Source: Acinetobacter pittii (GTDB lineage Bacteria > Pseudomonadota > Gammaproteobacteria > Pseudomonadales > Moraxellaceae). Taken from it: a DNA stretch of 64,000 nt. The notes beneath the pieces were generated by a model that did no database searches, was not told the origin of the DNA, and saw nothing but the letters and a program-made list of their open reading frames with translations. The translations under genes were made by a program, and so were the position numbers. Positions 1-64,000 of the stretch are shown here, piece after piece; positions within the stretch are counted from its first letter, which is position 1; every line of letters begins with the position of its first letter. The stretch lies in the NCBI RefSeq assembly GCF_034064985.1, contig NZ_CP139249.1, positions 372,001-436,000 of the forward strand, read 5' to 3'.

Positions 1-390
1 CATATTCAGGGGCCGCGTAAAGATGATATTTGCTACGCAACTCAAAACAGACAAGATGCTGTGCGTGATTTAGCTGAAAAGTGTGATGTGGTTTTAGTTG
101 TAGGTTCACCTAACTCATCAAACTCAAATCGATTGCGTGAGCTTGCAGAACGTATGGGTAAAGCTGCTTACCTTGTAGATAATGCTGATCAGTTAGAGCA
201 GTCATGGTTCAATGAGACTTGCAAGATCGGTGTTACCGCTGGTGCTTCTGCGCCAGAAATTTTGATTAAACAAGTTATTCAACGTTTACAAGATTGGGGT
301 GCTCAAGCACCGAAAGAGTTAGAGGGACGTGAAGAGAATATTACTTTTAGTCTTCCTAAAGAATTACGCATTCATGTGACTCAAGCATAA
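1..390 (+). CDS. ispH: 4-hydroxy-3-methylbut-2-enyl diphosphate reductase (C-terminal part)
   Basis: This is the last 129 codons of IspH, cut by the window edge; the open frame runs back to base 1. IspH is the [4Fe-4S] enzyme that reduces HMBPP to IPP and DMAPP in the final step of the MEP isoprenoid pathway, in the cytoplasm. Visible family segments are [24 protein letters not shown] and [15 protein letters not shown]. The Cys of ETC is the third cluster ligand and the GSPNSSN stretch binds substrate. The C-terminus is complete and an intrinsic terminator follows, so ispH does not read efficiently into the pilus operon. Identity is secure; only the N-terminal half is missing. Confidence 0.95.
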
Positions 391-428
391 AGTGTGACTT
401 ATTTAACATACTGATTTTAAAATAGTTA

Positions 429-467
429 AACAGATAATTGTTGATATGACAGTTATCTGTTTTTTTA
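429..467 (+). terminator. Intrinsic terminator after ispH
   Basis: The 9-bp inverted repeat AACAGATAA / TTATCTGTT has a 15-nt loop and runs into a T-tract. It separates ispH from the pilus operon. Confidence 0.8.
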
Positions 468-561
468 TACCCTTTATCTGCTTTGTATTTGTTTTGTAAA
501 CATAAGGCGTAAAATTTAATTAATAAATAAAAAATTTTTAAGTTTATTTGGGGTTCTGGGG

Positions 562-1035
562 ATGAGGGGAATTACTCCGCAAGACGGGTTCACCTTGGTT
601 GAACTTATGGTGACGATTGCGGTCATGGCGATTATCGCGATGATGGCCGCGCCATCTATGTCGAATTTATTAGAAAGTATAAGGTTTGATACTAATCAAA
701 GAGACTTAATCAACACACTATCTGATGCGAAAAGTCAGGCTGTACTAAGTCATGCAAATGTTTCTGTAAATCTAAACTCAAATGCTGCTAATACTTTAAC
801 AACTTTTAACTGGATTGCAGACAAAGATAATAGTCTTGAGCTAAAACTTTTAGCAACGGATGGAACTACAACATCACTATCTACCTCAAACATCATATTT
901 ATACCAAATGGGACGGTTTCTAGTATTTCACAAGATTTGCTTATTTCTATGTGCAATTCTCAATTACACGTTAAGAAAAGTTTTGTTTTATCAAAACTGG
1001 GTTCCATCTTTATGAATCCAAAGGAAACTTGTTAA
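562..1035 (+). CDS. fimU: Minor pseudopilin, GspH/FimU type
   Basis: This is a 157-residue minor pilin of the type IV pilus. The class III leader is short: QDG|FTLVELM, with the prepilin-peptidase site after Gly9 and the Glu5 of the mature protein at Glu14. A hydrophobic helix follows to about residue 33. As first gene of the minor-pilin operon, in the fimU-pilV-pilW-pilX-pilY1-pilE order of Pseudomonas aeruginosa, it fits FimU/FimT, part of the complex that primes pilus assembly at the inner membrane. Its stop overlaps the pilV start (TAATG). The assignment to FimU rather than another GspH-like pilin rests on gene order. Confidence 0.8.
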   Translation: MRGITPQDGFTLVELMVTIAVMAIIAMMAAPSMSNLLESIRFDTNQRDLINTLSDAKSQAVLSHANVSVNLNSNAANTLTTFNWIADKDNSLELKLLATDGTTTSLSTSNIIFIPNGTVSSISQDLLISMCNSQLHVKKSFVLSKLGSIFMNPKETC

Positions 1036-1538
1036 TGCAAAATTATAAAAATCAAAAAGGTATAGGATTGGTGGAGATATTAGTTGCCTTACTTTTACTC
1101 GCAATAGGTGTTTTGGGATATGTGGCTTTGCAATATCGGGCAATAGAAGCTACTTCGGAGGCTACATATCGTGCACAGGGAATTAATATTGCACGTGATT
1201 TAGCAGAAAGAATAAGAGTAAACCGCTCAGCCTTAAATAAATATAAAACAGAAATCAGCACAGCTGAAAATCAAAAAATATCTCAAAAAAATTGTTCAAC
1301 AAGTAATTGTACTTTAACTGAGTTAGCAGATTTCGATGTTTCTCAGGTTGCAAAAAATGCAGATGCCTTAGGTATGACTATAAATATGATGACGTGCAAA
1401 GGTAATAATAATGGGCGTAATTGTATTTATGTTGCATGGGCAGATACTAGTGCGACAGATGGTGATGGTGTAACAGATTGTACTAATGGCACAAGTTATA
1501 ACGCGGCATCAACTTGTTTAATCATGGAGGTTTATTAA
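1035..1538 (+). CDS. pilV: Minor pilin PilV
   Basis: This 167-residue type IV minor pilin has the leader QKG|IGLVEILVALLLLAIG, with the cleavage Gly at 9 and Glu5 of the mature form at Glu14. The start is the ATG overlapping the fimU stop by one base; an upstream TTG at 1029 is in frame but gives a poorer leader. The C-terminal half contains several Cys, as in PilV proteins. It likely acts with PilW and PilX in the priming and tip complex and is translationally coupled to both neighbours. Confidence 0.82.
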   Translation: MQNYKNQKGIGLVEILVALLLLAIGVLGYVALQYRAIEATSEATYRAQGINIARDLAERIRVNRSALNKYKTEISTAENQKISQKNCSTSNCTLTELADFDVSQVAKNADALGMTINMMTCKGNNNGRNCIYVAWADTSATDGDGVTDCTNGTSYNAASTCLIMEVY

Positions 1539-2512
1539 TGAAAAACCAATATGGTTTTACTTTAATTGAGTTAATGCTGTCCTTAACCTTAGGTTTGATT
1601 ATTACTGCCGCAGCAATTTTATTATTTTTTACTGGACAAAAAAGTTTAACGCTACAGCACGGTGCGACAGATTTACAGGATAATGCTAATTTTGGTTTGA
1701 ACTACATAGTTAAAGATATCAGACTAGCTAATCTAGATGCTAGTCGGGCATTTATGAATGATCAAACAACATATGGTGGAGTTGTACTTACTTCTACAGC
1801 GAATGCCTTTATTGATACATTAAATGGCAATACAAAAATTGCTAATTTACCCAATTCTATTTTAGAGGCAAAAGTTCCTTTAACCTTACTAACTCAAAGC
1901 GATGGAGATAGTGTCGGCACTGCTCCGGCATGGGCGGGCGCATCAAATGTTAATGATTTTACCAGTGATCAGTTGGTTATTCAGTTTGCTCCTACTGAAA
2001 TAGGTGGTTTTGATTGTGAAGGACAGTCAATTAATACAACAAATAATTATATTGTAGAGCGATATTTTTTAAGAGTTGATACAAGAGCATTAACAAGTGA
2101 ATCCAATAAGGCATTGGCGTTAGCTTGTGACTCTGGTCATTATCCAAAATCTGGTTCACCTACAGAAATTACGGATTTTGGAGATGCTGGACAGATCATT
2201 ATGAAACGCGTTGATTATTTTAGAGTTCTATTAGGTATTGATATTGGAAATGGACAGTATCGTTATATTAGTTCTCATGATTATTTAACGAATTATGCTT
2301 CACCGAGACCTCGTATTTTATCAGTTCAATTAGGAATGCTAACCCGTTCTACACAGTCTGTAGGACGAGATACCGCTATTAAGGATAATCAAACATTTAA
2401 TGTGCTTGATCGTACAGTAACCGTTAAGACCCCACAGTCAAATAGCCCAAAATATATTAGGCAGGTTATTTCCCAGACAATCGCCTTGAGAAATGGTTTT
2501 GGGAGCAGATAA
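1538..2512 (+). CDS. pilW: Minor pilin PilW
   Basis: This 324-residue protein has the prepilin leader NQYG|FTLIELMLSLTLGLIITAA: Gly6 is the cleavage site and Glu11 is the conserved Glu5 of the mature protein. The length and a large C-terminal globular domain match the PilW family of type IV pilus assembly proteins. ATG 1538 overlaps the pilV stop (TAATG) and has GGAGG seven bases upstream. PilW works with PilV, PilX and FimU to initiate pilus assembly and carry PilY1 to the tip. Confidence 0.85.
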   Translation: MKNQYGFTLIELMLSLTLGLIITAAAILLFFTGQKSLTLQHGATDLQDNANFGLNYIVKDIRLANLDASRAFMNDQTTYGGVVLTSTANAFIDTLNGNTKIANLPNSILEAKVPLTLLTQSDGDSVGTAPAWAGASNVNDFTSDQLVIQFAPTEIGGFDCEGQSINTTNNYIVERYFLRVDTRALTSESNKALALACDSGHYPKSGSPTEITDFGDAGQIIMKRVDYFRVLLGIDIGNGQYRYISSHDYLTNYASPRPRILSVQLGMLTRSTQSVGRDTAIKDNQTFNVLDRTVTVKTPQSNSPKYIRQVISQTIALRNGFGSR

Positions 2513-2514
2513 AA

Positions 2515-3279
2515 ATGAAAAAAATTCAAACAGGTGCAACCTTAATCGTTGTATTGGTCTTATTGCTTGTAATTACGATAATTGGCACATTAGCTATCCG
2601 TCAAAGTTTGATGTCATTAAATATTGTCACAAATAGTCAGGCACAGCAGTTACTTATACAAAACTCGGATGCCGCCTTATTTAATGTAGAAGATGGTAGT
2701 AATTTACTGCGTAATTTAGCCCGTGATGGAATGTTTGGTTATATTCGCGGGGATGCCAATAAAGATAAAGAATTAGTGTTTTGCTACAGAGGTGATCAGA
2801 GCCAGTTTTTTAGCCTAGCAAATGCCAGCATTATGCAATGGATAGCTGGGGCATCTGCTCCAACAGGAAGTGCTTTAGGAACTGATGGCTACTGTAAATC
2901 TAATTCTATTGATAGTACAAAAAATTATTTTACGAGTGGTCGTAGTGTCGTGATGACGCAGGTAGCAGTAAAGTTTGCATCCACTACAAGTGATCCATTT
3001 CAGCATAGTTTACGTGGCACAGATACTAAAAATGTCAAAATGGAAGACACTGAAAAAGTTGTTGTTTTTGCTACATCTTTTATTCCATCTTTGTCGACTG
3101 CGGCCAAGGCCGATATAGACGAGTGTCTTTCAAGCAAAATGAATCAAGTTATTCAGCCATCTGATGTATTAACGGCTGTTGCAGGAGCGACAGAAAGCGT
3201 TTCAGCCTGTTTACATAGATTAAATGTACCGTATACAACGCAAGTGGCTGAATACACGATTGCACAAGATTTTATTTAA
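2515..3279 (+). CDS. pilX: Minor pilin PilX
   Basis: This 254-residue PilX-like pilin has the leader QTG|ATLIVVLVLLLVITIIG. The mature position 5 is Val rather than Glu, as expected for the PilX/GspK class, whose members lack Glu5. A hydrophobic helix spans about residues 8-28 and a globular region with Cys follows. It starts two bases after pilW and ends 11 bases before pilY1, so it is co-translated with them. Its role is inferred from P. aeruginosa PilX in the PilVWX-PilY1 complex. Confidence 0.82.
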   Translation: MKKIQTGATLIVVLVLLLVITIIGTLAIRQSLMSLNIVTNSQAQQLLIQNSDAALFNVEDGSNLLRNLARDGMFGYIRGDANKDKELVFCYRGDQSQFFSLANASIMQWIAGASAPTGSALGTDGYCKSNSIDSTKNYFTSGRSVVMTQVAVKFASTTSDPFQHSLRGTDTKNVKMEDTEKVVVFATSFIPSLSTAAKADIDECLSSKMNQVIQPSDVLTAVAGATESVSACLHRLNVPYTTQVAEYTIAQDFI

Positions 3280-3290
3280 TTGGGGAAATC

Positions 3291-6200
3291 ATGAAAAATT
3301 ATAAAAAAGAAAGAGATTCTATCTTTCAGAATCTTAGTGGGTTAGGAGTAATGACGGGAACATTTTTTCTAACAACGCTCATCTGTTCTAGTGTGGTACA
3401 GGCTAGTGATATTGATATTTATCAACAAGCTAGATCTGGAAAAATTACCTTAATGCTAATGCTGGATATTTCGGGGAGTATGAAAGGTCAAACAGCATGT
3501 GATCTACCAAGTGGGGCAACTTATATCAGCTCAGGTACAGAAGCCGCTACAACTAGTATTCCTTACGAAAGAGCTTTTTGTGAAGCAACAGGAAATAATA
3601 GAATTTATCTGTACAGAACCTATAAAAAATTAGGTACGACTTATTATCAAGAATGTTCAAATAAAGCTGTTGATTATACTTCATGTATTTGGGGTAATGA
3701 GACCAAAGGTTCTAAACCGTCAGGTGTTACATATACAAGCAGTACATCCAATAGCTCTGGTGGTAGAACTTATACTAACTATTATAGCTCTGATACGGTC
3801 AGATATTATGATCGTATTACCCGTGTGAAAGATGGGGTATTTGATTTATTAAAAGGCAATACCGCTAAAGGAATCAATGCTTTATCAGATGATAAAGTAA
3901 TTGGATTATCAACTTTAGGAGTTGTATATAACAATCAGTCTTATAATATGGGGCGAGTTCTTGTACCAGCAAGACCATTAGGGGATTTAGTGGGAGGCTT
4001 TACTCAACGGGCATTACTACTTTCTGCAGTTTCAGGGCTGCCAGCACAAACTTATACACCTACAGCTCGTTCTTATGCAGAGGTTGCGTCCTATTTAATG
4101 GGAACAGCAACGAATGGTGCAAACTTGCAGGTATATTTCCAGAATAACTATGGCTCTTATGCTGTCTGTGATAATTGGGATGCAAACGGTGCATGTATTG
4201 GAGCTTGGGATGGCTGGTATAGTGGAGCTCTGCCCTCTAATTATACAAAAGGAAGCAGTGGCACTTTAGGGGGATATAGTGGATATTACTATTATGGTCC
4301 ACATCCCTATAGTGGTTTTCCATTATCGGTTGCTGAAAGTAAAAAAATAGATATTCTATCTTATAAAATACCAGATTCTTTAATTCAAACCGATAGTATT
4401 AAGCAGTGTAGTGGACAGGGTATTTATGTCCTAACAGATGGTGTACCAAATAAGAATTTGGGTTCTCAAAATTTGATGCAAACTGCTTTATCAAGTAAAG
4501 GGAGTAGTTTTAGCTGTGCAAATACTGATGATGGCTGGGATTGCATTCATAATTTTGCTTTAAAGTTACTTGATGCAACTGCAAATCCTTTAGGTTTAAA
4601 AATAAGAACTGCTGTTGTTGGGTTTGGTTCAGAATTTAATGATGCTCCTTCTTATAATAAAACGCTTACGCAAGGACAGAATATTGCTAATCTCGGTACG
4701 ATTGATACCAATGTAAAAAAAGCCGCTTATTGGGGAATTATTGGAGAGGGAGGGTGGTATTCAGGATCAAGTTCTGAGGATATTGTAAATAGCGTAAATG
4801 ATTTTATTGATAATTTGAGTACAGACATTCCTGCGGTGACTACAGGTACACCTACCATACCCCAAGATGAGCTGAATCCAACTGCTATTCAAAATTATGC
4901 CTATTATCCTCAGTTTCAACCTACTCCAGATAAGAATTATCAACTATGGGCTGGAAACCTTAAAAAATATAATGTAAATAATAGTGGCCGTCTGACGGAT
5001 AAAAATAATACTTTAATCGTTGATAGCCAGGGTAAATTACTGGCAAATAATGATTTGTGGTCACCTGATGTACAAGATGATGTGAAAGATGCAGATGAGA
5101 CAACTTATGGAAGTCAAAAGTTTGCATGGATGGGGGGAGTTAAATCACAGTTAGCATTACGTACATCTGCAACAAATACAGATACAGCCAATCGTAAGTT
5201 ATTAACTAACAGAAGTATAAGTGGAACGGGGGCTACATTAACAATAAGTGAAAGTTCGGCAAATGCATTAAAGCAAATAAATTTAAGTTACTTAACTGAG
5301 GATAGTTACAAGGAAGATCCTCAGCGTGGTTATTTAATGAATTTACTTGGCTATGCAGTTGATGCAACTAAGCCAGAAACAATTAATGCAACATTACTTT
5401 CTACGGCATCCGAACTTCGTCAAGTTGGAGCTGTAATGCATTCATCACCTATATTGATTACAAACAAAGGTGAAATTACATATAGCAATAATACCTTGGG
5501 TTCAAAAAATCGAGAGGATTATATTGTCTTTGGCTCAACACAAGGATTATTACACGCAGTTGATGCCTCAACTGGTAAAGAAAAATTTGCTTTTGTTCCA
5601 AATGAAATGGTTGATAATCAATATAAAGCTTTCGCAAAATTTGATTCAACGAATGGGGGAATGCAGAATCTATTTTATGGTGTAGATGGCCCTTGGAAAG
5701 CTTATACAGAGTTCGTAGCGGATAGTAGCGGTAACTTAACAGTAGGAACAGGTAAGGGTAACTTAAAAGGAAAACAATACGTATATGGTGGTTTACGTAT
5801 GGGAGGAAATAGTTACTACGCACTTGATTTAGCAGATATAAATAATCCAAAGCTCAAATTTCATATTGATCCTCTTAATCAGAAAATATATGCAAATGGT
5901 ACTTCAAAGACAGTTTCGGCTCTACAGTACATGGGACAAAGTTGGTCCAAGCCAACAATTGCTTGGGTAAAGTGGGGGGGAGTACGTAAGTTAGTTATGT
6001 TTGTTGGTGGAGGGTATGACGCTGGTTATGAAAATGATAGCTATAGTCAGACAAACAAAACTGGTGCTGGTGTATATATGTTTGATGCTGAGAATGGCGA
6101 TTTGCTTTGGTGGGCGAGTGATAATGCCACTGCATCAAGTGCTGCTACAACAACTTCAGGTTTGATTGCGACAAAGAATAGTAATCTTCAATATAGCGTT

Positions 6201-7067
6201 GTTAGTGAAATTAAAGCCATTGATCGTGATGCTGATGGCTTGGTGGATCATCTTTATTTTGGAGACTTGGGGGGGCAAGCTTTTCGCATAGATTTGAATA
6301 ATTCTTCTTCTACGATAGGTGGCTTTGCAACTCGTGTGGTTCGATTATTAAATTTACATAATGGACAATATAGTCCTCGCTTTTATGAACAGCCCGCTTT
6401 TTCAATTTATGACTATGAACGAACTCCATTTGCTGTAATTACTTTGGGCAGTGGTAATCGAAGTAAACCTTTGGCAGAGTATACTGTTGGTTCGTCATAT
6501 GATTATGATGCAATTTATAATATTTATGATAAAGATGTTGCTCGTCGTGATTTATATGCAGATATTACATTAAATACAGAAGCTAAAAATACAACGGCTG
6601 CAAATCCCTTAGCTGAAATCACTGATACAAATCGTTTTTCTAATAAGACTTTAGCTGCATCCTATAGCAGTAATGGGTGGTTTTATCGATTTAAGTCAAA
6701 TAAGCAGCAAAGCGAAAAGATAATGAGCGTGCCGTTAGTTATTAATAATGATCTATTTGTTAGTACTTTTGATGCGAGTAAGTCGGGACTGGCTGGTGAT
6801 TGCGGTGCAGGAGTAAAAGGAGAAAGCTTTGTAAACTTATTCTGTATGCCTTATGGACAGTGCGCAAGTGGTACAAAAGATACTTATCGTTTAAGTCTGG
6901 GGGCGGGTATTACATCAGCTTCTATCGGGGCAGCAGATACAGCGGGATCTACTCGTCTTATTGTTGCAAACGTTGATACTTCGAATATACAGGGTAATCT
7001 AATTAAGGATAAGCGATATGGTACAAAGTTAGCTTTAATTCCACAGCGTTGGTATGAGAAAAACTAG
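3291..7067 (+). CDS. pilY1: PilY1-type pilus tip adhesin/assembly factor
   Basis: This 1258-residue exported protein has a signal sequence ending near VQA38. An N-terminal von Willebrand A-like region carries the MIDAS start DISGSM (59-64). The C-terminal half has the PilY1 beta-propeller, with tryptophan- and glycine-rich blades such as YIVFGSTQGLLHAVDA. A calcium-loop-like segment, DRDADGLVDHLYFGD, spans about 978-992. PilY1 sits at the pilus tip, promotes extension and adhesion, and in other bacteria acts in surface sensing. ComC of A. baylyi is the related competence factor. GGGGA lies just upstream of the start. There is no frameshift. Confidence 0.9.
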   Translation: MKNYKKERDSIFQNLSGLGVMTGTFFLTTLICSSVVQASDIDIYQQARSGKITLMLMLDISGSMKGQTACDLPSGATYISSGTEAATTSIPYERAFCEATGNNRIYLYRTYKKLGTTYYQECSNKAVDYTSCIWGNETKGSKPSGVTYTSSTSNSSGGRTYTNYYSSDTVRYYDRITRVKDGVFDLLKGNTAKGINALSDDKVIGLSTLGVVYNNQSYNMGRVLVPARPLGDLVGGFTQRALLLSAVSGLPAQTYTPTARSYAEVASYLMGTATNGANLQVYFQNNYGSYAVCDNWDANGACIGAWDGWYSGALPSNYTKGSSGTLGGYSGYYYYGPHPYSGFPLSVAESKKIDILSYKIPDSLIQTDSIKQCSGQGIYVLTDGVPNKNLGSQNLMQTALSSKGSSFSCANTDDGWDCIHNFALKLLDATANPLGLKIRTAVVGFGSEFNDAPSYNKTLTQGQNIANLGTIDTNVKKAAYWGIIGEGGWYSGSSSEDIVNSVNDFIDNLSTDIPAVTTGTPTIPQDELNPTAIQNYAYYPQFQPTPDKNYQLWAGNLKKYNVNNSGRLTDKNNTLIVDSQGKLLANNDLWSPDVQDDVKDADETTYGSQKFAWMGGVKSQLALRTSATNTDTANRKLLTNRSISGTGATLTISESSANALKQINLSYLTEDSYKEDPQRGYLMNLLGYAVDATKPETINATLLSTASELRQVGAVMHSSPILITNKGEITYSNNTLGSKNREDYIVFGSTQGLLHAVDASTGKEKFAFVPNEMVDNQYKAFAKFDSTNGGMQNLFYGVDGPWKAYTEFVADSSGNLTVGTGKGNLKGKQYVYGGLRMGGNSYYALDLADINNPKLKFHIDPLNQKIYANGTSKTVSALQYMGQSWSKPTIAWVKWGGVRKLVMFVGGGYDAGYENDSYSQTNKTGAGVYMFDAENGDLLWWASDNATASSAATTTSGLIATKNSNLQYSVVSEIKAIDRDADGLVDHLYFGDLGGQAFRIDLNNSSSTIGGFATRVVRLLNLHNGQYSPRFYEQPAFSIYDYERTPFAVITLGSGNRSKPLAEYTVGSSYDYDAIYNIYDKDVARRDLYADITLNTEAKNTTAANPLAEITDTNRFSNKTLAASYSSNGWFYRFKSNKQQSEKIMSVPLVINNDLFVSTFDASKSGLAGDCGAGVKGESFVNLFCMPYGQCASGTKDTYRLSLGAGITSASIGAADTAGSTRLIVANVDTSNIQGNLIKDKRYGTKLALIPQRWYEKN

Positions 7068-7079
7068 TAGGAAGTTGGC

Positions 7080-7559
7080 ATGAAACAAATGAGAACGTCA
7101 TATTTCAAAGGTTTTACTTTAATTGAGCTAATGATCGTAGTAGCTGGAGTAGCTATTCTTGCAGCAATTGCACTTCCTTCATATCGAGCCTATGTTTTGC
7201 GTGCTGATGCTTCTCGCGCAGAACAGGAAATCCAACAAATTTCCATACAGCTCAATCGTCATAAATCTAGAAATTTTAATTATAAAGGTTTTTCTATAGG
7301 TGCTACCGCACCTGTAGTTTTGCCTGTTGGTGCGACTGCTAGTACTGTTAAATATAAAATAACGGTAAGAGATGGCGATGATCCTTCAAAAACCTTAACA
7401 GATACTATAGCTTTAGGACAAAACTGGGTTATCCGCGCAGAGGCTACCGATCCTAATAATTTTACTTTTTTGTTTAATAGTAGTGGGTTAATTTGTAAGA
7501 ACAAAGCTACTAGTAATGTTACTTATACAACTTGTGGCACTGGAGTTGAGCCATGGTAA
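7080..7559 (+). CDS. pilE: PilE-like type IV minor pilin (first copy)
   Basis: This 159-residue pilin has the leader YFKG|FTLIELMIVVAGVAILAAIALPSY: cleavage follows Gly11 and the conserved Glu is Glu16. The C-terminal domain has a Cys pair (ICKN and TTCG), the usual D-loop disulfide. AGGAAG precedes the ATG. It overlaps the next pilin by 7 bases. In Acinetobacter the pilin-like competence factors ComE and ComF are of this type; I cannot say which copy matches which. Confidence 0.8.
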   Translation: MKQMRTSYFKGFTLIELMIVVAGVAILAAIALPSYRAYVLRADASRAEQEIQQISIQLNRHKSRNFNYKGFSIGATAPVVLPVGATASTVKYKITVRDGDDPSKTLTDTIALGQNWVIRAEATDPNNFTFLFNSSGLICKNKATSNVTYTTCGTGVEPW

Positions 7560-8017
7560 ATAAAATCAGAGGCTTTAACTTAATTGAGTTAATGATTGTT
7601 GTGGCAATTATTGCGATTTTAGCAGCGATAGCTTACCCCTCATATAAAGAGCATATTCGTCATACTAAGCGTGTGGATATGCAAACTACATTGCAACAGA
7701 TTGCTATGCAGATTCAACGTTATAAAGTAGCTAATTTTAAAGTTAGTGGAGCTACGGCTTTAGATTTGGGTGTTGCCTCATCTTATCCTACAAATGGCAC
7801 TCGTCTATATACAGTCAATTTGGCCCCAGTTACCTCTGGTGCTTTAACCGCTGAAACATGGGTGTTAATTGCAACACCGCTTGCAAATACTTCACAGACT
7901 GGAGACGGAAATATCGTCTTAAATTATCGTGGTGAGCGCTGTTGGACAAAGGGTACCGATATTAACAATGGTACGGCTTGTGTTCCTTCTGCTACTTCGA
8001 ATTGGGATGGACGTTAA
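7553..8017 (+). CDS. pilE: PilE-like type IV minor pilin (second copy)
   Basis: This 154-residue pilin has the leader KIRG|FNLIELMIVVAIIAILAAIAYPSY, with Gly7 at the cleavage site and Glu11 conserved (mature Glu13 position aside, the motif is NLIEL). The C-terminal Cys pair is in RCWTKG and TACVPS. It begins inside the end of the preceding pilin gene, so the two are translationally coupled. The two share their N-terminal helix but differ in the globular domain. It is the last gene of the pilus operon, and no obvious terminator separates it from rpsP. Confidence 0.8.
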   Translation: MVNKIRGFNLIELMIVVAIIAILAAIAYPSYKEHIRHTKRVDMQTTLQQIAMQIQRYKVANFKVSGATALDLGVASSYPTNGTRLYTVNLAPVTSGALTAETWVLIATPLANTSQTGDGNIVLNYRGERCWTKGTDINNGTACVPSATSNWDGR

Positions 8018-8077
8018 TTTAAATTCAAAACTGCGGATAACTCAAAAAATAATCTTTCTTTCGGGGCGAAAATCACG

Positions 8078-8083
8078 TAGAAT
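8078..8083 (+). promoter_or_regulatory. Candidate -10 box for rpsP operon
   Basis: TAGAAT is followed by a GC-rich discriminator (GTCGCCC) 80 bases before the rpsP ATG. GC-rich discriminators are typical of growth-rate or stringently controlled ribosomal promoters. No good -35 box is visible, so this is tentative. Confidence 0.4.
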
Positions 8084-8163
8084 GTCGCCCTCTATGAAAG
8101 GGGTTTGAAGTGTTGCCGATGGTCGGCGCAGGGATAATCCGTAAGAATTATAAGGCTTTTATC

Positions 8164-8415
8164 ATGGTTGTTATTCGTTTAGCACGTGGCGGCGCAAAAA
8201 AACGTCCATTCTATCAAATCGTTGTGACTGACAGCCGCAATGCACGTGATGGTCGTTTCATCGAGCGTATCGGTTTCTTTAACCCGACTGCACAAGGTCA
8301 AGCAGAAAAACTTCGTTTAGATGCAGACCGTTTTGCTCACTGGGTTTCTCAAGGTGCTCAACCTTCTGAACGTGTTGCTTCTTTAGCTGCTCAAGCTAAA
8401 AAAGCTACTGCATAA
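8164..8415 (+). CDS. rpsP: 30S ribosomal protein S16
   Basis: This 83-residue protein starts [20 protein letters not shown], the S16 signature, and ends with an Ala/Lys-rich tail. The open frame extends upstream to a TTG at 8110, but the ATG at 8164 matches the family N-terminus and has AAGG upstream. S16 binds 16S rRNA early in 30S assembly. It heads the conserved rpsP-rimM-trmD-rplS order. Confidence 0.97.
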
Positions 8416-8434
8416 TTTTTGTAGTAGGTAGCCC

Positions 8435-8983
8435 ATGATATCAACACAGAATGTTCCCGAAGATCGTATTCAGATTGGACAGTTACGTTCAGCTTATGGA
8501 TTGAATGGGTGGCTCTGGGTGTATTCAAATACAGAACCTATGAGCAACATGTTTGACTACCTGCCTTGGTACATTGAGACCAAGGCCGGTTGGCAAACAA
8601 TAGATGTAAAACGTTGGAAACCACATGGCAAAGGCCTAGTTGTTGCGTTGAAAGGTGTGAGTGATCGCACTGGGGCGGAAAGCTTGGTTGGCGCTAATAT
8701 CTGGATTGCTAAGTCTCAACTGCCAAAAGCAGATGTAGATGAATACTACTGGTCAGATTTAAAGGGCTTAACTGTGTTAGGTCTTGATGAGGAAGAACAG
8801 GAAGTAAACTTAGGAAAAATTCATGAGTTGTTTGAAACTGGAGCCAATGATGTGATGGTGGTGCATGCTACCCCAGACAGCATTGATTCAGAAGAGCGCA
8901 TGATTCCTTGGCACAAAGATGTAGTACAACGTGTTGATCTTGAAGCTGGTCGTATTTACGTCAATTGGGGCGTAGATTATTAA
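8435..8983 (+). CDS. rimM: Ribosome maturation factor RimM
   Basis: This 182-residue RimM shows the N-terminal motif IGQLRSAYGLNGWLWV and the linker/PRC-barrel segment YYWSDLKGLTV, with a C-terminal IPWHKDVVQRVDL. RimM binds ribosomal protein S19 and the 16S head to assist 30S maturation. It lies 19 bases after rpsP and 42 before trmD, in the usual operon order. Confidence 0.95.
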   Translation: MISTQNVPEDRIQIGQLRSAYGLNGWLWVYSNTEPMSNMFDYLPWYIETKAGWQTIDVKRWKPHGKGLVVALKGVSDRTGAESLVGANIWIAKSQLPKADVDEYYWSDLKGLTVLGLDEEEQEVNLGKIHELFETGANDVMVVHATPDSIDSEERMIPWHKDVVQRVDLEAGRIYVNWGVDY

Positions 8984-9025
8984 TCCTTTTAGGATTAATA
9001 CAGCAGGAAAATAGAGGAGTCTGTA

Positions 9026-9781
9026 ATGTTTTTTGCAGTCATTACGCTTTTTCCTGAAATGTTTGAAGCGATTACAGCCTACGGCATCAGCGGACGTGCG
9101 GCAAAACGAGATATTGTACAAGTCACTTGTATTAATCCTCGTGATTTTGCTGAGGGAAACTACAGAAGAGTGGATGAACGTCCATTTGGTGGTGGCCCCG
9201 GTATGGTGATGATGGCTGAGCCTTTGGCGAAAGCAATTGCACATGCCAAACAACTTGCCTCACAAGCAGGACATGTTAATGTCCCTGTGGTGTATATGTC
9301 CCCACAAGGCAAAACCTTAAATGAACAGGCAGTACAGCAGTTTGTCGATTATGACGGCTTAATCGTACTGTGTGGACGTTATGAGGGAGTAGATGAACGT
9401 TTGATCCAGCATTATGTTGATCAAGAATGGTCAATTGGTGATTATGTTCTATCTGGTGGTGAACTGCCCGCTATGGTGTTACTTGACAGTATTATTCGCC
9501 GTTTGCCGAATGTAATGTCAGATGAACAATCAGCAGTACAAGATTCTTTTGTTGACGGTCTTTTAGATTGTCCACAATATACAAAGCCTGATCATTTTGA
9601 AGGGCTGGATGTGCCAGAGGTATTAAAATCTGGACATCATGGCAACATTGAAAAATGGCGCTTTTTGCAGCGATATCAACGAACTCTAGAGCGCCGACCA
9701 GAGTTGGTCGAAAAGGTTGAGTTGACTAAGCAGCAAAAAAAATGGCTAAAAGATACGCAATTGAATAATGGTAACTCTTAA
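9026..9781 (+). CDS. trmD: tRNA (guanine-N1)-methyltransferase TrmD
   Basis: This 251-residue enzyme methylates G37 of tRNAs to m1G using S-adenosylmethionine, preventing frameshifting. Trefoil-knot SPOUT motifs are visible: [37 protein letters not shown] and [16 protein letters not shown]. The length is near the usual 245-255. It sits between rimM and rplS. Confidence 0.96.
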
Positions 9782-9951
9782 TCGTTATTCTCAAGAACGA
9801 AAGTTCTGCAACAAGACGAGAAGCAATGCTTCGAGTTAAAGCATAATTCTATTTAATGAATAGTTTTATGTAAATTTAAAGGCTCTTTATAGACATATTG
9901 TCGTAAAGGGAAAGATAAACGGGTTGATATGCGCTTTAGCCTCTATCCCCA

Positions 9952-9980
9952 GCGGAAATTCAGACCTCTTCTGACTCCGC
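9952..9980 (+). promoter_or_regulatory. Hairpin in rplS leader
   Basis: GCGGA...TCCGC forms the outer stem and TCAG...CTGA the inner stem around a 7-base loop, ending 20 bases before the rplS ATG. There is no T-tract, so it is not an ordinary terminator. It lies in an unusually long (219-base) trmD-rplS gap and could be a translational control element or a processing site. Confidence 0.35.
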
Positions 9981-10000
9981 ACATATTGGAGATTCCCACA

Positions 10001-10369
10001 ATGAGTGGTAAACATCCTTTAGTTCAAGCTGTTGAAAATGCACAGTTAAAATCTGATATCCCTGCTTTTGCTCCTGGTGACACTGTCATCGTTCAAGTAA
10101 AAGTAAAAGAGGGTGATCGTGAACGTCTTCAAGCATTTGAAGGTGTTGTAATCGCTAAGAAAAACCGTGGTTTGAACTCTGCGTTCACAGTACGTAAAAT
10201 TTCTAGCGGTGTTGGTGTTGAGCGTGTATTCCAAACTCACTCACCAGTTGTTGCTAAAATCGAAGTGAAACGTCGTGGTGACGTTCGTCGTGCTAAACTT
10301 TACTACCTCCGTGACTTGTCTGGTAAAGCTGCACGTATTCGTGAAAAATTACCAGCTCGTAAAGCGTAA
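10001..10369 (+). CDS. rplS: 50S ribosomal protein L19
   Basis: This 122-residue L19 starts [12 protein letters not shown] and contains [22 protein letters not shown] and [13 protein letters not shown], with the basic tail REKLPARKA. The reading frame is open further upstream (from 9929), but the family N-terminus and GGAG upstream favour 10001. L19 lies at the 30S-50S interface. A strong terminator follows. Confidence 0.96.
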
Positions 10370-10382
10370 GCTTATAGCGAGT

Positions 10383-10412
10383 AAAAAAATGCGCCTTTTG
10401 GCGCATTTTTTG
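10383..10412. terminator. Bidirectional terminator between rplS and lipase gene
   Basis: AAAAATGCGCC / GGCGCATTTTT with a TTTT loop has A/T tracts on both sides. It can end rplS on the plus strand and the lipase gene on the minus strand. Confidence 0.88.
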
Positions 10413-10420
10413 TTTAAAAA

Positions 10421-11395
10421 CTATAGTCCTTGAAGTTTCAAACGGTTTGCGTGTTGACGGTAAACTGATACAGGATCGGAAGCGAAAATAGAACGTATAC
10501 CAAGTACTTGGTTTACTTCATCTAAATGGTTCCAGTTGTAATCATCACGAATTGTTTTACCAAATTTGGCGCTGCATCGGGAAACAAGTCCATCATTATC
10601 ACCAAATGGATCGACTACTAAACTACTGCCTGTAAGCGCAATATCAAATGGATCTAATGGGTTGGTCAGCGCTTTATTCCCCGAGAAAGAATACATATAA
10701 ATGCCTTTCGCTTGATATGCTCCTTCACTACAAGAAGTGGTCGGTATACCCATTGGGAACTGAGCATTAAATTTTGCAGAACCTTGCGTAGATAAGCTAT
10801 GAGCTCCGGCTAAAGAGTCGTGCGGATAGCTTGTCGGATCAAGGCCTCCTGCCCAAGTAATTGCAGCTGAAAACCAGTTTACTAACGTTGCCAGTCCAGA
10901 CAGAGGAGTACCCTCAACGTTCAGGATCACATCTGCCATTGGTGATCCCTTATGAGGCGCACCGATCGTGGTAAGTGACGCCACTTTTTCTGGCATGATA
11001 CCGGCCACATAGCGAATTGTCGGGCCCCCATGGCTATGACCGATCAAGTTGACTTTAGGCTTACCAGTAATGGCAATAATCTCTTCTACTTGCTGGGCAA
11101 GTTGTTCACCACGCACTTCTGTTGAGTTGAAAGGTGACACTCTGGTAGCCCAGACATTTCCACCATTACGAGCAAGATCCGGAAGGATTTGGTACCAGTA
11201 ATCGAGACCAAGTGTATCTGTCCCAACTCGGTTAAAACCTGCCATACCGTGGTTAAAAACCAATGGATATTTGGTTTGTGCATAAGATGAATAAACGAAC
11301 GAGTTTTTAACTTGTTCAGCATTTGTGGCATGGGCCGCCGAAATACTCAGTCCTGAGAGCATTGCAGCGCAAAAAAACTTTAACTTCCTTTTCAT
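10421..11395 (-). CDS. lipA: Secreted triacylglycerol lipase (family I.1/I.2)
   Basis: This 324-residue extracellular lipase carries a signal peptide ending near AHA23. The catalytic triad is Ser121 in GHSHGG, Asp268 in GDNDGLV and His290 in NHLDEVNQ. Asp292 and a Cys222-Cys274 pair match the calcium site and disulfide of Pseudomonas LipA: spacing between these residues is the same as for S82, C183, D229, C235 and H251 there. An oxyanion segment is FNHGMAG. It hydrolyses long-chain acylglycerols after type II secretion. The cognate foldase gene lies 82 bases upstream on the same strand. Confidence 0.93.
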   Translation of the reverse strand: MKRKLKFFCAAMLSGLSISAAHATNAEQVKNSFVYSSYAQTKYPLVFNHGMAGFNRVGTDTLGLDYWYQILPDLARNGGNVWATRVSPFNSTEVRGEQLAQQVEEIIAITGKPKVNLIGHSHGGPTIRYVAGIMPEKVASLTTIGAPHKGSPMADVILNVEGTPLSGLATLVNWFSAAITWAGGLDPTSYPHDSLAGAHSLSTQGSAKFNAQFPMGIPTTSCSEGAYQAKGIYMYSFSGNKALTNPLDPFDIALTGSSLVVDPFGDNDGLVSRCSAKFGKTIRDDYNWNHLDEVNQVLGIRSIFASDPVSVYRQHANRLKLQGL

Positions 11396-11477
11396 TTTTT
11401 ACTCACTATTTTTATTTTGTATGAAAAGCAGCTTCTTACTGCTAGTGAATGTTTAGCCTATTCCTAAAAGAAAAGGC

Positions 11478-12509
11478 TTAATAATTAAATGGCAGTTCAC
11501 CTCCCTGATCATGGACCGTTTCAAAAGTTCGAAGTCTTAATTGCTCTTGTGATGAGTTAAATTGTTGTTGCCGTAATTGTTGTATAGCTTGGTTTTTAGC
11601 ACTATCGCTCATATTGCTTTTAATAATTTCATCTCGTCCACTCAAGTAACTTGTGACCCTTTGCTGCCAAGCACTACGCTGTGTATCTAAAGTTTCTAGC
11701 CTTTGAGTTGCTTCAGCTCCGACGAGTGCCGTACGCATTTGTCTAAGTTCTTCTGCTGAACCATGGCGTGCTTTAATTTGTTTGGTCAGTGCATGTAAGT
11801 CATCAAGTTTAGAAAGTTCTTGTAGGTTTTGTTGCCAGTCTTCTGGTAGTTGTTCAAAGCGTTCTTTAAGCTTTTGAGCCTTTTCAATTTCGCTTAAAGA
11901 AGAGTCCTCAAGTATTTGCATACGATCTAGCGTATAGTTCTGATAAATATCTTCAGTTGAGAAGAGTCCATCAATTTCAGCGGCCGAAAAGAAACGTTTT
12001 CTTAGATCTTGAATTGAATTAAAGATTTTTTGAAAATAATTTTTATCTTGTTGTTTTGATGGAGGCGTTTGGATTTGAGCAAGCTGTTCGCGATATCTTA
12101 AGTAGCGGGTCCATAAATCCAAAATCTGTGAGCGAGCGGGTTCTAAATATTTTCCCTGAATAAATTGTCTAAAGTGATTTTTAATTTGCTCTAAATCATT
12201 TTCTCCATATTGAGTAATAAAATATTCAAAGCAGTCACGAGTTTGACTGTTAACGACCAAATGTTGGGAATTATCAATTTTTAACTGACAGTTAACTTCA
12301 GTATCTTGCTGACTTTTACTATGGTAAGCATCTGCATTTAGCGATGAGTGATTTGTAGGTGGAATAGATGCTAAATTTTGAGCTGTCTTTTCACTGACTT
12401 GGGTTGATGTGTTTTTTGAATCAGGACTTAACCAATATACACATGCAATGAGGCTCAAAATAAAAAATCCGAGCACGCACCACAATACCTTCTTCTGCAT
12501 CCCTTGCAT
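11478..12509 (-). CDS. lifO: Lipase-specific foldase (LifO/Lif)
   Basis: This 343-residue inner-membrane-anchored chaperone has an N-terminal transmembrane helix at about residues 9-27, a variable linker to about 70, then a helical periplasmic domain rich in Gln, Leu and Glu. The foldase motif RxxFDY-x-S-x-GE appears as RDCFEYFITQYGE at 91-103. Such proteins fold their partner lipase in the periplasm. It is transcribed just ahead of the lipase gene. An alternative start is Met4. Confidence 0.88.
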   Translation of the reverse strand: MQGMQKKVLWCVLGFFILSLIACVYWLSPDSKNTSTQVSEKTAQNLASIPPTNHSSLNADAYHSKSQQDTEVNCQLKIDNSQHLVVNSQTRDCFEYFITQYGENDLEQIKNHFRQFIQGKYLEPARSQILDLWTRYLRYREQLAQIQTPPSKQQDKNYFQKIFNSIQDLRKRFFSAAEIDGLFSTEDIYQNYTLDRMQILEDSSLSEIEKAQKLKERFEQLPEDWQQNLQELSKLDDLHALTKQIKARHGSAEELRQMRTALVGAEATQRLETLDTQRSAWQQRVTSYLSGRDEIIKSNMSDSAKNQAIQQLRQQQFNSSQEQLRLRTFETVHDQGGELPFNY

Positions 12510-12662
12510 AAAGATATCTTCCTTAAGTTTTAATTTGTTGTTTTTTTACTCGATCATTAATGTGCCATAAAATAAGTGAAAAGGCACCTAAATATTGTGA
12601 AAATATCTTGCCGAATTTGCTAACATGTCGGCACTTTTTTCTAGCTTTGTGTTCCAGTAAAA

Positions 12663-13568
12663 ATGACGACAAAAAATCAAAAAATTTCTCGTCGCCATAT
12701 CAGTGGTGTATTTCTTTTAAATAAACCATTAGGCTTAAGTTCAAATGCCGCTTTGCAAAAAGTGCGTTGGTTATATCGCGCCCAAAAAGCAGGCCATACT
12801 GGAGCGTTAGACCCCTTGGCGACAGGTTTGCTCCCGATTTGTTTGGGAGAGGCAACCAAGTTCTCACATTATTTGCTGGACTCAACAAAGCGTTATCAAA
12901 CCACTGTTCGATTGGGACAGACCACAACAACAGGTGATGTGGAAGGGGAGATTTTACAAGAGCGTCCTATTCCTGTGCTTAACCAAGAACTTATTGAACA
13001 AACTTTAAAAAAGTTTAGAGGCGATATTCAACAAGTTCCGCCCATGTATTCGGCTTTGAAAAAAGAAGGTAAGCCATTATATGAGTTGGCGAGAAAAGGT
13101 ATAGAGATTGAGCGAGAAGCGCGTCCAGTCACGATTTATGCTTTAGAGCTTATTGAATTTACCGAAAATAGTATCACTCTGGATGTAACCTGTTCTAAAG
13201 GGACTTACATCCGTGTATTAGGTGAAGATATTGGTGAAGCACTTGGTTGTGGTGGGCATTTAACGATGCTGAACCGGACTCAAACAGGACATTTTGAGCT
13301 TATACCGAGCTATACCATTGAATATCTGGAAAGTTTAACAGAAGAGCAAAGAGAAGCTTTGCTACTTCCAGTTTATGCACCAGTTGACCATTTCTTAAAA
13401 ATTCTGGTTCCGGAAGGGCGTGAAAAATATTTTTGCAACGGTTTAGAAAGCAATATTGAGCATTCTGCAGAAGCAGAAGTTTTGGTGTTTTCGGGTGAGC
13501 GCTGTTTAGGCTTAGCCGAGATTACCGATAAAAAACGGTTGGTACCTAAGCGTATCTTAAATTTGTAG
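12663..13568 (+). CDS. truB: tRNA pseudouridine-55 synthase
   Basis: This 301-residue enzyme isomerises U55 in the T-loop of tRNAs. The N-terminus [14 protein letters not shown] and the catalytic motif [15 protein letters not shown], with Asp50 as nucleophile, are diagnostic. [13 protein letters not shown] and a C-terminal PUA-like segment follow. It is divergent from the lipase foldase gene. A possible -10 box (TAACAT at 12621) followed by a GC-rich stretch lies upstream. TruB often follows rbfA; here it does not. Confidence 0.96.
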
Positions 13569-13587
13569 TAGATGTAGAGTATAGAGC

Positions 13588-14364
13588 ATGGGCATGGAAT
13601 GGGACGTTATCCTTAGTTTGATCTTTTTTGCGTTTACTGCAGGAGCAATTGATGCTGCTGTAGGCGGCGGTGGACTTATCCAGATTCCCGGGATCATGAG
13701 CACTTTTCCTAACATGTCGACTGCTACGGTGATTGGTACCAATAAAGTCTCATCCATTTTTGGTACTGCATCGGCGGCTTATACATTTGCTAAAAAAGTA
13801 AAGTTGCAATGGAAGCTTCTAGCAGTTATTGCCATTTGTGCCTTGATTAGTTCTTTTGCCGGCGCGGCATGCTTATCACTTATTCCTCAATCGGTATTGC
13901 GTCCTTTCGTTTTCGTAATGTTGATTGTGATTGCGATTTATACCCTAGTTAAAAAGAACTTCGGTCAAGTTCATACCGAGCAAAAAATTACCACGAAAAT
14001 GTTAATTTTAGCTGGTATCGGTAGTTTGGCTATTGGTTTTTACGACGGTATTTTTGGGCCAGGTACAGGTAGTTTCTTTATTTTCTTCTTTATCCGTTTT
14101 TTACAAGTTGATTTCTTACATGCTTCAGCTTTGTCAAAAATCGGTAATTTTATGACGAACTTAGCTGCGCTGAGTTTCCTCATCCCAACTGGTCACGCTA
14201 TTTTACATATTGGTTTAATGATGGCGGCGGCTAACGTGCTAGGTTCTATTGTTGGGGTGCGTACCGCGCTTAAATACGGTAGTGGTTTTGTGCGAATTAT
14301 CTTTTTAATTTTGGTGAGTATTCTGATTTGCCGTTTGGGCTATCAAATGTTTGTTACAGGCTAA
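13588..14364 (+). CDS. TSUP (TauE/SafE) family permease
   Basis: This 258-residue inner-membrane protein has about eight hydrophobic segments and the repeated TSUP glycine motifs, GAIDAAVGGGGLIQIPG near the start and GFYDGIFGPGTGSF at about 152-165. The family exports or imports sulfite, sulfoacetate and other small organosulfur or carboxylate anions; the substrate here cannot be told. It follows truB by 19 bases and may share its transcript. A strong terminator lies downstream. Confidence 0.85.
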   Translation: MGMEWDVILSLIFFAFTAGAIDAAVGGGGLIQIPGIMSTFPNMSTATVIGTNKVSSIFGTASAAYTFAKKVKLQWKLLAVIAICALISSFAGAACLSLIPQSVLRPFVFVMLIVIAIYTLVKKNFGQVHTEQKITTKMLILAGIGSLAIGFYDGIFGPGTGSFFIFFFIRFLQVDFLHASALSKIGNFMTNLAALSFLIPTGHAILHIGLMMAAANVLGSIVGVRTALKYGSGFVRIIFLILVSILICRLGYQMFVTG

Positions 14365-14372
14365 ATAAGATA

Positions 14373-14413
14373 AAAAAGTATGAACTGGTCTTAAGGAGCA
14401 GTTCATACTTTTT
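14373..14413 (+). terminator. Intrinsic terminator after TSUP permease
   Basis: The 15-bp repeat AAAAAGTATGAACTG / CAGTTCATACTTTTT has an 11-base loop and ends in a T-run. Confidence 0.88.
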
Positions 14414-14576
14414 ATGTATCGTTCCTCATTGAAAATATAAAAATCATTACAGAAACTTACTAGAAAGAAAACTGTGTAAAAAATAGTCTCATTTTAAGCT
14501 ACTTAAATAATATAAATTTCAACGTATGATAAACCTTGAAATAAAAAAGATTTTTTAGCTAAAAATGAGGAAGAGA

Positions 14577-15020
14577 ATGAATATTTTCGAAGCATTAAGA
14601 GAAAGCCATGAAAATCAACGAAACCTTTCTGAGCAATTAATCCAGACACATGGTTTAACCGAAGAACGAAAAGAATTATTTGATGCATTAAAAAATGAAC
14701 TTTATGCCCATTCAGTTGCCGAAGACCGTTATCTCTATATTCCTTTAATGTTTGATGATGTGGGTTTGGATATTACGAGACATGCTTTATCCGAACATCA
14801 TGAAATGGATGAGTTGGTTGAACAGCTTGAAAAAACCGATATGAGTAGCCCTAGCTGGTTAGCAACCGCCAAACAGTTGAGTGAAAAAGTCCATCACCAT
14901 TTAAAAGAAGAAGAGCATAAATTTTTCCAGCAAGCTGGAAAAATTCTGAAAGATAGCGAAAAAGAAACGCTGGGTAATAAATATTTAAAGGAATATAAAA
15001 AGTATAAAAAGCAGCAGTAG
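14577..15020 (+). CDS. Hemerythrin-like domain protein
   Basis: This 147-residue all-helical cytoplasmic protein has spaced His/Glu residues typical of hemerythrin HHE cation-binding domains: RESHENQ, AHSVAEDRYLY, LSEHHEMDEL and VHHHLKEEEHKFF. The tail is Lys-rich. It probably binds a di-iron centre and may act in oxygen, NO or iron sensing or in stress defence. ATG 14577 has AGGAAG upstream; an in-frame ATG at 14565 lacks one. Its end is only 7 bases from the convergent exporter gene. Confidence 0.82.
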   Translation: MNIFEALRESHENQRNLSEQLIQTHGLTEERKELFDALKNELYAHSVAEDRYLYIPLMFDDVGLDITRHALSEHHEMDELVEQLEKTDMSSPSWLATAKQLSEKVHHHLKEEEHKFFQQAGKILKDSEKETLGNKYLKEYKKYKKQQ

Positions 15021-15027
15021 AACAAAC

Positions 15028-15891
15028 CTACGCAGCTTTTCTAGTGCTTCTTAAAGTAACCCCAATCGAGGCCAACATTACACAAGCCAAAGCCACCCAT
15101 TGCAGCGTGCTGATTTCTTCGTGAAGTAATAAGAAACCCGTTAATGCTGCCAATGCTGGTGCTAAACTCGTTAGAGTCCCGTAAGTTAATTTATTGAGTT
15201 GTTTGAGAGCCATTAAGTCGAGTGCATAGGGAATAGCAGTCGCTAAAACCGCAATAAGTAATGCTTTACCCCAGTACTGGGTCTCAAGTAATGCAGGAGC
15301 ATTATGCCAGATCCCAATTGGTAATAATGCAAGTGCAGATACGCCAATTCCAATTGTTAATGCATGCATCCCTATATTTTGAGTCACAACTTTATGGCCG
15401 AAATAAATATAGAAGGCCCAGCAAAGCCCTGCTCCTAGGGCACAAGCTGCACCTACATACGAAAAATGGTGTTGAACTGGGTTTTGCCAAGGCACCATGA
15501 GTGCGATGCCTAACATGGCAAGCGCTACCCAAATGTAGTCACTCTTTTGTTTAATAGAAAGAAGCGCAAGGCCTAATGGACCAATAAACTCTAAGCCAAC
15601 AGCAATTCCCTGGGGTAATTTTCCAAGTGATGTATAAAATAGGATATTCATTAACCCTAAAGATGCGCAGTACATTAACAAATCACGCCATTTTAAGTAG
15701 GGTAAGCGAGACCAAATTTTCCATGAACGAAACATGACGGCAACAATAACTGCTGCAAAACAGAGTCTTAAAATTGTGACAGTGAGCGGATCTAATGTAG
15801 CAATGAGTTGCTTGGCAAATGAAGCGCTGATTTGATATGAAACCATCGACAAAATCATATACAGCACAGCAATAATTGGAAGATTTTGCAT
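15028..15891 (-). CDS. DMT/EamA exporter, RhtA-like (copy 1)
   Basis: This 287-residue protein with ten predicted helices, two EamA repeats, belongs to the drug/metabolite transporter superfamily. Segments such as LPQGIAVGLEFIGPLGLALL, GAGLCWAFYIYFGHK and YGTLTSLAPALAALTGFLLLHEE resemble E. coli RhtA, the threonine/homoserine exporter, and the neighbouring paralog. The substrate is inferred only by similarity. The C-terminus ends in basic residues. Confidence 0.82.
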   Translation of the reverse strand: MQNLPIIAVLYMILSMVSYQISASFAKQLIATLDPLTVTILRLCFAAVIVAVMFRSWKIWSRLPYLKWRDLLMYCASLGLMNILFYTSLGKLPQGIAVGLEFIGPLGLALLSIKQKSDYIWVALAMLGIALMVPWQNPVQHHFSYVGAACALGAGLCWAFYIYFGHKVVTQNIGMHALTIGIGVSALALLPIGIWHNAPALLETQYWGKALLIAVLATAIPYALDLMALKQLNKLTYGTLTSLAPALAALTGFLLLHEEISTLQWVALACVMLASIGVTLRSTRKAA

Positions 15892-15984
15892 GGAAAAAAA
15901 ACCTTAGCGCTTCATTTGATATTTAAAAAATAATAAGAGTCAATTATAACGAATACTGAGTTTTAACTGGCAGCGATCATTAAA

Positions 15985-16869
15985 TTAACTCACCACTTTT
16001 TCACGTTCTTGACGAGCTTTTTGGGTGGTTATGGTACAACCAACAGAAGCGGTAATAATGGTTGCAAGTGCCAACCATTGGTTCCATAAAAGATATTCAC
16101 CCAAGAAGATAAATCCAGATAGTGCTGCAACTGCGGGCTCTAGGCTCATCAATGTTCCAAAGCTTAAAGGTGTCAAATTGCGCAGTGCTAACATTTCTAA
16201 AGAGAATGGAAGAGCACTGGCTAAAATGGCCAAACCAATAAAATAAAAAAGATAGGGAAGTTCAATCACTTGACCAATCGAGCCTGAAAAAAAGGTAATG
16301 GGTAATAAGATGCATGCACCTACACTCATTCCTAAACACACCGTATGATTACCTGAAATACCAGAAGGTTTCTGGCCGGCAATAATATAAAGCGCCCAAC
16401 AAGACCCTGCACTAATTGCAAATAAAACGCCGATCCAATCTAAGCTATGGGCCTGATTGAAAGGGAAAAGTAAAATCAGCCCAATAATTGCGAAGCTCAC
16501 CCAAACAAAATCATATTTTTGGCGTGCGTGGTATAACGCCACACTTAAAGGGCCAATAAATTCAAAAGCAACCGCGATCCCAATCGGTAAGCGTTCGATC
16601 GACAGATAAAACAGTGCGTTCATGCCTGCAAGCGCAAATCCATAAGCTAAAATTGCTTTCCAGCGGACCTGACTAAAATTAATTCGCCAAATTTGAAAAA
16701 TAATCGCAAGAATAATTGCACCTAAACATAGGCGCATTGCAGAGACAGTGAGCACAGGAAAGTTCTGAAACAGAATTTTTGCTAAAGATGCACTGCTTTG
16801 TACGCTTAGCATAGCGAGAATGAGAAAGCCCAAAGCATGCAGCTGAGATTTCTGGTTCGAACTGGACAT
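15985..16869 (-). CDS. DMT/EamA exporter, RhtA-like (copy 2)
   Basis: This 294-residue, ten-helix EamA protein is closer to E. coli RhtA than its neighbour. Shared segments are SASLAKILF, ALAGMNALFYLSIERLPIGIA, ALPFSLEMLALRNL and FGTLMSLEPAVAALSGFIFLGE. It likely exports threonine, homoserine or related amino acids. It lies 93 bases upstream of copy 1 on the same strand, so the two look like a tandem duplication that has diverged, perhaps co-transcribed. Confidence 0.85.
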   Translation of the reverse strand: MSSSNQKSQLHALGFLILAMLSVQSSASLAKILFQNFPVLTVSAMRLCLGAIILAIIFQIWRINFSQVRWKAILAYGFALAGMNALFYLSIERLPIGIAVAFEFIGPLSVALYHARQKYDFVWVSFAIIGLILLFPFNQAHSLDWIGVLFAISAGSCWALYIIAGQKPSGISGNHTVCLGMSVGACILLPITFFSGSIGQVIELPYLFYFIGLAILASALPFSLEMLALRNLTPLSFGTLMSLEPAVAALSGFIFLGEYLLWNQWLALATIITASVGCTITTQKARQEREKVVS

Positions 16870-16921
16870 TTTATTATTTGATCGATTGGTATACTTTTCA
16901 CATGATAATGTAAATGCCTAT

Positions 16922-16952
16922 AAAAAAGCCACAGACATTGCTGTGGCTTTTA
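16922..16952 (-). terminator. Intrinsic terminator after serA
   Basis: AAAAGCCACAG / CTGTGGCTTTT with a six-base loop lies 16 bases past the serA stop, with T-tracts in both orientations. Confidence 0.88.
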
Positions 16953-16967
16953 AATTTACAGTTCGTA

Positions 16968-18200
16968 TTAGAACAATACACGAACGCGAATTGTACCTTC
17001 AACTTCATGCAACATATCTAAAGCTTCGTGAGAAGCAGAAGCGTCAACGTCCATGACGAGGTAACCGATGTCGCCTTTAGTCATAAGTGACTGACCAGAA
17101 ATGTTGATGCCTTGTTCAGCAAACAAGTTGTTGATTTTAGACAATACACCTGGCACGTTTTTGTGGATGTGCAATAAACGGTGTTGACCAGCTGTCAATG
17201 GTAATGCGATTTCCGGGAAGTTAACCGCAGAAAGTGTCATACCTTTGTCAGAGTAAGCAACAAATTTCTCTGCAACTTCTAAACCAATGTTTGCTTGCGC
17301 TTCCATGGTTGAACCACCAACGTGAGGAGTTAAAATCACGTTGTCTAAGCCGCGAAGTGGAGACTGGAATTCTTCACCATTTGCTTTTGGTTCTTTCGGG
17401 AATACGTCAACCGCTGCACCAGCAATATGACCAGATTTGATTGCATCAGCTAAATCTTCAATCACTACACATGTACCACGTGCAGCATTTAAGAAAATCG
17501 CGCCTTCTTTCATTTTCGCAAATTGTTCTTTAGTGAAGAAGTTACGTGTAGACGGAACATCTGGCACATGCAACGTTACAACATCTGCAGTTGCTAAAAG
17601 TTCATCTAAAGAACCAACTTGGCGAGCATTACCCATTGGTAATTTGGTTACTGCATCATAATAAATAACATGCATACCCATGCTTTCAGCAAGAACTGAA
17701 AGTTGAGAACCGATAGAACCGTAACCCACAATACCTAAAGTTTTGCCACGAGTTTCAAAAGAACCGACAGCAGACTTGTCCCAACCACCACGATGACAAG
17801 CCGCCGATTTTTCAGGAACACGGCGAAGAAGAAGAATCGTTTCAGCAAGTACAAGCTCTGCAACCGAACGCGTATTTGAATACGGTGCGTTGAATACAGG
17901 AATACCACGTGCCATTGCTGCTTTAAGATCAACTTGGTTTGTTCCGATACAGAAACAACCTACTGCGATCAATTTATTTGCAGCTTCGAAAACTTCTTCA
18001 GTCAATTGGGTACGCGAACGAATACCAATAAAGTGAGCATCTTTAATTGCTTCTTTAAGCGCTTCGCCTTCAAGAGCAGTTTTACGATAGTCAATATTGG
18101 TGTAACCCGCAGCGTTTAAAGTATCGACTGCGTTTTGGTGAACGCCTTCTAACAAAAGGAAACGGATTTTATCTTTAGGTAGTGAAAGATGTTGGCTCAT
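16968..18200 (-). CDS. serA: D-3-phosphoglycerate dehydrogenase
   Basis: This 410-residue enzyme, the same length as E. coli SerA, oxidises 3-phosphoglycerate to 3-phosphohydroxypyruvate with NAD in the first step of serine synthesis. The Rossmann motif GIVGYGSIG is at 157-165. Catalytic Arg241 (NAARGT), Glu270 and His293 (TPHVGGS) are present. A C-terminal ACT domain (HKNVPGVLSKINNLFAEQG) suggests serine feedback inhibition. In Pseudomonas, SerA regenerates NAD by reducing 2-oxoglutarate to D-2-hydroxyglutarate. The divergent neighbour encodes the enzyme type that re-oxidises that product. Confidence 0.96.
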   Translation of the reverse strand: MSQHLSLPKDKIRFLLLEGVHQNAVDTLNAAGYTNIDYRKTALEGEALKEAIKDAHFIGIRSRTQLTEEVFEAANKLIAVGCFCIGTNQVDLKAAMARGIPVFNAPYSNTRSVAELVLAETILLLRRVPEKSAACHRGGWDKSAVGSFETRGKTLGIVGYGSIGSQLSVLAESMGMHVIYYDAVTKLPMGNARQVGSLDELLATADVVTLHVPDVPSTRNFFTKEQFAKMKEGAIFLNAARGTCVVIEDLADAIKSGHIAGAAVDVFPKEPKANGEEFQSPLRGLDNVILTPHVGGSTMEAQANIGLEVAEKFVAYSDKGMTLSAVNFPEIALPLTAGQHRLLHIHKNVPGVLSKINNLFAEQGINISGQSLMTKGDIGYLVMDVDASASHEALDMLHEVEGTIRVRVLF

Positions 18201-18578
18201 TACGGCTCCGCTACAAAGGCCAAATTTGGTGGCGGTATAATAACATACTGGGCAGCGCTATAGATATTTCGTTTATACCATCGCCTTATGGCAATTTTAT
18301 CTATGTCTAATCACTTCTGTTTATGGCTTGTCGAGCATTTTAAAATATGCTTGGTAGGGGGATAAATGTGATTTTTCTCTGAAAGCCCCATAGAAAGCAT
18401 TTATTTACGTTAAACATGTTTTGTAGTGACAGTATCTCTATTCTGAACTTTATCGCTTGCGCGGATACATGTAGAATATAGGAGTTCCTTGAACATTATG
18501 GCTTTGCTCAGGTGAGAACCTTGAGAATTATGAGGTCATAGTCCCACCACAGTTTACTTCTTGCTAGGTCTGCAAACG
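18201..18578. promoter_or_regulatory. Divergent intergenic region serA / flavoprotein
   Basis: This 378-base gap holds promoters for both directions. A -10-like TAGAAT at 18472 could serve the flavoprotein gene. Downstream of it is a bulged hairpin, CTCAGGT / ACCTTGAG with a GAGA loop, near 18507-18525. I see no operator or open frame that I can support. Confidence 0.35.
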
Positions 18579-19988
18579 ATGAATGCTCCAGTCGCTTTAA
18601 CACCTGAGTTACTCACCCAATTAACAGCAATCGTCGGTGAAAACCGTATTAAAACTGATGCTGATAGTCTCGAAAACTGGGGTAAAGATCATACCAAGCA
18701 TTTTAATCCGAACCCATCGGTCATCGTTTTTCCGTCAACGACAGAACAAGTTCAGGCAGTTGTAAAGCTTGCGAACCAGTTTAATGTTGCGATTACACCG
18801 TCAGGTGGTCGTACTGGTCTCTCTGCTGGTGCGGTAGCAACCAATGGTGAAATTGTCATTAGCATGGACAAAATGAACCAAATTCTTGAGTTCTTCCCGG
18901 CAGATCGTATGGTTCGAGTGCAAGCTGGTGTTGTGACTGAGCAATTGCAAAATTATGCAGAAGAACAAGGTATGTATTATCCAGTGGACTTTGCATCCGC
19001 AGGTTCTAGCCAGATTGGCGGTAATATTGGTACCAATGCTGGTGGTATTAAAGTTATTAAATATGGCATGACACGTAACTGGGTACTTGGTTTAACTGTA
19101 GTGACTGGTAAAGGTGACATCCTGCGTTTAAACAAAGGCATGGTTAAAAATGCAACTGGTTATGCATTACAGCATTTGTTTATTGGTGGTGAGGGTACAT
19201 TAGGTTTAGTGACCGAAGCAGAAATTAAACTTGAGCGTCAACCACAAAACTTACAAGTTTTAGTTTTAGGTGTTCCAGACTTCGATGCAGTAATGCCTGT
19301 GTTACATGCTTTCCAAAAAGACATCGACTTAACTGCATTTGAGTTCTTTGGTGAACTTGCAATGCAAAAAGTTTTAGACCACGGGCATGTACAACGTCCA
19401 TTTGAAACTCAATGCCCATTCTATGTATTACTTGAGTTTGAAGCGCCATATGAGCCGATTCTCGATAAAGCAATGGAAATCTTCGAGCATTGTATGGAGC
19501 AGGGTTGGGTACTTGATGGTGTAATGAGCCAGAGCCTTGACCAAGTAGAAAGTTTATGGCGTTTACGCGAAGATATTTCTGAATCAATCGCGCCGTTCAC
19601 TCCATATAAAAACGATATTTCAGTATTAATTACTCATGTACCTGCATTTATTCGTGAGATTGATGCGATTGTTCAAGAGAACTATCCTGACTTTGAAATT
19701 TGCTGGTTCGGTCATATCGGTGACGGTAACTTACACTTAAATATTTTAAAACCTGAAAACTTAACCAAAGATGAGTTTTTTGCGAAGTGTCAGGTGGTGA
19801 ATAAATATGTGTTTGATACCGTGAAAAAATACGATGGTTCAATTTCTGCTGAGCATGGCGTAGGTATGACTAAAAAGCCATATTTGGAATATTCACGTTC
19901 ACCTGAAGAAATTGAATATATGAAAGCTTTGAAAAAAGTATTTGACCCAAATGGCATTATGAATCCGGGTAAATTATTTGATCTTTAA
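18579..19988 (+). CDS. FAD-linked oxidase, D-2-hydroxyglutarate dehydrogenase-like
   Basis: This 469-residue flavoprotein of the FAD_binding_4 / FAD-oxidase_C (VAO) family has the N-terminal FAD-binding PSGGRTGLSAGAV, SSQIGGNIGTNAGG and GGEGTLGLVTEAEI. The C-terminal domain has metal/substrate motifs HIGDGNLHLN and SAEHGVGMTK, and ends at NPGKLFDL. Size and motifs fit D-2-hydroxyglutarate dehydrogenase; GlcD or D-lactate dehydrogenase are alternatives. Adjacency to serA supports the first, since the pair is known to cooperate in Pseudomonas. The start is ATG 18579; a TTG at 18561 is in frame. Confidence 0.8.
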   Translation: MNAPVALTPELLTQLTAIVGENRIKTDADSLENWGKDHTKHFNPNPSVIVFPSTTEQVQAVVKLANQFNVAITPSGGRTGLSAGAVATNGEIVISMDKMNQILEFFPADRMVRVQAGVVTEQLQNYAEEQGMYYPVDFASAGSSQIGGNIGTNAGGIKVIKYGMTRNWVLGLTVVTGKGDILRLNKGMVKNATGYALQHLFIGGEGTLGLVTEAEIKLERQPQNLQVLVLGVPDFDAVMPVLHAFQKDIDLTAFEFFGELAMQKVLDHGHVQRPFETQCPFYVLLEFEAPYEPILDKAMEIFEHCMEQGWVLDGVMSQSLDQVESLWRLREDISESIAPFTPYKNDISVLITHVPAFIREIDAIVQENYPDFEICWFGHIGDGNLHLNILKPENLTKDEFFAKCQVVNKYVFDTVKKYDGSISAEHGVGMTKKPYLEYSRSPEEIEYMKALKKVFDPNGIMNPGKLFDL

Positions 19989-20035
19989 ATTAGATCTATT
20001 TTGTAGGACTACATAGTTTCTACAGAGTAACCGAC

Positions 20036-20073
20036 AAAGCCATAGCATCATAAAGCTATGGCTTTTGTTTTTT
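20036..20073 (+). terminator. Intrinsic terminator after flavoprotein gene
   Basis: AAAGCCATAGC / GCTATGGCTTT with an 8-base loop is followed by two T-runs. The T-tract ends only about ten bases before the start of the next gene. Confidence 0.85.
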
Positions 20074-20083
20074 GGTGATAAAA

Positions 20084-20452
20084 ATGCAACGTTTATTTTT
20101 AATTTCAGCGCTCTGTGCTGGACTTTTCACTGGGTGTGCGACGACCAGTAAATTAATCCCTTTTGTGGGTTCTGAAACCCCGATGCAACAAGTACTTAAA
20201 GCCCAGCCTGAGATCGTAAAAGAGCATAACAATACCTCAGTTCAGCAAGTATTTAATCGAGTGGAATCTCCAACAGTTTCCCGTATTACCGTTATCCAAA
20301 CAGGTTTAATGGATGATTCTGTTTCTGCAATCCGAACAGAATATTCATTTAAGCTAGTTGATGAAAAGTGGCAATTGCAAAATAAGCAAAAGAGCTATCA
20401 ATGCGCGAGAGGGAAAGGCTCTAGAGGTTTTCAAACCCAGCTTTGCTCTTAA
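20084..20452 (+). CDS. Small lipoprotein, paralog of 21655-22020
   Basis: This predicted lipoprotein of 122 residues has the lipobox LFTGC, lipidated Cys18. The body is small and polar. The C-terminal half (VIQTGLMDDSVSAIRTEYSF ... WQLQNKQKSYQC ... C) matches the second lipoprotein at 21655-22020, including the two Cys near the end. The start is taken as ATG 20084; an in-frame GTG at 20072 also precedes it. It lies directly after a terminator and ends at another, so it is a single-gene unit. No function is recognised. Confidence 0.75.
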   Translation: MQRLFLISALCAGLFTGCATTSKLIPFVGSETPMQQVLKAQPEIVKEHNNTSVQQVFNRVESPTVSRITVIQTGLMDDSVSAIRTEYSFKLVDEKWQLQNKQKSYQCARGKGSRGFQTQLCS

Positions 20453-20456
20453 AAAT

Positions 20457-20488
20457 AAAAAAAGACGATAAATATATCGTCTTTTTTT
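20457..20488. terminator. Bidirectional terminator
   Basis: The 14-bp repeat AAAAAAAGACGATA / TATCGTCTTTTTTT has a 4-base loop between two convergent genes. Confidence 0.92.
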
Positions 20489-20498
20489 ATAGTCTAAA

Positions 20499-20813
20499 TT
20501 ATACGCCGCTTTCTAAAATTTTAATTTTGACGTCAACTACATCATCTTTAACGGCTTCATGATGCGCTTGCATATGCGGTGTAGCTAAATGCGCTTCAAG
20601 ATGAGTAACACTTTCCCATTTTTCTAGCATGACAATCATGTCAGGCTCTTTAGTTTGGAAGCTCGCATTTGATTTGTGATCAACTAAAGGCTCATAACCA
20701 TGACAACCATCTTCTGCTAAAACAGTTGGAATGATTTTTTGAAATGCATCCAATACGTTCTGGCGATGCTGTCCACCCGATTTAGTACGAATTTCCGCAA
20801 TAATGGTTAGCAT
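20499..20813 (-). CDS. Antibiotic-biosynthesis-monooxygenase-fold protein (YgiN-like quinol monooxygenase)
   Basis: This 104-residue ABM-fold protein contains DGCHGYEPLVD and EKWESVTHLEAHLATPHMQ, typical of YgiN and its relatives. The start is ATG 20813 with AAGGAG upstream; the frame is open further but inside the previous gene's end. It begins 13 bases after the quinone reductase gene. E. coli has the same mdaB-ygiN arrangement, thought to form a quinone redox cycle. Confidence 0.82.
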   Translation of the reverse strand: MLTIIAEIRTKSGGQHRQNVLDAFQKIIPTVLAEDGCHGYEPLVDHKSNASFQTKEPDMIVMLEKWESVTHLEAHLATPHMQAHHEAVKDDVVDVKIKILESGV

Positions 20814-20826
20814 GGATTTCTCCTTA

Positions 20827-21429
20827 TTAGGCTGCTGCAAATACAGTATTTAAGTGTGCTTTATATTCTTCAACATAACTATCAACGTCAGGCATTTTAA
20901 TTACGTCATTTACGATAAATGTCGGAAGGGTGCTCATGCCTAAGAACTGATTGGCTTTATGAAATGGTAAATAAACACCATCTACACCTACGCCGTGGAA
21001 GAATTGATCTGCATCTTCAAATGCTTCCATTGGAGCATTCCAAGTCAATGACAGCATATATTTTTTGTCATGAATTAAACCACCTGAACCATATTTTTTT
21101 GAGGCATCAGAACGGCTACGCCCATCACTTGCATAAAGTGAACCATGACCAGTGGTAAAGACATCATCAATGTATTTTTTGACTGTCCAAGGTGCGCCCA
21201 TCCACCAGCCTGGCATTTGATAAATAACAACATCTGCCCATAAGTATTTTTCAACTTCACTTTCAGCGTCATAATTGCTGTCTGCACGGGTGACTTGAAC
21301 TTCGTGGCCGAGTTCCGTGAGGTGTGTGGTTGCTAGGGTGGTTAATGTGTCATTTAATTCACCGTTTGAGTGGGCAAATTGTTTAGCACCATTAATCACT
21401 AAAATCTTACTCATGGAGGTTGCTCTCAT
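20827..21429 (-). CDS. mdaB: NAD(P)H:quinone oxidoreductase, MdaB-like
   Basis: This 200-residue flavodoxin-fold enzyme has ILVINGAKQFAHSNGELN for FMN/FAD phosphate binding, VIYQMPGWWMGAPWTVKKYID and YMLSLTWNAP. It reduces quinones by two electrons and so protects against redox cycling. ATG 21429 has AGGAA close upstream; an internal ATG at 21414 matches the usual family N-terminus (MSKILVINGA) but lacks a ribosome binding site. It is co-transcribed with the YgiN-like gene. Confidence 0.87.
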   Translation of the reverse strand: MRATSMSKILVINGAKQFAHSNGELNDTLTTLATTHLTELGHEVQVTRADSNYDAESEVEKYLWADVVIYQMPGWWMGAPWTVKKYIDDVFTTGHGSLYASDGRSRSDASKKYGSGGLIHDKKYMLSLTWNAPMEAFEDADQFFHGVGVDGVYLPFHKANQFLGMSTLPTFIVNDVIKMPDVDSYVEEYKAHLNTVFAAA

Positions 21430-21654
21430 TAAATTCCTGTATTTGACGCATACTCTATGAGATTTACTGTTGTAGAAAAATGCATGAATAGGAAAAATAT
21501 TGTTGATAAAAAATCAATAATTATTATTGGATTTCTATTTAAAATTAATCTATCTCATTAATATCAATAAATTTATAGCTCTTTACAAAGCTCAAAAGGA
21601 AAAAGTGGCCTATTATCTTTAGCATTAATTTTGAGTAAATAGAGGGGAAGAGTG

Positions 21655-22020
21655 ATGAAAAAGAATGGTTTGTTGATTATTTTCAGCTTAAGCATATTAA
21701 CAGCTTGTGCTCCACCTCAAAATTCTTCTGCTCAACTTGCTGATAGTCCTATACAGGCTGTATTACTCGATCAACCAGATCTTTTAAATGATGCAAGCAA
21801 TTTAGATATTTCACAGCAAATGAATGCTTCGGATGATCCTTCCAATGCTCAAGTTACTATTTTGCAAACAGAGCCTAGTCCAGATGCGGTGTCGAAAACA
21901 CGTACTGAATATTTATTAAAACGAGATCAGCAAATCTGGAAAATTGTGAATAAAAAGCAAAGCTATCAATGTACAAAAGGAGAGGAAACTACAGATTTTC
22001 AAGTTAATCCTTGCCCATAA
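21655..22020 (+). CDS. Small lipoprotein, paralog of 20084-20452
   Basis: This lipoprotein of 121 residues has the lipobox LTAC, lipidated Cys18, and an AGGGG ribosome binding site. The N-terminal SPIQAVLLDQPDLL and the C-terminal VSKTRTEYLLKR, VNKKQSYQC and final Cys parallel the other lipoprotein 1.6 kb upstream. No known domain is recognised. It may be disulfide-linked through the two Cys in the periplasm. The coordinate uses ATG; a GTG precedes it directly. Confidence 0.75.
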   Translation: MKKNGLLIIFSLSILTACAPPQNSSAQLADSPIQAVLLDQPDLLNDASNLDISQQMNASDDPSNAQVTILQTEPSPDAVSKTRTEYLLKRDQQIWKIVNKKQSYQCTKGEETTDFQVNPCP

Positions 22021-22129
22021 TGCTTAATTTTTTATCGAATATGTGGATAACTTTAAGTTTGTGCACAACCATAATTTGCATGCCCTTTTGTGCAAAAAAC
22101 TAAAATTTAAGCTTCTTGAAATTGCATGA

Positions 22130-22158
22130 TTGCTGATCAATTTAAAAAGTGCTATTGT
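22130..22158 (+). promoter_or_regulatory. Candidate extended -10 promoter for craA
   Basis: TTGCTG and TATTGT are separated by 17 bases, with TG one base before the -10 box. This would start transcription near 22165 and give a craA leader of about 230 bases. Confidence 0.4.
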
Positions 22159-22164
22159 TGCGCT

Positions 22165-22392
22165 CGGCAATTGTGCCAATTGGTAAAAATTACCGAATCT
22201 CACGTCATATATTTTTTCTCGTTTTAGACACCTCGTGAATACGGTGTTTCACACTCTAAACATGCACTCTCACGGCATATAACAACTTAACTAAAGATTG
22301 ATTGACCATACATGTCATCGTCATGACTACATTATTTATTTCAATATGTAGCTACTGAGACATTTTGGCCGCTATTTTGAAGTGTACAACTC
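22165..22392 (+). promoter_or_regulatory. Long craA leader with small hairpins
   Basis: Within this presumed leader are several short stems: GGCA/TGCC, GGTAA/TTACC and AGACACC / GGTGTTT (one wobble). It has no long open frame and no clear terminator. It could be an RNA regulatory element, or a small RNA gene could occupy it. I do not recognise a known riboswitch class. Confidence 0.3.
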
Positions 22393-23622
22393 ATGAAAAA
22401 TATTCAAACGACAACGTTGAACCGTACAACGTTGATGTTTCCTTTGGCCTTAGTGCTATTTGAATTTGCGGTTTATATTGGTAATGACCTGATTCAGCCA
22501 GCCATGTTGGCAATTACTGAAGATTTTGGTGTAAGTGCAACTTGGGCACCCTCTTCAATGTCATTTTATTTATTAGGCGGTGCTACAGTTGCATGGTTAC
22601 TTGGTCCTTTGTCGGACCGTCTCGGACGTAAAAAAGTACTATTAGCTGGAGTTTTATTCTTTGCTCTATGCTGTTTTTTAATTTTACTGACGACACAAAT
22701 CGAGCAATTTCTAGCTTTAAGATTTTTGCAGGGAATTGGCTTAACCGTCATTTCAGCAGTCGGTTATGCTGCTATTCAAGAGAGCTTTGCTGAGCGTGAT
22801 GCAATTAAAGTTATGGCACTCATGGCGAATATCTCGTTACTTGCCCCATTGTTGGGGCCTGTACTTGGAGCCTTTTTAATTGATTATGTGTCTTGGCATT
22901 GGGGCTTTGTCGCCATCGCTGTATTAGCATTACTCAGTTGGATCGGGTTGAAAAAACAGATGCCAAGCCAGCAATTCAGTGTAACCAAGCAACCTTTTAG
23001 TTATCTTTTTGATGATTTTAAGAAGGTGTTTACCAACCGCCGTTTTTTAGGTTTAAGCCTCGCATTACCTTTAGTGGGTATGCCTTTAATGCTCTGGATT
23101 GCTTTATCTCCAATCATTTTAGTAGATGAGTTAAAGCTCACCAGTGTGCAATATGGCTTAGCTCAATTCCCTGTATTTTTGGGTTTGATTGTAGGTAACA
23201 TCGTTTTAATTAAAATTATCGATCGTCTGGCTTTAGGTAGAACGGTCATGATGGGTTTGCCTATTATGCTGATTGGGACACTCATTTTAGTATTAGGTGT
23301 GGTGTGGCAAACCTATCTCATACCTTGTTTGCTTACAGGGATGACGCTCATCTGTTTTGGTGAGGGAATTAGCTTTTCAGTCTTATATCGCTTTGCACTC
23401 ATGTCATCTGAGGTATCAAAAGGAACTGTTGCAGCAGCAGTTTCGATGTTACTGATGATGAGCTTCTTTGCAATGATTGAACTTGTACGTTATCTCTATA
23501 CACAATTTCATTTATGGGCTTTTGCATTATCTGCATTTACTTTTATTGCTCTTTGGTTTAGCCAACCGCGAATTGCTCTAAAGCAGGAAATGCAAGAAAG
23601 AAAGCTCGAAGGAAATGATTAA
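22393..23622 (+). CDS. craA: MFS multidrug/chloramphenicol efflux pump CraA (MdfA homolog)
   Basis: This 409-residue, twelve-helix major facilitator is a DHA1 drug/proton antiporter. The first helix carries Glu24 and Asp32 in LFEFAVYIGNDLIQP, which line up with Glu26 and Asp34 of E. coli MdfA, the membrane acidic residues needed for drug and proton coupling. Motif A is GPLSDRLGRKKV and motif C is LLAPLLGPVLGA. CraA is the intrinsic chloramphenicol efflux pump of A. baumannii. A stop codon five codons upstream fixes the start region. Terminator follows; the next gene is convergent. Confidence 0.9.
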   Translation: MKNIQTTTLNRTTLMFPLALVLFEFAVYIGNDLIQPAMLAITEDFGVSATWAPSSMSFYLLGGATVAWLLGPLSDRLGRKKVLLAGVLFFALCCFLILLTTQIEQFLALRFLQGIGLTVISAVGYAAIQESFAERDAIKVMALMANISLLAPLLGPVLGAFLIDYVSWHWGFVAIAVLALLSWIGLKKQMPSQQFSVTKQPFSYLFDDFKKVFTNRRFLGLSLALPLVGMPLMLWIALSPIILVDELKLTSVQYGLAQFPVFLGLIVGNIVLIKIIDRLALGRTVMMGLPIMLIGTLILVLGVVWQTYLIPCLLTGMTLICFGEGISFSVLYRFALMSSEVSKGTVAAAVSMLLMMSFFAMIELVRYLYTQFHLWAFALSAFTFIALWFSQPRIALKQEMQERKLEGND

Positions 23623-23625
23623 ATT

Positions 23626-23659
23626 AAAAATACCGGAATCAATATTCCGGTATTTTTTT
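23626..23659. terminator. Bidirectional terminator craA / yccS-like
   Basis: The 14-bp repeat AAAAATACCGGAAT / ATTCCGGTATTTTT has a 4-base loop between convergent genes. Confidence 0.92.
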
Positions 23660-23663
23660 AGTT

Positions 23664-25814
23664 TTACATCATTTCTTGTTCTAAAAGCTTGCCTTTAAGC
23701 GTTAAAAGTTCAGGCAAAGTTTCTAACAATAAAGTGATTTGTTTCAAGACTAATATATATTTTTCGGAAAGGTGTTCATGTGCAGTTATGCTTTGAATTT
23801 CTTGTAAGGTTTGTTCAATAAGCTTCGGGTCGGGAAGTGACTGCTCAAGAACACTCTGGCTTATAATTTGCTGGCAGCATAACAATAATTGCAAAATCTG
23901 CTCATCATCAATTTTTTGACGCTGACTTCCTAACGCTGCTACGTAACTCAGTTGGCTGTGGCTATAAACCAGATAACGAAAAGCATAATGGATGAGTTGA
24001 GGGTCAGGGTTTGGTTCGGCACTTAGGCTCGAGATCATGTTGGATAGCTCGATTTGAGCATTATGTGCAGCACGACGAATTCGGCGGTACTCTATATCCT
24101 GATTTTTTCCATATTGATATTGTTCAACAATCACATTGAAATAATCTAAGGTGGCTTTGCTACTTTTCTTAATATTGTTTGGAATATTACGGAAGTTCCA
24201 ATCAGGCCAAATGAAGTTTACGGCAAGCCATGCAATCAAACAGCCTAATAAGGTATCAATTAGGCGAGGTAAAATAATACTGTAACCTGCACCTTTTAAG
24301 TTGAAAATGAGCAATACCATTAAGGTTGCCATCAGTGTTGCTAGGGCATATTTCTTCTGGCGTAAGTAGAAAAAGCTAACTCCACAAATAATGGTAAGAA
24401 TGAGCTGACCTTCAATACTAGGAACAAAATATAAAATGGGAATACCCAATAAAACGCCGAGTAAAGTCCCAATCGTTCTAAGCTTTAAACGACTTTTGGT
24501 TGCAAAGTAAGTAATTTGGCAAACAAATAAACTGGTGAGCAAAATCCAGTAACCATGTTGGGCAAAAGGTAAGAGGGAAATGGCATAACCTGCGGCAAAT
24601 ACAACCGCAATTCGTACTGCATGTCTAAATAGCGCCGATTGTGGCGTCAGTTGTTGCCGAAGTTTTAAGATAAGATCTGAAAATCCTTGAATATCGTCAT
24701 CAAGTAAATTTAAGTGTTCTTGTCTTGTTTGAGTGCTATTTTCAGGAATAGGTTGGGCATATTGCAGTTGTTCAAACTGTTCATGCATTCCTTTTAAATT
24801 ATCAAAAATAAGTTTTAAATTTTTAACTTCAAAATTTTGTGGATGTTGTTGTATCCAATCTTTTAAAGAACTTTCCAAATGTCCTAATACTTTCTGACTT
24901 TCTTGCGAAGGCTGATATGGCTGGTTATATAAAATACATTGAGCTAAGTCTTGGCATGCTTGTGCTTGTAGACGCAGGTTTTTTTGGAAACGGAAAATAA
25001 GATCACTACGGCTGAAATTCTGTTGAATATGTTCGTAATGTAAATAATTTGAAGTGGCTTGCTCGTGAATATCTCGTGCGAAAAAATATAGGTTCAGCCA
25101 ATAGATGCTTTTATTACTGACTCTGGAGGCTTTGAGTCGAGTAAGTAGTGAACTGCGTATTTGATTGAGGCTTTGAGCAACTTGCGTATTTTGTAGAGAT
25201 AATTCATATAAAAGCTGTTCAACATTCTCTTTATTGTCCGGATCAAACAAACGAGCTTTTGCTTGTAGTAGAACAGAAATTTCTTTAAAAATTTGTGAGA
25301 GCTTATCTTGTAAGGGAAGTGTCGGTTTAATAATAAAAAATAAAATAGAAGTTAAACCGTACCACAGAGCACCATAAACAAAATAGGTAGGTTGTTGATA
25401 CCAATATGTATATTCGCTTAAACCGAACATACTATAAATAGAGAGCAGAATCGTGCCAAAAGAAATCGTGGCATAACGTTGCCCTAAGGCGCCTAGTAAT
25501 ATGAAAAAAGCGCTTGAGATAGAGAGATATAAAATAAAGAAAATTTTGTAAGGAGCTAAAAAGCCAAGAATACTACTGACTGTAAAAAACAGCAGGCAAA
25601 CATAAACCAAGTTGCGTAATCGAATACTTAAACGATCATCAAAGTCTGTTAATGCTGCTGCAATTGCACCTAAGGTCACGGGAACAATAAGTTGATTATA
25701 GCCCAGCCACAGCAAACCTAAAGTTGTGCCAGTGAGTACAATCAGAATTTGCAGGCAATAAATTAAAATAGAGTTTGTCTTAAAGCTATTAAATATTTGG
25801 GTCAGATAATTCAC
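23664..25814 (-). CDS. FUSC/YccS-like inner-membrane protein
   Basis: This 716-residue protein has two blocks of hydrophobic helices (about residues 15-170 and 395-525), each followed by a long soluble helical domain. This is the duplicated layout of the YccS/YhfK, fusaric-acid-resistance (FUSC) family. The segment RLKLRTIGTLLGVLLGIPIL and RLIDTLLGCLIAWLAVNFIWPDW are typical of the second membrane block. The family is linked to export of aromatic acids, but the substrate of YccS types is unknown. Single gene convergent with craA. Confidence 0.83.
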   Translation of the reverse strand: MNYLTQIFNSFKTNSILIYCLQILIVLTGTTLGLLWLGYNQLIVPVTLGAIAAALTDFDDRLSIRLRNLVYVCLLFFTVSSILGFLAPYKIFFILYLSISSAFFILLGALGQRYATISFGTILLSIYSMFGLSEYTYWYQQPTYFVYGALWYGLTSILFFIIKPTLPLQDKLSQIFKEISVLLQAKARLFDPDNKENVEQLLYELSLQNTQVAQSLNQIRSSLLTRLKASRVSNKSIYWLNLYFFARDIHEQATSNYLHYEHIQQNFSRSDLIFRFQKNLRLQAQACQDLAQCILYNQPYQPSQESQKVLGHLESSLKDWIQQHPQNFEVKNLKLIFDNLKGMHEQFEQLQYAQPIPENSTQTRQEHLNLLDDDIQGFSDLILKLRQQLTPQSALFRHAVRIAVVFAAGYAISLLPFAQHGYWILLTSLFVCQITYFATKSRLKLRTIGTLLGVLLGIPILYFVPSIEGQLILTIICGVSFFYLRQKKYALATLMATLMVLLIFNLKGAGYSIILPRLIDTLLGCLIAWLAVNFIWPDWNFRNIPNNIKKSSKATLDYFNVIVEQYQYGKNQDIEYRRIRRAAHNAQIELSNMISSLSAEPNPDPQLIHYAFRYLVYSHSQLSYVAALGSQRQKIDDEQILQLLLCCQQIISQSVLEQSLPDPKLIEQTLQEIQSITAHEHLSEKYILVLKQITLLLETLPELLTLKGKLLEQEMM

Positions 25815-26017
25815 GGCTTTTGTTCTAAATTAGAGAATACGTGAGAACGCAGTATGTAACTTTAAATTTTTATTACTTCAAAAATATTATTCTTTTTATC
25901 TACAAAAGTCAGTCATTTTTTAAGATTTTATTAGACTTAAACCAAGCTGTAACGATCAATAAATTAACAAAATTATGGATATCTTTTTAGATACCCACAA
26001 TTTGAAAAATATATAAA

Positions 26018-26593
26018 TTATTTAATTACACCACATGCAATTCGTGCTCCGCCACCGCCAAGAGGTTGAGGTGAGTCTGAGTAATTGTCACCACCCGCAT
26101 GGATCATAATAGCTCGACCTTGAATATCAGCAAGTTTTAATCGAGGTGCGATTACGGCTGTTGTTGCAACACCTGTGTTATCGACAACTAAAACAGGTAG
26201 ATCACCGAGATGGCCTGTAGTTGGTGTACCATGATGAGGTGCTTGGTTCGGGTTATAGTGACTACCAGCAGCTAAAGCAGCGCCAGGTTTTCCATCTTTT
26301 ACAGCAGGTGCACAAGAACCATTTTCATGAATATGGAAACCACGAGTACCACTTGGTAAGTCAGCAAGAGCAGGGGTAATAATTAAACCTTTGTCGCTAT
26401 CTTGAAAGCTAACCGTACCTATTTTTTTACCAATACCGTTAGCGGTTACTTCATTTACATCAACCACTTTTTTTGTATGCATTGTGGTTAATGCTTGAGC
26501 TGTGTCAGATACAGTTTTTGTTACCGAACTACAGCCAACCGTAAAAAGAGCCGTAAGCGCGCAGACTGCGCCAATTTTATTAAACATCTGCAT
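26018..26593 (-). CDS. sodC: Superoxide dismutase [Cu-Zn], lipoprotein form
   Basis: This 191-residue enzyme dismutates superoxide in the cell envelope. The lipobox FTVGC puts the lipidated Cys at 21, so it is membrane-anchored rather than freely periplasmic. Copper and zinc ligands lie in GFHIHENGSC, GSHYNPNQAPHHG and MIHAGGDNYSD; the conserved disulfide uses the Cys of GSCAP and of RIACGV. The C-terminal PLGGGGARIACGVI motif is the SodC signature. AAGGA lies nine bases upstream of the ATG. Confidence 0.94.
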   Translation of the reverse strand: MQMFNKIGAVCALTALFTVGCSSVTKTVSDTAQALTTMHTKKVVDVNEVTANGIGKKIGTVSFQDSDKGLIITPALADLPSGTRGFHIHENGSCAPAVKDGKPGAALAAGSHYNPNQAPHHGTPTTGHLGDLPVLVVDNTGVATTAVIAPRLKLADIQGRAIMIHAGGDNYSDSPQPLGGGGARIACGVIK

Positions 26594-26712
26594 GATTGGA
26601 TGTCCTTATAAATATGTATGATCGTTTGATTCAAACAAACACAGGGTTAACCTACAAGTTAATTTAAATAGTTAATTTGTATCTAGAAACATTTTTAAAT
26701 TAAATAAATAAA

Positions 26713-27837
26713 TCACTCTTTATCTGTTGAAGATTCATGATCAGAATCATAAATCATGGTGGTTTTTGGCATAGGTTCTGGTTCAATCGTTTCATGTAAC
26801 CATTCACGCCAAATTGCTAGCAAAATAGCCAAAATTACAGGACCAATAAATAGACCGACTAAACCGAAACTCGCAATACCACCTAATACGCCAAACATAA
26901 TTAATAAGAATGGAATTTTGGTGGCACCAGAAATCACAAGTGGACGAATGACATTATCTGAACTGCTGACAATGACTACGCCCCAAACAACCACGCCAAT
27001 TGCTTCCATGGTTTGTCCTTGAGAGAACAACCATAAGCCAACGCCTAAATAAGAAATTGGAGTACCAAATGGAATTAAAGCCAATAAGAAAGTAGCAATA
27101 GTAAGTACCATAGGGTTCGGTACACCCGCGACGAAGTAACTTAAACCAGCTAAAACAGCTTGAGCAATTGCAGTTAAACCCACACCATATACGACTGCAC
27201 GGGTTGTCTCAGAAATCGTATCAAGATAATGATGAATACGAGGACCAATCACCATTTCTAAAGCTTTACTCACCTGAGATAAAATCAGTTGCCCATCACG
27301 ATAGAAGAAAAATAGGCTAAATACCGCAAAGCCAAGTTTGACAATATTTTTACTAATTTCACCGAGAAGCACACGACCATAACTTAAATGGCTTTGTACC
27401 CAAGCTGCGATATTTTGAATCGTGCTATTAGGATCATTATTTAATTCATTGAGTGTGCGGGAAATTTCTTTTCCTATAAAAGGAAGATCCCGAATAAAAT
27501 CAGGAACGCTTAAATGGCCCGAAAAAACCTGACGTTGTAAATCAAAATATAAGTTACGCCCCTCATGCTGCAAAATAAAAATAGCGCACGTAAAAGGAAC
27601 ACCCACAACCAAAATGACCAGACTAATCATGAGTGTTGCATTTAAAGTATTACGGCTTTCTCCAAAAAAACGTTGAATTCTTAAATAAATAGGCCAAGTC
27701 ATATAAGCGATGATGGCAGCCCAAAGCACAGGAACAATAAAATATTTCAGGATATTAAATCCCAAAAAAATTAAAATAAAAAACAGCCCAAACAATAAAA
27801 CGCGCTGTAAATTAGGAGCGTATGGATGCACGAACAA
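26713..27837 (-). CDS. AI-2E family transporter (PerM/TqsA type)
   Basis: This 374-residue membrane protein has seven to eight helices and the family's central periplasmic/cytoplasmic loop (about 65-200). The segment GIASFGLVGLFIGPVILAILLAIWREW is the usual family C-terminal motif. Members export autoinducer-2 or act as Na+/H+ antiporters; the role here is open. The longest frame begins at TTG 27837 (ATT-rich upstream); GTG 27831 is an equally likely start. Confidence 0.82.
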   Translation of the reverse strand: MFVHPYAPNLQRVLLFGLFFILIFLGFNILKYFIVPVLWAAIIAYMTWPIYLRIQRFFGESRNTLNATLMISLVILVVGVPFTCAIFILQHEGRNLYFDLQRQVFSGHLSVPDFIRDLPFIGKEISRTLNELNNDPNSTIQNIAAWVQSHLSYGRVLLGEISKNIVKLGFAVFSLFFFYRDGQLILSQVSKALEMVIGPRIHHYLDTISETTRAVVYGVGLTAIAQAVLAGLSYFVAGVPNPMVLTIATFLLALIPFGTPISYLGVGLWLFSQGQTMEAIGVVVWGVVIVSSSDNVIRPLVISGATKIPFLLIMFGVLGGIASFGLVGLFIGPVILAILLAIWREWLHETIEPEPMPKTTMIYDSDHESSTDKE

Positions 27838-27954
27838 TATTTCTCTAATTTTCTACATAGAATAAAGTCATCTTAACTGAAAAATAACCTGAGGCAAATT
27901 TTAGGGCCCTAATGTAAAGAACCTTATACATTCAGTTTCAGTACTAAAATTTCT

Positions 27955-28599
27955 TTAAAACCACTCTGCTTTATCTTCAATTAACTTGTTTAGAACAGGT
28001 TGCCATTGATTTTGAATCGTAATAAAGTTTTTTTGTGGCTTATCAAAAATGCTTAAGCCTTGCATTGCTAAGCTACCATATGCAGTGCGTTCAGCAATCC
28101 ATGCAACAGGCTCCTGTTCAATTTTTTCAAAAAACTGTTGAATATCTTTTGAGCTGGCACTGTTTGGTTTTACGCGATTTGCAAGAAGTAAAATCTGAAC
28201 TTTGCCTTTACGAATACGCTTAATATCTTGTAAGTGCTTCAAAAAGCGACGAGTACTGTCTATATCAAAAAATGAAGGCTGAAGTGGAGTAATAATGGCA
28301 TGAGCTTCACTAATGAGCTGTTCAGCATGCTCACCTGAAAGAGCACCTGGCGCGTCAATAATTAAATAATCCAGATTTTTAGGCGCGTCACCAATTGATT
28401 TTTCATGACGCCAGTCGAGGCTTTGAATTGTTGCGACCGTGTTGGGCCGCTGTTTTAACCACTGTAAAGCCGATTTTTGATTATCTGAATCTGCTAATGC
28501 TACTTTATATCCTTTTTGTGCCAATGCTGTTGCCAACGTAATGGCTGTCATGGTTTTTCCGCATCCGCCCTTTTGATTTGCAATAAGTATCGTTTTCAT
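27955..28599 (-). CDS. Orphan ParA/MinD-like ATPase
   Basis: This 214-residue P-loop ATPase starts [16 protein letters not shown], a deviant Walker A (K10-T16) with the signature Lys10. Switch II is [16 protein letters not shown], and [14 protein letters not shown] follows the second strand. No ParB, parS or replication gene is nearby, so it is not obviously a partition system. Related stand-alone ParA proteins position cytoplasmic cargo or act in plasmid maintenance. ATG 28599 is chosen over an in-frame codon at 28623 since it begins the conserved strand. It is divergent from a resolvase-related gene. Confidence 0.85.
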
Positions 28600-28757
28600 A
28601 AATCCAGTTATTTTCAGCAGCACATTTGTTTATGTTTTATACCTTAGCATCTTTTTGTGTGAAGGAGATGACCACATTTGACAAAAGTTTAAGCTGTTTC
28701 GTTATTTTAGATATGATTAGATCTGTAATCTTAATTCGCGCTTTTTAAGGAAAATTT

Positions 28758-29225
28758 ATGTCTGTATGGCTTGCCATGCTTATTGGTGCTGGTATTGGCA
28801 TCATTATCACTACTCTTATTTTATCAAATACACGTAATGGACGAATTAAGGCGGAATATGAGCAATATATTGCTGAACTTGAACTAGAGCATCAACAAGC
28901 GCTTACTCAAGCACAAAAGAGAAGTGTAAATACAAGTCGTGCGGTATTGAAAGGAAAAATGGCAGAACAATTTGCTCCGATTTTGCCTGAATTTCAGTAT
29001 TTACCAAGCGATGCAAAATTCATGGGCGATCCGGTGGACTATATTATTTTTGATAGATATACCGATTTTCGTGATGGCGATGGTACGGCAGAAGACATCA
29101 ATATTATTTTGCTCGATGTAAAAAGTGGTGGAGCTAGACTTACGAAAGGTCAACAGGCAATTGCTCAAGCTGTTCAACAAGGCAAGGTTCGTTTTGAAAC
29201 TTTGAGAATAGATTTCGAAGATTAA
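28758..29225 (+). CDS. Holliday-junction-resolvase-related endonuclease-fold protein (PF10107-like)
   Basis: This 155-residue protein has an N-terminal transmembrane helix (about 2-23), a short coiled coil rich in Glu, Leu and Gln, and a C-terminal PD-(D/E)XK-like core. The core shows DPVDYIIFDRY, ILLDVKSGGARLTKGQQAIAQAV and VRFETLRID. These fit the Endonuc_Holl (PF10107) family related to archaeal Hjc. The DVKSG stretch would be the catalytic D-xK. It could act on DNA near the membrane; function in bacteria is not established. Start ATG 28758 with AAGGAAAA upstream. Confidence 0.75.
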   Translation: MSVWLAMLIGAGIGIIITTLILSNTRNGRIKAEYEQYIAELELEHQQALTQAQKRSVNTSRAVLKGKMAEQFAPILPEFQYLPSDAKFMGDPVDYIIFDRYTDFRDGDGTAEDINIILLDVKSGGARLTKGQQAIAQAVQQGKVRFETLRIDFED

Positions 29226-29363
29226 CAAGCTGTTTATTCAGCACAAAAATAGACGAAATTGATCTGTATTGTTACTAAATTTCGATATTTTTTTCATCGC
29301 TTAAAGCTATTATAAATTGAAGATCTATTCACTTTGATCTAGCAATATTTGAGGTGTAACACG

Positions 29364-29927
29364 ATGAAAAAACAACGTTTGATGATGGGCTTACTCGCCG
29401 CGATTGGTATGAGTTCAACATTTGCATCGACCTCAAGTGAATATAATATTGCCAATGGTTTGAGCCCGATAGAAAAAGATCAATCTATTTCTGTATTACA
29501 ACCTTTTCAAGGCAATTTCAGAATCTTGGGTTCAAAAGTTTATCAAAATGATGAACAAGCTAAATTTTCTCCTATTGACTATGCCGTAAGTTGGGGATTG
29601 TTTGCACAGCCTGAAATCGCACGTCATATTTCAGTGAAACAATATGACCGTTATTTAAACTGGAAAATTCCTAAATTACCTGTTCCAGCAGAGCAAGCAA
29701 TGCAAATGGTGTCTAACATGCACATCATTCCTGCAAATCCTGAAATTGCTCAGCAGATTAATCAGGTTAAACGTGGTGATTTAGTTTATCTAAAGGGTGA
29801 CCTTGTCGAGATTAAGGACAAAAATTTAGTCTGGAAATCTTCACTTACGCCGACTGATACGGGTGATGGTGCATGTGAGTTATTCCGCGTTCAGGCAATT
29901 CATTGGGTTGAAAAGCAAAATATATAA
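29364..29927 (+). CDS. Exported protein of unknown function
   Basis: This 187-residue protein has a signal peptide (MKKQRLMMGLLAAIGMSSTFA) and no lipobox. Its body contains DYAVSWGLFAQPEIARHI, YLNWKIPKLPVP, MHIIPANPEIAQQI and WKSSLTPTDTGDGACELF. I recall this pattern (DYAxxWG, NMHxIPA, SSLTxxDTGxGACE) from conserved uncharacterised secreted proteins in proteobacteria. No enzyme motif is evident. The start is ATG 29364 with GAGG upstream; an upstream ATG at 29349 is in frame. A terminator follows. Confidence 0.75.
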   Translation: MKKQRLMMGLLAAIGMSSTFASTSSEYNIANGLSPIEKDQSISVLQPFQGNFRILGSKVYQNDEQAKFSPIDYAVSWGLFAQPEIARHISVKQYDRYLNWKIPKLPVPAEQAMQMVSNMHIIPANPEIAQQINQVKRGDLVYLKGDLVEIKDKNLVWKSSLTPTDTGDGACELFRVQAIHWVEKQNI

Positions 29928-29931
29928 TTTG

Positions 29932-29963
29932 AAAAAAGCCTTCATAAGTTTGAAGGCTTTTTT
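29932..29963. terminator. Bidirectional terminator
   Basis: The 13-bp repeat AAAAAAGCCTTCA / TGAAGGCTTTTTT has a 6-base loop between convergent genes. Confidence 0.92.
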
Positions 29964-29979
29964 ATAGGCACTAATTTGC

Positions 29980-30510
29980 TTATTTCTGTTGCGATGCTTT
30001 CCAATATTTTAATTGATTTTGCGCTTGTAAATAGTCGGCAAGATCATTGATCTGTTCATCTTTATTGGCTTGCTTATCACTCAAGTGTTTTTCTTGGTTT
30101 TCCCAATATTGATAAAATAGACCCTGAATGTAACGGCCTTGCTCAGTTTTTAGATCTAAATCTTTTAACATGGTTAGAGCAGAGCGCACATTATCGAGAG
30201 TACGCTGTTGCTCAAACTCTGTAGTGAGGGTTCCAGCTTCATGCATTTTTGCTAATTCACTTTCCATCTCGTCACTCATTTCTGTAAAGCGACGGTCATA
30301 ATCCTCTAACAGCGCAATATCGTGTGCATCATCAGCAGTGGCAGGGAAGGTCTTAACAGGTCTTTCATTCAGTTTTTCTAAAACCTGATCGGTAGATGAG
30401 GTGCTAGAAGGTTGCTCCGTCTTAGCAGGCTCATCCGCTTTTTTACAAGCAGTCAGAAATAGGCTAGAGCAAAGCAAAGACATTAATATGATTTGAGGTG
30501 TTTTCTTCAT
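29980..30510 (-). CDS. Putative lipoprotein, helical
   Basis: This 176-residue lipoprotein has lipobox LTAC (Cys22) followed by KKADEP and a Ser/Thr-rich linker. The mature part is predicted mostly helical and charged, for example DRRFTEMSDEMESELAKMHE. No domain is recognised. An upstream TTG at 30519 is in frame; ATG is chosen for the signal peptide. It lies 26 bases downstream of the methyltransferase gene and may share its transcript. Confidence 0.75.
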   Translation of the reverse strand: MKKTPQIILMSLLCSSLFLTACKKADEPAKTEQPSSTSSTDQVLEKLNERPVKTFPATADDAHDIALLEDYDRRFTEMSDEMESELAKMHEAGTLTTEFEQQRTLDNVRSALTMLKDLDLKTEQGRYIQGLFYQYWENQEKHLSDKQANKDEQINDLADYLQAQNQLKYWKASQQK

Positions 30511-30536
30511 AACTTTCAACCAAACCTATTCACTAA

Positions 30537-31325
30537 TTATTTAATGGGTAACGTACTTTTCTGAAAGTGATATGCATACGTAATATATGGAAAATCAATC
30601 TGATCTTGAGGACCTAATCCCGTAAAATCATAAACAATTTTTTCAAACTGTGCTTTGAGTTGTAATTGATCTTTTTCAGTCATTGCAGCAATAAAACTGG
30701 TAGAGAGTAAACGTTTACTCACGACTTGTTCGACAGAACCGTGTTGTGACTGTGTGAATGTTTGTAGGCTATCAAATACGAATAAATCTTGCTGTTCAAA
30801 TACGCGTTCCCACTTTTCACTATGATAACGAGGTGTGTCACCTTCAAGTGGAAGTAGGAAGTCAGCTAAAGCCTTGACCCAATCTGTACGTTCGTCGCGT
30901 TGATTCCAAACGAGCCCTAAATGTCCTTCTGGTTTTAATACTCTATGCATTTCTGTTAGGGTATCGAGGTTGTCAAACCAGTGAAAAGATTGCGCACAAA
31001 TAATGGCATCAACTATATGGTCTGCTACAGGAATTGAATGGCTAAAAGCCTGTAATGTTTTGATATCAGGATAAACTTGTTGGAGCTGCTGTAACATCTC
31101 GCCAATTGGCTCAACTGCAATAACATCTGCATGTGTTTGTTTTAAGTAGGGTAAGAATTTGCCAGTACCCGATCCAAGATCAATAACAGTATAGTTTTCC
31201 TGTATTTGTAGGCAATTTTGCAGCCAACTTACTATTTCTGCGGGATAATTAGGTCTAACTTGCTGATAAAGTTCAGCAGCTAAGCTGAAGCCTTTTTGAG
31301 CGGCAGGATGTAAGGATTGTGTCAT
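30537..31325 (-). CDS. Class I SAM-dependent methyltransferase
   Basis: This 262-residue protein belongs to the Methyltransf_11-type family. Motif I is VIDLGSGTGKFLPYL, motif II VIAVEPIGEMLQQLQ, and DAIICAQSFHWFDNLDTLTEMHRVLKPEG is motif post-II/III with the common SFHWF signature. Substrate unknown; similar proteins include trans-aconitate and small-molecule methyltransferases. It is divergent from the hydrolase-like gene at 31453. Confidence 0.85.
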   Translation of the reverse strand: MTQSLHPAAQKGFSLAAELYQQVRPNYPAEIVSWLQNCLQIQENYTVIDLGSGTGKFLPYLKQTHADVIAVEPIGEMLQQLQQVYPDIKTLQAFSHSIPVADHIVDAIICAQSFHWFDNLDTLTEMHRVLKPEGHLGLVWNQRDERTDWVKALADFLLPLEGDTPRYHSEKWERVFEQQDLFVFDSLQTFTQSQHGSVEQVVSKRLLSTSFIAAMTEKDQLQLKAQFEKIVYDFTGLGPQDQIDFPYITYAYHFQKSTLPIK

Positions 31326-31452
31326 ATTTTGCGCTTTTTAATCTGACTGGCATCTATAAAATAAGATACTCCGCAATCATAAATTGGCAAAACACCTATT
31401 TTGTTTCATTTTTGACGTTGTATGTGGGAGTAAATTTTCTTTCGGTGTGAGC

Positions 31453-32730
31453 ATGGATAAGCAAATTATTTTTGAAGACGAACACATTAGAGCCATTTTT
31501 TTACCAGGCGATTCTAATACATTAGTTCTCTCTTTTGGCGATTTGATTACCCGAGCGAGTGGCTTATCTATCAATGCTGAAAAGTCTCTAATTAAATACC
31601 AATATAATGTTATTGGGGTAATGCCAAAACAAAAATCATGGTTTCCTCAAGCAAGCATGATTGAGCTGGCAAAAGCAATTTCGCCTATTCTAAAAGGCTT
31701 TAAAAATATTGTGGGTTATGGCGGTTCAATGGGCGGCTATGCGGCAATCAAATATTCTAATTTATTGAATATGAACCGTGTGATTGCATTTGTGCCTCAA
31801 TATTCAATTGACCCAGAGCATGTTGAAGACCGACGCTACGCTGAGTTTTTTGATGCTATTGCAAATAAAGACATGCAGATTCAGCCGCAAGATGTCGACG
31901 CAGCGCGTGAATACGTTATTGTTTATGACCCATATTTTTCGATTGACCGCGAACATTACTTAAAAATAAAAGAGCTGTTACCAAGCTTACATACGATTCA
32001 TTTGCCATTTACTGGTCATGAAGCATTGTCTGTATTGGCTAGTTCAAGTTTATTACATGATTTTATTGAACATGATTTCGATGAAATCTATTTTTATCAG
32101 CAAGTTCGTAAGGTCAAAAAACAAAGTAAGTTTTACTTCCGTAATGTACTTGCGCATGTTCTTACTCATCATGATGACATGCTGTTAAAAATATTACGTC
32201 AAAATGATTTTCAGCTAGATGAACGTTATTTTGATAACCCACTTAAACAGGCTATTACACGTAGTCTGATAAAAACAAATCAAGCAACTGAGTTAGACTT
32301 TCAAAAGCTTGGTATTAAAGTGCTTCGAATTCAAGAAGATGCAAATTATAAAGAAGGCTTGCAGAATAGCTTTGGTTTAATTTTGGTATTCAACCTCATC
32401 AACTCAAAATTTGAAAGTTACACGGTAGACACTCTACTGGCAAATAAATCTTATTTGGTTCCAATTGTGGCTGAGCAAACTGGTGTAGTGCATATTGAAT
32501 TAAATAATGAAATTTATTTGTTAGCGATGAATGATCGTAAGGTTATTAAATTGTTCAAGAGTGAAGAGCCTTTATCATCTGATATGAGCCCATTTGTAAT
32601 CAAAAAATATTCCGACTGCTTTGCGATTAGCTATAAGCAACTGAATTTATCTTGTGATGAACAAGGGCTGTGTGAATTTACGGAAGGTTCAATTCAACCT
32701 ACAGAACAGTTGACTACCATCAGCTATTAA
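31453..32730 (+). CDS. Alpha/beta-hydrolase-like protein of unknown function
   Basis: This 425-residue cytoplasmic protein has an N-terminal hydrolase-like half with the nucleophile elbow GYGGSMGGYAA (about residues 91-101). A later IVYDPYFSID and a TGHEALSV could supply the acid and His of a triad. The C-terminal half, from about residue 215, has no recognised domain. An upstream in-frame ATG at 31384 adds 23 residues that look non-native; ATG 31453 starts MDKQIIFEDEH. It stands alone before an intrinsic terminator. Hydrolase activity is inferred, not shown. Confidence 0.65.
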   Translation: MDKQIIFEDEHIRAIFLPGDSNTLVLSFGDLITRASGLSINAEKSLIKYQYNVIGVMPKQKSWFPQASMIELAKAISPILKGFKNIVGYGGSMGGYAAIKYSNLLNMNRVIAFVPQYSIDPEHVEDRRYAEFFDAIANKDMQIQPQDVDAAREYVIVYDPYFSIDREHYLKIKELLPSLHTIHLPFTGHEALSVLASSSLLHDFIEHDFDEIYFYQQVRKVKKQSKFYFRNVLAHVLTHHDDMLLKILRQNDFQLDERYFDNPLKQAITRSLIKTNQATELDFQKLGIKVLRIQEDANYKEGLQNSFGLILVFNLINSKFESYTVDTLLANKSYLVPIVAEQTGVVHIELNNEIYLLAMNDRKVIKLFKSEEPLSSDMSPFVIKKYSDCFAISYKQLNLSCDEQGLCEFTEGSIQPTEQLTTISY

Positions 32731-32746
32731 AACTTTATAGTGTTTA

Positions 32747-32780
32747 AATAAAGCTCAGACCTTTAGGTTTGGGCTTTATT
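32747..32780 (+). terminator. Intrinsic terminator
   Basis: AATAAAGCTCAGACC / GGTTTGGGCTTTATT (two wobble pairs) with a TTTA loop is followed by a T-run. Confidence 0.82.
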
Positions 32781-33143
32781 TTTTGCTTAAAAAATATTTT
32801 TTTATAAACTTATTTGTATATTATTTTAAAATTCATTATTTAAATAAATAGTAGGTTTATTATATGGTGATCTACTGTATTTAAAGTAGGCATAACTAGT
32901 AATGTATATAAATATTATATTTAAAAATAAATGGGTTTTTCTAATATATAAATTATAGAAATAATGTAAGATTAATTAAAATACAGTTATAGCTACAAAA
33001 AAATATAACTAAATGTTTTTACTATATATTTTATTTTTACCTGAAGAGCTTGGTTAAAATAAGTTCACTATTCAAAGATAATTGCATATTTATTTTTTTC
33101 TCCTAAAATGATTTTTTACTAAATTGTCGTTACAGTTTTTTAT
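32781..33143. other. AT-rich intergenic region
   Basis: About 360 bases of very AT-rich sequence precede the amino-acid permease gene and should hold its promoter. I see no open frame, repeat or RNA gene here. Confidence 0.5.
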
Positions 33144-34577
33144 ATGCAATCATTAAATTATCGGAATAATGATGCATCGCAACATGGAAGTTCTGCACCT
33201 TTGAAACGAGCAATGAGTACTCGACATTTGGTGATGATCTCCCTTGGCGGTGCCATAGGTACAGGTCTTTTTTTAGGGTCTGGTGATGTAATTTCCCAAG
33301 CAGGCCCAATTGGCGCAATTATTTCTTATTTTTTGGGCGGTTTAATTGCCTATACCGTGATGTTATGCCTTGGTGAGCTTGCGGTTCATGTGCCGGAATC
33401 AGGTTCTTTTGGGGAATACGCTCGTCGTTATATTGGTCCAGGTACGGGCTATATGATTACTTGGCTCTATTGGTTAACTTGGACTGCAACTTTAGGAACT
33501 GAGTTTACCGCTGCGGCTTTACTGGTTCAGGAGTGGTTTCCATCTACCTCGGTATGGGCGTGGACTCTTTTTTTTGGCGCCTTGGTTTTCTTTCTTAATA
33601 TCAGTTCCACCCGCTTATTTGCCGAGTCTGAATTTTGGTTGGCGCTCGTCAAAGTTATCACCATTATCTGTTTTATTGGTTTAGGTTTACTGGCAATTTT
33701 TGGTTTTATTCCTTACCACGGACATGAAACAGCGCCATTATTTAGCAACCTAACGGCTCACGGTTGGTTTCCAAATGGTCTCTTCCCAATTTTTGCGACT
33801 ATGCTGATTGTTAACTTTGCTTTTTCTGGTACAGAATTAATTGGAGTGGCGGCGGGGGAAGCTGAAAATCCAGCACAGACAGTTCCTAAAGCAATCAACG
33901 CGGCTATTTGGCGACTATTAATTTTCTTTGTGGGTACAATTGTAGTGATTAGTTCATTACTACCGTATCAACTCGCAGGACTTAGCGCGAATGAAGTAAG
34001 TAATAGCCCTTTTGTGACGGTATTTAACTATATTGGTATTCCATATGCAGAAGATATTATCCGCTTTGTAATTATTACAGCTTTACTATCTGCTGCAAAT
34101 TCTGGTTTGTTTGCTGCTTCACGCATGATGTGGTCACTTTCGGCGAAAAATCAATTACCAAAAATATTTTCTAAATTAACTCCTTCTGGAACACCTATTG
34201 TTGCCATTACTGTAACTATGTTTGGTGCAATTCCGGGGTTGCTTTCAGAACAATTTGCACCAGAAACAATTTTTAAGAATTTGTTGGGTGTTGCAGCTTT
34301 TACAATGGTTGTGGTTTGGATTGCAATTTGTGTTTCACAATTTAACTTCCGTAGACAGTGGTATAAGTCAGGCAAAACAGCAAAAGACTTACGTTTCGCG
34401 GCGCCTCTTTTCCCTCTTACTCCAATTGTAGGTGGACTGTTCTGTATCGTTACTTGTATCAGTATGGTGTTTGATCCCTCTATGCAAGTTGGTTTTATCT
34501 GTTGCATTATTTTTATTCTTCTCTGTTATCTAAGTTATTTCATTTTTTATCGAAACAAAGATGAAGTGCAGAGCTAA
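33144..34577 (+). CDS. APC-family amino acid permease
   Basis: This 477-residue, twelve-helix permease has the amino-acid/polyamine/organocation signature MISLGGAIGTGLFLGSG near residue 31 and ELAVHVPESGSFGEYARRYIGP in the TM3 region. FAFSGTELIGVAAGEAENPAQTVPKAI follows mid-protein. The amino acid transporter (AAT) subgroup carries amino acids in by proton symport. Its place 1 kb upstream of gdhA-ast suggests arginine, ornithine or glutamate as cargo. No ribosome binding site precedes ATG 33144; Met24 is an alternative start. Confidence 0.85.
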   Translation: MQSLNYRNNDASQHGSSAPLKRAMSTRHLVMISLGGAIGTGLFLGSGDVISQAGPIGAIISYFLGGLIAYTVMLCLGELAVHVPESGSFGEYARRYIGPGTGYMITWLYWLTWTATLGTEFTAAALLVQEWFPSTSVWAWTLFFGALVFFLNISSTRLFAESEFWLALVKVITIICFIGLGLLAIFGFIPYHGHETAPLFSNLTAHGWFPNGLFPIFATMLIVNFAFSGTELIGVAAGEAENPAQTVPKAINAAIWRLLIFFVGTIVVISSLLPYQLAGLSANEVSNSPFVTVFNYIGIPYAEDIIRFVIITALLSAANSGLFAASRMMWSLSAKNQLPKIFSKLTPSGTPIVAITVTMFGAIPGLLSEQFAPETIFKNLLGVAAFTMVVVWIAICVSQFNFRRQWYKSGKTAKDLRFAAPLFPLTPIVGGLFCIVTCISMVFDPSMQVGFICCIIFILLCYLSYFIFYRNKDEVQS

Positions 34578-34607
34578 GTTTGTAAGCATACAGAAATGTA
34601 GTTTTAG

Positions 34608-34630
34608 AGGTCCCATATGGGGCCTTTTTT
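34608..34630 (+). terminator. Intrinsic terminator after permease
   Basis: AGGTCCC / GGGGCCT (one wobble) with an ATAT loop and TTTTTT lies 31 bases past the stop. Confidence 0.8.
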
Positions 34631-35610
34631 ATGGATGAGAAGAAACTCTAAAAGTAAAATTTATATATTTTTTTTAAAAATGTTTTTTTAATTTTAATCA
34701 TAGAAACAAATATTGTTTTATAAAATTACCATTTATCGGATTCTTATTAATATTTATTTATTATTAATATTTGATTAAGTCTATGTTTCATCTGATTATT
34801 TAATAATAAGAAATTTAGGGTTTTATGGAATATGAATTGGAAATGAATTTAATATGGATTTAATGTGAAGAACGCATAATTTTTTGATAAGTTTTTATGA
34901 GTATTTAATTTTTAAGTTATTGTTCTTTATAATTTAAATTTAATACATTTTTTTTATTTATGGATATTTATTTTCTATAAAAAATTTTTATTAAAGTTGA
35001 GGTTTTTTTAATATTTGTTGTTTTTTTATTATAACTATCATGGTGATTTGATTATTTTTTCTCTGCTTATTTATTTTAAAATGTTCTAAATGAGTACGCT
35101 CTATGCTATATTTGATGGAAGATTTTATAGCTATGTTCCGGTTTAATTTTAAGCGGTATCTGTAGAGATAATTAATCTGTAGCATTATTGAACAATGTTT
35201 ATTTTTAAAAAGACTAATGGAGGGATCTATCGATTAGTCAAAATAATTTTTATGGACACATGATTTTCTTATAAATCATCGTTCTTTTTAACTCCCAAAC
35301 GGTTATGTCATTTCTTTTATATTTATATTTCAGCCGACTGGATTAAGTGGGTTGTGGTTAAACTTTGCTTTTATAAAGATAGCTTTATAAACAGTAAGTT
35401 AAATGAAAGAAAGCTTGTAAAAGATATCGATATATAAAAGTAGATCATACTTTTAGTATCAACAAATGGAATTTAAAAAACCTAATGCTTTAGAAGAGCA
35501 GAAGGTTTAGTAAATAAACTAAGACTTTGTTATTGCAAGGTTTTGGTTGCTGAATAATAAAGACTACAGATTTATCAAATCTGAGTCTATGAAGGTATAT
35601 AGGAAAAAAG
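34631..35610. other. Long AT-rich gap upstream of gdhA
   Basis: Nearly 1 kb without a credible gene, strongly AT-rich, with many A- and T-runs. A small minus-strand frame at 34991-35185 lacks a ribosome binding site and is probably chance. The region likely holds the gdhA promoter and upstream activator or nucleoid-protein sites; no specific element can be defined. Confidence 0.45.
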
Positions 35611-36882
35611 ATGTCAGATCTTTCATACGTAAACGAACATAGCGATGCATGGCAAACTTACTTGGCACAAATTGACCGTGTTGCTCCGTACTTAGACCAC
35701 TTAGCTGAGTTTATCGATACATTAAAACGTCCAAAGCGTGCGCTTATTGTTGACGTGCCAATCGTAATGGATGACGGTTCTATTCAGCACTTTGAAGGCT
35801 ACCGTGTACAACACAACTTGTCTCGTGGTCCTGGTAAAGGTGGTGTACGTTACCATCCAAACGTTGATTTAAATGAAGTGATGGCGTTATCTGCATGGAT
35901 GACAATTAAAACTGCTGTTTTGAACTTGCCATTTGGCGGTGCAAAAGGTGGTATCCGTGTTGACCCACGTAAACTTTCAAATCGTGAATTAGAACGTTTA
36001 ACTCGCCGTTATACGACTGAAATCGGTCACATTATCGGGCCTCAAAAAGATATCCCAGCTCCAGACGTTGGTACGAATGCCAATATCATGGGTTGGATGA
36101 TGGATACTTATTCTACTAGCCAAGGTTACACAGTAACAGGTGTTGTAACGGGTAAACCAGTTCACTTAGGTGGTTCTTTAGGTCGTGTAAAAGCGACTGG
36201 TCGCGGTGTATTCGTTACAGGTCGTGAAGTAGCTGCAAAAATCAATTTACCAATTGAAGGTGCGAAAATCGCTATTCAAGGTTTTGGTAACGTAGGTAGT
36301 GAAGCAGCTTTCTTATTTGTTGAATCAAAAGCGAAAGTTACACACGTACAAGACCATACTGGCACCATTTTCAATGCTGATGGTATTGATCTTGAAGCAT
36401 TACGTGATCACGTAAATGCAAACCAAGGTGTTGGTGGTTTTGCTGGTGCTCAATCAATTGCTGACGAAGATTTCTGGACAGCTGAAGTTGACATTATTGT
36501 TCCTGCTGCATTGGAAGGCCAAATCACTGTTGAACGCGCCCAAAAACTTAAAGCTAAGTTGATTTTAGAAGGTGCAAACGGCCCGACTTATCCTAAAGCG
36601 GAAGACGTTTTAGTTGAGCGTGGCATTGTTGTCGTTCCTGACGTGGTATGTAACGCCGGCGGTGTAACTGTAAGTTACTTCGAATGGGTTCAAGACATGG
36701 CGAGCTACTTCTGGACTGAAGAAGAAATCAATGAGCGTTTAGATAAATTGATGGTTCAAGCTATGGATGACGTTTGGAATACAGCAAACAGCAACGCTTG
36801 TACTTTACGTACAGCAGCTTACATCTTGGCATGTGAGCGTATCTTAAAAGCTCGTAAAGAGCGCGGTATTTTCCCAGGCTAA
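35611..36882 (+). CDS. gdhA: Glutamate dehydrogenase (NAD-type)
   Basis: This 423-residue enzyme deaminates glutamate to 2-oxoglutarate. The catalytic segment [14 protein letters not shown] contains the conserved Lys, [14 protein letters not shown] follows, and the Rossmann motif [13 protein letters not shown] is at about 224-236. An acidic residue near the end of the second strand (VQDHTG) favours NAD over NADP, as in catabolic enzymes. It lies just before astCADBE, so it probably completes arginine breakdown. GGAAAAAAG precedes ATG. Confidence 0.93.
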
Positions 36883-36899
36883 TCTGCGGAAATTACATT

Positions 36900-36963
36900 A
36901 GAAAAAGTGGTCTGAGCAAATATAAAGGATGTTATAGGATTTATTTGTTCAGTCCCTTTTTCT
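36900..36963 (+). terminator. Long imperfect hairpin between gdhA and astC
   Basis: Arms AGAAAAAG...CTGAGCAAAT and ATTTGTTCAG...CTTTTTCT pair over about 20 bases with two or three mismatches. Part of the 3' arm is a T-run. It may end gdhA transcripts partially, or act as a processing/stability stem that uncouples gdhA from the ast genes. Confidence 0.55.
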
Positions 36964-37017
36964 GAATTATTCAAATTTAAGTGTTATCGAATATATTAAA
37001 TAAATACTGAGGTAAGC

Positions 37018-38232
37018 ATGGAACAGCCAATTTCTGTAACTCGAAGCAACTTTAATGACTGGATGGTTCCAGTTTTTGCACCGGCAAATTTCATTCCGGT
37101 ACGTGGTGAAGGTTCACGTATTTGGGATCAAGAAAATAAAGAATATATCGATTTTGCAGGCGGGATTGCAGTAAACGCATTAGGTCATGCGCATCCAGTG
37201 GCAGTAAATGCTTTAACAGAACAAGCAACAAAACTTTGGCACGTTGGTAACGGTTATACAAATGAACCTGTTCTACGCCTTGCTAAACAACTCACTGAAA
37301 ATACATTTGCAGATAAAGTATTCTTCTGTAACTCAGGTGCAGAAGCGAACGAAGCCGCATTAAAATTGGCTCGTAAAGTTGGACTCGACAGCGGCGTTGC
37401 TGGTAAAAGCGGTATCGTTGCATTTAACAATGCGTTCCACGGCCGTACCTTATTTACCGTTTCAGCGGGTGGTCAACCTAAATATTCACAAGACTTTGCA
37501 CCACTTCCAAATGGTATCAACCATGTTGCCTTTAATGATTTAGAAGCTGCCAAAGCGGTCATTAATGAACAAACTTGTGCCGTGATTGTTGAGCCGATCC
37601 AAGGTGAAGGCGGTGTTATTCCTGCTGACATCGAATTTTTAAAAGGCTTAAGAGCACTGTGTGATGAGTTTGGTGCCTTACTTATTTTTGATGAAGTACA
37701 AACTGGTGTTGGCCGTACAGGTGCACTATATGCCTACATGAACTCTGGCGTTATTCCAGATGTATTAACCACTGCAAAAGCACTAGGTGGTGGTTTCCCA
37801 GTCGGCGCAATGTTAACAACCGATAAGTTTGCTCCACATTTTTCAGTGGGTACACATGGTACGACTTATGGTGGGAACCCGTTAGCAAGTGCGGTTGCTG
37901 GTGCAGTATTTGAGTTTATTAATACGCCTGAAGTACTTGAAGGTGTAAAACATCGTCATCAATATTTCCTAGACGCATTAAATAAATTAAATACTGAATA
38001 CCCGATTTTTGAAGAAATTCGTGGTCAAGGCTTACTCATTGGTTGCGTATTAAAAGCTGAGTATGCAGGGAAAGCGAAAGACATTACGACTTGGGCGGGC
38101 GAAGAAGGTTTGCTTGCTTTAATCGCGGGACCAAACGTGGTTCGTTTTACACCGTCTCTAATTATTCCTGAACAAGATATTGATGAGGGAATTGCTCGTT
38201 TAAAACGCGCATTGGCAAAGTTGGCTAAATAA
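37018..38232 (+). CDS. astC: Succinylornithine (acetylornithine) aminotransferase
   Basis: This 404-residue class-III PLP aminotransferase converts succinylornithine and 2-oxoglutarate to succinylglutamate semialdehyde and glutamate. PLP contacts: [14 protein letters not shown], Asp225 in [13 protein letters not shown], Lys254 in [12 protein letters not shown]. coli AstC is 406 residues. It leads the astCADBE operon in the E. coli order. The enzyme may also serve as ArgD, since the two overlap. Confidence 0.93.
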
Positions 38233-38250
38233 AAAAAAGGAAAGCTAGCC

Positions 38251-40751
<2,501 letters not shown>

Positions 40752-40769
40752 ACACTAGGGAAAGAAAAA

Positions 40770-42113
40770 ATGAAAGGATATGAAGTAAATTTCGATGGTT
40801 TAGTGGGACCAACACATCACTACGCGGGTTTGTCGTTTGGTAATGAAGCATCGACAAAAAACCGTAATAATACCTCGAATCCAAAATTAGCAGCTAAACA
40901 AGGTTTGCTAAAAATGAAAGCTTTGGCTGACATGGGAATGAAACAAGGTGTACTTGCTCCGCATGAGCGTCCACATGTTCCAATGTTACGCCGTTTAGGT
41001 TTTACTGGGGATGACATTAGCGTTGTTGCTCAAGCAATGCGTCATTCACCTGAACTATTATCATCTTTAAGTTCAGCTTCTCCAATGTGGACTGCCAATG
41101 CGGCTACCGTTTCACCTTCGGCAGATAGTCAAGATGAGCGCGTGCATTTTACAGCAGCGAACTTGAACAATAAGTTTCACCGTTCAATTGAAGCTGAAAC
41201 TACAAGCCAAGTTTTACAAGCAATCTTTAAAAATGAACGCCACTTTGTACACCATGAAGCTTTACCACAAGTGGCGTTGTTTGGTGACGAAGGTGCAGCC
41301 AATCACAATCGTTTAGGTGGTGATTATGCTAAGCGCGGTGTTCAGGTGTTTGTTTATGGTCAACAACATTTAAATAATGGCTTGCCGGGACCAAAACGCT
41401 ATCCGGCTCGTCAAACGCGTGAGGCAAGTGAAGCAATTGCACGTTTGCACCGTTTAGATGATGCACATACTGTTTTTGTTCAACAAAATCCGGATGTAAT
41501 TGATCAGGGCGTTTTCCATAATGATGTGATCGCGGTAAGTAACCAACAGGTTTTATTCCATCATCAACATGCCTTTTTAAATCAAGATCAGGCTTTTGCT
41601 GAAATTCGTCAAAAAATGGCAAGCATCGGTGAAGATTTTATCTCGATTGAAGTTCCTGAAAACCGCGTTACGGTTGACGATGCTGTAGCAACCTATTTAT
41701 TTAATAGCCAGATTTTGACTCGTCCAGATGGTGGAATGACCATTGTTGTACCAGAAGAGTCTCGCCAAAATGCAGCAGTGTGGGGCTATTTGAACGATAT
41801 GATTCAAATGGGTACACCAATTGATGCTATTCAGGTATATGACTTACGCGAAAGTATGCGTAACGGTGGTGGTCCAGCTTGTCTACGTTTACGTGTAGCT
41901 TTAAACGAAACTGAGTTAAATGCTGTAAATCCAAAAGTACTGATGAACGATCAATTGTTTGGCACACTCAATCAATGGGTAGATAAGCATTATCGTGATC
42001 GTTTAGCACAAGAAGATCTGGCTGATCCGCATTTGTTAATGGAAAGCCGTATGGCACTTGACGAACTGACCAAAATTTTAGGTTTAGGTTCGGTTTATCC
42101 TTTCCAAAAATAA
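40770..42113 (+). CDS. astB: N-succinylarginine dihydrolase
   Basis: This 447-residue enzyme, the same length as E. coli AstB, hydrolyses succinylarginine to succinylornithine, CO2 and two ammonia. Family blocks: [56 protein letters not shown] and [19 protein letters not shown], the last holding the active-site Cys. Fold is amidinotransferase-like. GGGAAAG precedes the start. Confidence 0.95.
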
Positions 42114-42125
42114 TGAGGAGGTGAC

Positions 42126-43100
42126 ATGCAAGATTTTCTAGCATTAACCTTACAAGGTGAGCAGCCTAACACCTGCGAAGGAAAACAAGATAATTTTTCT
42201 TGGCGTTGGTTGGGTGAAGGACTTCTTGAATGTACGCCAAACGCACAGTACGACAAAGCTGTCGTACTGTCAGCTGGAGTGCATGGTAATGAAACAGCAC
42301 CAATTGAATTATTATCTCATCTTTGCACAGATTTATTTGCAGGGCGTTTAAACCTTGCTGTGAGGTTGCTGCTTGTATTGGGTAACCCTTATGCAATGTG
42401 TCAAGGCAAACGCTATGTGCATGACGATGTAAATCGAATGTTTTGTGGTGGATATAAAAATTTACCCGTGACTGAAGAATCAAAGCGTGCTGAAGTTTTA
42501 GAGCAAGTTGTCACAAACTTCTTTCAAGAAAGTGCAAGTGACGCTAAACGCTATCACTACGATTTACACACAGCAATTCGTGCTTCATTGTTACCAACAT
42601 TTGCTTTATTTCCATACCAAACGCATGCTTATGATGCAGATTTGAAAGCGAGCCTTGAAGCAGCTGATTTAGATGCTTTGGTTTATCACAATGCGGTAGG
42701 TAAAACGTTTACACATTTTACGAGTGAAAATTTTAAAGCTGCGAGTGCAACTTTAGAGTTAGGTAAAGCTTTGCCATTTGGACAAAATGACTTGAGCCAG
42801 TTTGCTGCAATTGACGAAGTCATTCGTAATGTGGTTTCTGAACAAGCATTACCACCACGTAATAAAACAAAAATTCGGGTCTTTAATGTATCGGATTCTT
42901 TAATTAAAAAAGATGAAGATTTTCAGATGAATTTATCGGCTGAGGCCCCAAATTTTTCAACTTTTACCAAGGGTGAAATCATTGCGACTCAACCTTCTGG
43001 TAATTATGTGGTTGAGCAAGATCAGGTCTGGATTTTATTTCCAAATCCAAATGTGAAGCTTGGTTTGCGTGCGGGCTTAGTTTTAACTGAAGCGAGTTGA
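42126..43100 (+). CDS. astE: Succinylglutamate desuccinylase
   Basis: This 324-residue zinc hydrolase of the AstE/aspartoacylase (M14-like) family frees glutamate and succinate in the last AST step. Zinc ligands lie in [14 protein letters not shown] (His and Glu) and HYDLHTAIR (His). The segment [21 protein letters not shown] is typical. GAGGAGG lies five to eight bases before ATG. A strong terminator ends the operon 20 bases after the stop. Confidence 0.94.
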
Positions 43101-43120
43101 ATACTTGATTTTTGAGAAAT

Positions 43121-43150
43121 AAAAAAAGGGCAATTAATTGCCCTTTTTTT
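43121..43150. terminator. Bidirectional terminator astE / LEA-like gene
   Basis: A perfect 30-base palindrome, AAAAAAAGGGCAATT and its complement, lies between convergent genes with A/T tracts on both sides. Confidence 0.9.
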
Positions 43151-43162
43151 ATTTTTAAGAAA

Positions 43163-43996
43163 TTAGTTAGTACCGAAAAGACCTTTAATCCAAGATTTCT
43201 TTTCAGCTTTTTGTGTAGAAGTTTGAGCACCAGCATTTACATTTGCGTTTGTGTTAACTCCAACAGGACCAACGTTAACACCAACATTTACACCAGTTTG
43301 AGCATTAACGGCATGTGCAGGTTGAGCTGCATTTAATTTTGCTTGAGCATCTGCTTTTGTGTCAGCTACAAATTCTTTTTGCTCAGCTTGGTTTTGAGCT
43401 ACACGAGTTTTTACTGCATCTACATGCGCTTGGGCATTAGCTTGTTTTTCAGCAGTAAATTCTTTTTGGTCAGCTTGTTTTTCTGCAACTTTAGTTTTTA
43501 CAGCATCAACACGTGCTTTAGTATCAGCTTTAGCTTCAACTGCTAGATTTTTAGTACCATTTACAGCTTTAGTCGCTACATCTTTAGTACCTGTTACTGC
43601 CTCGGTAGCAAAATGCTTAGTACCATTTGCAGCTTTAGTCGCTACATTTTTAGTACCTGTTGCAGCTTCGGTAGCAAAGTTTTTAGTACCTGTCGCAGCT
43701 TCAGTAGCTAAGTGTTTTGTACCATTTGCAGCTTTAGAAGAAAGTTCAGTCACTTTTCCTGTTGTTTTTTTAGTTGCTTTAACCGTAGTGTCAGCAGCTA
43801 CATGACCCGCATGCTTTGCTGTGCTGCCTACAGTGTGTGCAGTATTTTTGACTGTATTGGCTACGCCACTAACAAGACCACCCGGTTGTACATTTACTTG
43901 AGCAGAAGCACCTGCATTAACGCCCGCACTTTGTGCAAAAATAGAGGCAGAAGCAAGAACACTTGCAGTAACGATAGCTGTTTTCATCATTTTCAT
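43163..43996 (-). CDS. Exported repeat-rich LEA-like / apolipophorin-like protein
   Basis: This 277-residue secreted or outer-layer protein has a signal peptide (KTAIVTASVLASASIFAQ). Then comes a low-complexity region of about six 11-residue repeats of the form ATEAATGTKNF / ATKAANGTKH. Two 29-residue repeats with VDAVKTKVAEKQADQKEF and VDAVKTRVAQNQAEQKEF follow. The tail is Gly/Val/Asn-rich (GVNVGVNVGPVGVNTNANVN) and ends KKSWIKGLFGTN. Amphipathic 11-mers are the hallmark of group 3 LEA proteins, linked to desiccation tolerance. AAGGA precedes ATG 43996. Function is inferred from composition only. Confidence 0.75.
   Translation of the reverse strand: MKMMKTAIVTASVLASASIFAQSAGVNAGASAQVNVQPGGLVSGVANTVKNTAHTVGSTAKHAGHVAADTTVKATKKTTGKVTELSSKAANGTKHLATEAATGTKNFATEAATGTKNVATKAANGTKHFATEAVTGTKDVATKAVNGTKNLAVEAKADTKARVDAVKTKVAEKQADQKEFTAEKQANAQAHVDAVKTRVAQNQAEQKEFVADTKADAQAKLNAAQPAHAVNAQTGVNVGVNVGPVGVNTNANVNAGAQTSTQKAEKKSWIKGLFGTN
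43543..43740 (-). repeat. 33-bp tandem repeat array inside LEA-like gene
   Basis: About six diverged 33-base units encode the 11-residue motif (A/V)TxAxxGTKxx. The period is exactly in frame, so copy number can change without frameshift. Confidence 0.75.
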
Positions 43997-44586
43997 TGCG
44001 ATATCCTTCAAAGAATATACCCTTTTAGTGAGGTATTTCATAAACGCAATCGCATCATAGCCAAGGAAATATAGTCTTGTGAACTGTCTTCATCAAAATG
44101 TTACAACAGTGTTACATTGAGTAAACAGACTAGGGATGAATTGTGAAGATTAATAAAAATTAATAATAAAGTGAAAAAGAACATTTATTTTTTAGTTATT
44201 CTTATTAAGCTGGCCCTATTTCCCTCTTACAGCTTTTTAACTCCATCTCCTAAATTTTTTATCATTATTCATAAGATATTTGCTTATATCTCTATATGTG
44301 ATGTAGTTCTCATTATTTATTGAAGAAAACGGCATACTAATTGCTTATTATGAGAATAGGGTGTTTTTTTAGCACTTTTTTGAACCATATTCTGCCAGAA
44401 ATATAAATGTACAGGGCAGAACAGTATTTTTGCTTATTCGGGAAAAGGTAATTTAGCTTTTCTCATGTTTATATATTCCATGAAATAGAAATTTCACATG
44501 AAATATATCTAAAGAAATAGCACTTTATTTCGAATAATCAAAAATAAAAATAGATGTCTATAAACAAAAAAACAGAGATATGACAG
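43997..44586. other. Intergenic region upstream of LEA-like and membrane protein genes
   Basis: These 590 bases separate divergent genes and must hold both promoters. AT-rich, with short direct TGTTACA-like repeats near 44100-44117. I see no gene, RNA or clear operator. Confidence 0.4.
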
Positions 44587-44895
44587 ATGAAAATTATTGC
44601 TTCCCTTCTTGTATTGGTCGGCTTAATCGCCGTTGTTTTCTACTTTAAACCCACAAGTGGTGCATCTGATGTGTTCAATTCTGCTTTACATGAATCGAAT
44701 TCACCACAACCAGACACATCGTCCTTTCTTTCTAAACTTAAGGAGCCTGCTCAAACTAAAAATCTATCTCAACCTTCAACTCATCCTCAATCAGTATCAG
44801 CTGATACCGTTCCTTTTTATGACACAAAAAGTGATCTTTCTATTCAGCCGATTGATCCAGAAAAAGATCCAGCAAATGAAATAAAAGCGAAATAA
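44587..44895 (+). CDS. Small single-pass membrane protein
   Basis: This 102-residue protein has one N-terminal hydrophobic helix (IIASLLVLVGLIAVVFYF) and a Ser/Pro/Gln-rich, probably disordered periplasmic tail. No domain is recognised. It ends 35 bases before the S8 protease gene on the same strand and is probably co-transcribed, so it could be an anchor or helper for the protease. Confidence 0.65.
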   Translation: MKIIASLLVLVGLIAVVFYFKPTSGASDVFNSALHESNSPQPDTSSFLSKLKEPAQTKNLSQPSTHPQSVSADTVPFYDTKSDLSIQPIDPEKDPANEIKAK

Positions 44896-44930
44896 GCAAA
44901 TTGTTAGTTGAAAAACTACGGAGAAAAATA

Positions 44931-46286
44931 ATGCAAAGTAAAATGTTATTTCTATTAGGTCTATGTACGATATTAAGTACAACTGCATCCGCTCTTCCTT
45001 TGGATTCTCAAGATGCTAAACAGCGGTTAAATCAAGCAGCAAAACAAAAAGTATTTCAGAGCAAAATCGATTTGGATGCCTTGGTCAATAATGATTCGAA
45101 TGATTTAATCGTCGAATACAATATTCCTTCGGTGAGTGTGCCTTCCGGTTTAGAACGGCGGAGTTATATTGCAACAAATAAAAAGAATATACAGGCAAGG
45201 TTTAATCGGGCGGGCGGTGTGCAAGTACTGCGAGACTACAATAATTTGCCTTTAGCTTTTTATCGGATTAGTAACCGCGAAGCTTTGGTCACTTTATTAA
45301 ATGATCCGAATGTTAAAGCGGTTTATCCGAACCGTATTAACCAGACTACGACCAATGAAAGTTTACCTTTAATTAATCAACCACAAGCAAATACCAATGG
45401 TTTTACGGGTGAAGGCTCTAGTGTGGCAGTGATTGATACAGGGGTAAATTATCTCCACTCTGATTTTGGTTGTACGGCAGTAAACACACCATCAAACACA
45501 TGTCGGGTGATTTACTCATTTGATAGTGCACCAGATGATGGCACTTTAGATGATGATGGTCATGGAAGTAACGTATCTGGCATTGTGTCTAAAGTTGCAT
45601 CTAAGACTAAAATTATTGGTATTGATACCTTCCGACGTGTTCGGGTGAATGGTCAGTGGGGGAGTACGGCCTATGACAGCGATATTCTGGCGGCTTTAAA
45701 TTGGACTGTGAATAATGCTCAGACTTATAACATCAAAGCGGTTAATTTAAGCCTTGGCGTGCCAGGTGTTAAATACACTTCAGAATGTAGTAATAGCAGT
45801 TATGCAACTGCCTTTGCCAATGCCAGAGCTGCGGGTGTGGTTCCAGTAGTCGCTTCAGGTAATGATGCATTTTCAGATGGGATTTCATCACCTGCCTGTG
45901 TTGCTGGTGCTGTAAGAGTCGGTGCTGTTTATGACAGTAATATTGGTGGCGTGTCATGGGGTAATCCGGTGAAATGTTCTGACCCGACAACCGCAGCAGA
46001 CAAGGTAGCTTGCTTTAGTAATGGTGGTAGCCTTGTGACTTTATTGGCACCGGGAGCAATGATTACGGCGGGTGGCTACACCATGGGCGGTACATCTCAA
46101 GCGACACCGCATGTAGCTGGTGCGATTGCTTTATTACGAGCAAATCGTGTGAGTCCAACAGAAAGTATTGATCAAACGATTAGTCGTTTAAAAACGACAG
46201 GTAAGCCAATTACTGACTCAAGAACAGGCTTGGTTTTCCCTCGTATTGATTTGTTAGCGGCAACAAATGGTCTAACCATTAATTAA
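44931..46286 (+). CDS. Secreted subtilisin-like (S8) serine protease
   Basis: This 451-residue protease has a signal peptide ending at ASA21, a propeptide/I9-like inhibitor region at about 55-135, and a catalytic S8 domain. The triad is Asp169 in VIDTGVNYLH, His211 in DDGHGSNVSG and Ser389 in GGTSQATPHVAG; the oxyanion Asn is Asn311 (ASGND). Several Cys pairs suggest extracellular stability. It ends just after the catalytic domain with no autotransporter or pro-protein C-terminal region. ATG 44931 with GGAG eight bases upstream is preferred to TTG 44901. Confidence 0.9.
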   Translation: MQSKMLFLLGLCTILSTTASALPLDSQDAKQRLNQAAKQKVFQSKIDLDALVNNDSNDLIVEYNIPSVSVPSGLERRSYIATNKKNIQARFNRAGGVQVLRDYNNLPLAFYRISNREALVTLLNDPNVKAVYPNRINQTTTNESLPLINQPQANTNGFTGEGSSVAVIDTGVNYLHSDFGCTAVNTPSNTCRVIYSFDSAPDDGTLDDDGHGSNVSGIVSKVASKTKIIGIDTFRRVRVNGQWGSTAYDSDILAALNWTVNNAQTYNIKAVNLSLGVPGVKYTSECSNSSYATAFANARAAGVVPVVASGNDAFSDGISSPACVAGAVRVGAVYDSNIGGVSWGNPVKCSDPTTAADKVACFSNGGSLVTLLAPGAMITAGGYTMGGTSQATPHVAGAIALLRANRVSPTESIDQTISRLKTTGKPITDSRTGLVFPRIDLLAATNGLTIN

Positions 46287-46338
46287 ATAGCTTATTTATA
46301 ATTTTTAAATTAGGTCCAAGAAATTTATAAATGGCTAT

Positions 46339-46376
46339 AACCCGTTGCAAAGGATAACTTCTGCAACGGGTTTTTT
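46339..46376 (+). terminator. Intrinsic terminator after S8 protease
   Basis: AACCCGTTGCA / TGCAACGGGTT with a 12-base loop is followed by TTTTTT. Confidence 0.9.
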
Positions 46377-46387
46377 ATGGATAAGTA

Positions 46388-46819
46388 TTAATTACACTTT
46401 GCTAAATTAGCTGGATTAAAGTTGCTTTGGAGTTTTTTGAAATTATTCTGAATTTCTGGATCTTGAATATTAAAAGTCGTTGAGCTTTTGGTTGTAGAGT
46501 TGGTTGCCTGATTTAATATACCTGACTCATCAGGGTATTGTTGGGTAAATGAAGTGGCTGAAATTAGACCTTTATCATTAAATACCCAGTGTTCAGTAAC
46601 GTGTCCACCGCCTAAATATCCCGTAAATTCAATCATACAAGCTTGCTTATCTTGTTTAATGAGTTTGGCTACATTACCAGTAGTTGATGGATAAGCTTCA
46701 ATATTCGTATCTTGCTCTAAAACTTGTGCCTGAGAATAAGAAGAGACAGGTGCTGAAGTTGCACATGCAGTTAATGCTAAGCAGCATAGTGTTGAAAAGA
46801 GAAGTTTTTGACTATTCAT
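46388..46819 (-). CDS. Putative lipoprotein
   Basis: This 143-residue lipoprotein has lipobox LTAC (Cys19). It contains QACMIEFTGYLGGGHVTEHWVFNDKG and ends LAKCN. No family is recognised. The start is ATG 46819 with AGGA upstream; the frame is open to 46909 but the extra residues are not signal-like. It lies about 95 bases downstream of the next gene on the same strand. Confidence 0.72.
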   Translation of the reverse strand: MNSQKLLFSTLCCLALTACATSAPVSSYSQAQVLEQDTNIEAYPSTTGNVAKLIKQDKQACMIEFTGYLGGGHVTEHWVFNDKGLISATSFTQQYPDESGILNQATNSTTKSSTTFNIQDPEIQNNFKKLQSNFNPANLAKCN

Positions 46820-46913
46820 AAGGCAGATTCCTAGCTCTTTATAGTTGATGATCAAAGTTCTAAATGAATATCTGTATTTATAAAAGCGCGAAGTTATCGC
46901 GCTATCCAAAAAA

Positions 46914-47333
46914 TTAGTTAGCTGTTGTGCTTGATTTACTTAACTCACCTTGCTCAATCGGAATGTTTTCACCATTTCGACTACTGGTAATATTTTGTTT
47001 AGCTTGCTCTATTTTCTGTTCAGTAAATACTTTAGCTGTATCTGCTTTTTGTTGAACGACTTCTGCTTTTTCAGCAGTAAATTCTTTGGTGTTTTGCCAT
47101 TTCTCACTAATTTTATTCGATGTTTTTTCAGAAGCACCTTGAATAGAGTTTCCTAAATTTTGTATGCCTTTGCCTGTTTTATACAACAGTACGCGTCCTA
47201 AGCTAGGATTATCACCATAAGGTTGTGTTTTAGGTGTCGTTTCACCAATTTGTTGTGGCTGTGTTGTTTCTGCAAATAAGGTTGATGAAGCCAATATAGA
47301 ACTTGCAACGCATAACACTTGTAAGGTTTTCAT
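46914..47333 (-). CDS. Small exported helical protein
   Basis: This 139-residue protein has a signal peptide (LQVLCVASSILASSTLFAE) and an amphipathic helical central region. KEFTAEKAEVVQQKADTAKVFTEQK resembles the 29-residue repeats of the LEA-like protein (KEFTAEKQAN). This suggests shared ancestry or similar function. ATG 47333 has GGGGAG upstream; TTG 47351 is in frame but less likely. No enzymatic motif. Confidence 0.7.
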   Translation of the reverse strand: MKTLQVLCVASSILASSTLFAETTQPQQIGETTPKTQPYGDNPSLGRVLLYKTGKGIQNLGNSIQGASEKTSNKISEKWQNTKEFTAEKAEVVQQKADTAKVFTEQKIEQAKQNITSSRNGENIPIEQGELSKSSTTAN

Positions 47334-47480
47334 ATGGATCAATCTCCCCAACCAGAATCAAAAGATGAAGTGGTGATCTTACTGTTAAAAATATAGCTTG
47401 TACTGCAATGAGATAAAACCCATACGATTTGATTACGATAAATCATCACTTGATTGCAATAAAGTAATTCTCCCAATGAC

Positions 47481-48347
47481 TCATAAACAAAACTCAGACT
47501 TTATCAAATCTAAAAACATGTCTCTGGCTTTATGGTTGCTGACATTTTTATGCCAAAAAAATTGATTCTGCATAAAGGCAAGATGTTCAAATTTATAGCC
47601 TCGAATATTGGTTAAATTTTTATATTGTTCATAAATACTCTTCGGTACCAAAGACACGCCAGAACCTGCACTCACGCAACCAATAATAGTGGCGTAACTG
47701 GTAATGCTAGTAATTGGCAGTGAAATATTTTTGAGCTTAAGCCATTCTTCAAGAGCTGCTCGGTAAGGGCAGCCTTCAGTCCACATAAAAATTTCTTTAC
47801 CAATCAAGTCTTCTTGGTTGTAGATTTCTCCTAAAGATTGAGATGCAATCAAGACCATTTCTTCTTGATAAATACTCAGTTTATTGAGCATAGGAAACTC
47901 GATATTACCCGCGACAATTGCACCATCAAGTTTGTGCTGAGAAATATTGACTAAGAGCTGTTTCCATGTGCCTGTAATAATTTGAATGGAAACCTCTGGA
48001 AAACGTTGATGATATTTCGCAAGTAAATTGGGTAGGCGAGTCGTAGCAGAAGATTCAATAGCCCCAATTTTTAATGGACCAGAGGGGGGAGCATCTGGGT
48101 GAATGCTTCGTTTTGCCTCATCGCATAGCGCTAAAATTTTATGGCAATAATTAAGAAAGATCTCACCAGATGGAGTGAGTTTTAAACTTTTTCCTTCACG
48201 ATAAAATAGCGGTGATCCTAGTTCTTCTTCGAGTTGTTTAATGCGCGTTGTGATATTGGAGGGTACACAATGTAGTTGCATTGATGCCTTAGCCATTGAT
48301 CCGCATTCAACCACGGTTTGGAACATTTTTAACTGAGCGATATCCAT
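47481..48347 (-). CDS. LysR-family transcriptional regulator
   Basis: This 288-residue regulator has an N-terminal winged helix-turn-helix (MDIAQLKMFQTVVECGSMAKASMQLHC, then ITTRIKQLEEELGSPLFYREGKSLKLT). A periplasmic-binding-like effector domain follows from about 90. It is divergent from an EamA transporter gene 108 bases away and likely controls it. The effector is unknown. Confidence 0.88.
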   Translation of the reverse strand: MDIAQLKMFQTVVECGSMAKASMQLHCVPSNITTRIKQLEEELGSPLFYREGKSLKLTPSGEIFLNYCHKILALCDEAKRSIHPDAPPSGPLKIGAIESSATTRLPNLLAKYHQRFPEVSIQIITGTWKQLLVNISQHKLDGAIVAGNIEFPMLNKLSIYQEEMVLIASQSLGEIYNQEDLIGKEIFMWTEGCPYRAALEEWLKLKNISLPITSITSYATIIGCVSAGSGVSLVPKSIYEQYKNLTNIRGYKFEHLAFMQNQFFWHKNVSNHKARDMFLDLIKSEFCL

Positions 48348-48455
48348 ATTTTATCATTCACTTTTAATGAATATTTGACTTAATATAAGTTAATTTTATT
48401 TAACTATCCATGTGCATATGATGAAAGAGTTCCATTTCATTAGTGCAGATTTAAC

Positions 48456-49358
48456 ATGGCAATTTCTCTTGCTGCCGAAACCCAGCCTCCCACATTTAAG
48501 CTCTATTTATGTATTGCTGTGACTGTCTTTTGTTGGGGCTATTCACCTATTGGCGTGCATAGTGCTTTACATTCATATACACCGCAGCATATAGCCTTGC
48601 TTCGCTTTTTAATTGCTTCATTTTTTTTATTACTTCTAGTCATAAAAAAAGGAATTCAGCCTTTAAATTGGAAAGATGCTCCTGCGCTTGCTTTATTAGG
48701 ATTTTTCTCTGTAACTCTGCATCACTTGCTGATAAATACAGGGCAGCAATATGTGACTGCGGTGGCCTCCAGCATTTTAAGTCAGTCTATTCCATTATTT
48801 ACATTTATTATTTCGGCTTTAATTTTTAAAGAAAAAATTCGTTTCAAACAATGGTTATGTATTTTATTGGGGCTTTGCGGAGCGGTGTTAGTGGTCAGTG
48901 GTGACCATGGTTTTGGTATACCGAGTCCTTATAGTTTGTTGATTGTTTTAGCTGCAATTGCATGGGGTCTCTACTTTAATTTATATAAGAAATTTGCTTT
49001 AAATTACGATGCCTTGAGCATGATGTGCTACATCATCTGGTTCGGAACCATTCCTTTACTTTTTTATAGTGCTCATTTGCCTAGTGAAATTTTACATGCC
49101 AGTTGGCAAGCCAATATGTCGGTTGTGCTATTGGGTATTTTCCCAAGTGCGATGGCGTATGTGCTTTGGGGCTATGTTCTTAAAAATATACCGTTAACGA
49201 TTGCATCGAATTTTTTATATTGTTCGCCCATTGTCGCAATGAGTTTGGCAGTGCTTTTCTTAAATGAAAGACCATCAATGATGGTGCTGTTAGGTGGAGT
49301 AATTATTGTGGGAAGTTTGGTGTGGATGAATTGGGGGAATAGGCGTACTATCGAATAA
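48456..49358 (+). CDS. DMT/EamA family transporter
   Basis: This 300-residue, ten-helix EamA protein has an N-terminal WGYSPIGVHSALH, then the repeat boundary GLCGAVLVVSGDHGF and a C-terminal IVAMSLAVLFLNERPSMMVLLGG. It is less similar to RhtA than the pair at 15-17 kb. Divergent from the LysR gene, so its substrate may be that regulator's effector. Confidence 0.83.
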   Translation: MAISLAAETQPPTFKLYLCIAVTVFCWGYSPIGVHSALHSYTPQHIALLRFLIASFFLLLLVIKKGIQPLNWKDAPALALLGFFSVTLHHLLINTGQQYVTAVASSILSQSIPLFTFIISALIFKEKIRFKQWLCILLGLCGAVLVVSGDHGFGIPSPYSLLIVLAAIAWGLYFNLYKKFALNYDALSMMCYIIWFGTIPLLFYSAHLPSEILHASWQANMSVVLLGIFPSAMAYVLWGYVLKNIPLTIASNFLYCSPIVAMSLAVLFLNERPSMMVLLGGVIIVGSLVWMNWGNRRTIE

Positions 49359-49425
49359 GCTATAGATCATTAAACTATCTGTAGATTGATGTTATGTCAT
49401 GTGCTGCTTACTTTAAGAGAATGAG

Positions 49426-49710
49426 ATGATTGTTGTTACCTTAACCTATAAAAAACCATTAGCTGAAGTTGATGCTGTACTGAAAGAACATATTGCATTT
49501 TTAGATCATTATTATGAGCAAAAGAAATTTCTGGCATCAGGGCGCCGGGAAAATAGAGTAGGTGGGGTGATTTTGGTTTTAAGCTCTTCGATTCAAGAAG
49601 CTGAAGAAATCATGAAAAATGATCCGTTTTATATTCATGATGTAGCTGATTATGACTTTATGTGGTTTGAGCCGTCGAAAATTTTAGAAGAAATTAAAGC
49701 ATTTGTTTGA
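49426..49710 (+). CDS. YciI-like protein
   Basis: This 94-residue ferredoxin-like alpha/beta protein has the YciI putative catalytic His22 and Asp27 (LKEHIAFLDHYYEQKKFLASGR), ending DFMWFEPSKILEEIKAF. Some family members hydrolyse or dehalogenate small molecules; function here is unknown. It follows the EamA gene by 67 bases and may belong to its unit. A palindrome separates it from the convergent lipoprotein gene. Confidence 0.82.
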   Translation: MIVVTLTYKKPLAEVDAVLKEHIAFLDHYYEQKKFLASGRRENRVGGVILVLSSSIQEAEEIMKNDPFYIHDVADYDFMWFEPSKILEEIKAFV

Positions 49711-49718
49711 TTACATTA

Positions 49719-49746
49719 GAGAACAACTTAAATTTAAGTAGTTCTC
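49719..49746. repeat. Inverted repeat between convergent genes
   Basis: GAGAACAACTTAAA and its near-complement form a 28-base palindrome but have no T-run on either side. It may act as a weak bidirectional terminator or mRNA end-stabilising stem. Confidence 0.45.
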
Positions 49747-49768
49747 CAATGTATTTGGTTAATATTTA

Positions 49769-50599
49769 TTATTGCTCAACAATATAAATACTATTTTCGA
49801 ATACATCTCCTTTATTTGTTTTAACTACACCAACACATAAATTGTCAGGAGTTTGGATAAAAGAAACTAAGGATGTATCTGCATTAGTTTTACAGTTCTT
49901 TTGCTTGCTCTCATCAAATGCTTTTAAATTTAATTGATGTTGTAAATCTAAAGTGAATACTTGGCTAAGAGCGCTAAATGCTTGATCTGCTTTTTTCATA
50001 AATAATAAATTATTTTGAGCTTCCCATTCAGCTAAAGAAATACGATCCTTACTTACATAGTGATATAAGCGTTTTGTATCTGCATTATTGTCTGCCGCAT
50101 TTTTAAATTGGGTCTTTAAACCAAAATTTACTTTTACAATTGGCTTTTCACGGAAAGAAAGACGTGAATAAGGCACAATTTTAACTTCAGATGCCTGATT
50201 TAAATCTAGTAATTTGATTGTAGGATCAGCTTTATTTTGGGTGAGGGAGTCAGTAATTTTTTGATGTATTAACTGGTCAAATTTAATAGGCTGATTGAGA
50301 GAGCTTTTTTCAATGGCTGAACTATTTGCATTTTTATCAATTGCCATTGCAACACCTACTCCGATAAGACCGAACATTCCAGAAACTGGGCTGGTAGAAG
50401 CATTGCTTGAATCACCAACTAATATTTGGCTGTCTTTTATAAAGTAATCACCTGCACCTGATTCAGTCATTGAAGATAATTGTTCTGAAGAAACGGAAAG
50501 AGAGGTTTGTTTACCCGCAGCTGGATATTGAATCGATTTAGTCGTTGCACATCCAGTAAATAATAATGTTGATATGAGTAATAAATTTAAGTTTTTCAT
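49769..50599 (-). CDS. Putative lipoprotein
   Basis: This 276-residue lipoprotein has lipobox FTGC (Cys17). A Gly-rich hydrophobic patch (VSGMFGLIGVGVAMAIDKNANS) sits near residue 80. Conserved-looking segments are VKIVPYSRLSF and VNFGLKTQFKN; two Cys near the C-terminus (KNCKT, DNLCVGV) may pair. No domain recognised. It lies between two terminator-like stems. Confidence 0.72.
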   Translation of the reverse strand: MKNLNLLLISTLLFTGCATTKSIQYPAAGKQTSLSVSSEQLSSMTESGAGDYFIKDSQILVGDSSNASTSPVSGMFGLIGVGVAMAIDKNANSSAIEKSSLNQPIKFDQLIHQKITDSLTQNKADPTIKLLDLNQASEVKIVPYSRLSFREKPIVKVNFGLKTQFKNAADNNADTKRLYHYVSKDRISLAEWEAQNNLLFMKKADQAFSALSQVFTLDLQHQLNLKAFDESKQKNCKTNADTSLVSFIQTPDNLCVGVVKTNKGDVFENSIYIVEQ

Positions 50600-50743
50600 T
50601 GCAATGGTACTTTGTTAAGTTTGGTAATTATTTGTTTTAGTTTATTGAATTGTGGATAAAAAGTGAAGGAAGTAAATAATTCTTATTTATTAATTGAATA
50701 TAAAATAATCATTAATAATTATACTACATGAAATTCTTCAATA

Positions 50744-50782
50744 AAAAACCATGTTTCCAACTAGAGTGAAAACATGGTTTTT
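50744..50782 (-). terminator. Intrinsic terminator after glyQS
   Basis: AAAAACCATGTTT / AAACATGGTTTTT with a 13-base loop lies 41 bases past the glyS stop, with T-runs in both directions. Confidence 0.85.
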
Positions 50783-50822
50783 ATTAAAGCTTAATTATAC
50801 AAAAATTAATTTTTATATAATT

Positions 50823-52892
50823 TTAACCCTGCAACACACTCACATCAGCCACAGCAGTAAACAAGTTACGTAACTGAGCCAATAAACGTAAACGGTTTGC
50901 CTTCAGGTCAGCATCATCTGCCATAACCATTACACCATCAAAGAATGCATCAATCGGTGCGCGAAGTGCTGCAAGCTTAGAGAGAGCAGCTGTGTAGTCT
51001 TTTGCTGCAAGTAATGGTTCAACTACAGGGGTAACTGCTTGAAGTTCAGCAAATAATGCTTTTTCAGCATCTTCAACTAAGTTTGCTTCAACTACAGAAC
51101 CTTCTGGTGCTGCTTCTTTCGCAAGAATATTAGCAACACGTTTATTTGCAGCAGCAAGTGCAGCAGCTTCAGGTAATGTACGGAAGTGGTTAACTGCATT
51201 TACACGTTTGCCAAAATCAAGTGGAGACTTCGGTGCAAGTGCTTGAACAGCTTGAAGTACGTCAACAGCAACACCTTGGTCTTCGTACTTAGCACGGTAA
51301 CGACCTTCCAAGAATGCAACCGCATCAGCACGAGTTTTGTCGTGGTCTTTAACGATATCGCCATAACCTTGAAGTGCAAGATTCACTAACTCTTCAATTG
51401 TTACATCTAATTCATTTTCAATGATTAAACGTAAGATACCAATTGCTGAGCGACGAAGAGCAAACGGGTCTTTAGAACCTGTAGGCGCTTGTCCAATACC
51501 GAAAATACCAACAAGCGTATCTAAACGGTCAGCAAGGGCAATAGTTGTACCTGTTTTGGTTTTTGGTAAAACATCACCCGCAAATTTTGGTAAGTATTGT
51601 TCACCTAAAGCTTCTGAAACTTCAGTGTTTTCACCTTCAATACGTGCGTAGTAAGTACCTGCAATACCTTGAAGTTCTGGGAACTCACCAACAAGCTCAG
51701 AGGTTAAGTCGCATTTAGCAAGTAATGCAGCTTTTTCAGCATCGGCTGGGTTTGCACCAGTGATTGGCGATAGTGCAACCGCAAGTTTTGCAATACGTGT
51801 TGATTTATCCCAAAGCGTGCCAAGCTGTGCTTGGAATACCATGTTTGCTAATTTTTCTTTACGTGATGCAAGCGGTTGCTTTTGATCTTGTAAGAAGAAG
51901 AATTCAGCATCAGACAAACGAGGACGAACAACTTTTTCGTTACCTTCAATAATTTGAGTCGGATCTTTAGACTCAATATTTGAAACAGTAATGAAGTAAG
52001 GCTGCAATTTACCTTCCGCATTGATCAAACAGAAATATTTCTGGTTGTCTTGCATTGTCGTAATAAGAGCTTCTTGAGGAACAGCTAAGTAGCGTTCTTC
52101 AAAAGTTGCACGTAAAGCCACAGGCCATTCAACCAAACTTGTTACTTCATCAAGTAAGTCAGCTGGAACAATCGCAGTCGCATTCACTTCATCAGCTAAC
52201 TTTTTCACTTGTTCTTGAATGGTTACTTGACGCTTTTCAAAGTTCGCAACAACGTAAGCTTTTTCTAAAGCCTCTAAGTAGTCATTTGCATGCGCTAAAG
52301 TCACAGCTTCTGGGGCATGGAAACGGTGACCATAAGTCACATTACCAGCTTTGTGATCTTGAATAGTTGCGTCGACAATTTGGTCGTCTTTGAGTAAAAG
52401 AACCCATTTAACCGGGCGTACAAACTCGGTACGGCTTGCAGCAGAACGCATACGTTTCGCAATTGGTAAATTGTCTAATGCAGTTTGTAAAATCTGTGGA
52501 AGTAAAGCGTCAAGGTTTTGACCTTTTACATCTTTTAAATAGCAAACTTTTTCAACTTTACCAGCTTGGAAAGTAGAAAGCTGATCAACAGTAATACCTT
52601 GACCACGCATAAAGCCTTCAAGTGCTTTAGTCGGTTTGCCTTCTGCATCGTAAGCCGCTTGAACAGCAGGGCCGTCAAAACGTTTTTGTGTATCTGCTTG
52701 AGCAGCATCGATATCAACAATTTTAAGCGCTAAACGACGTGGAGCTGCATAAGCTTCAATTGATGCGAAGTTTAAGCCCGCATCTTTTAAGCCTTTTACC
52801 GTTTCTGCCTGTAATGCATCACGTAAAGTTTTCAAGCTTTTTGGTGGAAGCTCTTCACAGCCAAGTTCGAATAAAACAGTATGTTTGCTCAT
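50823..52892 (-). CDS. glyS: Glycyl-tRNA synthetase, beta subunit
   Basis: This 689-residue beta subunit, the same length as in E. coli, starts [19 protein letters not shown]. It contains [17 protein letters not shown] and a C-terminal anticodon-binding-like helical region. With GlyQ it forms the alpha2-beta2 synthetase that charges tRNA-Gly. Its start overlaps the glyQ stop by one base. Confidence 0.96.
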
Positions 52893-53869
52893 TAGTTTTT
52901 CTCCGCCTTTGCTGTTTCACTTTCAGCTTGTGCTTTTAGCTGTGCCAATACTTCATCACGTAAGTGTGGTTCTGCCATTGGGAAGCCAAGCTCTGCACGT
53001 GCTTGTACATAACTTTGTGCAATAGCACGCGCTAAAGTACGTACACGTAAAATGTAACGTTGACGCTCAGTCACAGAAATTGCGCCACGTGCATCAAGCA
53101 AGTTAAAGGTATGAGACGCTTTAACCACTTGCTCATAAGCAGGAAGAGAAAGTTTTGCTTCAATTAAACGGTTTGCTTCTGATTCGTAAAAATCAAACAG
53201 TTCAAATAGTTTTTCAACCGGAGCGTATTCAAAGTTGTAAGTCGATTGTTCAACTTCATTTTGATGGAATACGTCGCCATAAGTTACAGTACCGAATTGG
53301 CCTTTGGTCCAAACAAGGTCATAAACCGAGTCAACGCCTTGAAGGTACATAGCAAGACGTTCTAAACCGTAAGTGATTTCACCTGTTACTGGGTAACATT
53401 CAACGCCACCGACTTGTTGGAAGTAAGTGAACTGAGTCACTTCCATACCATTAAGCCAAACTTCCCAACCTAAGCCCCAAGCACCTAGCGTTGGAGACTC
53501 CCAGTTGTCTTCTACGAAACGGATGTCGTGAGTAAGCGTATCAATCCCGATTGCTTTTAAAGAATCAAGATAAAGCTGTTGAATGTTGTCTGGGTTTGGC
53601 TTAAGTACTACTTGGAACTGGTAGTAGTGTTGCAAACGGTTCGGGTTTTCACCATAGCGGCCATCTTTTGGACGACGTGAAGGTTGAACGTATGCTGCGT
53701 TCCAAGTCTCAGGCCCTAAAGCACGTAAGAATGTTGCGGTGTGGAATGTTCCAGCGCCCATTTCCATGTCGTAAGGTTGTAATACGACGCAGCCTTGTTC
53801 GGCCCAATAGTTTTGTAGGGCAAGAATTAAGCCCTGAAATGTATCAATGTGCGAGATGGCGCGACTCAT
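52892..53869 (-). CDS. glyQ: Glycyl-tRNA synthetase, alpha subunit
   Basis: This 325-residue alpha subunit is class II synthetase core: [71 protein letters not shown] and [20 protein letters not shown]. It is about 20 residues longer than E. coli GlyQ through a charged C-terminal tail ([18 protein letters not shown]). Operon glyQ-glyS. Confidence 0.96.
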
Positions 53870-53958
53870 GTAGCATCCACGAATTTATGAGAAAAATTGC
53901 CCCTAAGTATAAGGATTTTGTAGGGGAGTGGCAAAGGCTTAATCAAAGGAATGCGCGA

Positions 53959-54384
53959 TTAGCTTATTTGTTTTCGGCTTAGCCACTTCAAGCTTAACCA
54001 GTAGCAAAAGCCAGTAAACAAAATCATGAGATAAAAACTGTAAATCTTATAAATATCCCACCAAGGAGAAGGAAACGATCCGACAAAAATCAAACGTGCA
54101 ATAGGGCTTATCAAAATCCAAATCGCAGTTGCGCTGATGAAAATACTCATCAGATTTAAACGATTTTTACGGGCGAGAAAATAGGAAATGATATATGCAA
54201 AAGGAATAACCAGAAGGCCATAAAAAAGTAAATAAAATAAGAAGTGGGCTAGAAAAATAACTCCAATCGAATAAAGGTTGAACTCAGCATTTAATGTCAT
54301 GACCCCTAAGGCAGATAAACTCAGCAATGGGATGGGTGCAAGCGCAAGTGCGTGAATAATCATTTTTTTGTTATATTGAAGCAT
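53959..54384 (-). CDS. Small inner-membrane protein
   Basis: This 141-residue protein has four hydrophobic helices and short basic loops, ending WLSLKWLSRKQIS. No family recognised. It is divergent from the LprI-like gene, only 29 bases apart, so their promoters must overlap each other's coding ends. Confidence 0.7.
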   Translation of the reverse strand: MLQYNKKMIIHALALAPIPLLSLSALGVMTLNAEFNLYSIGVIFLAHFLFYLLFYGLLVIPFAYIISYFLARKNRLNLMSIFISATAIWILISPIARLIFVGSFPSPWWDIYKIYSFYLMILFTGFCYWLSLKWLSRKQIS

Positions 54385-54413
54385 ATTAAAAATTATAGAA
54401 TCGAGAATAAATT

Positions 54414-54830
54414 ATGCTGAAATTTTGCTGCAAACTCATTGTTTTATCCAGCCTTTTTTGTAGTCCATGGCTTTACGCGCAGACGGAAACTGATGAGCAA
54501 GATGAATACAACCAATGTGTAGAACAGACCATTAAAGAAATGAAGCTTGAGAGTATTAACAACATGGTCGTGCATAGCTGTTCTGAACAAGCTAAAAAGA
54601 CTTATGAAGAAAAAATTGTTGCTCTCATTGATCAAATTCGCACACAAAGCGAAGAATATAAACAGCCAGAGCGTTATCAAGATATTTTAAAATCTCAGCG
54701 ACTTTGGAAAGCTTATGTAGATCAGGAATGTAGTAATGCAGGCTCATACATTGGCTCACCGATGTATTCGTATTGCCCAATGCAAGAGTATGCAGCGCGT
54801 GTAAAACAGCTTGAAGAATACGTTAATTAA
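54414..54830 (+). CDS. LprI-N/DUF1311-like exported protein
   Basis: This 138-residue protein has a signal peptide (LIVLSSLFCSPWLYAQ). The mature part carries four Cys in a pattern NQCVEQT, HSCSEQA, DQECSNAGSYIGSP and SYCPMQEYAARV. Together with LKSQRLWKAYVDQEC this fits the LprI N-terminal domain (PF07007, formerly DUF1311), whose relatives include lysozyme inhibitors. Lysozyme inhibition is inferred only. Confidence 0.75.
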   Translation: MLKFCCKLIVLSSLFCSPWLYAQTETDEQDEYNQCVEQTIKEMKLESINNMVVHSCSEQAKKTYEEKIVALIDQIRTQSEEYKQPERYQDILKSQRLWKAYVDQECSNAGSYIGSPMYSYCPMQEYAARVKQLEEYVN

Positions 54831-54939
54831 GACGAATTATTTTAAACGTCACCTCATGACGCTTAGCATACTTCACTGGATTAAATTTAAGAATGCAAAA
54901 TGATATTTTTTGAACGATGCCATAAATGAGTCGTTTGAT

Positions 54940-56202
54940 ATGTCTGATCGCATTCGAGAAAAATTACAGATTCTTGCTGATGCTGCTAAATATGATGTGT
55001 CTTGTTCATCAAGTGGCAGTGACCGTAAAAATAAAGATAAAGGCCTAGGCGATGCCAGCCATTCGGGTATTTGTCATAGCTATACTGAAGATGGGCGCTG
55101 TGTATCTCTCTTAAAAATTCTATTTAGTAATGTATGTATTTTTGACTGCGCCTATTGTGTTTCACGTCGTTCTAATGACGTCCAGCGTGCAGCATTTACT
55201 GTGCAAGAGGTTGTAGATTTAACCATTAATTTTTATCGCCGTAATTATATCGAAGGCTTATTTTTAAGCTCAGGCATTTTTAAATCGGCAGATCACACGA
55301 TGGAGCGTATGCTTCAAGTCGTAAAGAAGTTGCGTCTTGAAGAAAACTTTAATGGCTATATTCATCTAAAAACTATTCCGGGAGCATCACCTGAACTGAT
55401 TCATGAGGCAGGTTTATATGCTGACCGTATGAGTATTAATTTAGAGATGCCGACCGAGGTGGGGCTAAAAACTTTTGCACCAGAAAAATCACATCATGAA
55501 GTGCAAAAAGATTTAGGTTTGGTCCGTGATAGATTGATTCAGCTTAAAGATGAGCGACAAATTATTAAGCATGTCCCAAAGTATGTGCCAGCAGGGCAGA
55601 CCACTCAAATGGTAGTGGGTGCACATCAAGAATCAGATCAAGATGTTTTGTTTATGGCAGACAAGCACTACAAAGAGTTTAAACTTAAACGCGTCTATTT
55701 TTCTGGTTATATCCCAATTAATACTGAAAATAATTATTTACCAGCAGTGGGTTCTGCACCGCCATTACTACGGGAAAATCGTCTCTATCAAAGCGATTGG
55801 TTGATGCGTTTTTATGGTTTTGAAGTTAATGAAATCGTCAATGAAAAACACCCAAACTTAGATCTTGATGTAGACCCGAAATTAAGCTGGGCTTTAAGGC
55901 ATCCCGAACAGTTTCCGGTAGATTTAAATCGTGCCGATTATCAGATGATTTTGCGTGTACCAGGCATAGGTGTGAAGTCGGCGAAGAAAATTGTGCAAGC
56001 TCGCCGTTTTGGAAAAATCCATATCGATTTACTTAAAAAACTCGGTGTGGCTTATCAGCGAGCAAAATTCTTTATTCGATGTGAAGACAGTCCAAAATTC
56101 CAAAAAGAATTGTCTTCAAGTTTTATTCGGCAGCAGATTTTAACGCAGGGTTCCTCGAAATATGTGCAGCAACTCTCGCCACAATTAAGCCTTGGGTTTT
56201 AG
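54940..56202 (+). CDS. Radical SAM protein, putative DNA modification/repair (TIGR03916-like)
   Basis: This 420-residue protein has the radical-SAM cluster Cys66-x3-Cys70-x2-Cys73 in NVCIFDCAYC, preceded by the family signature DAAKYDVSCSSSGSDR and further Cys at 45 and 54. A C-terminal helix-hairpin-helix, LNRADYQMILRVPGIGVKSAKKIVQARRFG, at about 327-360 suggests nucleic-acid binding. It matches the family annotated as putative DNA modification/repair radical SAM protein, always found with a TIGR03915-type partner, here 2 bases downstream. ATG 54940 matches the family start; TTG 54910 is in frame but unlikely. Substrate and reaction are unknown. Confidence 0.88.
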   Translation: MSDRIREKLQILADAAKYDVSCSSSGSDRKNKDKGLGDASHSGICHSYTEDGRCVSLLKILFSNVCIFDCAYCVSRRSNDVQRAAFTVQEVVDLTINFYRRNYIEGLFLSSGIFKSADHTMERMLQVVKKLRLEENFNGYIHLKTIPGASPELIHEAGLYADRMSINLEMPTEVGLKTFAPEKSHHEVQKDLGLVRDRLIQLKDERQIIKHVPKYVPAGQTTQMVVGAHQESDQDVLFMADKHYKEFKLKRVYFSGYIPINTENNYLPAVGSAPPLLRENRLYQSDWLMRFYGFEVNEIVNEKHPNLDLDVDPKLSWALRHPEQFPVDLNRADYQMILRVPGIGVKSAKKIVQARRFGKIHIDLLKKLGVAYQRAKFFIRCEDSPKFQKELSSSFIRQQILTQGSSKYVQQLSPQLSLGF

Positions 56203-56204
56203 TC

Positions 56205-57002
56205 ATGTTTAATGAGGAAGTTGCTTACTATTTTGATGGCTCAATGGTTGGGCTGCTAAGCTGTGTGTTTCGTGCATTTCAATTTAAAGAATTACAGGTC
56301 AAACTCTGTTTGAATGATGCAGCTCAGCATGGCTTATTTGCTGATAAAATTGAGGTTTCAAATAACGAGCAACATGCCGAGCGTGTTTGGTCTGCCCTGA
56401 AAAAAAAGCTTTCATCTTCTTCATTAAAACAATTCTATTTTGCCTCTTTATCTGAATCTTTAGATGCCTATCAACATTTATTTAATTATTGTATTTATGT
56501 GTTTACTAGCCATGTTTCCATAGAAAAAGATTATTCAAATCCTAGTGTTTTAGCGATTGCACAGTGGACGAAAAAGGTCGGACGAGAGAAGCATCGGATG
56601 GAAGCTTTTATTCGTTTTAAGAAAACCAAAGATGAGCTTTTTTTGAGTCTAGTACGTCCCGATTTTAATGTTTTGCCGCTTATTCAGCCGCATTTTAAAC
56701 GGCGTTATCAAGATCAGCGTTGGCTGATTTATGATGAGAAACGTAAGTTCGGGCTTTATTATGATTTACGAGAAATACATGAAGTTTCACTCGAGGCTTC
56801 TGAAGTTGACCGTAATTTAAAAAATGGAATGAGTCAAAGCTTTCAGCTTGAGCTTGATGAGCAGGAAGTTTTATATGACCAGCTTTGGAAAGATTATTTT
56901 AAGAGCGTGAATATTACTGAACGCCAAAATATAAAACTCCATGTGCAATATTTACCTAAACGCTACTGGCGTTATTTAAATGAAAAATTGATGGAATATT
57001 AA
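56205..57002 (+). CDS. TIGR03915-like partner of radical SAM protein
   Basis: This 265-residue protein contains YYFDGSMVGLLSCVFRAF, KKVGREKHRMEAFIRFKK, LVRPDFNVLPLIQPHFKRRYQDQRWLIYDEKR and FGLYYDL. These are marks of the uncharacterised DNA-metabolism family TIGR03915. In many bacteria this domain is fused to a uracil-DNA-glycosylase-like (UdgX-type) domain; here it is not, and no such gene lies in the window. It begins two bases after the radical-SAM stop, so the two are translationally coupled. Function unknown. Confidence 0.85.
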   Translation: MFNEEVAYYFDGSMVGLLSCVFRAFQFKELQVKLCLNDAAQHGLFADKIEVSNNEQHAERVWSALKKKLSSSSLKQFYFASLSESLDAYQHLFNYCIYVFTSHVSIEKDYSNPSVLAIAQWTKKVGREKHRMEAFIRFKKTKDELFLSLVRPDFNVLPLIQPHFKRRYQDQRWLIYDEKRKFGLYYDLREIHEVSLEASEVDRNLKNGMSQSFQLELDEQEVLYDQLWKDYFKSVNITERQNIKLHVQYLPKRYWRYLNEKLMEY

Positions 57003-57134
57003 AGTTTTAAAATCATAAAAAATAGTTCAGCAGGTTTTCTTATTATTCAAAGATATAATTTAAATGCATTTTATGTGGCTTTGGGCGTATACTTTTGCCC
57101 GTTATAAATGACGGCATATCCCTAAAGGTGTACT

Positions 57135-58235
57135 GTGAGTGTTATACAGCGACAATGGTTACAGATTTTAAAACCAAATTTTAAGGTTTTACCTTTAAAA
57201 GAACGATTACTTTGCGGTATTGGAGCGTTGTGTGGTTTAGCAATTTCTTCCTTAATTAGTTGGTATGTTCTAGGGGGGATTAATGCATGGTACATCGCTC
57301 CAATGGGTGCCTCATCTGTTCTATTGTTTGCTGTGCCGACCAGTCCTTTGGCTCAACCTTGGAATGTGATTGTTGGTAATACTTTAGCCGGAATTATTGG
57401 CGTTGCCTGCGCACAGTGGATTCCTGATTTAACAACGGCTTTTAGTGTTGCGGTAGGTTTTGCCATTTTTTTAATGATGACCACCGATTCTTTACATCCA
57501 CCGAGTGGAGCGGTTGCGATTACAGCCGTACTAGGTGGAGCTGCGATTCATAAGTTAGGCTTTTATTTTATTTTTTACCCAGTTTTACTCAACTCATTGC
57601 TTCTATTAGGTTTTGCCGTATTTTTTAACCGATTAATTGGGCGACATTATCCGGTGACTGCACATTTGAATGAGCGTAGCAAGGACCCAACGCCTACTCA
57701 AAAGGTATCGATTCAACCAAAAGATATTGAGTACGCATTAGAGCATCACACTGAACTTTTAGATATTAGCCAATATGACTTAGAAAAAATCATTTTAGAA
57801 GCGCAAGAGCATGCCAATGAGCGCATGGTCAATCAATATGTCTGTCAGGATATTATGAGTCGCGACGTGATTAAACTACATGAAGATGATGATATTCATC
57901 AGGCACTCGATAAGTTTAAACAAGTGAACCTAATGAGCTTGCCTGTAGTCAATGCAGAGAACCATCTGGTCGGAACTTTAGCGTTATATGAAGTCGTAGA
58001 ATGGTTTAAGGGGGCAGCCGACCCAAGAAATTCTTGGCAGCATTACGTAAAACAAATTATGAGCCGTCGAGTGGTCACGGTATTACCAACTCAACCTATT
58101 CAAGATTTAGTGCCGTACTTTGTCGAAAAGTCTTTTAACTACATTCCTGTGGTTGAAGATCGTAAGCTTATAGGAATGATTAGCCGTGCAGATATGATTG
58201 CTGCATTACAGCAACAGTTAAATCGAAAGCTATAA
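57135..58235 (+). CDS. HPP-family membrane protein fused to two CBS domains
   Basis: This 366-residue protein has an N-terminal block of five to six helices with the HPP motif SLHPPSGAVAITAVLGG (about 118-134). A soluble linker follows, then two CBS domains (about 235-290 and 308-362: DIMSRDVIKLHEDDD, IMSRRVVTVLPTQPI). Some HPP proteins move nitrite in cyanobacteria; CBS pairs bind adenosyl nucleotides. Nucleotide-gated anion or solute transport is therefore possible but unproven. The start codon is GTG with AAAGG upstream. Confidence 0.82.
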   Translation: MSVIQRQWLQILKPNFKVLPLKERLLCGIGALCGLAISSLISWYVLGGINAWYIAPMGASSVLLFAVPTSPLAQPWNVIVGNTLAGIIGVACAQWIPDLTTAFSVAVGFAIFLMMTTDSLHPPSGAVAITAVLGGAAIHKLGFYFIFYPVLLNSLLLLGFAVFFNRLIGRHYPVTAHLNERSKDPTPTQKVSIQPKDIEYALEHHTELLDISQYDLEKIILEAQEHANERMVNQYVCQDIMSRDVIKLHEDDDIHQALDKFKQVNLMSLPVVNAENHLVGTLALYEVVEWFKGAADPRNSWQHYVKQIMSRRVVTVLPTQPIQDLVPYFVEKSFNYIPVVEDRKLIGMISRADMIAALQQQLNRKL

Positions 58236-58244
58236 CTTTTATAA

Positions 58245-58283
58245 TAAAAAAAGCTACGGTTGATTAGGGGATGCAACCGTAGC
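58245..58283 (-). terminator. Intrinsic terminator after PspC-domain gene
   Basis: GCTACGGTTG / CAACCGTAGC with an 11-base loop has a T-run only on the minus strand, so it ends the minus-strand gene. On the plus strand it is only a stem at the end of the HPP-CBS transcript. Confidence 0.85.
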
Positions 58284-58298
58284 GACCAAAGTTATTAA

Positions 58299-58553
58299 TT
58301 AACGTACTTGTTCTTCATTTACTGTCCGGACGGATTGTCGATAGCCTTCAATATGTTCTGGCTGTTTTTTCGGAATCACTAACCATAAAACCAGATAAAC
58401 TAAAATTCCTGGAAAGGCAGCACTCATAATTGAGATCAAAACAAAAATGACACGTAGTAAAGTTATGTTCCAACCAAAACGTTCAGCAATACCACCCATT
58501 ACACCGGCGATCATGCTGTGTCGGTTCGAGCGATATAAACCAGAACTGGCCAT
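58299..58553 (-). CDS. PspC-domain membrane protein
   Basis: This 84-residue protein starts SGLYRSNRHSMIAGVMGGIAERFGW and continues with a hydrophobic helix (LLRVIFVLISIMSAAFPGILVYLVLWLVIP). This is the PspC domain, found in the phage-shock regulators of envelope stress. It stands alone, without pspA/B, so a Psp role is only inferred. Confidence 0.87.
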   Translation of the reverse strand: MASSGLYRSNRHSMIAGVMGGIAERFGWNITLLRVIFVLISIMSAAFPGILVYLVLWLVIPKKQPEHIEGYRQSVRTVNEEQVR

Positions 58554-58795
58554 CTAATTCTCCTTAAAGATAAAATTTACAAGAAGCTATTGCTCTTGCT
58601 TAATAAAAATATGGAGACGAAATAACGCGTTTAAAGTCTTTTAAAAAGTAAAATAGTTAAAATATGTAAAGGATTGAAATGAACGAAACCAACATCTACT
58701 AAAATGCACCCTTTCAGGGCTTAAGAGTTTAAAGCGGCAATTAGCTAATACTTGATTTGAATTGTAAATATAGCTGTTGCTGTTATCTGTGAATA

Positions 58796-59449
58796 ATGTA
58801 TATGACTTTGAAGTGGTCTCGTTTTTCAGTTAAGCATGTAGTTGTAGTGGCTGCGATGTGCATGACAATGAGTGCTTGCGATATAAACCATACCAATTCA
58901 AAAGATCACTCTGCTACAAGTTCTAATTCTAATCATGAAGAAAATTTAATAAAAAGTAGCGCATCTATAAAAACATTAGACTATGTTGCTGGACGTACTT
59001 TTTTACCCGAAGATACCTCAGATCAGACTAAAAAACTAAGTGCCGCCTCATTGCAATATGTAGGAAGGTATCATACGCGTATTTCATGTGAAGATGCTTT
59101 TGCTGATTGTGAATCGGGCGAAGCAGAGTATATTTTAAATTTATTACCAAATGGATCGGCTTATTGGAATGTTGTCCATTTTGGTCGTGTAGGAAGTAAA
59201 GACGGGGCTAAAAGTGCCGCTGTAAATCAGTTATGTCCTACACTAAATTGGAAAGTAGATGAAAAAGAGCGTGAGTTAACGATTCAATGCCCATTATCTA
59301 AAGTTAATTTTTATTTTAATCTTGATTCAAAGAAAAGATTGGTCACGAATTTAGAAAAACTATTTTATAGTGATTATGGAAAAAATCGTGAATTTTTAGA
59401 GCAAAACTATTTTGTTCCAAATCAGGCTTATGTTTTAACTAAAGAATAG
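58796..59449 (+). CDS. Putative lipoprotein with NlpE-like segment
   Basis: This 217-residue protein has a long signal peptide with lipobox MSAC (Cys28). The mature part has YVGRYHTRISCEDAFADCESGEAEYILNLLPNGSAYW, which loosely resembles the NlpE N-terminal barrel (YVGTYxGxLPC...LxLxxDG). Four Cys are spread through it. Homology to NlpE is weak and unproven. ATG 58802 is an alternative start. A bidirectional terminator follows. Confidence 0.68.
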   Translation: MYMTLKWSRFSVKHVVVVAAMCMTMSACDINHTNSKDHSATSSNSNHEENLIKSSASIKTLDYVAGRTFLPEDTSDQTKKLSAASLQYVGRYHTRISCEDAFADCESGEAEYILNLLPNGSAYWNVVHFGRVGSKDGAKSAAVNQLCPTLNWKVDEKERELTIQCPLSKVNFYFNLDSKKRLVTNLEKLFYSDYGKNREFLEQNYFVPNQAYVLTKE

Positions 59450-59465
59450 ATATCCGATAAATATA

Positions 59466-59497
59466 AAAAAGAGCGCAATATAAATTGCGCTCTTTTT
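59466..59497. terminator. Bidirectional terminator
   Basis: AAAAAGAGCGCAAT / ATTGCGCTCTTTTT with an ATAA loop lies between convergent genes. Confidence 0.92.
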
Positions 59498-59518
59498 CAT
59501 TTCACGACTTAAAAATCA

Positions 59519-61342
59519 TTAGTAGTCGAAGCTAAAGTGTTCAACTGGTAATGATGTTAATGTGCGAGATGTAGTCACCATTGACTCTGCATGGCCTTGA
59601 GCACGTGGCAATAAGCGGTCAAAGTAGAAATCAGCAACTTTGATTTTTGCTTTATAGAACTCAGCAGTTTCTTGGCCGTTACCTGCTTCTAATTTTTCAG
59701 AAGCAACCACAGCTTGTTGAGCCCAGAAATAAGCCATCATCACGTAGCCTGAGAACATCAAGAAATCTACAGAAGCAGAAGATACGATGTCGCGGTCTTT
59801 ACGTGCAGCAAGCATGATACGAACTGTTAAAGTGTTCCACTGAGCACAAAGCTTAGTTAAGTCCCAAGCAAAACGACGTAAATACTTATTACGTGCATGT
59901 GCAGCACAGAACTTTAAGATTTCAGCAGTGTATTCACGAACTACTTTACCTTTTGAACTTAACAACACTTTACGACCAATCAAGTCGAGTGCTTGAACAC
60001 CAGTTGTTCCTTCATACAAGGTCGCAATACGTGCATCACGTGCGATTTGCTCCATACCCCATTCTTTAATGTAGCCATGGCCACCGTAAACTTGCATACC
60101 GTGGTTAGCAGCTTCTAAACCAAGTTCAGTTAAGAAACCTTTTAAAATTGGTGTATAGAAACCAAGTTTATCATCGTAGTCTTCAAAAGCAGCTTGGTCA
60201 CCACGTGCTAAAGCATCTGTCATTTTGTCAGCGATTTGAGCAGCGTAGTAAATCATAGAGCGACCGCCTTCAGCGATTGCTTTTTGAGTTAACAACATAC
60301 GACGTACGTCTGCATGGTGAATGATTGCATCAGCAACTTTATCTGGATCTTTTTTACCAGAAAGCGCGCGCATTGACATACGATCTTTGGCATATGGTAA
60401 TGCGCCTTGGAAAGATAACTCAGCGTGTGCAATACCTTGAACAGCAGTACCAATACGTGCTGTATTCATGAAGGTAAACATTGCATGTAGGCCTTTGTTC
60501 ACTTCACCGATTAAATAACCAGTTGCATTATCAAAGTTGAGTACCGCAGTTGCAGACGCACGGATCCCCATTTTGTGTTCAATTGAACCACAAGCGACTG
60601 TATTACGCTCACCAACACCGCCATCAGCTGTAGGTATGAATTTTGGTACGATGAATAATGAGATACCGCGAGTACCAGCAGGTGCATCTGGAAGGCGAGC
60701 AAGTACAATGTGAATGATGTTTTCAGTTAAATCATGTTCACCGGCAGAAATGAAGATTTTTGTACCGGTAATTTTGTAACTACCGTCTGCTTGAGGTTCA
60801 GCTTTAGTTTTTACCTGCCCTAAGTCTGTACCACATTGAGGTTCGGTTAAGCACATTGTGCCGCTCCAAGTGCCTTCAACAAGCTTAGGCATATATGTTT
60901 GTTTTTGCTCATCAGTACCGAATTGCAAAATAGTGTTCATACAACCAGAACTTAAACCTGGGTACATGGTAAATGACCAGTTTGCAGTACCCATCATCTC
61001 GGATTTAATTAGGTTTAAAGACATTGGTAGGCCTTGACCACCAAATTCTTCTGGGTAAGAAAGACCTTGCCAACCGCCCATTACGAATTGGTCATAAGCT
61101 TCTTTAAAGCCTTTAGGAGTAGTTACTTCGCCGTTGTCAAAATGGCAACCTTCTTCATCACCAGATTGGTTAAGTGGCGATAATACGTTTTCACAATAAT
61201 CTGCCGCACCTTCAAGAATCATATCAACAGTATCTGGATCAGCATTTTCACCATTTGATAAAGTTTTATAGTGAGCAGGGTAATCTAGTACTTCATTCAT
61301 TAAGAAGCGGATATCGTGTAGCGGAGCTTTATATGCTGGCAT
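59519..61342 (-). CDS. Acyl-CoA dehydrogenase (large, DmdC-like type)
   Basis: This 607-residue flavoenzyme oxidises an acyl-CoA to the enoyl-CoA. It has the N-terminal segment MPAYKAPLHDIRFLMNEVLDYP, FAD/acyl binding CLTEPQCGTDLG and KIFISAGEHD, and MQVYGGHGYIKEWGMEQIARDARIATLYEGTTGVQA with the catalytic-base region. The extra C-terminal domain places it with the ~600-residue group of beta-oxidation enzymes and 3-methylmercaptopropionyl-CoA dehydrogenases (DmdC). In Acinetobacter a fatty-acid role is more likely. Single gene. Confidence 0.9.
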   Translation of the reverse strand: MPAYKAPLHDIRFLMNEVLDYPAHYKTLSNGENADPDTVDMILEGAADYCENVLSPLNQSGDEEGCHFDNGEVTTPKGFKEAYDQFVMGGWQGLSYPEEFGGQGLPMSLNLIKSEMMGTANWSFTMYPGLSSGCMNTILQFGTDEQKQTYMPKLVEGTWSGTMCLTEPQCGTDLGQVKTKAEPQADGSYKITGTKIFISAGEHDLTENIIHIVLARLPDAPAGTRGISLFIVPKFIPTADGGVGERNTVACGSIEHKMGIRASATAVLNFDNATGYLIGEVNKGLHAMFTFMNTARIGTAVQGIAHAELSFQGALPYAKDRMSMRALSGKKDPDKVADAIIHHADVRRMLLTQKAIAEGGRSMIYYAAQIADKMTDALARGDQAAFEDYDDKLGFYTPILKGFLTELGLEAANHGMQVYGGHGYIKEWGMEQIARDARIATLYEGTTGVQALDLIGRKVLLSSKGKVVREYTAEILKFCAAHARNKYLRRFAWDLTKLCAQWNTLTVRIMLAARKDRDIVSSASVDFLMFSGYVMMAYFWAQQAVVASEKLEAGNGQETAEFYKAKIKVADFYFDRLLPRAQGHAESMVTTSRTLTSLPVEHFSFDY

Positions 61343-61599
61343 GGCTTTAATCCTAATTTTGAATCATTGTGGGATTATCTGTATCGATGATTTGATTATT
61401 CACTCGCATGATAAAAATACAATGTTAATCGCACCCGAAAGAAATGTCAGAAAAGCGAATTTTGTCGAAAATAAATACACCTGAAATTATAATTTCTGCT
61501 ACATTCAGGACTTATACTTTTATGTGAAAAAACAACTAATTTTCTTATTTTTAGCAAGTTTTGTTAAAAAGATAAAGCGATAAGGTTTTAAAAAAGGTT

Positions 61600-63942
61600 A
61601 TGCATCTAAAATATCTCAGTTTATGTTTATTTAGTTTGGGTTTGACCGCTTGTGCGCAGCATAACCTACGTCCATCGGTAGCATCTACTCAGTTAGATCA
61701 AAAAGTCATTCAGGGTATGAATGCAATATATGAATACCCAAGCTATGACTATCGTGGGCATTTTAAAGTTAGTGTTGATCCGAATCAGTCAAAAAAAATA
61801 AATAATGTAGAAAAAACAGTGCAGCTAGATGCTGTAGTGCAAAAAAAAGTAGATCAATATTTACGTGAACAAAAAATTAATTTGAATAAAAAACAGAAGC
61901 AGGCGCTGTATGCCGCAATTGCAAATGAGCAAGCGGATTCAGGCATTTCTGGTGAATCACGCTCAGAAAAAGTAAACGCCGTATTAATTAATTTATTAAA
62001 TGATCTTCAATTTAGTTATGATGGTTCGGTTCATTATCGTCAAAAAATGGGGTCTTTAAACCTTACAGCAAGGTATGAAAAACCGACACTTTTGGTACAG
62101 GCAAAATTGCCAATGGTACTTGATCTGAAGGATTATAAATTTTACGTTAATTATTTCGGATTAATGCCTTATCTGGTCAATAAAGATAATCAAAATAATT
62201 TAGCGTATGTCGATTTTTCAAAGTATAAAAATCTGTTTACGAATGTCGATATGAAGAAATTCGTTGAATATGCGAAAGCTTCTGGCGCTGTATCTTATCG
62301 TTTGGCTGAACCACAAAATTTACAGCGTTTATCAGTTAGTGACGCTGAGCGTAAAGCGGGAATTGTAGAAAAAATTCGTTTAAAAGATACGGTTGAAGCG
62401 TTATTGCTACAATCGGAGCTCTATAGTCAGGTCAATGCTAAATATCTGCAAAAAAATGTTTTCGGTTTTGATGAAGAAAAGATTGCCGAAACTATAGCAA
62501 CTGAATTAGCTGCTTCAGAAGCGAAGAGTAAAGAAGGTAATGCTGATGGGCAAAAAGTTTCTTCTGAAGATGCAGCCGCAGTTAGCCAACAACTTTACTC
62601 ACTGATTAATGCTCATTTCGGTAATGCTCTAGATTCAGAATATGGTGATGAAGACCAATCAAGTGCAGTTCAAGCTGGTGCAGCCGAAGAGGATGCTTCT
62701 GATACGGCCCAAGCCGAAGATGTTGCTGTAGCAGATGCTGAAGAAGTCACACAAGATGAAGAAGTGGCTTCACTTACAGAAGATCAGTGTGTTGAATTAC
62801 AGTCTCAAAAAAGTTCCGTTGCCTTAGGTGATATTAATTACTGTCAAATTTACGGTATTGATGTGCTTGATCAGAGCGCTGGAAATACCGAAAAAACTCA
62901 GATTAAAGCTCGTCAAGCTGCGTTGAAACAAACTTTTGCTGCTTATGATCAAAACCAGTTTGTTGATGATGAAGCATTCAAAGCTCTATGGAACAAGCAT
63001 AAGGCAGAAATTGAACAAGCTTTACCAAAACAAAGAAATCCGGTTGCGATTGATGTCGGACTGGATGAAAAGGGCCGTTTAGTCAACGCGGATTATGATA
63101 TTGCGTATACACCAGCTGAATTTAACCATCGCTTTAATATTAAAGCAGACATGCAAATTCTCAATTATGGTAAAGCGACCCCAATTAATCAGCAGCAGCT
63201 TAAACAGGCTAAATCAGTTGCAGAGGCAAGCAAAGGTTCTTTATTTGAAAACTTCGTAAAAGGATTTAGTGAAAAACTTGGACAGGGTGATGTTTCTGAG
63301 CATCCAGTTGGTGCACATAGCGATGTACAAGATTTAGATTCTAGTCTGGCGCTGTTGGCTAACCAGACTTATGATGCAACACGTGCTTATGACAAAACGT
63401 ATAAGGCTGTGTTTATTGCAAAATTGACTGCCGAAAAACCGTCATATATTCATTATTATTCAGTTCAACAGTTGCAAGAAATTGCAGAGGTTTATGCTTA
63501 CTGGTTCTCTGAAGAGGAAACTTATAACCCTCAAGGTAAAGCTTTAGAACGTATTGAGACATTGCAGAAAAAGCATCATCTTGAACAAGAAGATCAGTTT
63601 GATAATGACTTAGGTCGAGCTGTGGACCATATTGTGATCACAACAATACAAGGTGAAGCTGGGCGTGAAGCATGGCAAAAACTACAGAAACAATATAAGC
63701 AACCTGAACAGCTTTTCTCAAAACAGTATCAATTAGAGTTTGAAAAACAAAATGGTACTTCTGATGAAGAAAAACACTTATTGTCAGAAACAGCTGATAT
63801 TTTAGGTAAAGCCTATGTCGATGCTCGCAAACAGCAACTTACGGAAAAAACAATTCAGAATTTAAAACCTGAACATAATGAATTTATTGATTATGAGATT
63901 TTCCGAGATGTTTATAAGCAGATGGTTACAGCTAAAAAATAA
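61600..63942 (+). CDS. Large lipoprotein of unknown function
   Basis: This 780-residue lipoprotein has lipobox LTAC (Cys18). Region 1 (about 20-345) has beta-rich stretches such as YDYRGHFKVSVDPN and VHYRQKMGSLNLTARYEKP. A highly acidic, probably disordered linker lies at about 346-397 (many Asp, Glu and Ala), then a single Cys pair (DQCVEL, NYCQIYG). Region 2 (about 430-780) resembles region 1 in having KALWNKH and RFNIKADMQI. No family is recognised. The repeated DYDIAYTP / YDYRGHF styles hint at internal duplication but this needs checking. It ends at a terminator. Confidence 0.7.
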   Translation: MHLKYLSLCLFSLGLTACAQHNLRPSVASTQLDQKVIQGMNAIYEYPSYDYRGHFKVSVDPNQSKKINNVEKTVQLDAVVQKKVDQYLREQKINLNKKQKQALYAAIANEQADSGISGESRSEKVNAVLINLLNDLQFSYDGSVHYRQKMGSLNLTARYEKPTLLVQAKLPMVLDLKDYKFYVNYFGLMPYLVNKDNQNNLAYVDFSKYKNLFTNVDMKKFVEYAKASGAVSYRLAEPQNLQRLSVSDAERKAGIVEKIRLKDTVEALLLQSELYSQVNAKYLQKNVFGFDEEKIAETIATELAASEAKSKEGNADGQKVSSEDAAAVSQQLYSLINAHFGNALDSEYGDEDQSSAVQAGAAEEDASDTAQAEDVAVADAEEVTQDEEVASLTEDQCVELQSQKSSVALGDINYCQIYGIDVLDQSAGNTEKTQIKARQAALKQTFAAYDQNQFVDDEAFKALWNKHKAEIEQALPKQRNPVAIDVGLDEKGRLVNADYDIAYTPAEFNHRFNIKADMQILNYGKATPINQQQLKQAKSVAEASKGSLFENFVKGFSEKLGQGDVSEHPVGAHSDVQDLDSSLALLANQTYDATRAYDKTYKAVFIAKLTAEKPSYIHYYSVQQLQEIAEVYAYWFSEEETYNPQGKALERIETLQKKHHLEQEDQFDNDLGRAVDHIVITTIQGEAGREAWQKLQKQYKQPEQLFSKQYQLEFEKQNGTSDEEKHLLSETADILGKAYVDARKQQLTEKTIQNLKPEHNEFIDYEIFRDVYKQMVTAKK

Positions 63943-63952
63943 TAGATGAAAT

Positions 63953-63987
63953 AAAAAAGAACCTACTTCGTGTAGGTTCTTTTTTTG
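63953..63987 (+). terminator. Intrinsic terminator after large lipoprotein
   Basis: AAAAAAGAACCTAC / GTAGGTTCTTTTTT with a five-base TTCGT loop lies 10 bases past the stop. Confidence 0.9.
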
Positions 63988-64000
63988 ACTTATAGAAAAT

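Follow-up and report, generated by a model that had tools for sequence, protein, structure and literature searches.

The window analysed here, a 64,000-nucleotide stretch of Acinetobacter pittii DNA (G000:C1:372001-436000, G000 being the window's own genome), carries two tandem open reading frames at 54940..57002, which a preliminary description had read as a radical-SAM/TIGR03915-type pair. Both frames lie there, and searches against TIGR03916 and TIGR03915 placed each protein well above the curated cut-off of its family. The first frame starts with ATG at 54940 and encodes 420 aa, with an in-frame TTG at 54910, while the second encodes 265 aa on the same + strand and begins at 56205, leaving the described 2-base gap after the end of the first at 56202. 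The features are:

54847..54861, no strand assigned: operator-like palindrome CGTCA-CCTCA-TGACG, -93 to -79 from the ATG of the radical-SAM gene
54940..56202, + strand: radical-SAM/helix-hairpin-helix (HhH) protein, TIGR03916 (690.6 bits, cut-off 343.5)
55003..55101, + strand: region encoding C22, C45 and C54, all invariant (116/116), which may ligate a second Fe-S cluster
55135..55158, + strand: CxxxCxxC motif (C66, C70, C73) of PF04055, invariant in 116/116
55915..56007, + strand: helix-hairpin-helix, PF12836, residues 336-366 counted from the TTG at 54910
56205..57002, + strand: stand-alone DUF4130/TIGR03915 partner (260 bits, cut-off 112.25; PF13566 163.6 bits)
56574..56852, + strand: DHHA1-like part of the partner model, residues 124-216

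Anatomy of the two proteins

Pfam assigned Radical_SAM (PF04055, 32.4 bits vs. a cut-off of 29.5) and HHH_3 to the first protein and DUF4130 to the second. The C-terminal HhH proposed earlier was recovered by PF12836 at 27.9 bits, barely above the cut-off of 27, and the partner is stand-alone as described, with no fused uracil-DNA-glycosylase (UDG)-like domain. The pair is a genuine member of an already known, uncharacterised kind. Literature searches yielded neither a reaction nor a phenotype nor expression data for it; in the literature searched, only PMC3765255 was found to name DUF4130, TIGR03915 or TIGR03916, and only PMC8565304 to name COG4277. No terminator-like site was found within 54700-57140, and no sigma-70-like promoter match from the palindrome to the neighbourhood of the ATG, the first + strand match falling at 54935 (3 matches vs. 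7.4 in shuffles). An RNA leader before the radical-SAM gene was considered and discarded, the 109-nt leader folding no better than shuffles (z -0.45).

The preliminary description had named a 3-Cys cluster in the radical-SAM protein, which covers half of the conserved cysteines: the CxxxCxxC motif is present, and C22, C45 and C54 had been missed. Counted from the ATG at 54940, all six (C22, C45, C54, C66, C70 and C73) are invariant in 116/116 radical-SAM proteins longer than 300 aa, and because of this invariance the protein likely binds a second Fe-S cluster via C22, C45 and C54. Lipoyl synthase and MiaB-type radical-SAM enzymes, which have an N-terminal three-Cys auxiliary cluster, served as the comparison system, and the further invariant cysteines expected of radical-SAM enzymes with an auxiliary cluster are found here in C22, C45 and C54. 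The structure model, built with only 18 rows, is poor around the cysteines (pLDDT below 50 at residues 19-46 and 64-72).

A radical-SAM enzyme might also reverse a pyrimidine photolesion directly, like spore photoproduct lyase (SPL, SplB), with which the pair has the idea of radical-SAM repair in common. SPL, however, has no HhH and one cluster, whereas the present protein has an HhH and three extra Cys, and no family match between them was seen: the NCBIfam and Pfam matches up to E 0.1 included no SPL family, a suitable SPL model in these libraries being unconfirmed, and SPL was not among the listed fold matches, which excludes nothing. On the other side, a passage of PMC3765255 puts the partner in one group with 'SplB-like radical SAM photolyases', and SplB likewise appears in the Bacteroidota SOS networks in the text available for PMC8565304. 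Overall, we consider photolesion reversal quite unlikely.

The structure model of the DUF4130 partner is similar to DHH/DHHA1 phosphoesterases but does not have their metal motif, the fold being the sole basis of this comparison. In these enzymes a DHH motif lies in the DHH domain and a GGGH motif in the DHHA1 domain, as given in a passage of PMC11229311, and the DUF4130 protein of the window contains neither string. Neither Pfam DHH nor DHHA1 matched any of 31 DUF4130 members at E up to 10, and DHH homology by sequence was rejected, with hhalign probabilities below 1 percent against PggH-like (31 rows) and RecJ (11 rows) profiles, both of them narrow. DUF4130 differs from the DHH/DHHA1 superfamily (RecJ, PAP phosphatase, PggH, Cdc45) in having no DHH triplet, no Pfam match and no similarity to these two narrow profiles.

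Co-occurrence, UdgX fusions and origin of the pair

Of 299 Pseudomonadota genomes, 53 scored over the cut-off for the radical-SAM protein, after 13 with weaker matches had been left out, and 56 for DUF4130, and 53/53 radical-SAM genomes have DUF4130; DUF4130 without the radical-SAM protein occurs in G217, in G287 and, close to the start of a contig, in G200. The two genes share one strand in 113/113 loci in which both were found. In all of the best 80 of 588 relatives in genome_contigs, 77 from Bacteroidota and 3 from Acinetobacter, DUF4130 follows downstream on the strand of the radical-SAM gene, and none of these loci contains a UdgX-type domain. Across 79 Acinetobacter genomes, the identical 55 carry both genes and the identical 24 carry neither. 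The pair lies beside glyQ in 11/20 Acinetobacter loci and away from it in 9/20, and pair-less genomes keep glyS, glyQ and HPP without the pair in 17/17 loci (17 of the 24 genomes, the 7 without a full-length HPP match being left out). Judged by this distribution, the Acinetobacter pair is gained or lost as one unit. The content of the glyQ-HPP interval (53869-57135 in the window) differs among Acinetobacter (LprI-like gene, small membrane gene, the pair), and the interval looks like an insertion hot spot. In one of the 55 pair-carrying genomes (G331:C14:7658-8411, L176), several stops interrupt DUF4130 next to a radical-SAM frame that is open; the pair seems to decay there.

That the partner elsewhere often carries a fused UDG-like domain was borne out in 29 Pseudomonadota loci, where 22/27 partner proteins beside TIGR03916 match TIGR03914. 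GEQPG is present in 20/27 and the [KR]RRxH loop in 15 of those 20, the two elements given as the UdgX signature in the available text of PMC10359453; UdgX forms a covalent bond to DNA (PMC10359453 and PMC10776899, both in part). At the genome level, TIGR03914 is over the cut-off in 39/53 Pseudomonadota pair genomes, in 38 of them directly after DUF4130 (in G155 as a partial match in a different frame) and in one more, G194, on a separate contig from the pair, with both pieces at contig ends. In contrast, the genome-wide search for a UdgX-type glycosylase that the preliminary description had suggested came back empty, with no TIGR03914 match at E 0.001 in the own genome or in any of the 79 Acinetobacter genomes (0/79).

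The fusions and their signature motifs, and the name UDG-based repair system given to the operon in the text available for PMC8565304, would fit a pair left over from a uracil base-excision system of the UdgX type, in which the radical-SAM protein and DUF4130 merely serve a crosslinking uracil-DNA glycosylase. However, apart from the empty result in Acinetobacter, the remaining 14/53 Pseudomonadota pair genomes are unfused and have no TIGR03914 over the cut-off (some have weaker matches, to E 1e-32), no UdgX-type domain was found inside the 77 Bacteroidota loci (a survey of the loci only), and the control Bacteroides ihuae was positive for TIGR03916 and TIGR03915 and negative for TIGR03914. 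We regard a UdgX remnant as unlikely. UdgX genes also occur without the pair in Pseudomonadota genomes; one of them (G071:C1:5486827-5487696) has a 50-residue DUF4130 remnant just before it, and therefore some UdgX genes may descend from a DUF4130-UdgX fusion. In a Taibaiella MAG, a glycosylase-like gene follows the pair (L042:8119-8709; TIGR04274, 37.7 bits, cut-off 80).

A quick tree (74 rows, including 39 of the 77 Bacteroidota loci and 5 Acinetobacter) grouped Acinetobacter with 10 Bacteroidota (SH-aLRT 99), placed L002, from a second Moraxellaceae genus, elsewhere among Bacteroidota (SH-aLRT 94; long branch, placement unsure) and kept other Proteobacteria separate (SH-aLRT 100), and Bacteroidota as a single clade was rejected (p-AU 0.0002). 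DUF4130 identities are in line with the tree, at 38-49% to 18 Bacteroidota rows, 37% to L002 and 17-20% to 10 rows from other Proteobacteria. The position of the Acinetobacter branch inside Bacteroidota, together with the rejection of the single clade, points to an acquisition of the Acinetobacter pair from Bacteroidota. With TIGR03916/TIGR03915 pairs elsewhere the locus shares both families over their cut-offs, adjacency, strand and gene order, and it differs in having no UdgX fusion, in its Bacteroidota-type branch and in the Acinetobacter palindrome that precedes it.

Upstream motifs and neighbouring genes

Published SOS motifs lie upstream of 36/74 Bacteroidota pairs, 23 with CTAA-N5-TTAG and 13 with GGA-N5-TCC and no overlap between them, compared with 15/1480 and 21/1480, respectively, in the shuffle control. 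Several families recur among 108 neighbour proteins taken from 35 loci, namely S24 peptidase-HTH, AlkD-like and Y-polymerase. An XRE-S24 repressor is located divergently upstream of the pair in 14/77 Bacteroidota loci and an AlkD-like neighbour is present in 7/77; the other neighbours counted are a damage ligase with its exonuclease, Ku and a Pol IV-type protein (2/77 each) and a glycosylase-like protein (1/77). At least one repair-type or SOS-type neighbour is present in 26/77 loci and none in 51/77, a count made without a random-locus control and with eight queries drawn from these same, related loci (the eighth, a WYL protein, matched its own locus alone and was not counted). The operon COG1573-COG4277, which according to the available text of PMC8565304 is predicted in both Bacteroidota SOS networks, we take to be the TIGR03916/TIGR03915 pair; its UDG-based label may not fit many loci, because UdgX-type domains are lacking from the partner throughout the 77 Bacteroidota loci. 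In S. venezuelae, one LexA target is described merely as 'Radical SAM protein', with the family unstated in the text available (PMC9380542). By the sequence evidence from Bacteroidota, the pair is damage-regulated there, and there is good evidence for a DNA-damage role of the pair. The DNA-repair neighbours and the UdgX fusions also point to DNA, making it very improbable that the pair in truth acts on RNA (e.g., damaged tRNA) as a nucleic-acid enzyme induced alongside the damage response.

To our knowledge, Acinetobacter has no LexA. Upstream of the Acinetobacter pair, CGWCA-N5-TGWCG lies at -84 to -100 in 19/22 cases (23 loci were given, L176 being unread), a count in which near relatives are not independent and which covers both genomic places of the pair and co-varying arms; it is absent in L169, L172 and L180. 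The arms occur as CGTCA/TGACG (11), CGACA/TGTCG (6) or mixed (2) around nine different spacers, and the pattern was found in 12/44000 first-order resampled upstreams and in 0/46 upstreams of other genes from the same loci. The sequence CGTCANNTCATGACG has a single exact match in its own genome and 2 more with one mismatch, and the site at 54847-54861 taken alone is unremarkable (1 window match vs. 0.68 expected, two mismatches allowed).

Scanning genomes for CGWCA-N5-TGWCG gave 17 (G000), 18 (G308) and 27 (G361) sites, against 9, 15 and 8 for the reversed-pattern control. Copies of CGTCAGCTCGTGTCG, presumably 16S rRNA, made up 6/17 sites in the own genome and were dropped, as were coding sites, CurR upstreams (L273, L295 and, by layout, L359) and intrinsic-terminator-like sites after guaB (L271, L365, L370, L373 and L375, with Pfam-identified genes in L365 only). 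The palindrome is located upstream of recA in G308, G361 and, as 2 of 20 further sites fetched, G317 and G337. The own recA has CGTCG-N5-TGTCG, with one arm mismatch, in register with the four other recA sites, and it alone of the five was located by gene, the other 4/5 via the motif itself; its PWM score is 14.2 vs. at least 18 for the training sites. Scanning 1.264 Mb of the own genome with the PWM gave two sites scoring at least 18, a CBASS site that was not in the training set and the pair's own, which was, and weak hits were not enriched there (59 at a score of at least 9 vs. 55, 83 and 43 with shuffled columns).

In the own genome, the palindrome precedes a CBASS phospholipase (G000:C1:1829629-1829643, L277), an AbiC-like gene (G000:C1:243225-243239, L276) and uvrC (G000:C1:3548235-3548249, L278), hinting at a joint control of defence and repair. 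G308 and G361 both have it upstream of an endonuclease-G-like gene, and G361 also upstream of an MmeI-like gene. At L267 and L294, in two genomes, it stands before a conserved small membrane-like protein; Pfam gave no match at E 1e-5 for the copy at L267.

Published expression data touch several of these genes. In A. baylyi, recA (Table 1) and an endonuclease G gene, a putative counterpart of the endonuclease-G-like palindrome gene, are mitomycin-induced (PMC3978071). Mitomycin represses uvrC in A. baylyi and leaves it unchanged in A. baumannii (PMC3978071 Table 2), and the available text of PMC10808703 gives its induction in mutants only. The A. baylyi mitomycin table (PMC3978071 Table 1) names no radical SAM protein, its locus tags being unmapped to the pair; a DUF4130 ortholog, P0023, carries the name of A. 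baylyi. The UmuDAb/DdrR operator, TTGA-N4-GTNAC-N4-TCAA in the available text of PMC11332147, where the operator treated is that of UmuDAb, was rejected for the pair: no match lies in 54831-54939 at up to 3 mismatches, and the window holds 45 vs. 44.65 expected. The palindrome was not recognised as a described operator in the literature searched, and the text available for PMC10808703 makes no mention of a palindrome, a motif or the recA promoter. We consider the Acinetobacter palindrome a good lead, not proof, for a new operator.

A proposed damage-inducible repair module

The preliminary description had suggested lesion repair or base modification, judging from the HhH. The link to DNA is now backed beyond the HhH by the SOS motifs and neighbours in Bacteroidota and by the recA-shared palindrome in Acinetobacter; a reaction, substrate or phenotype was not seen. 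With moderate confidence, we favour the interpretation that the two proteins form a DNA repair module inducible by DNA damage, which Acinetobacter took from Bacteroidota and which would be induced in Acinetobacter too. In such a module, the HhH of the radical-SAM protein would hold damaged DNA, and the SAM-bound cluster would make a 5'-deoxyadenosyl radical for the attack on the lesion, while the putative second N-terminal cluster (C22, C45, C54) would handle electrons, sulfur or substrate. DUF4130, with its DHH/DHHA1-like fold and no metal ligands, would bind and present the DNA, probably single-stranded or flipped, and may be regarded as a docking arm that is fused to UdgX in other bacteria. 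The pair is found in Bacteroidota and many Proteobacteria. If true, radical repair by an HhH enzyme that likely has a second cluster, and whose partner is elsewhere fused to a crosslinking glycosylase, would represent new repair chemistry.

A more far-reaching reading joins both lines: Acinetobacter would possess a second damage operator, RCGWCA-N5-TGWCGY, with its own regulator, over recA, the endonuclease-G-like gene, perhaps uvrC, some phage-defence genes and the pair, and the pair would combine a two-cluster radical enzyme with a metal-free DHH-fold DNA clamp in a new repair chemistry. We hold this joint claim to be doubtful and rate it lower because uvrC is not reported to be damage-induced in the wild type. 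The recA-shared palindrome nevertheless offers a handle on how LexA-less Acinetobacter controls UmuDAb-independent damage genes.

The same palindrome before CBASS, AbiC-like and MmeI-like defence genes would also suit a pair that makes a standing modification of DNA bases, for epigenetic or anti-restriction purposes, instead of repairing DNA, as would the combination of radical SAM with HhH, the family name 'modification/repair' and the patchy presence of the pair. Yet the SOS motifs and repair-type neighbours in Bacteroidota speak against a standing modification, as do just two relatives in viral_contigs, and it seems rather improbable to us; the damage-type control favours lesion repair. Carriage of the pair by phages was considered and set aside: the two radical-SAM relatives in viral_contigs (L116 and L117), obtained from 23 pattern stretches, stand at 51% and 91%, the 91% one being a fragment at a contig end, and are perhaps host DNA.
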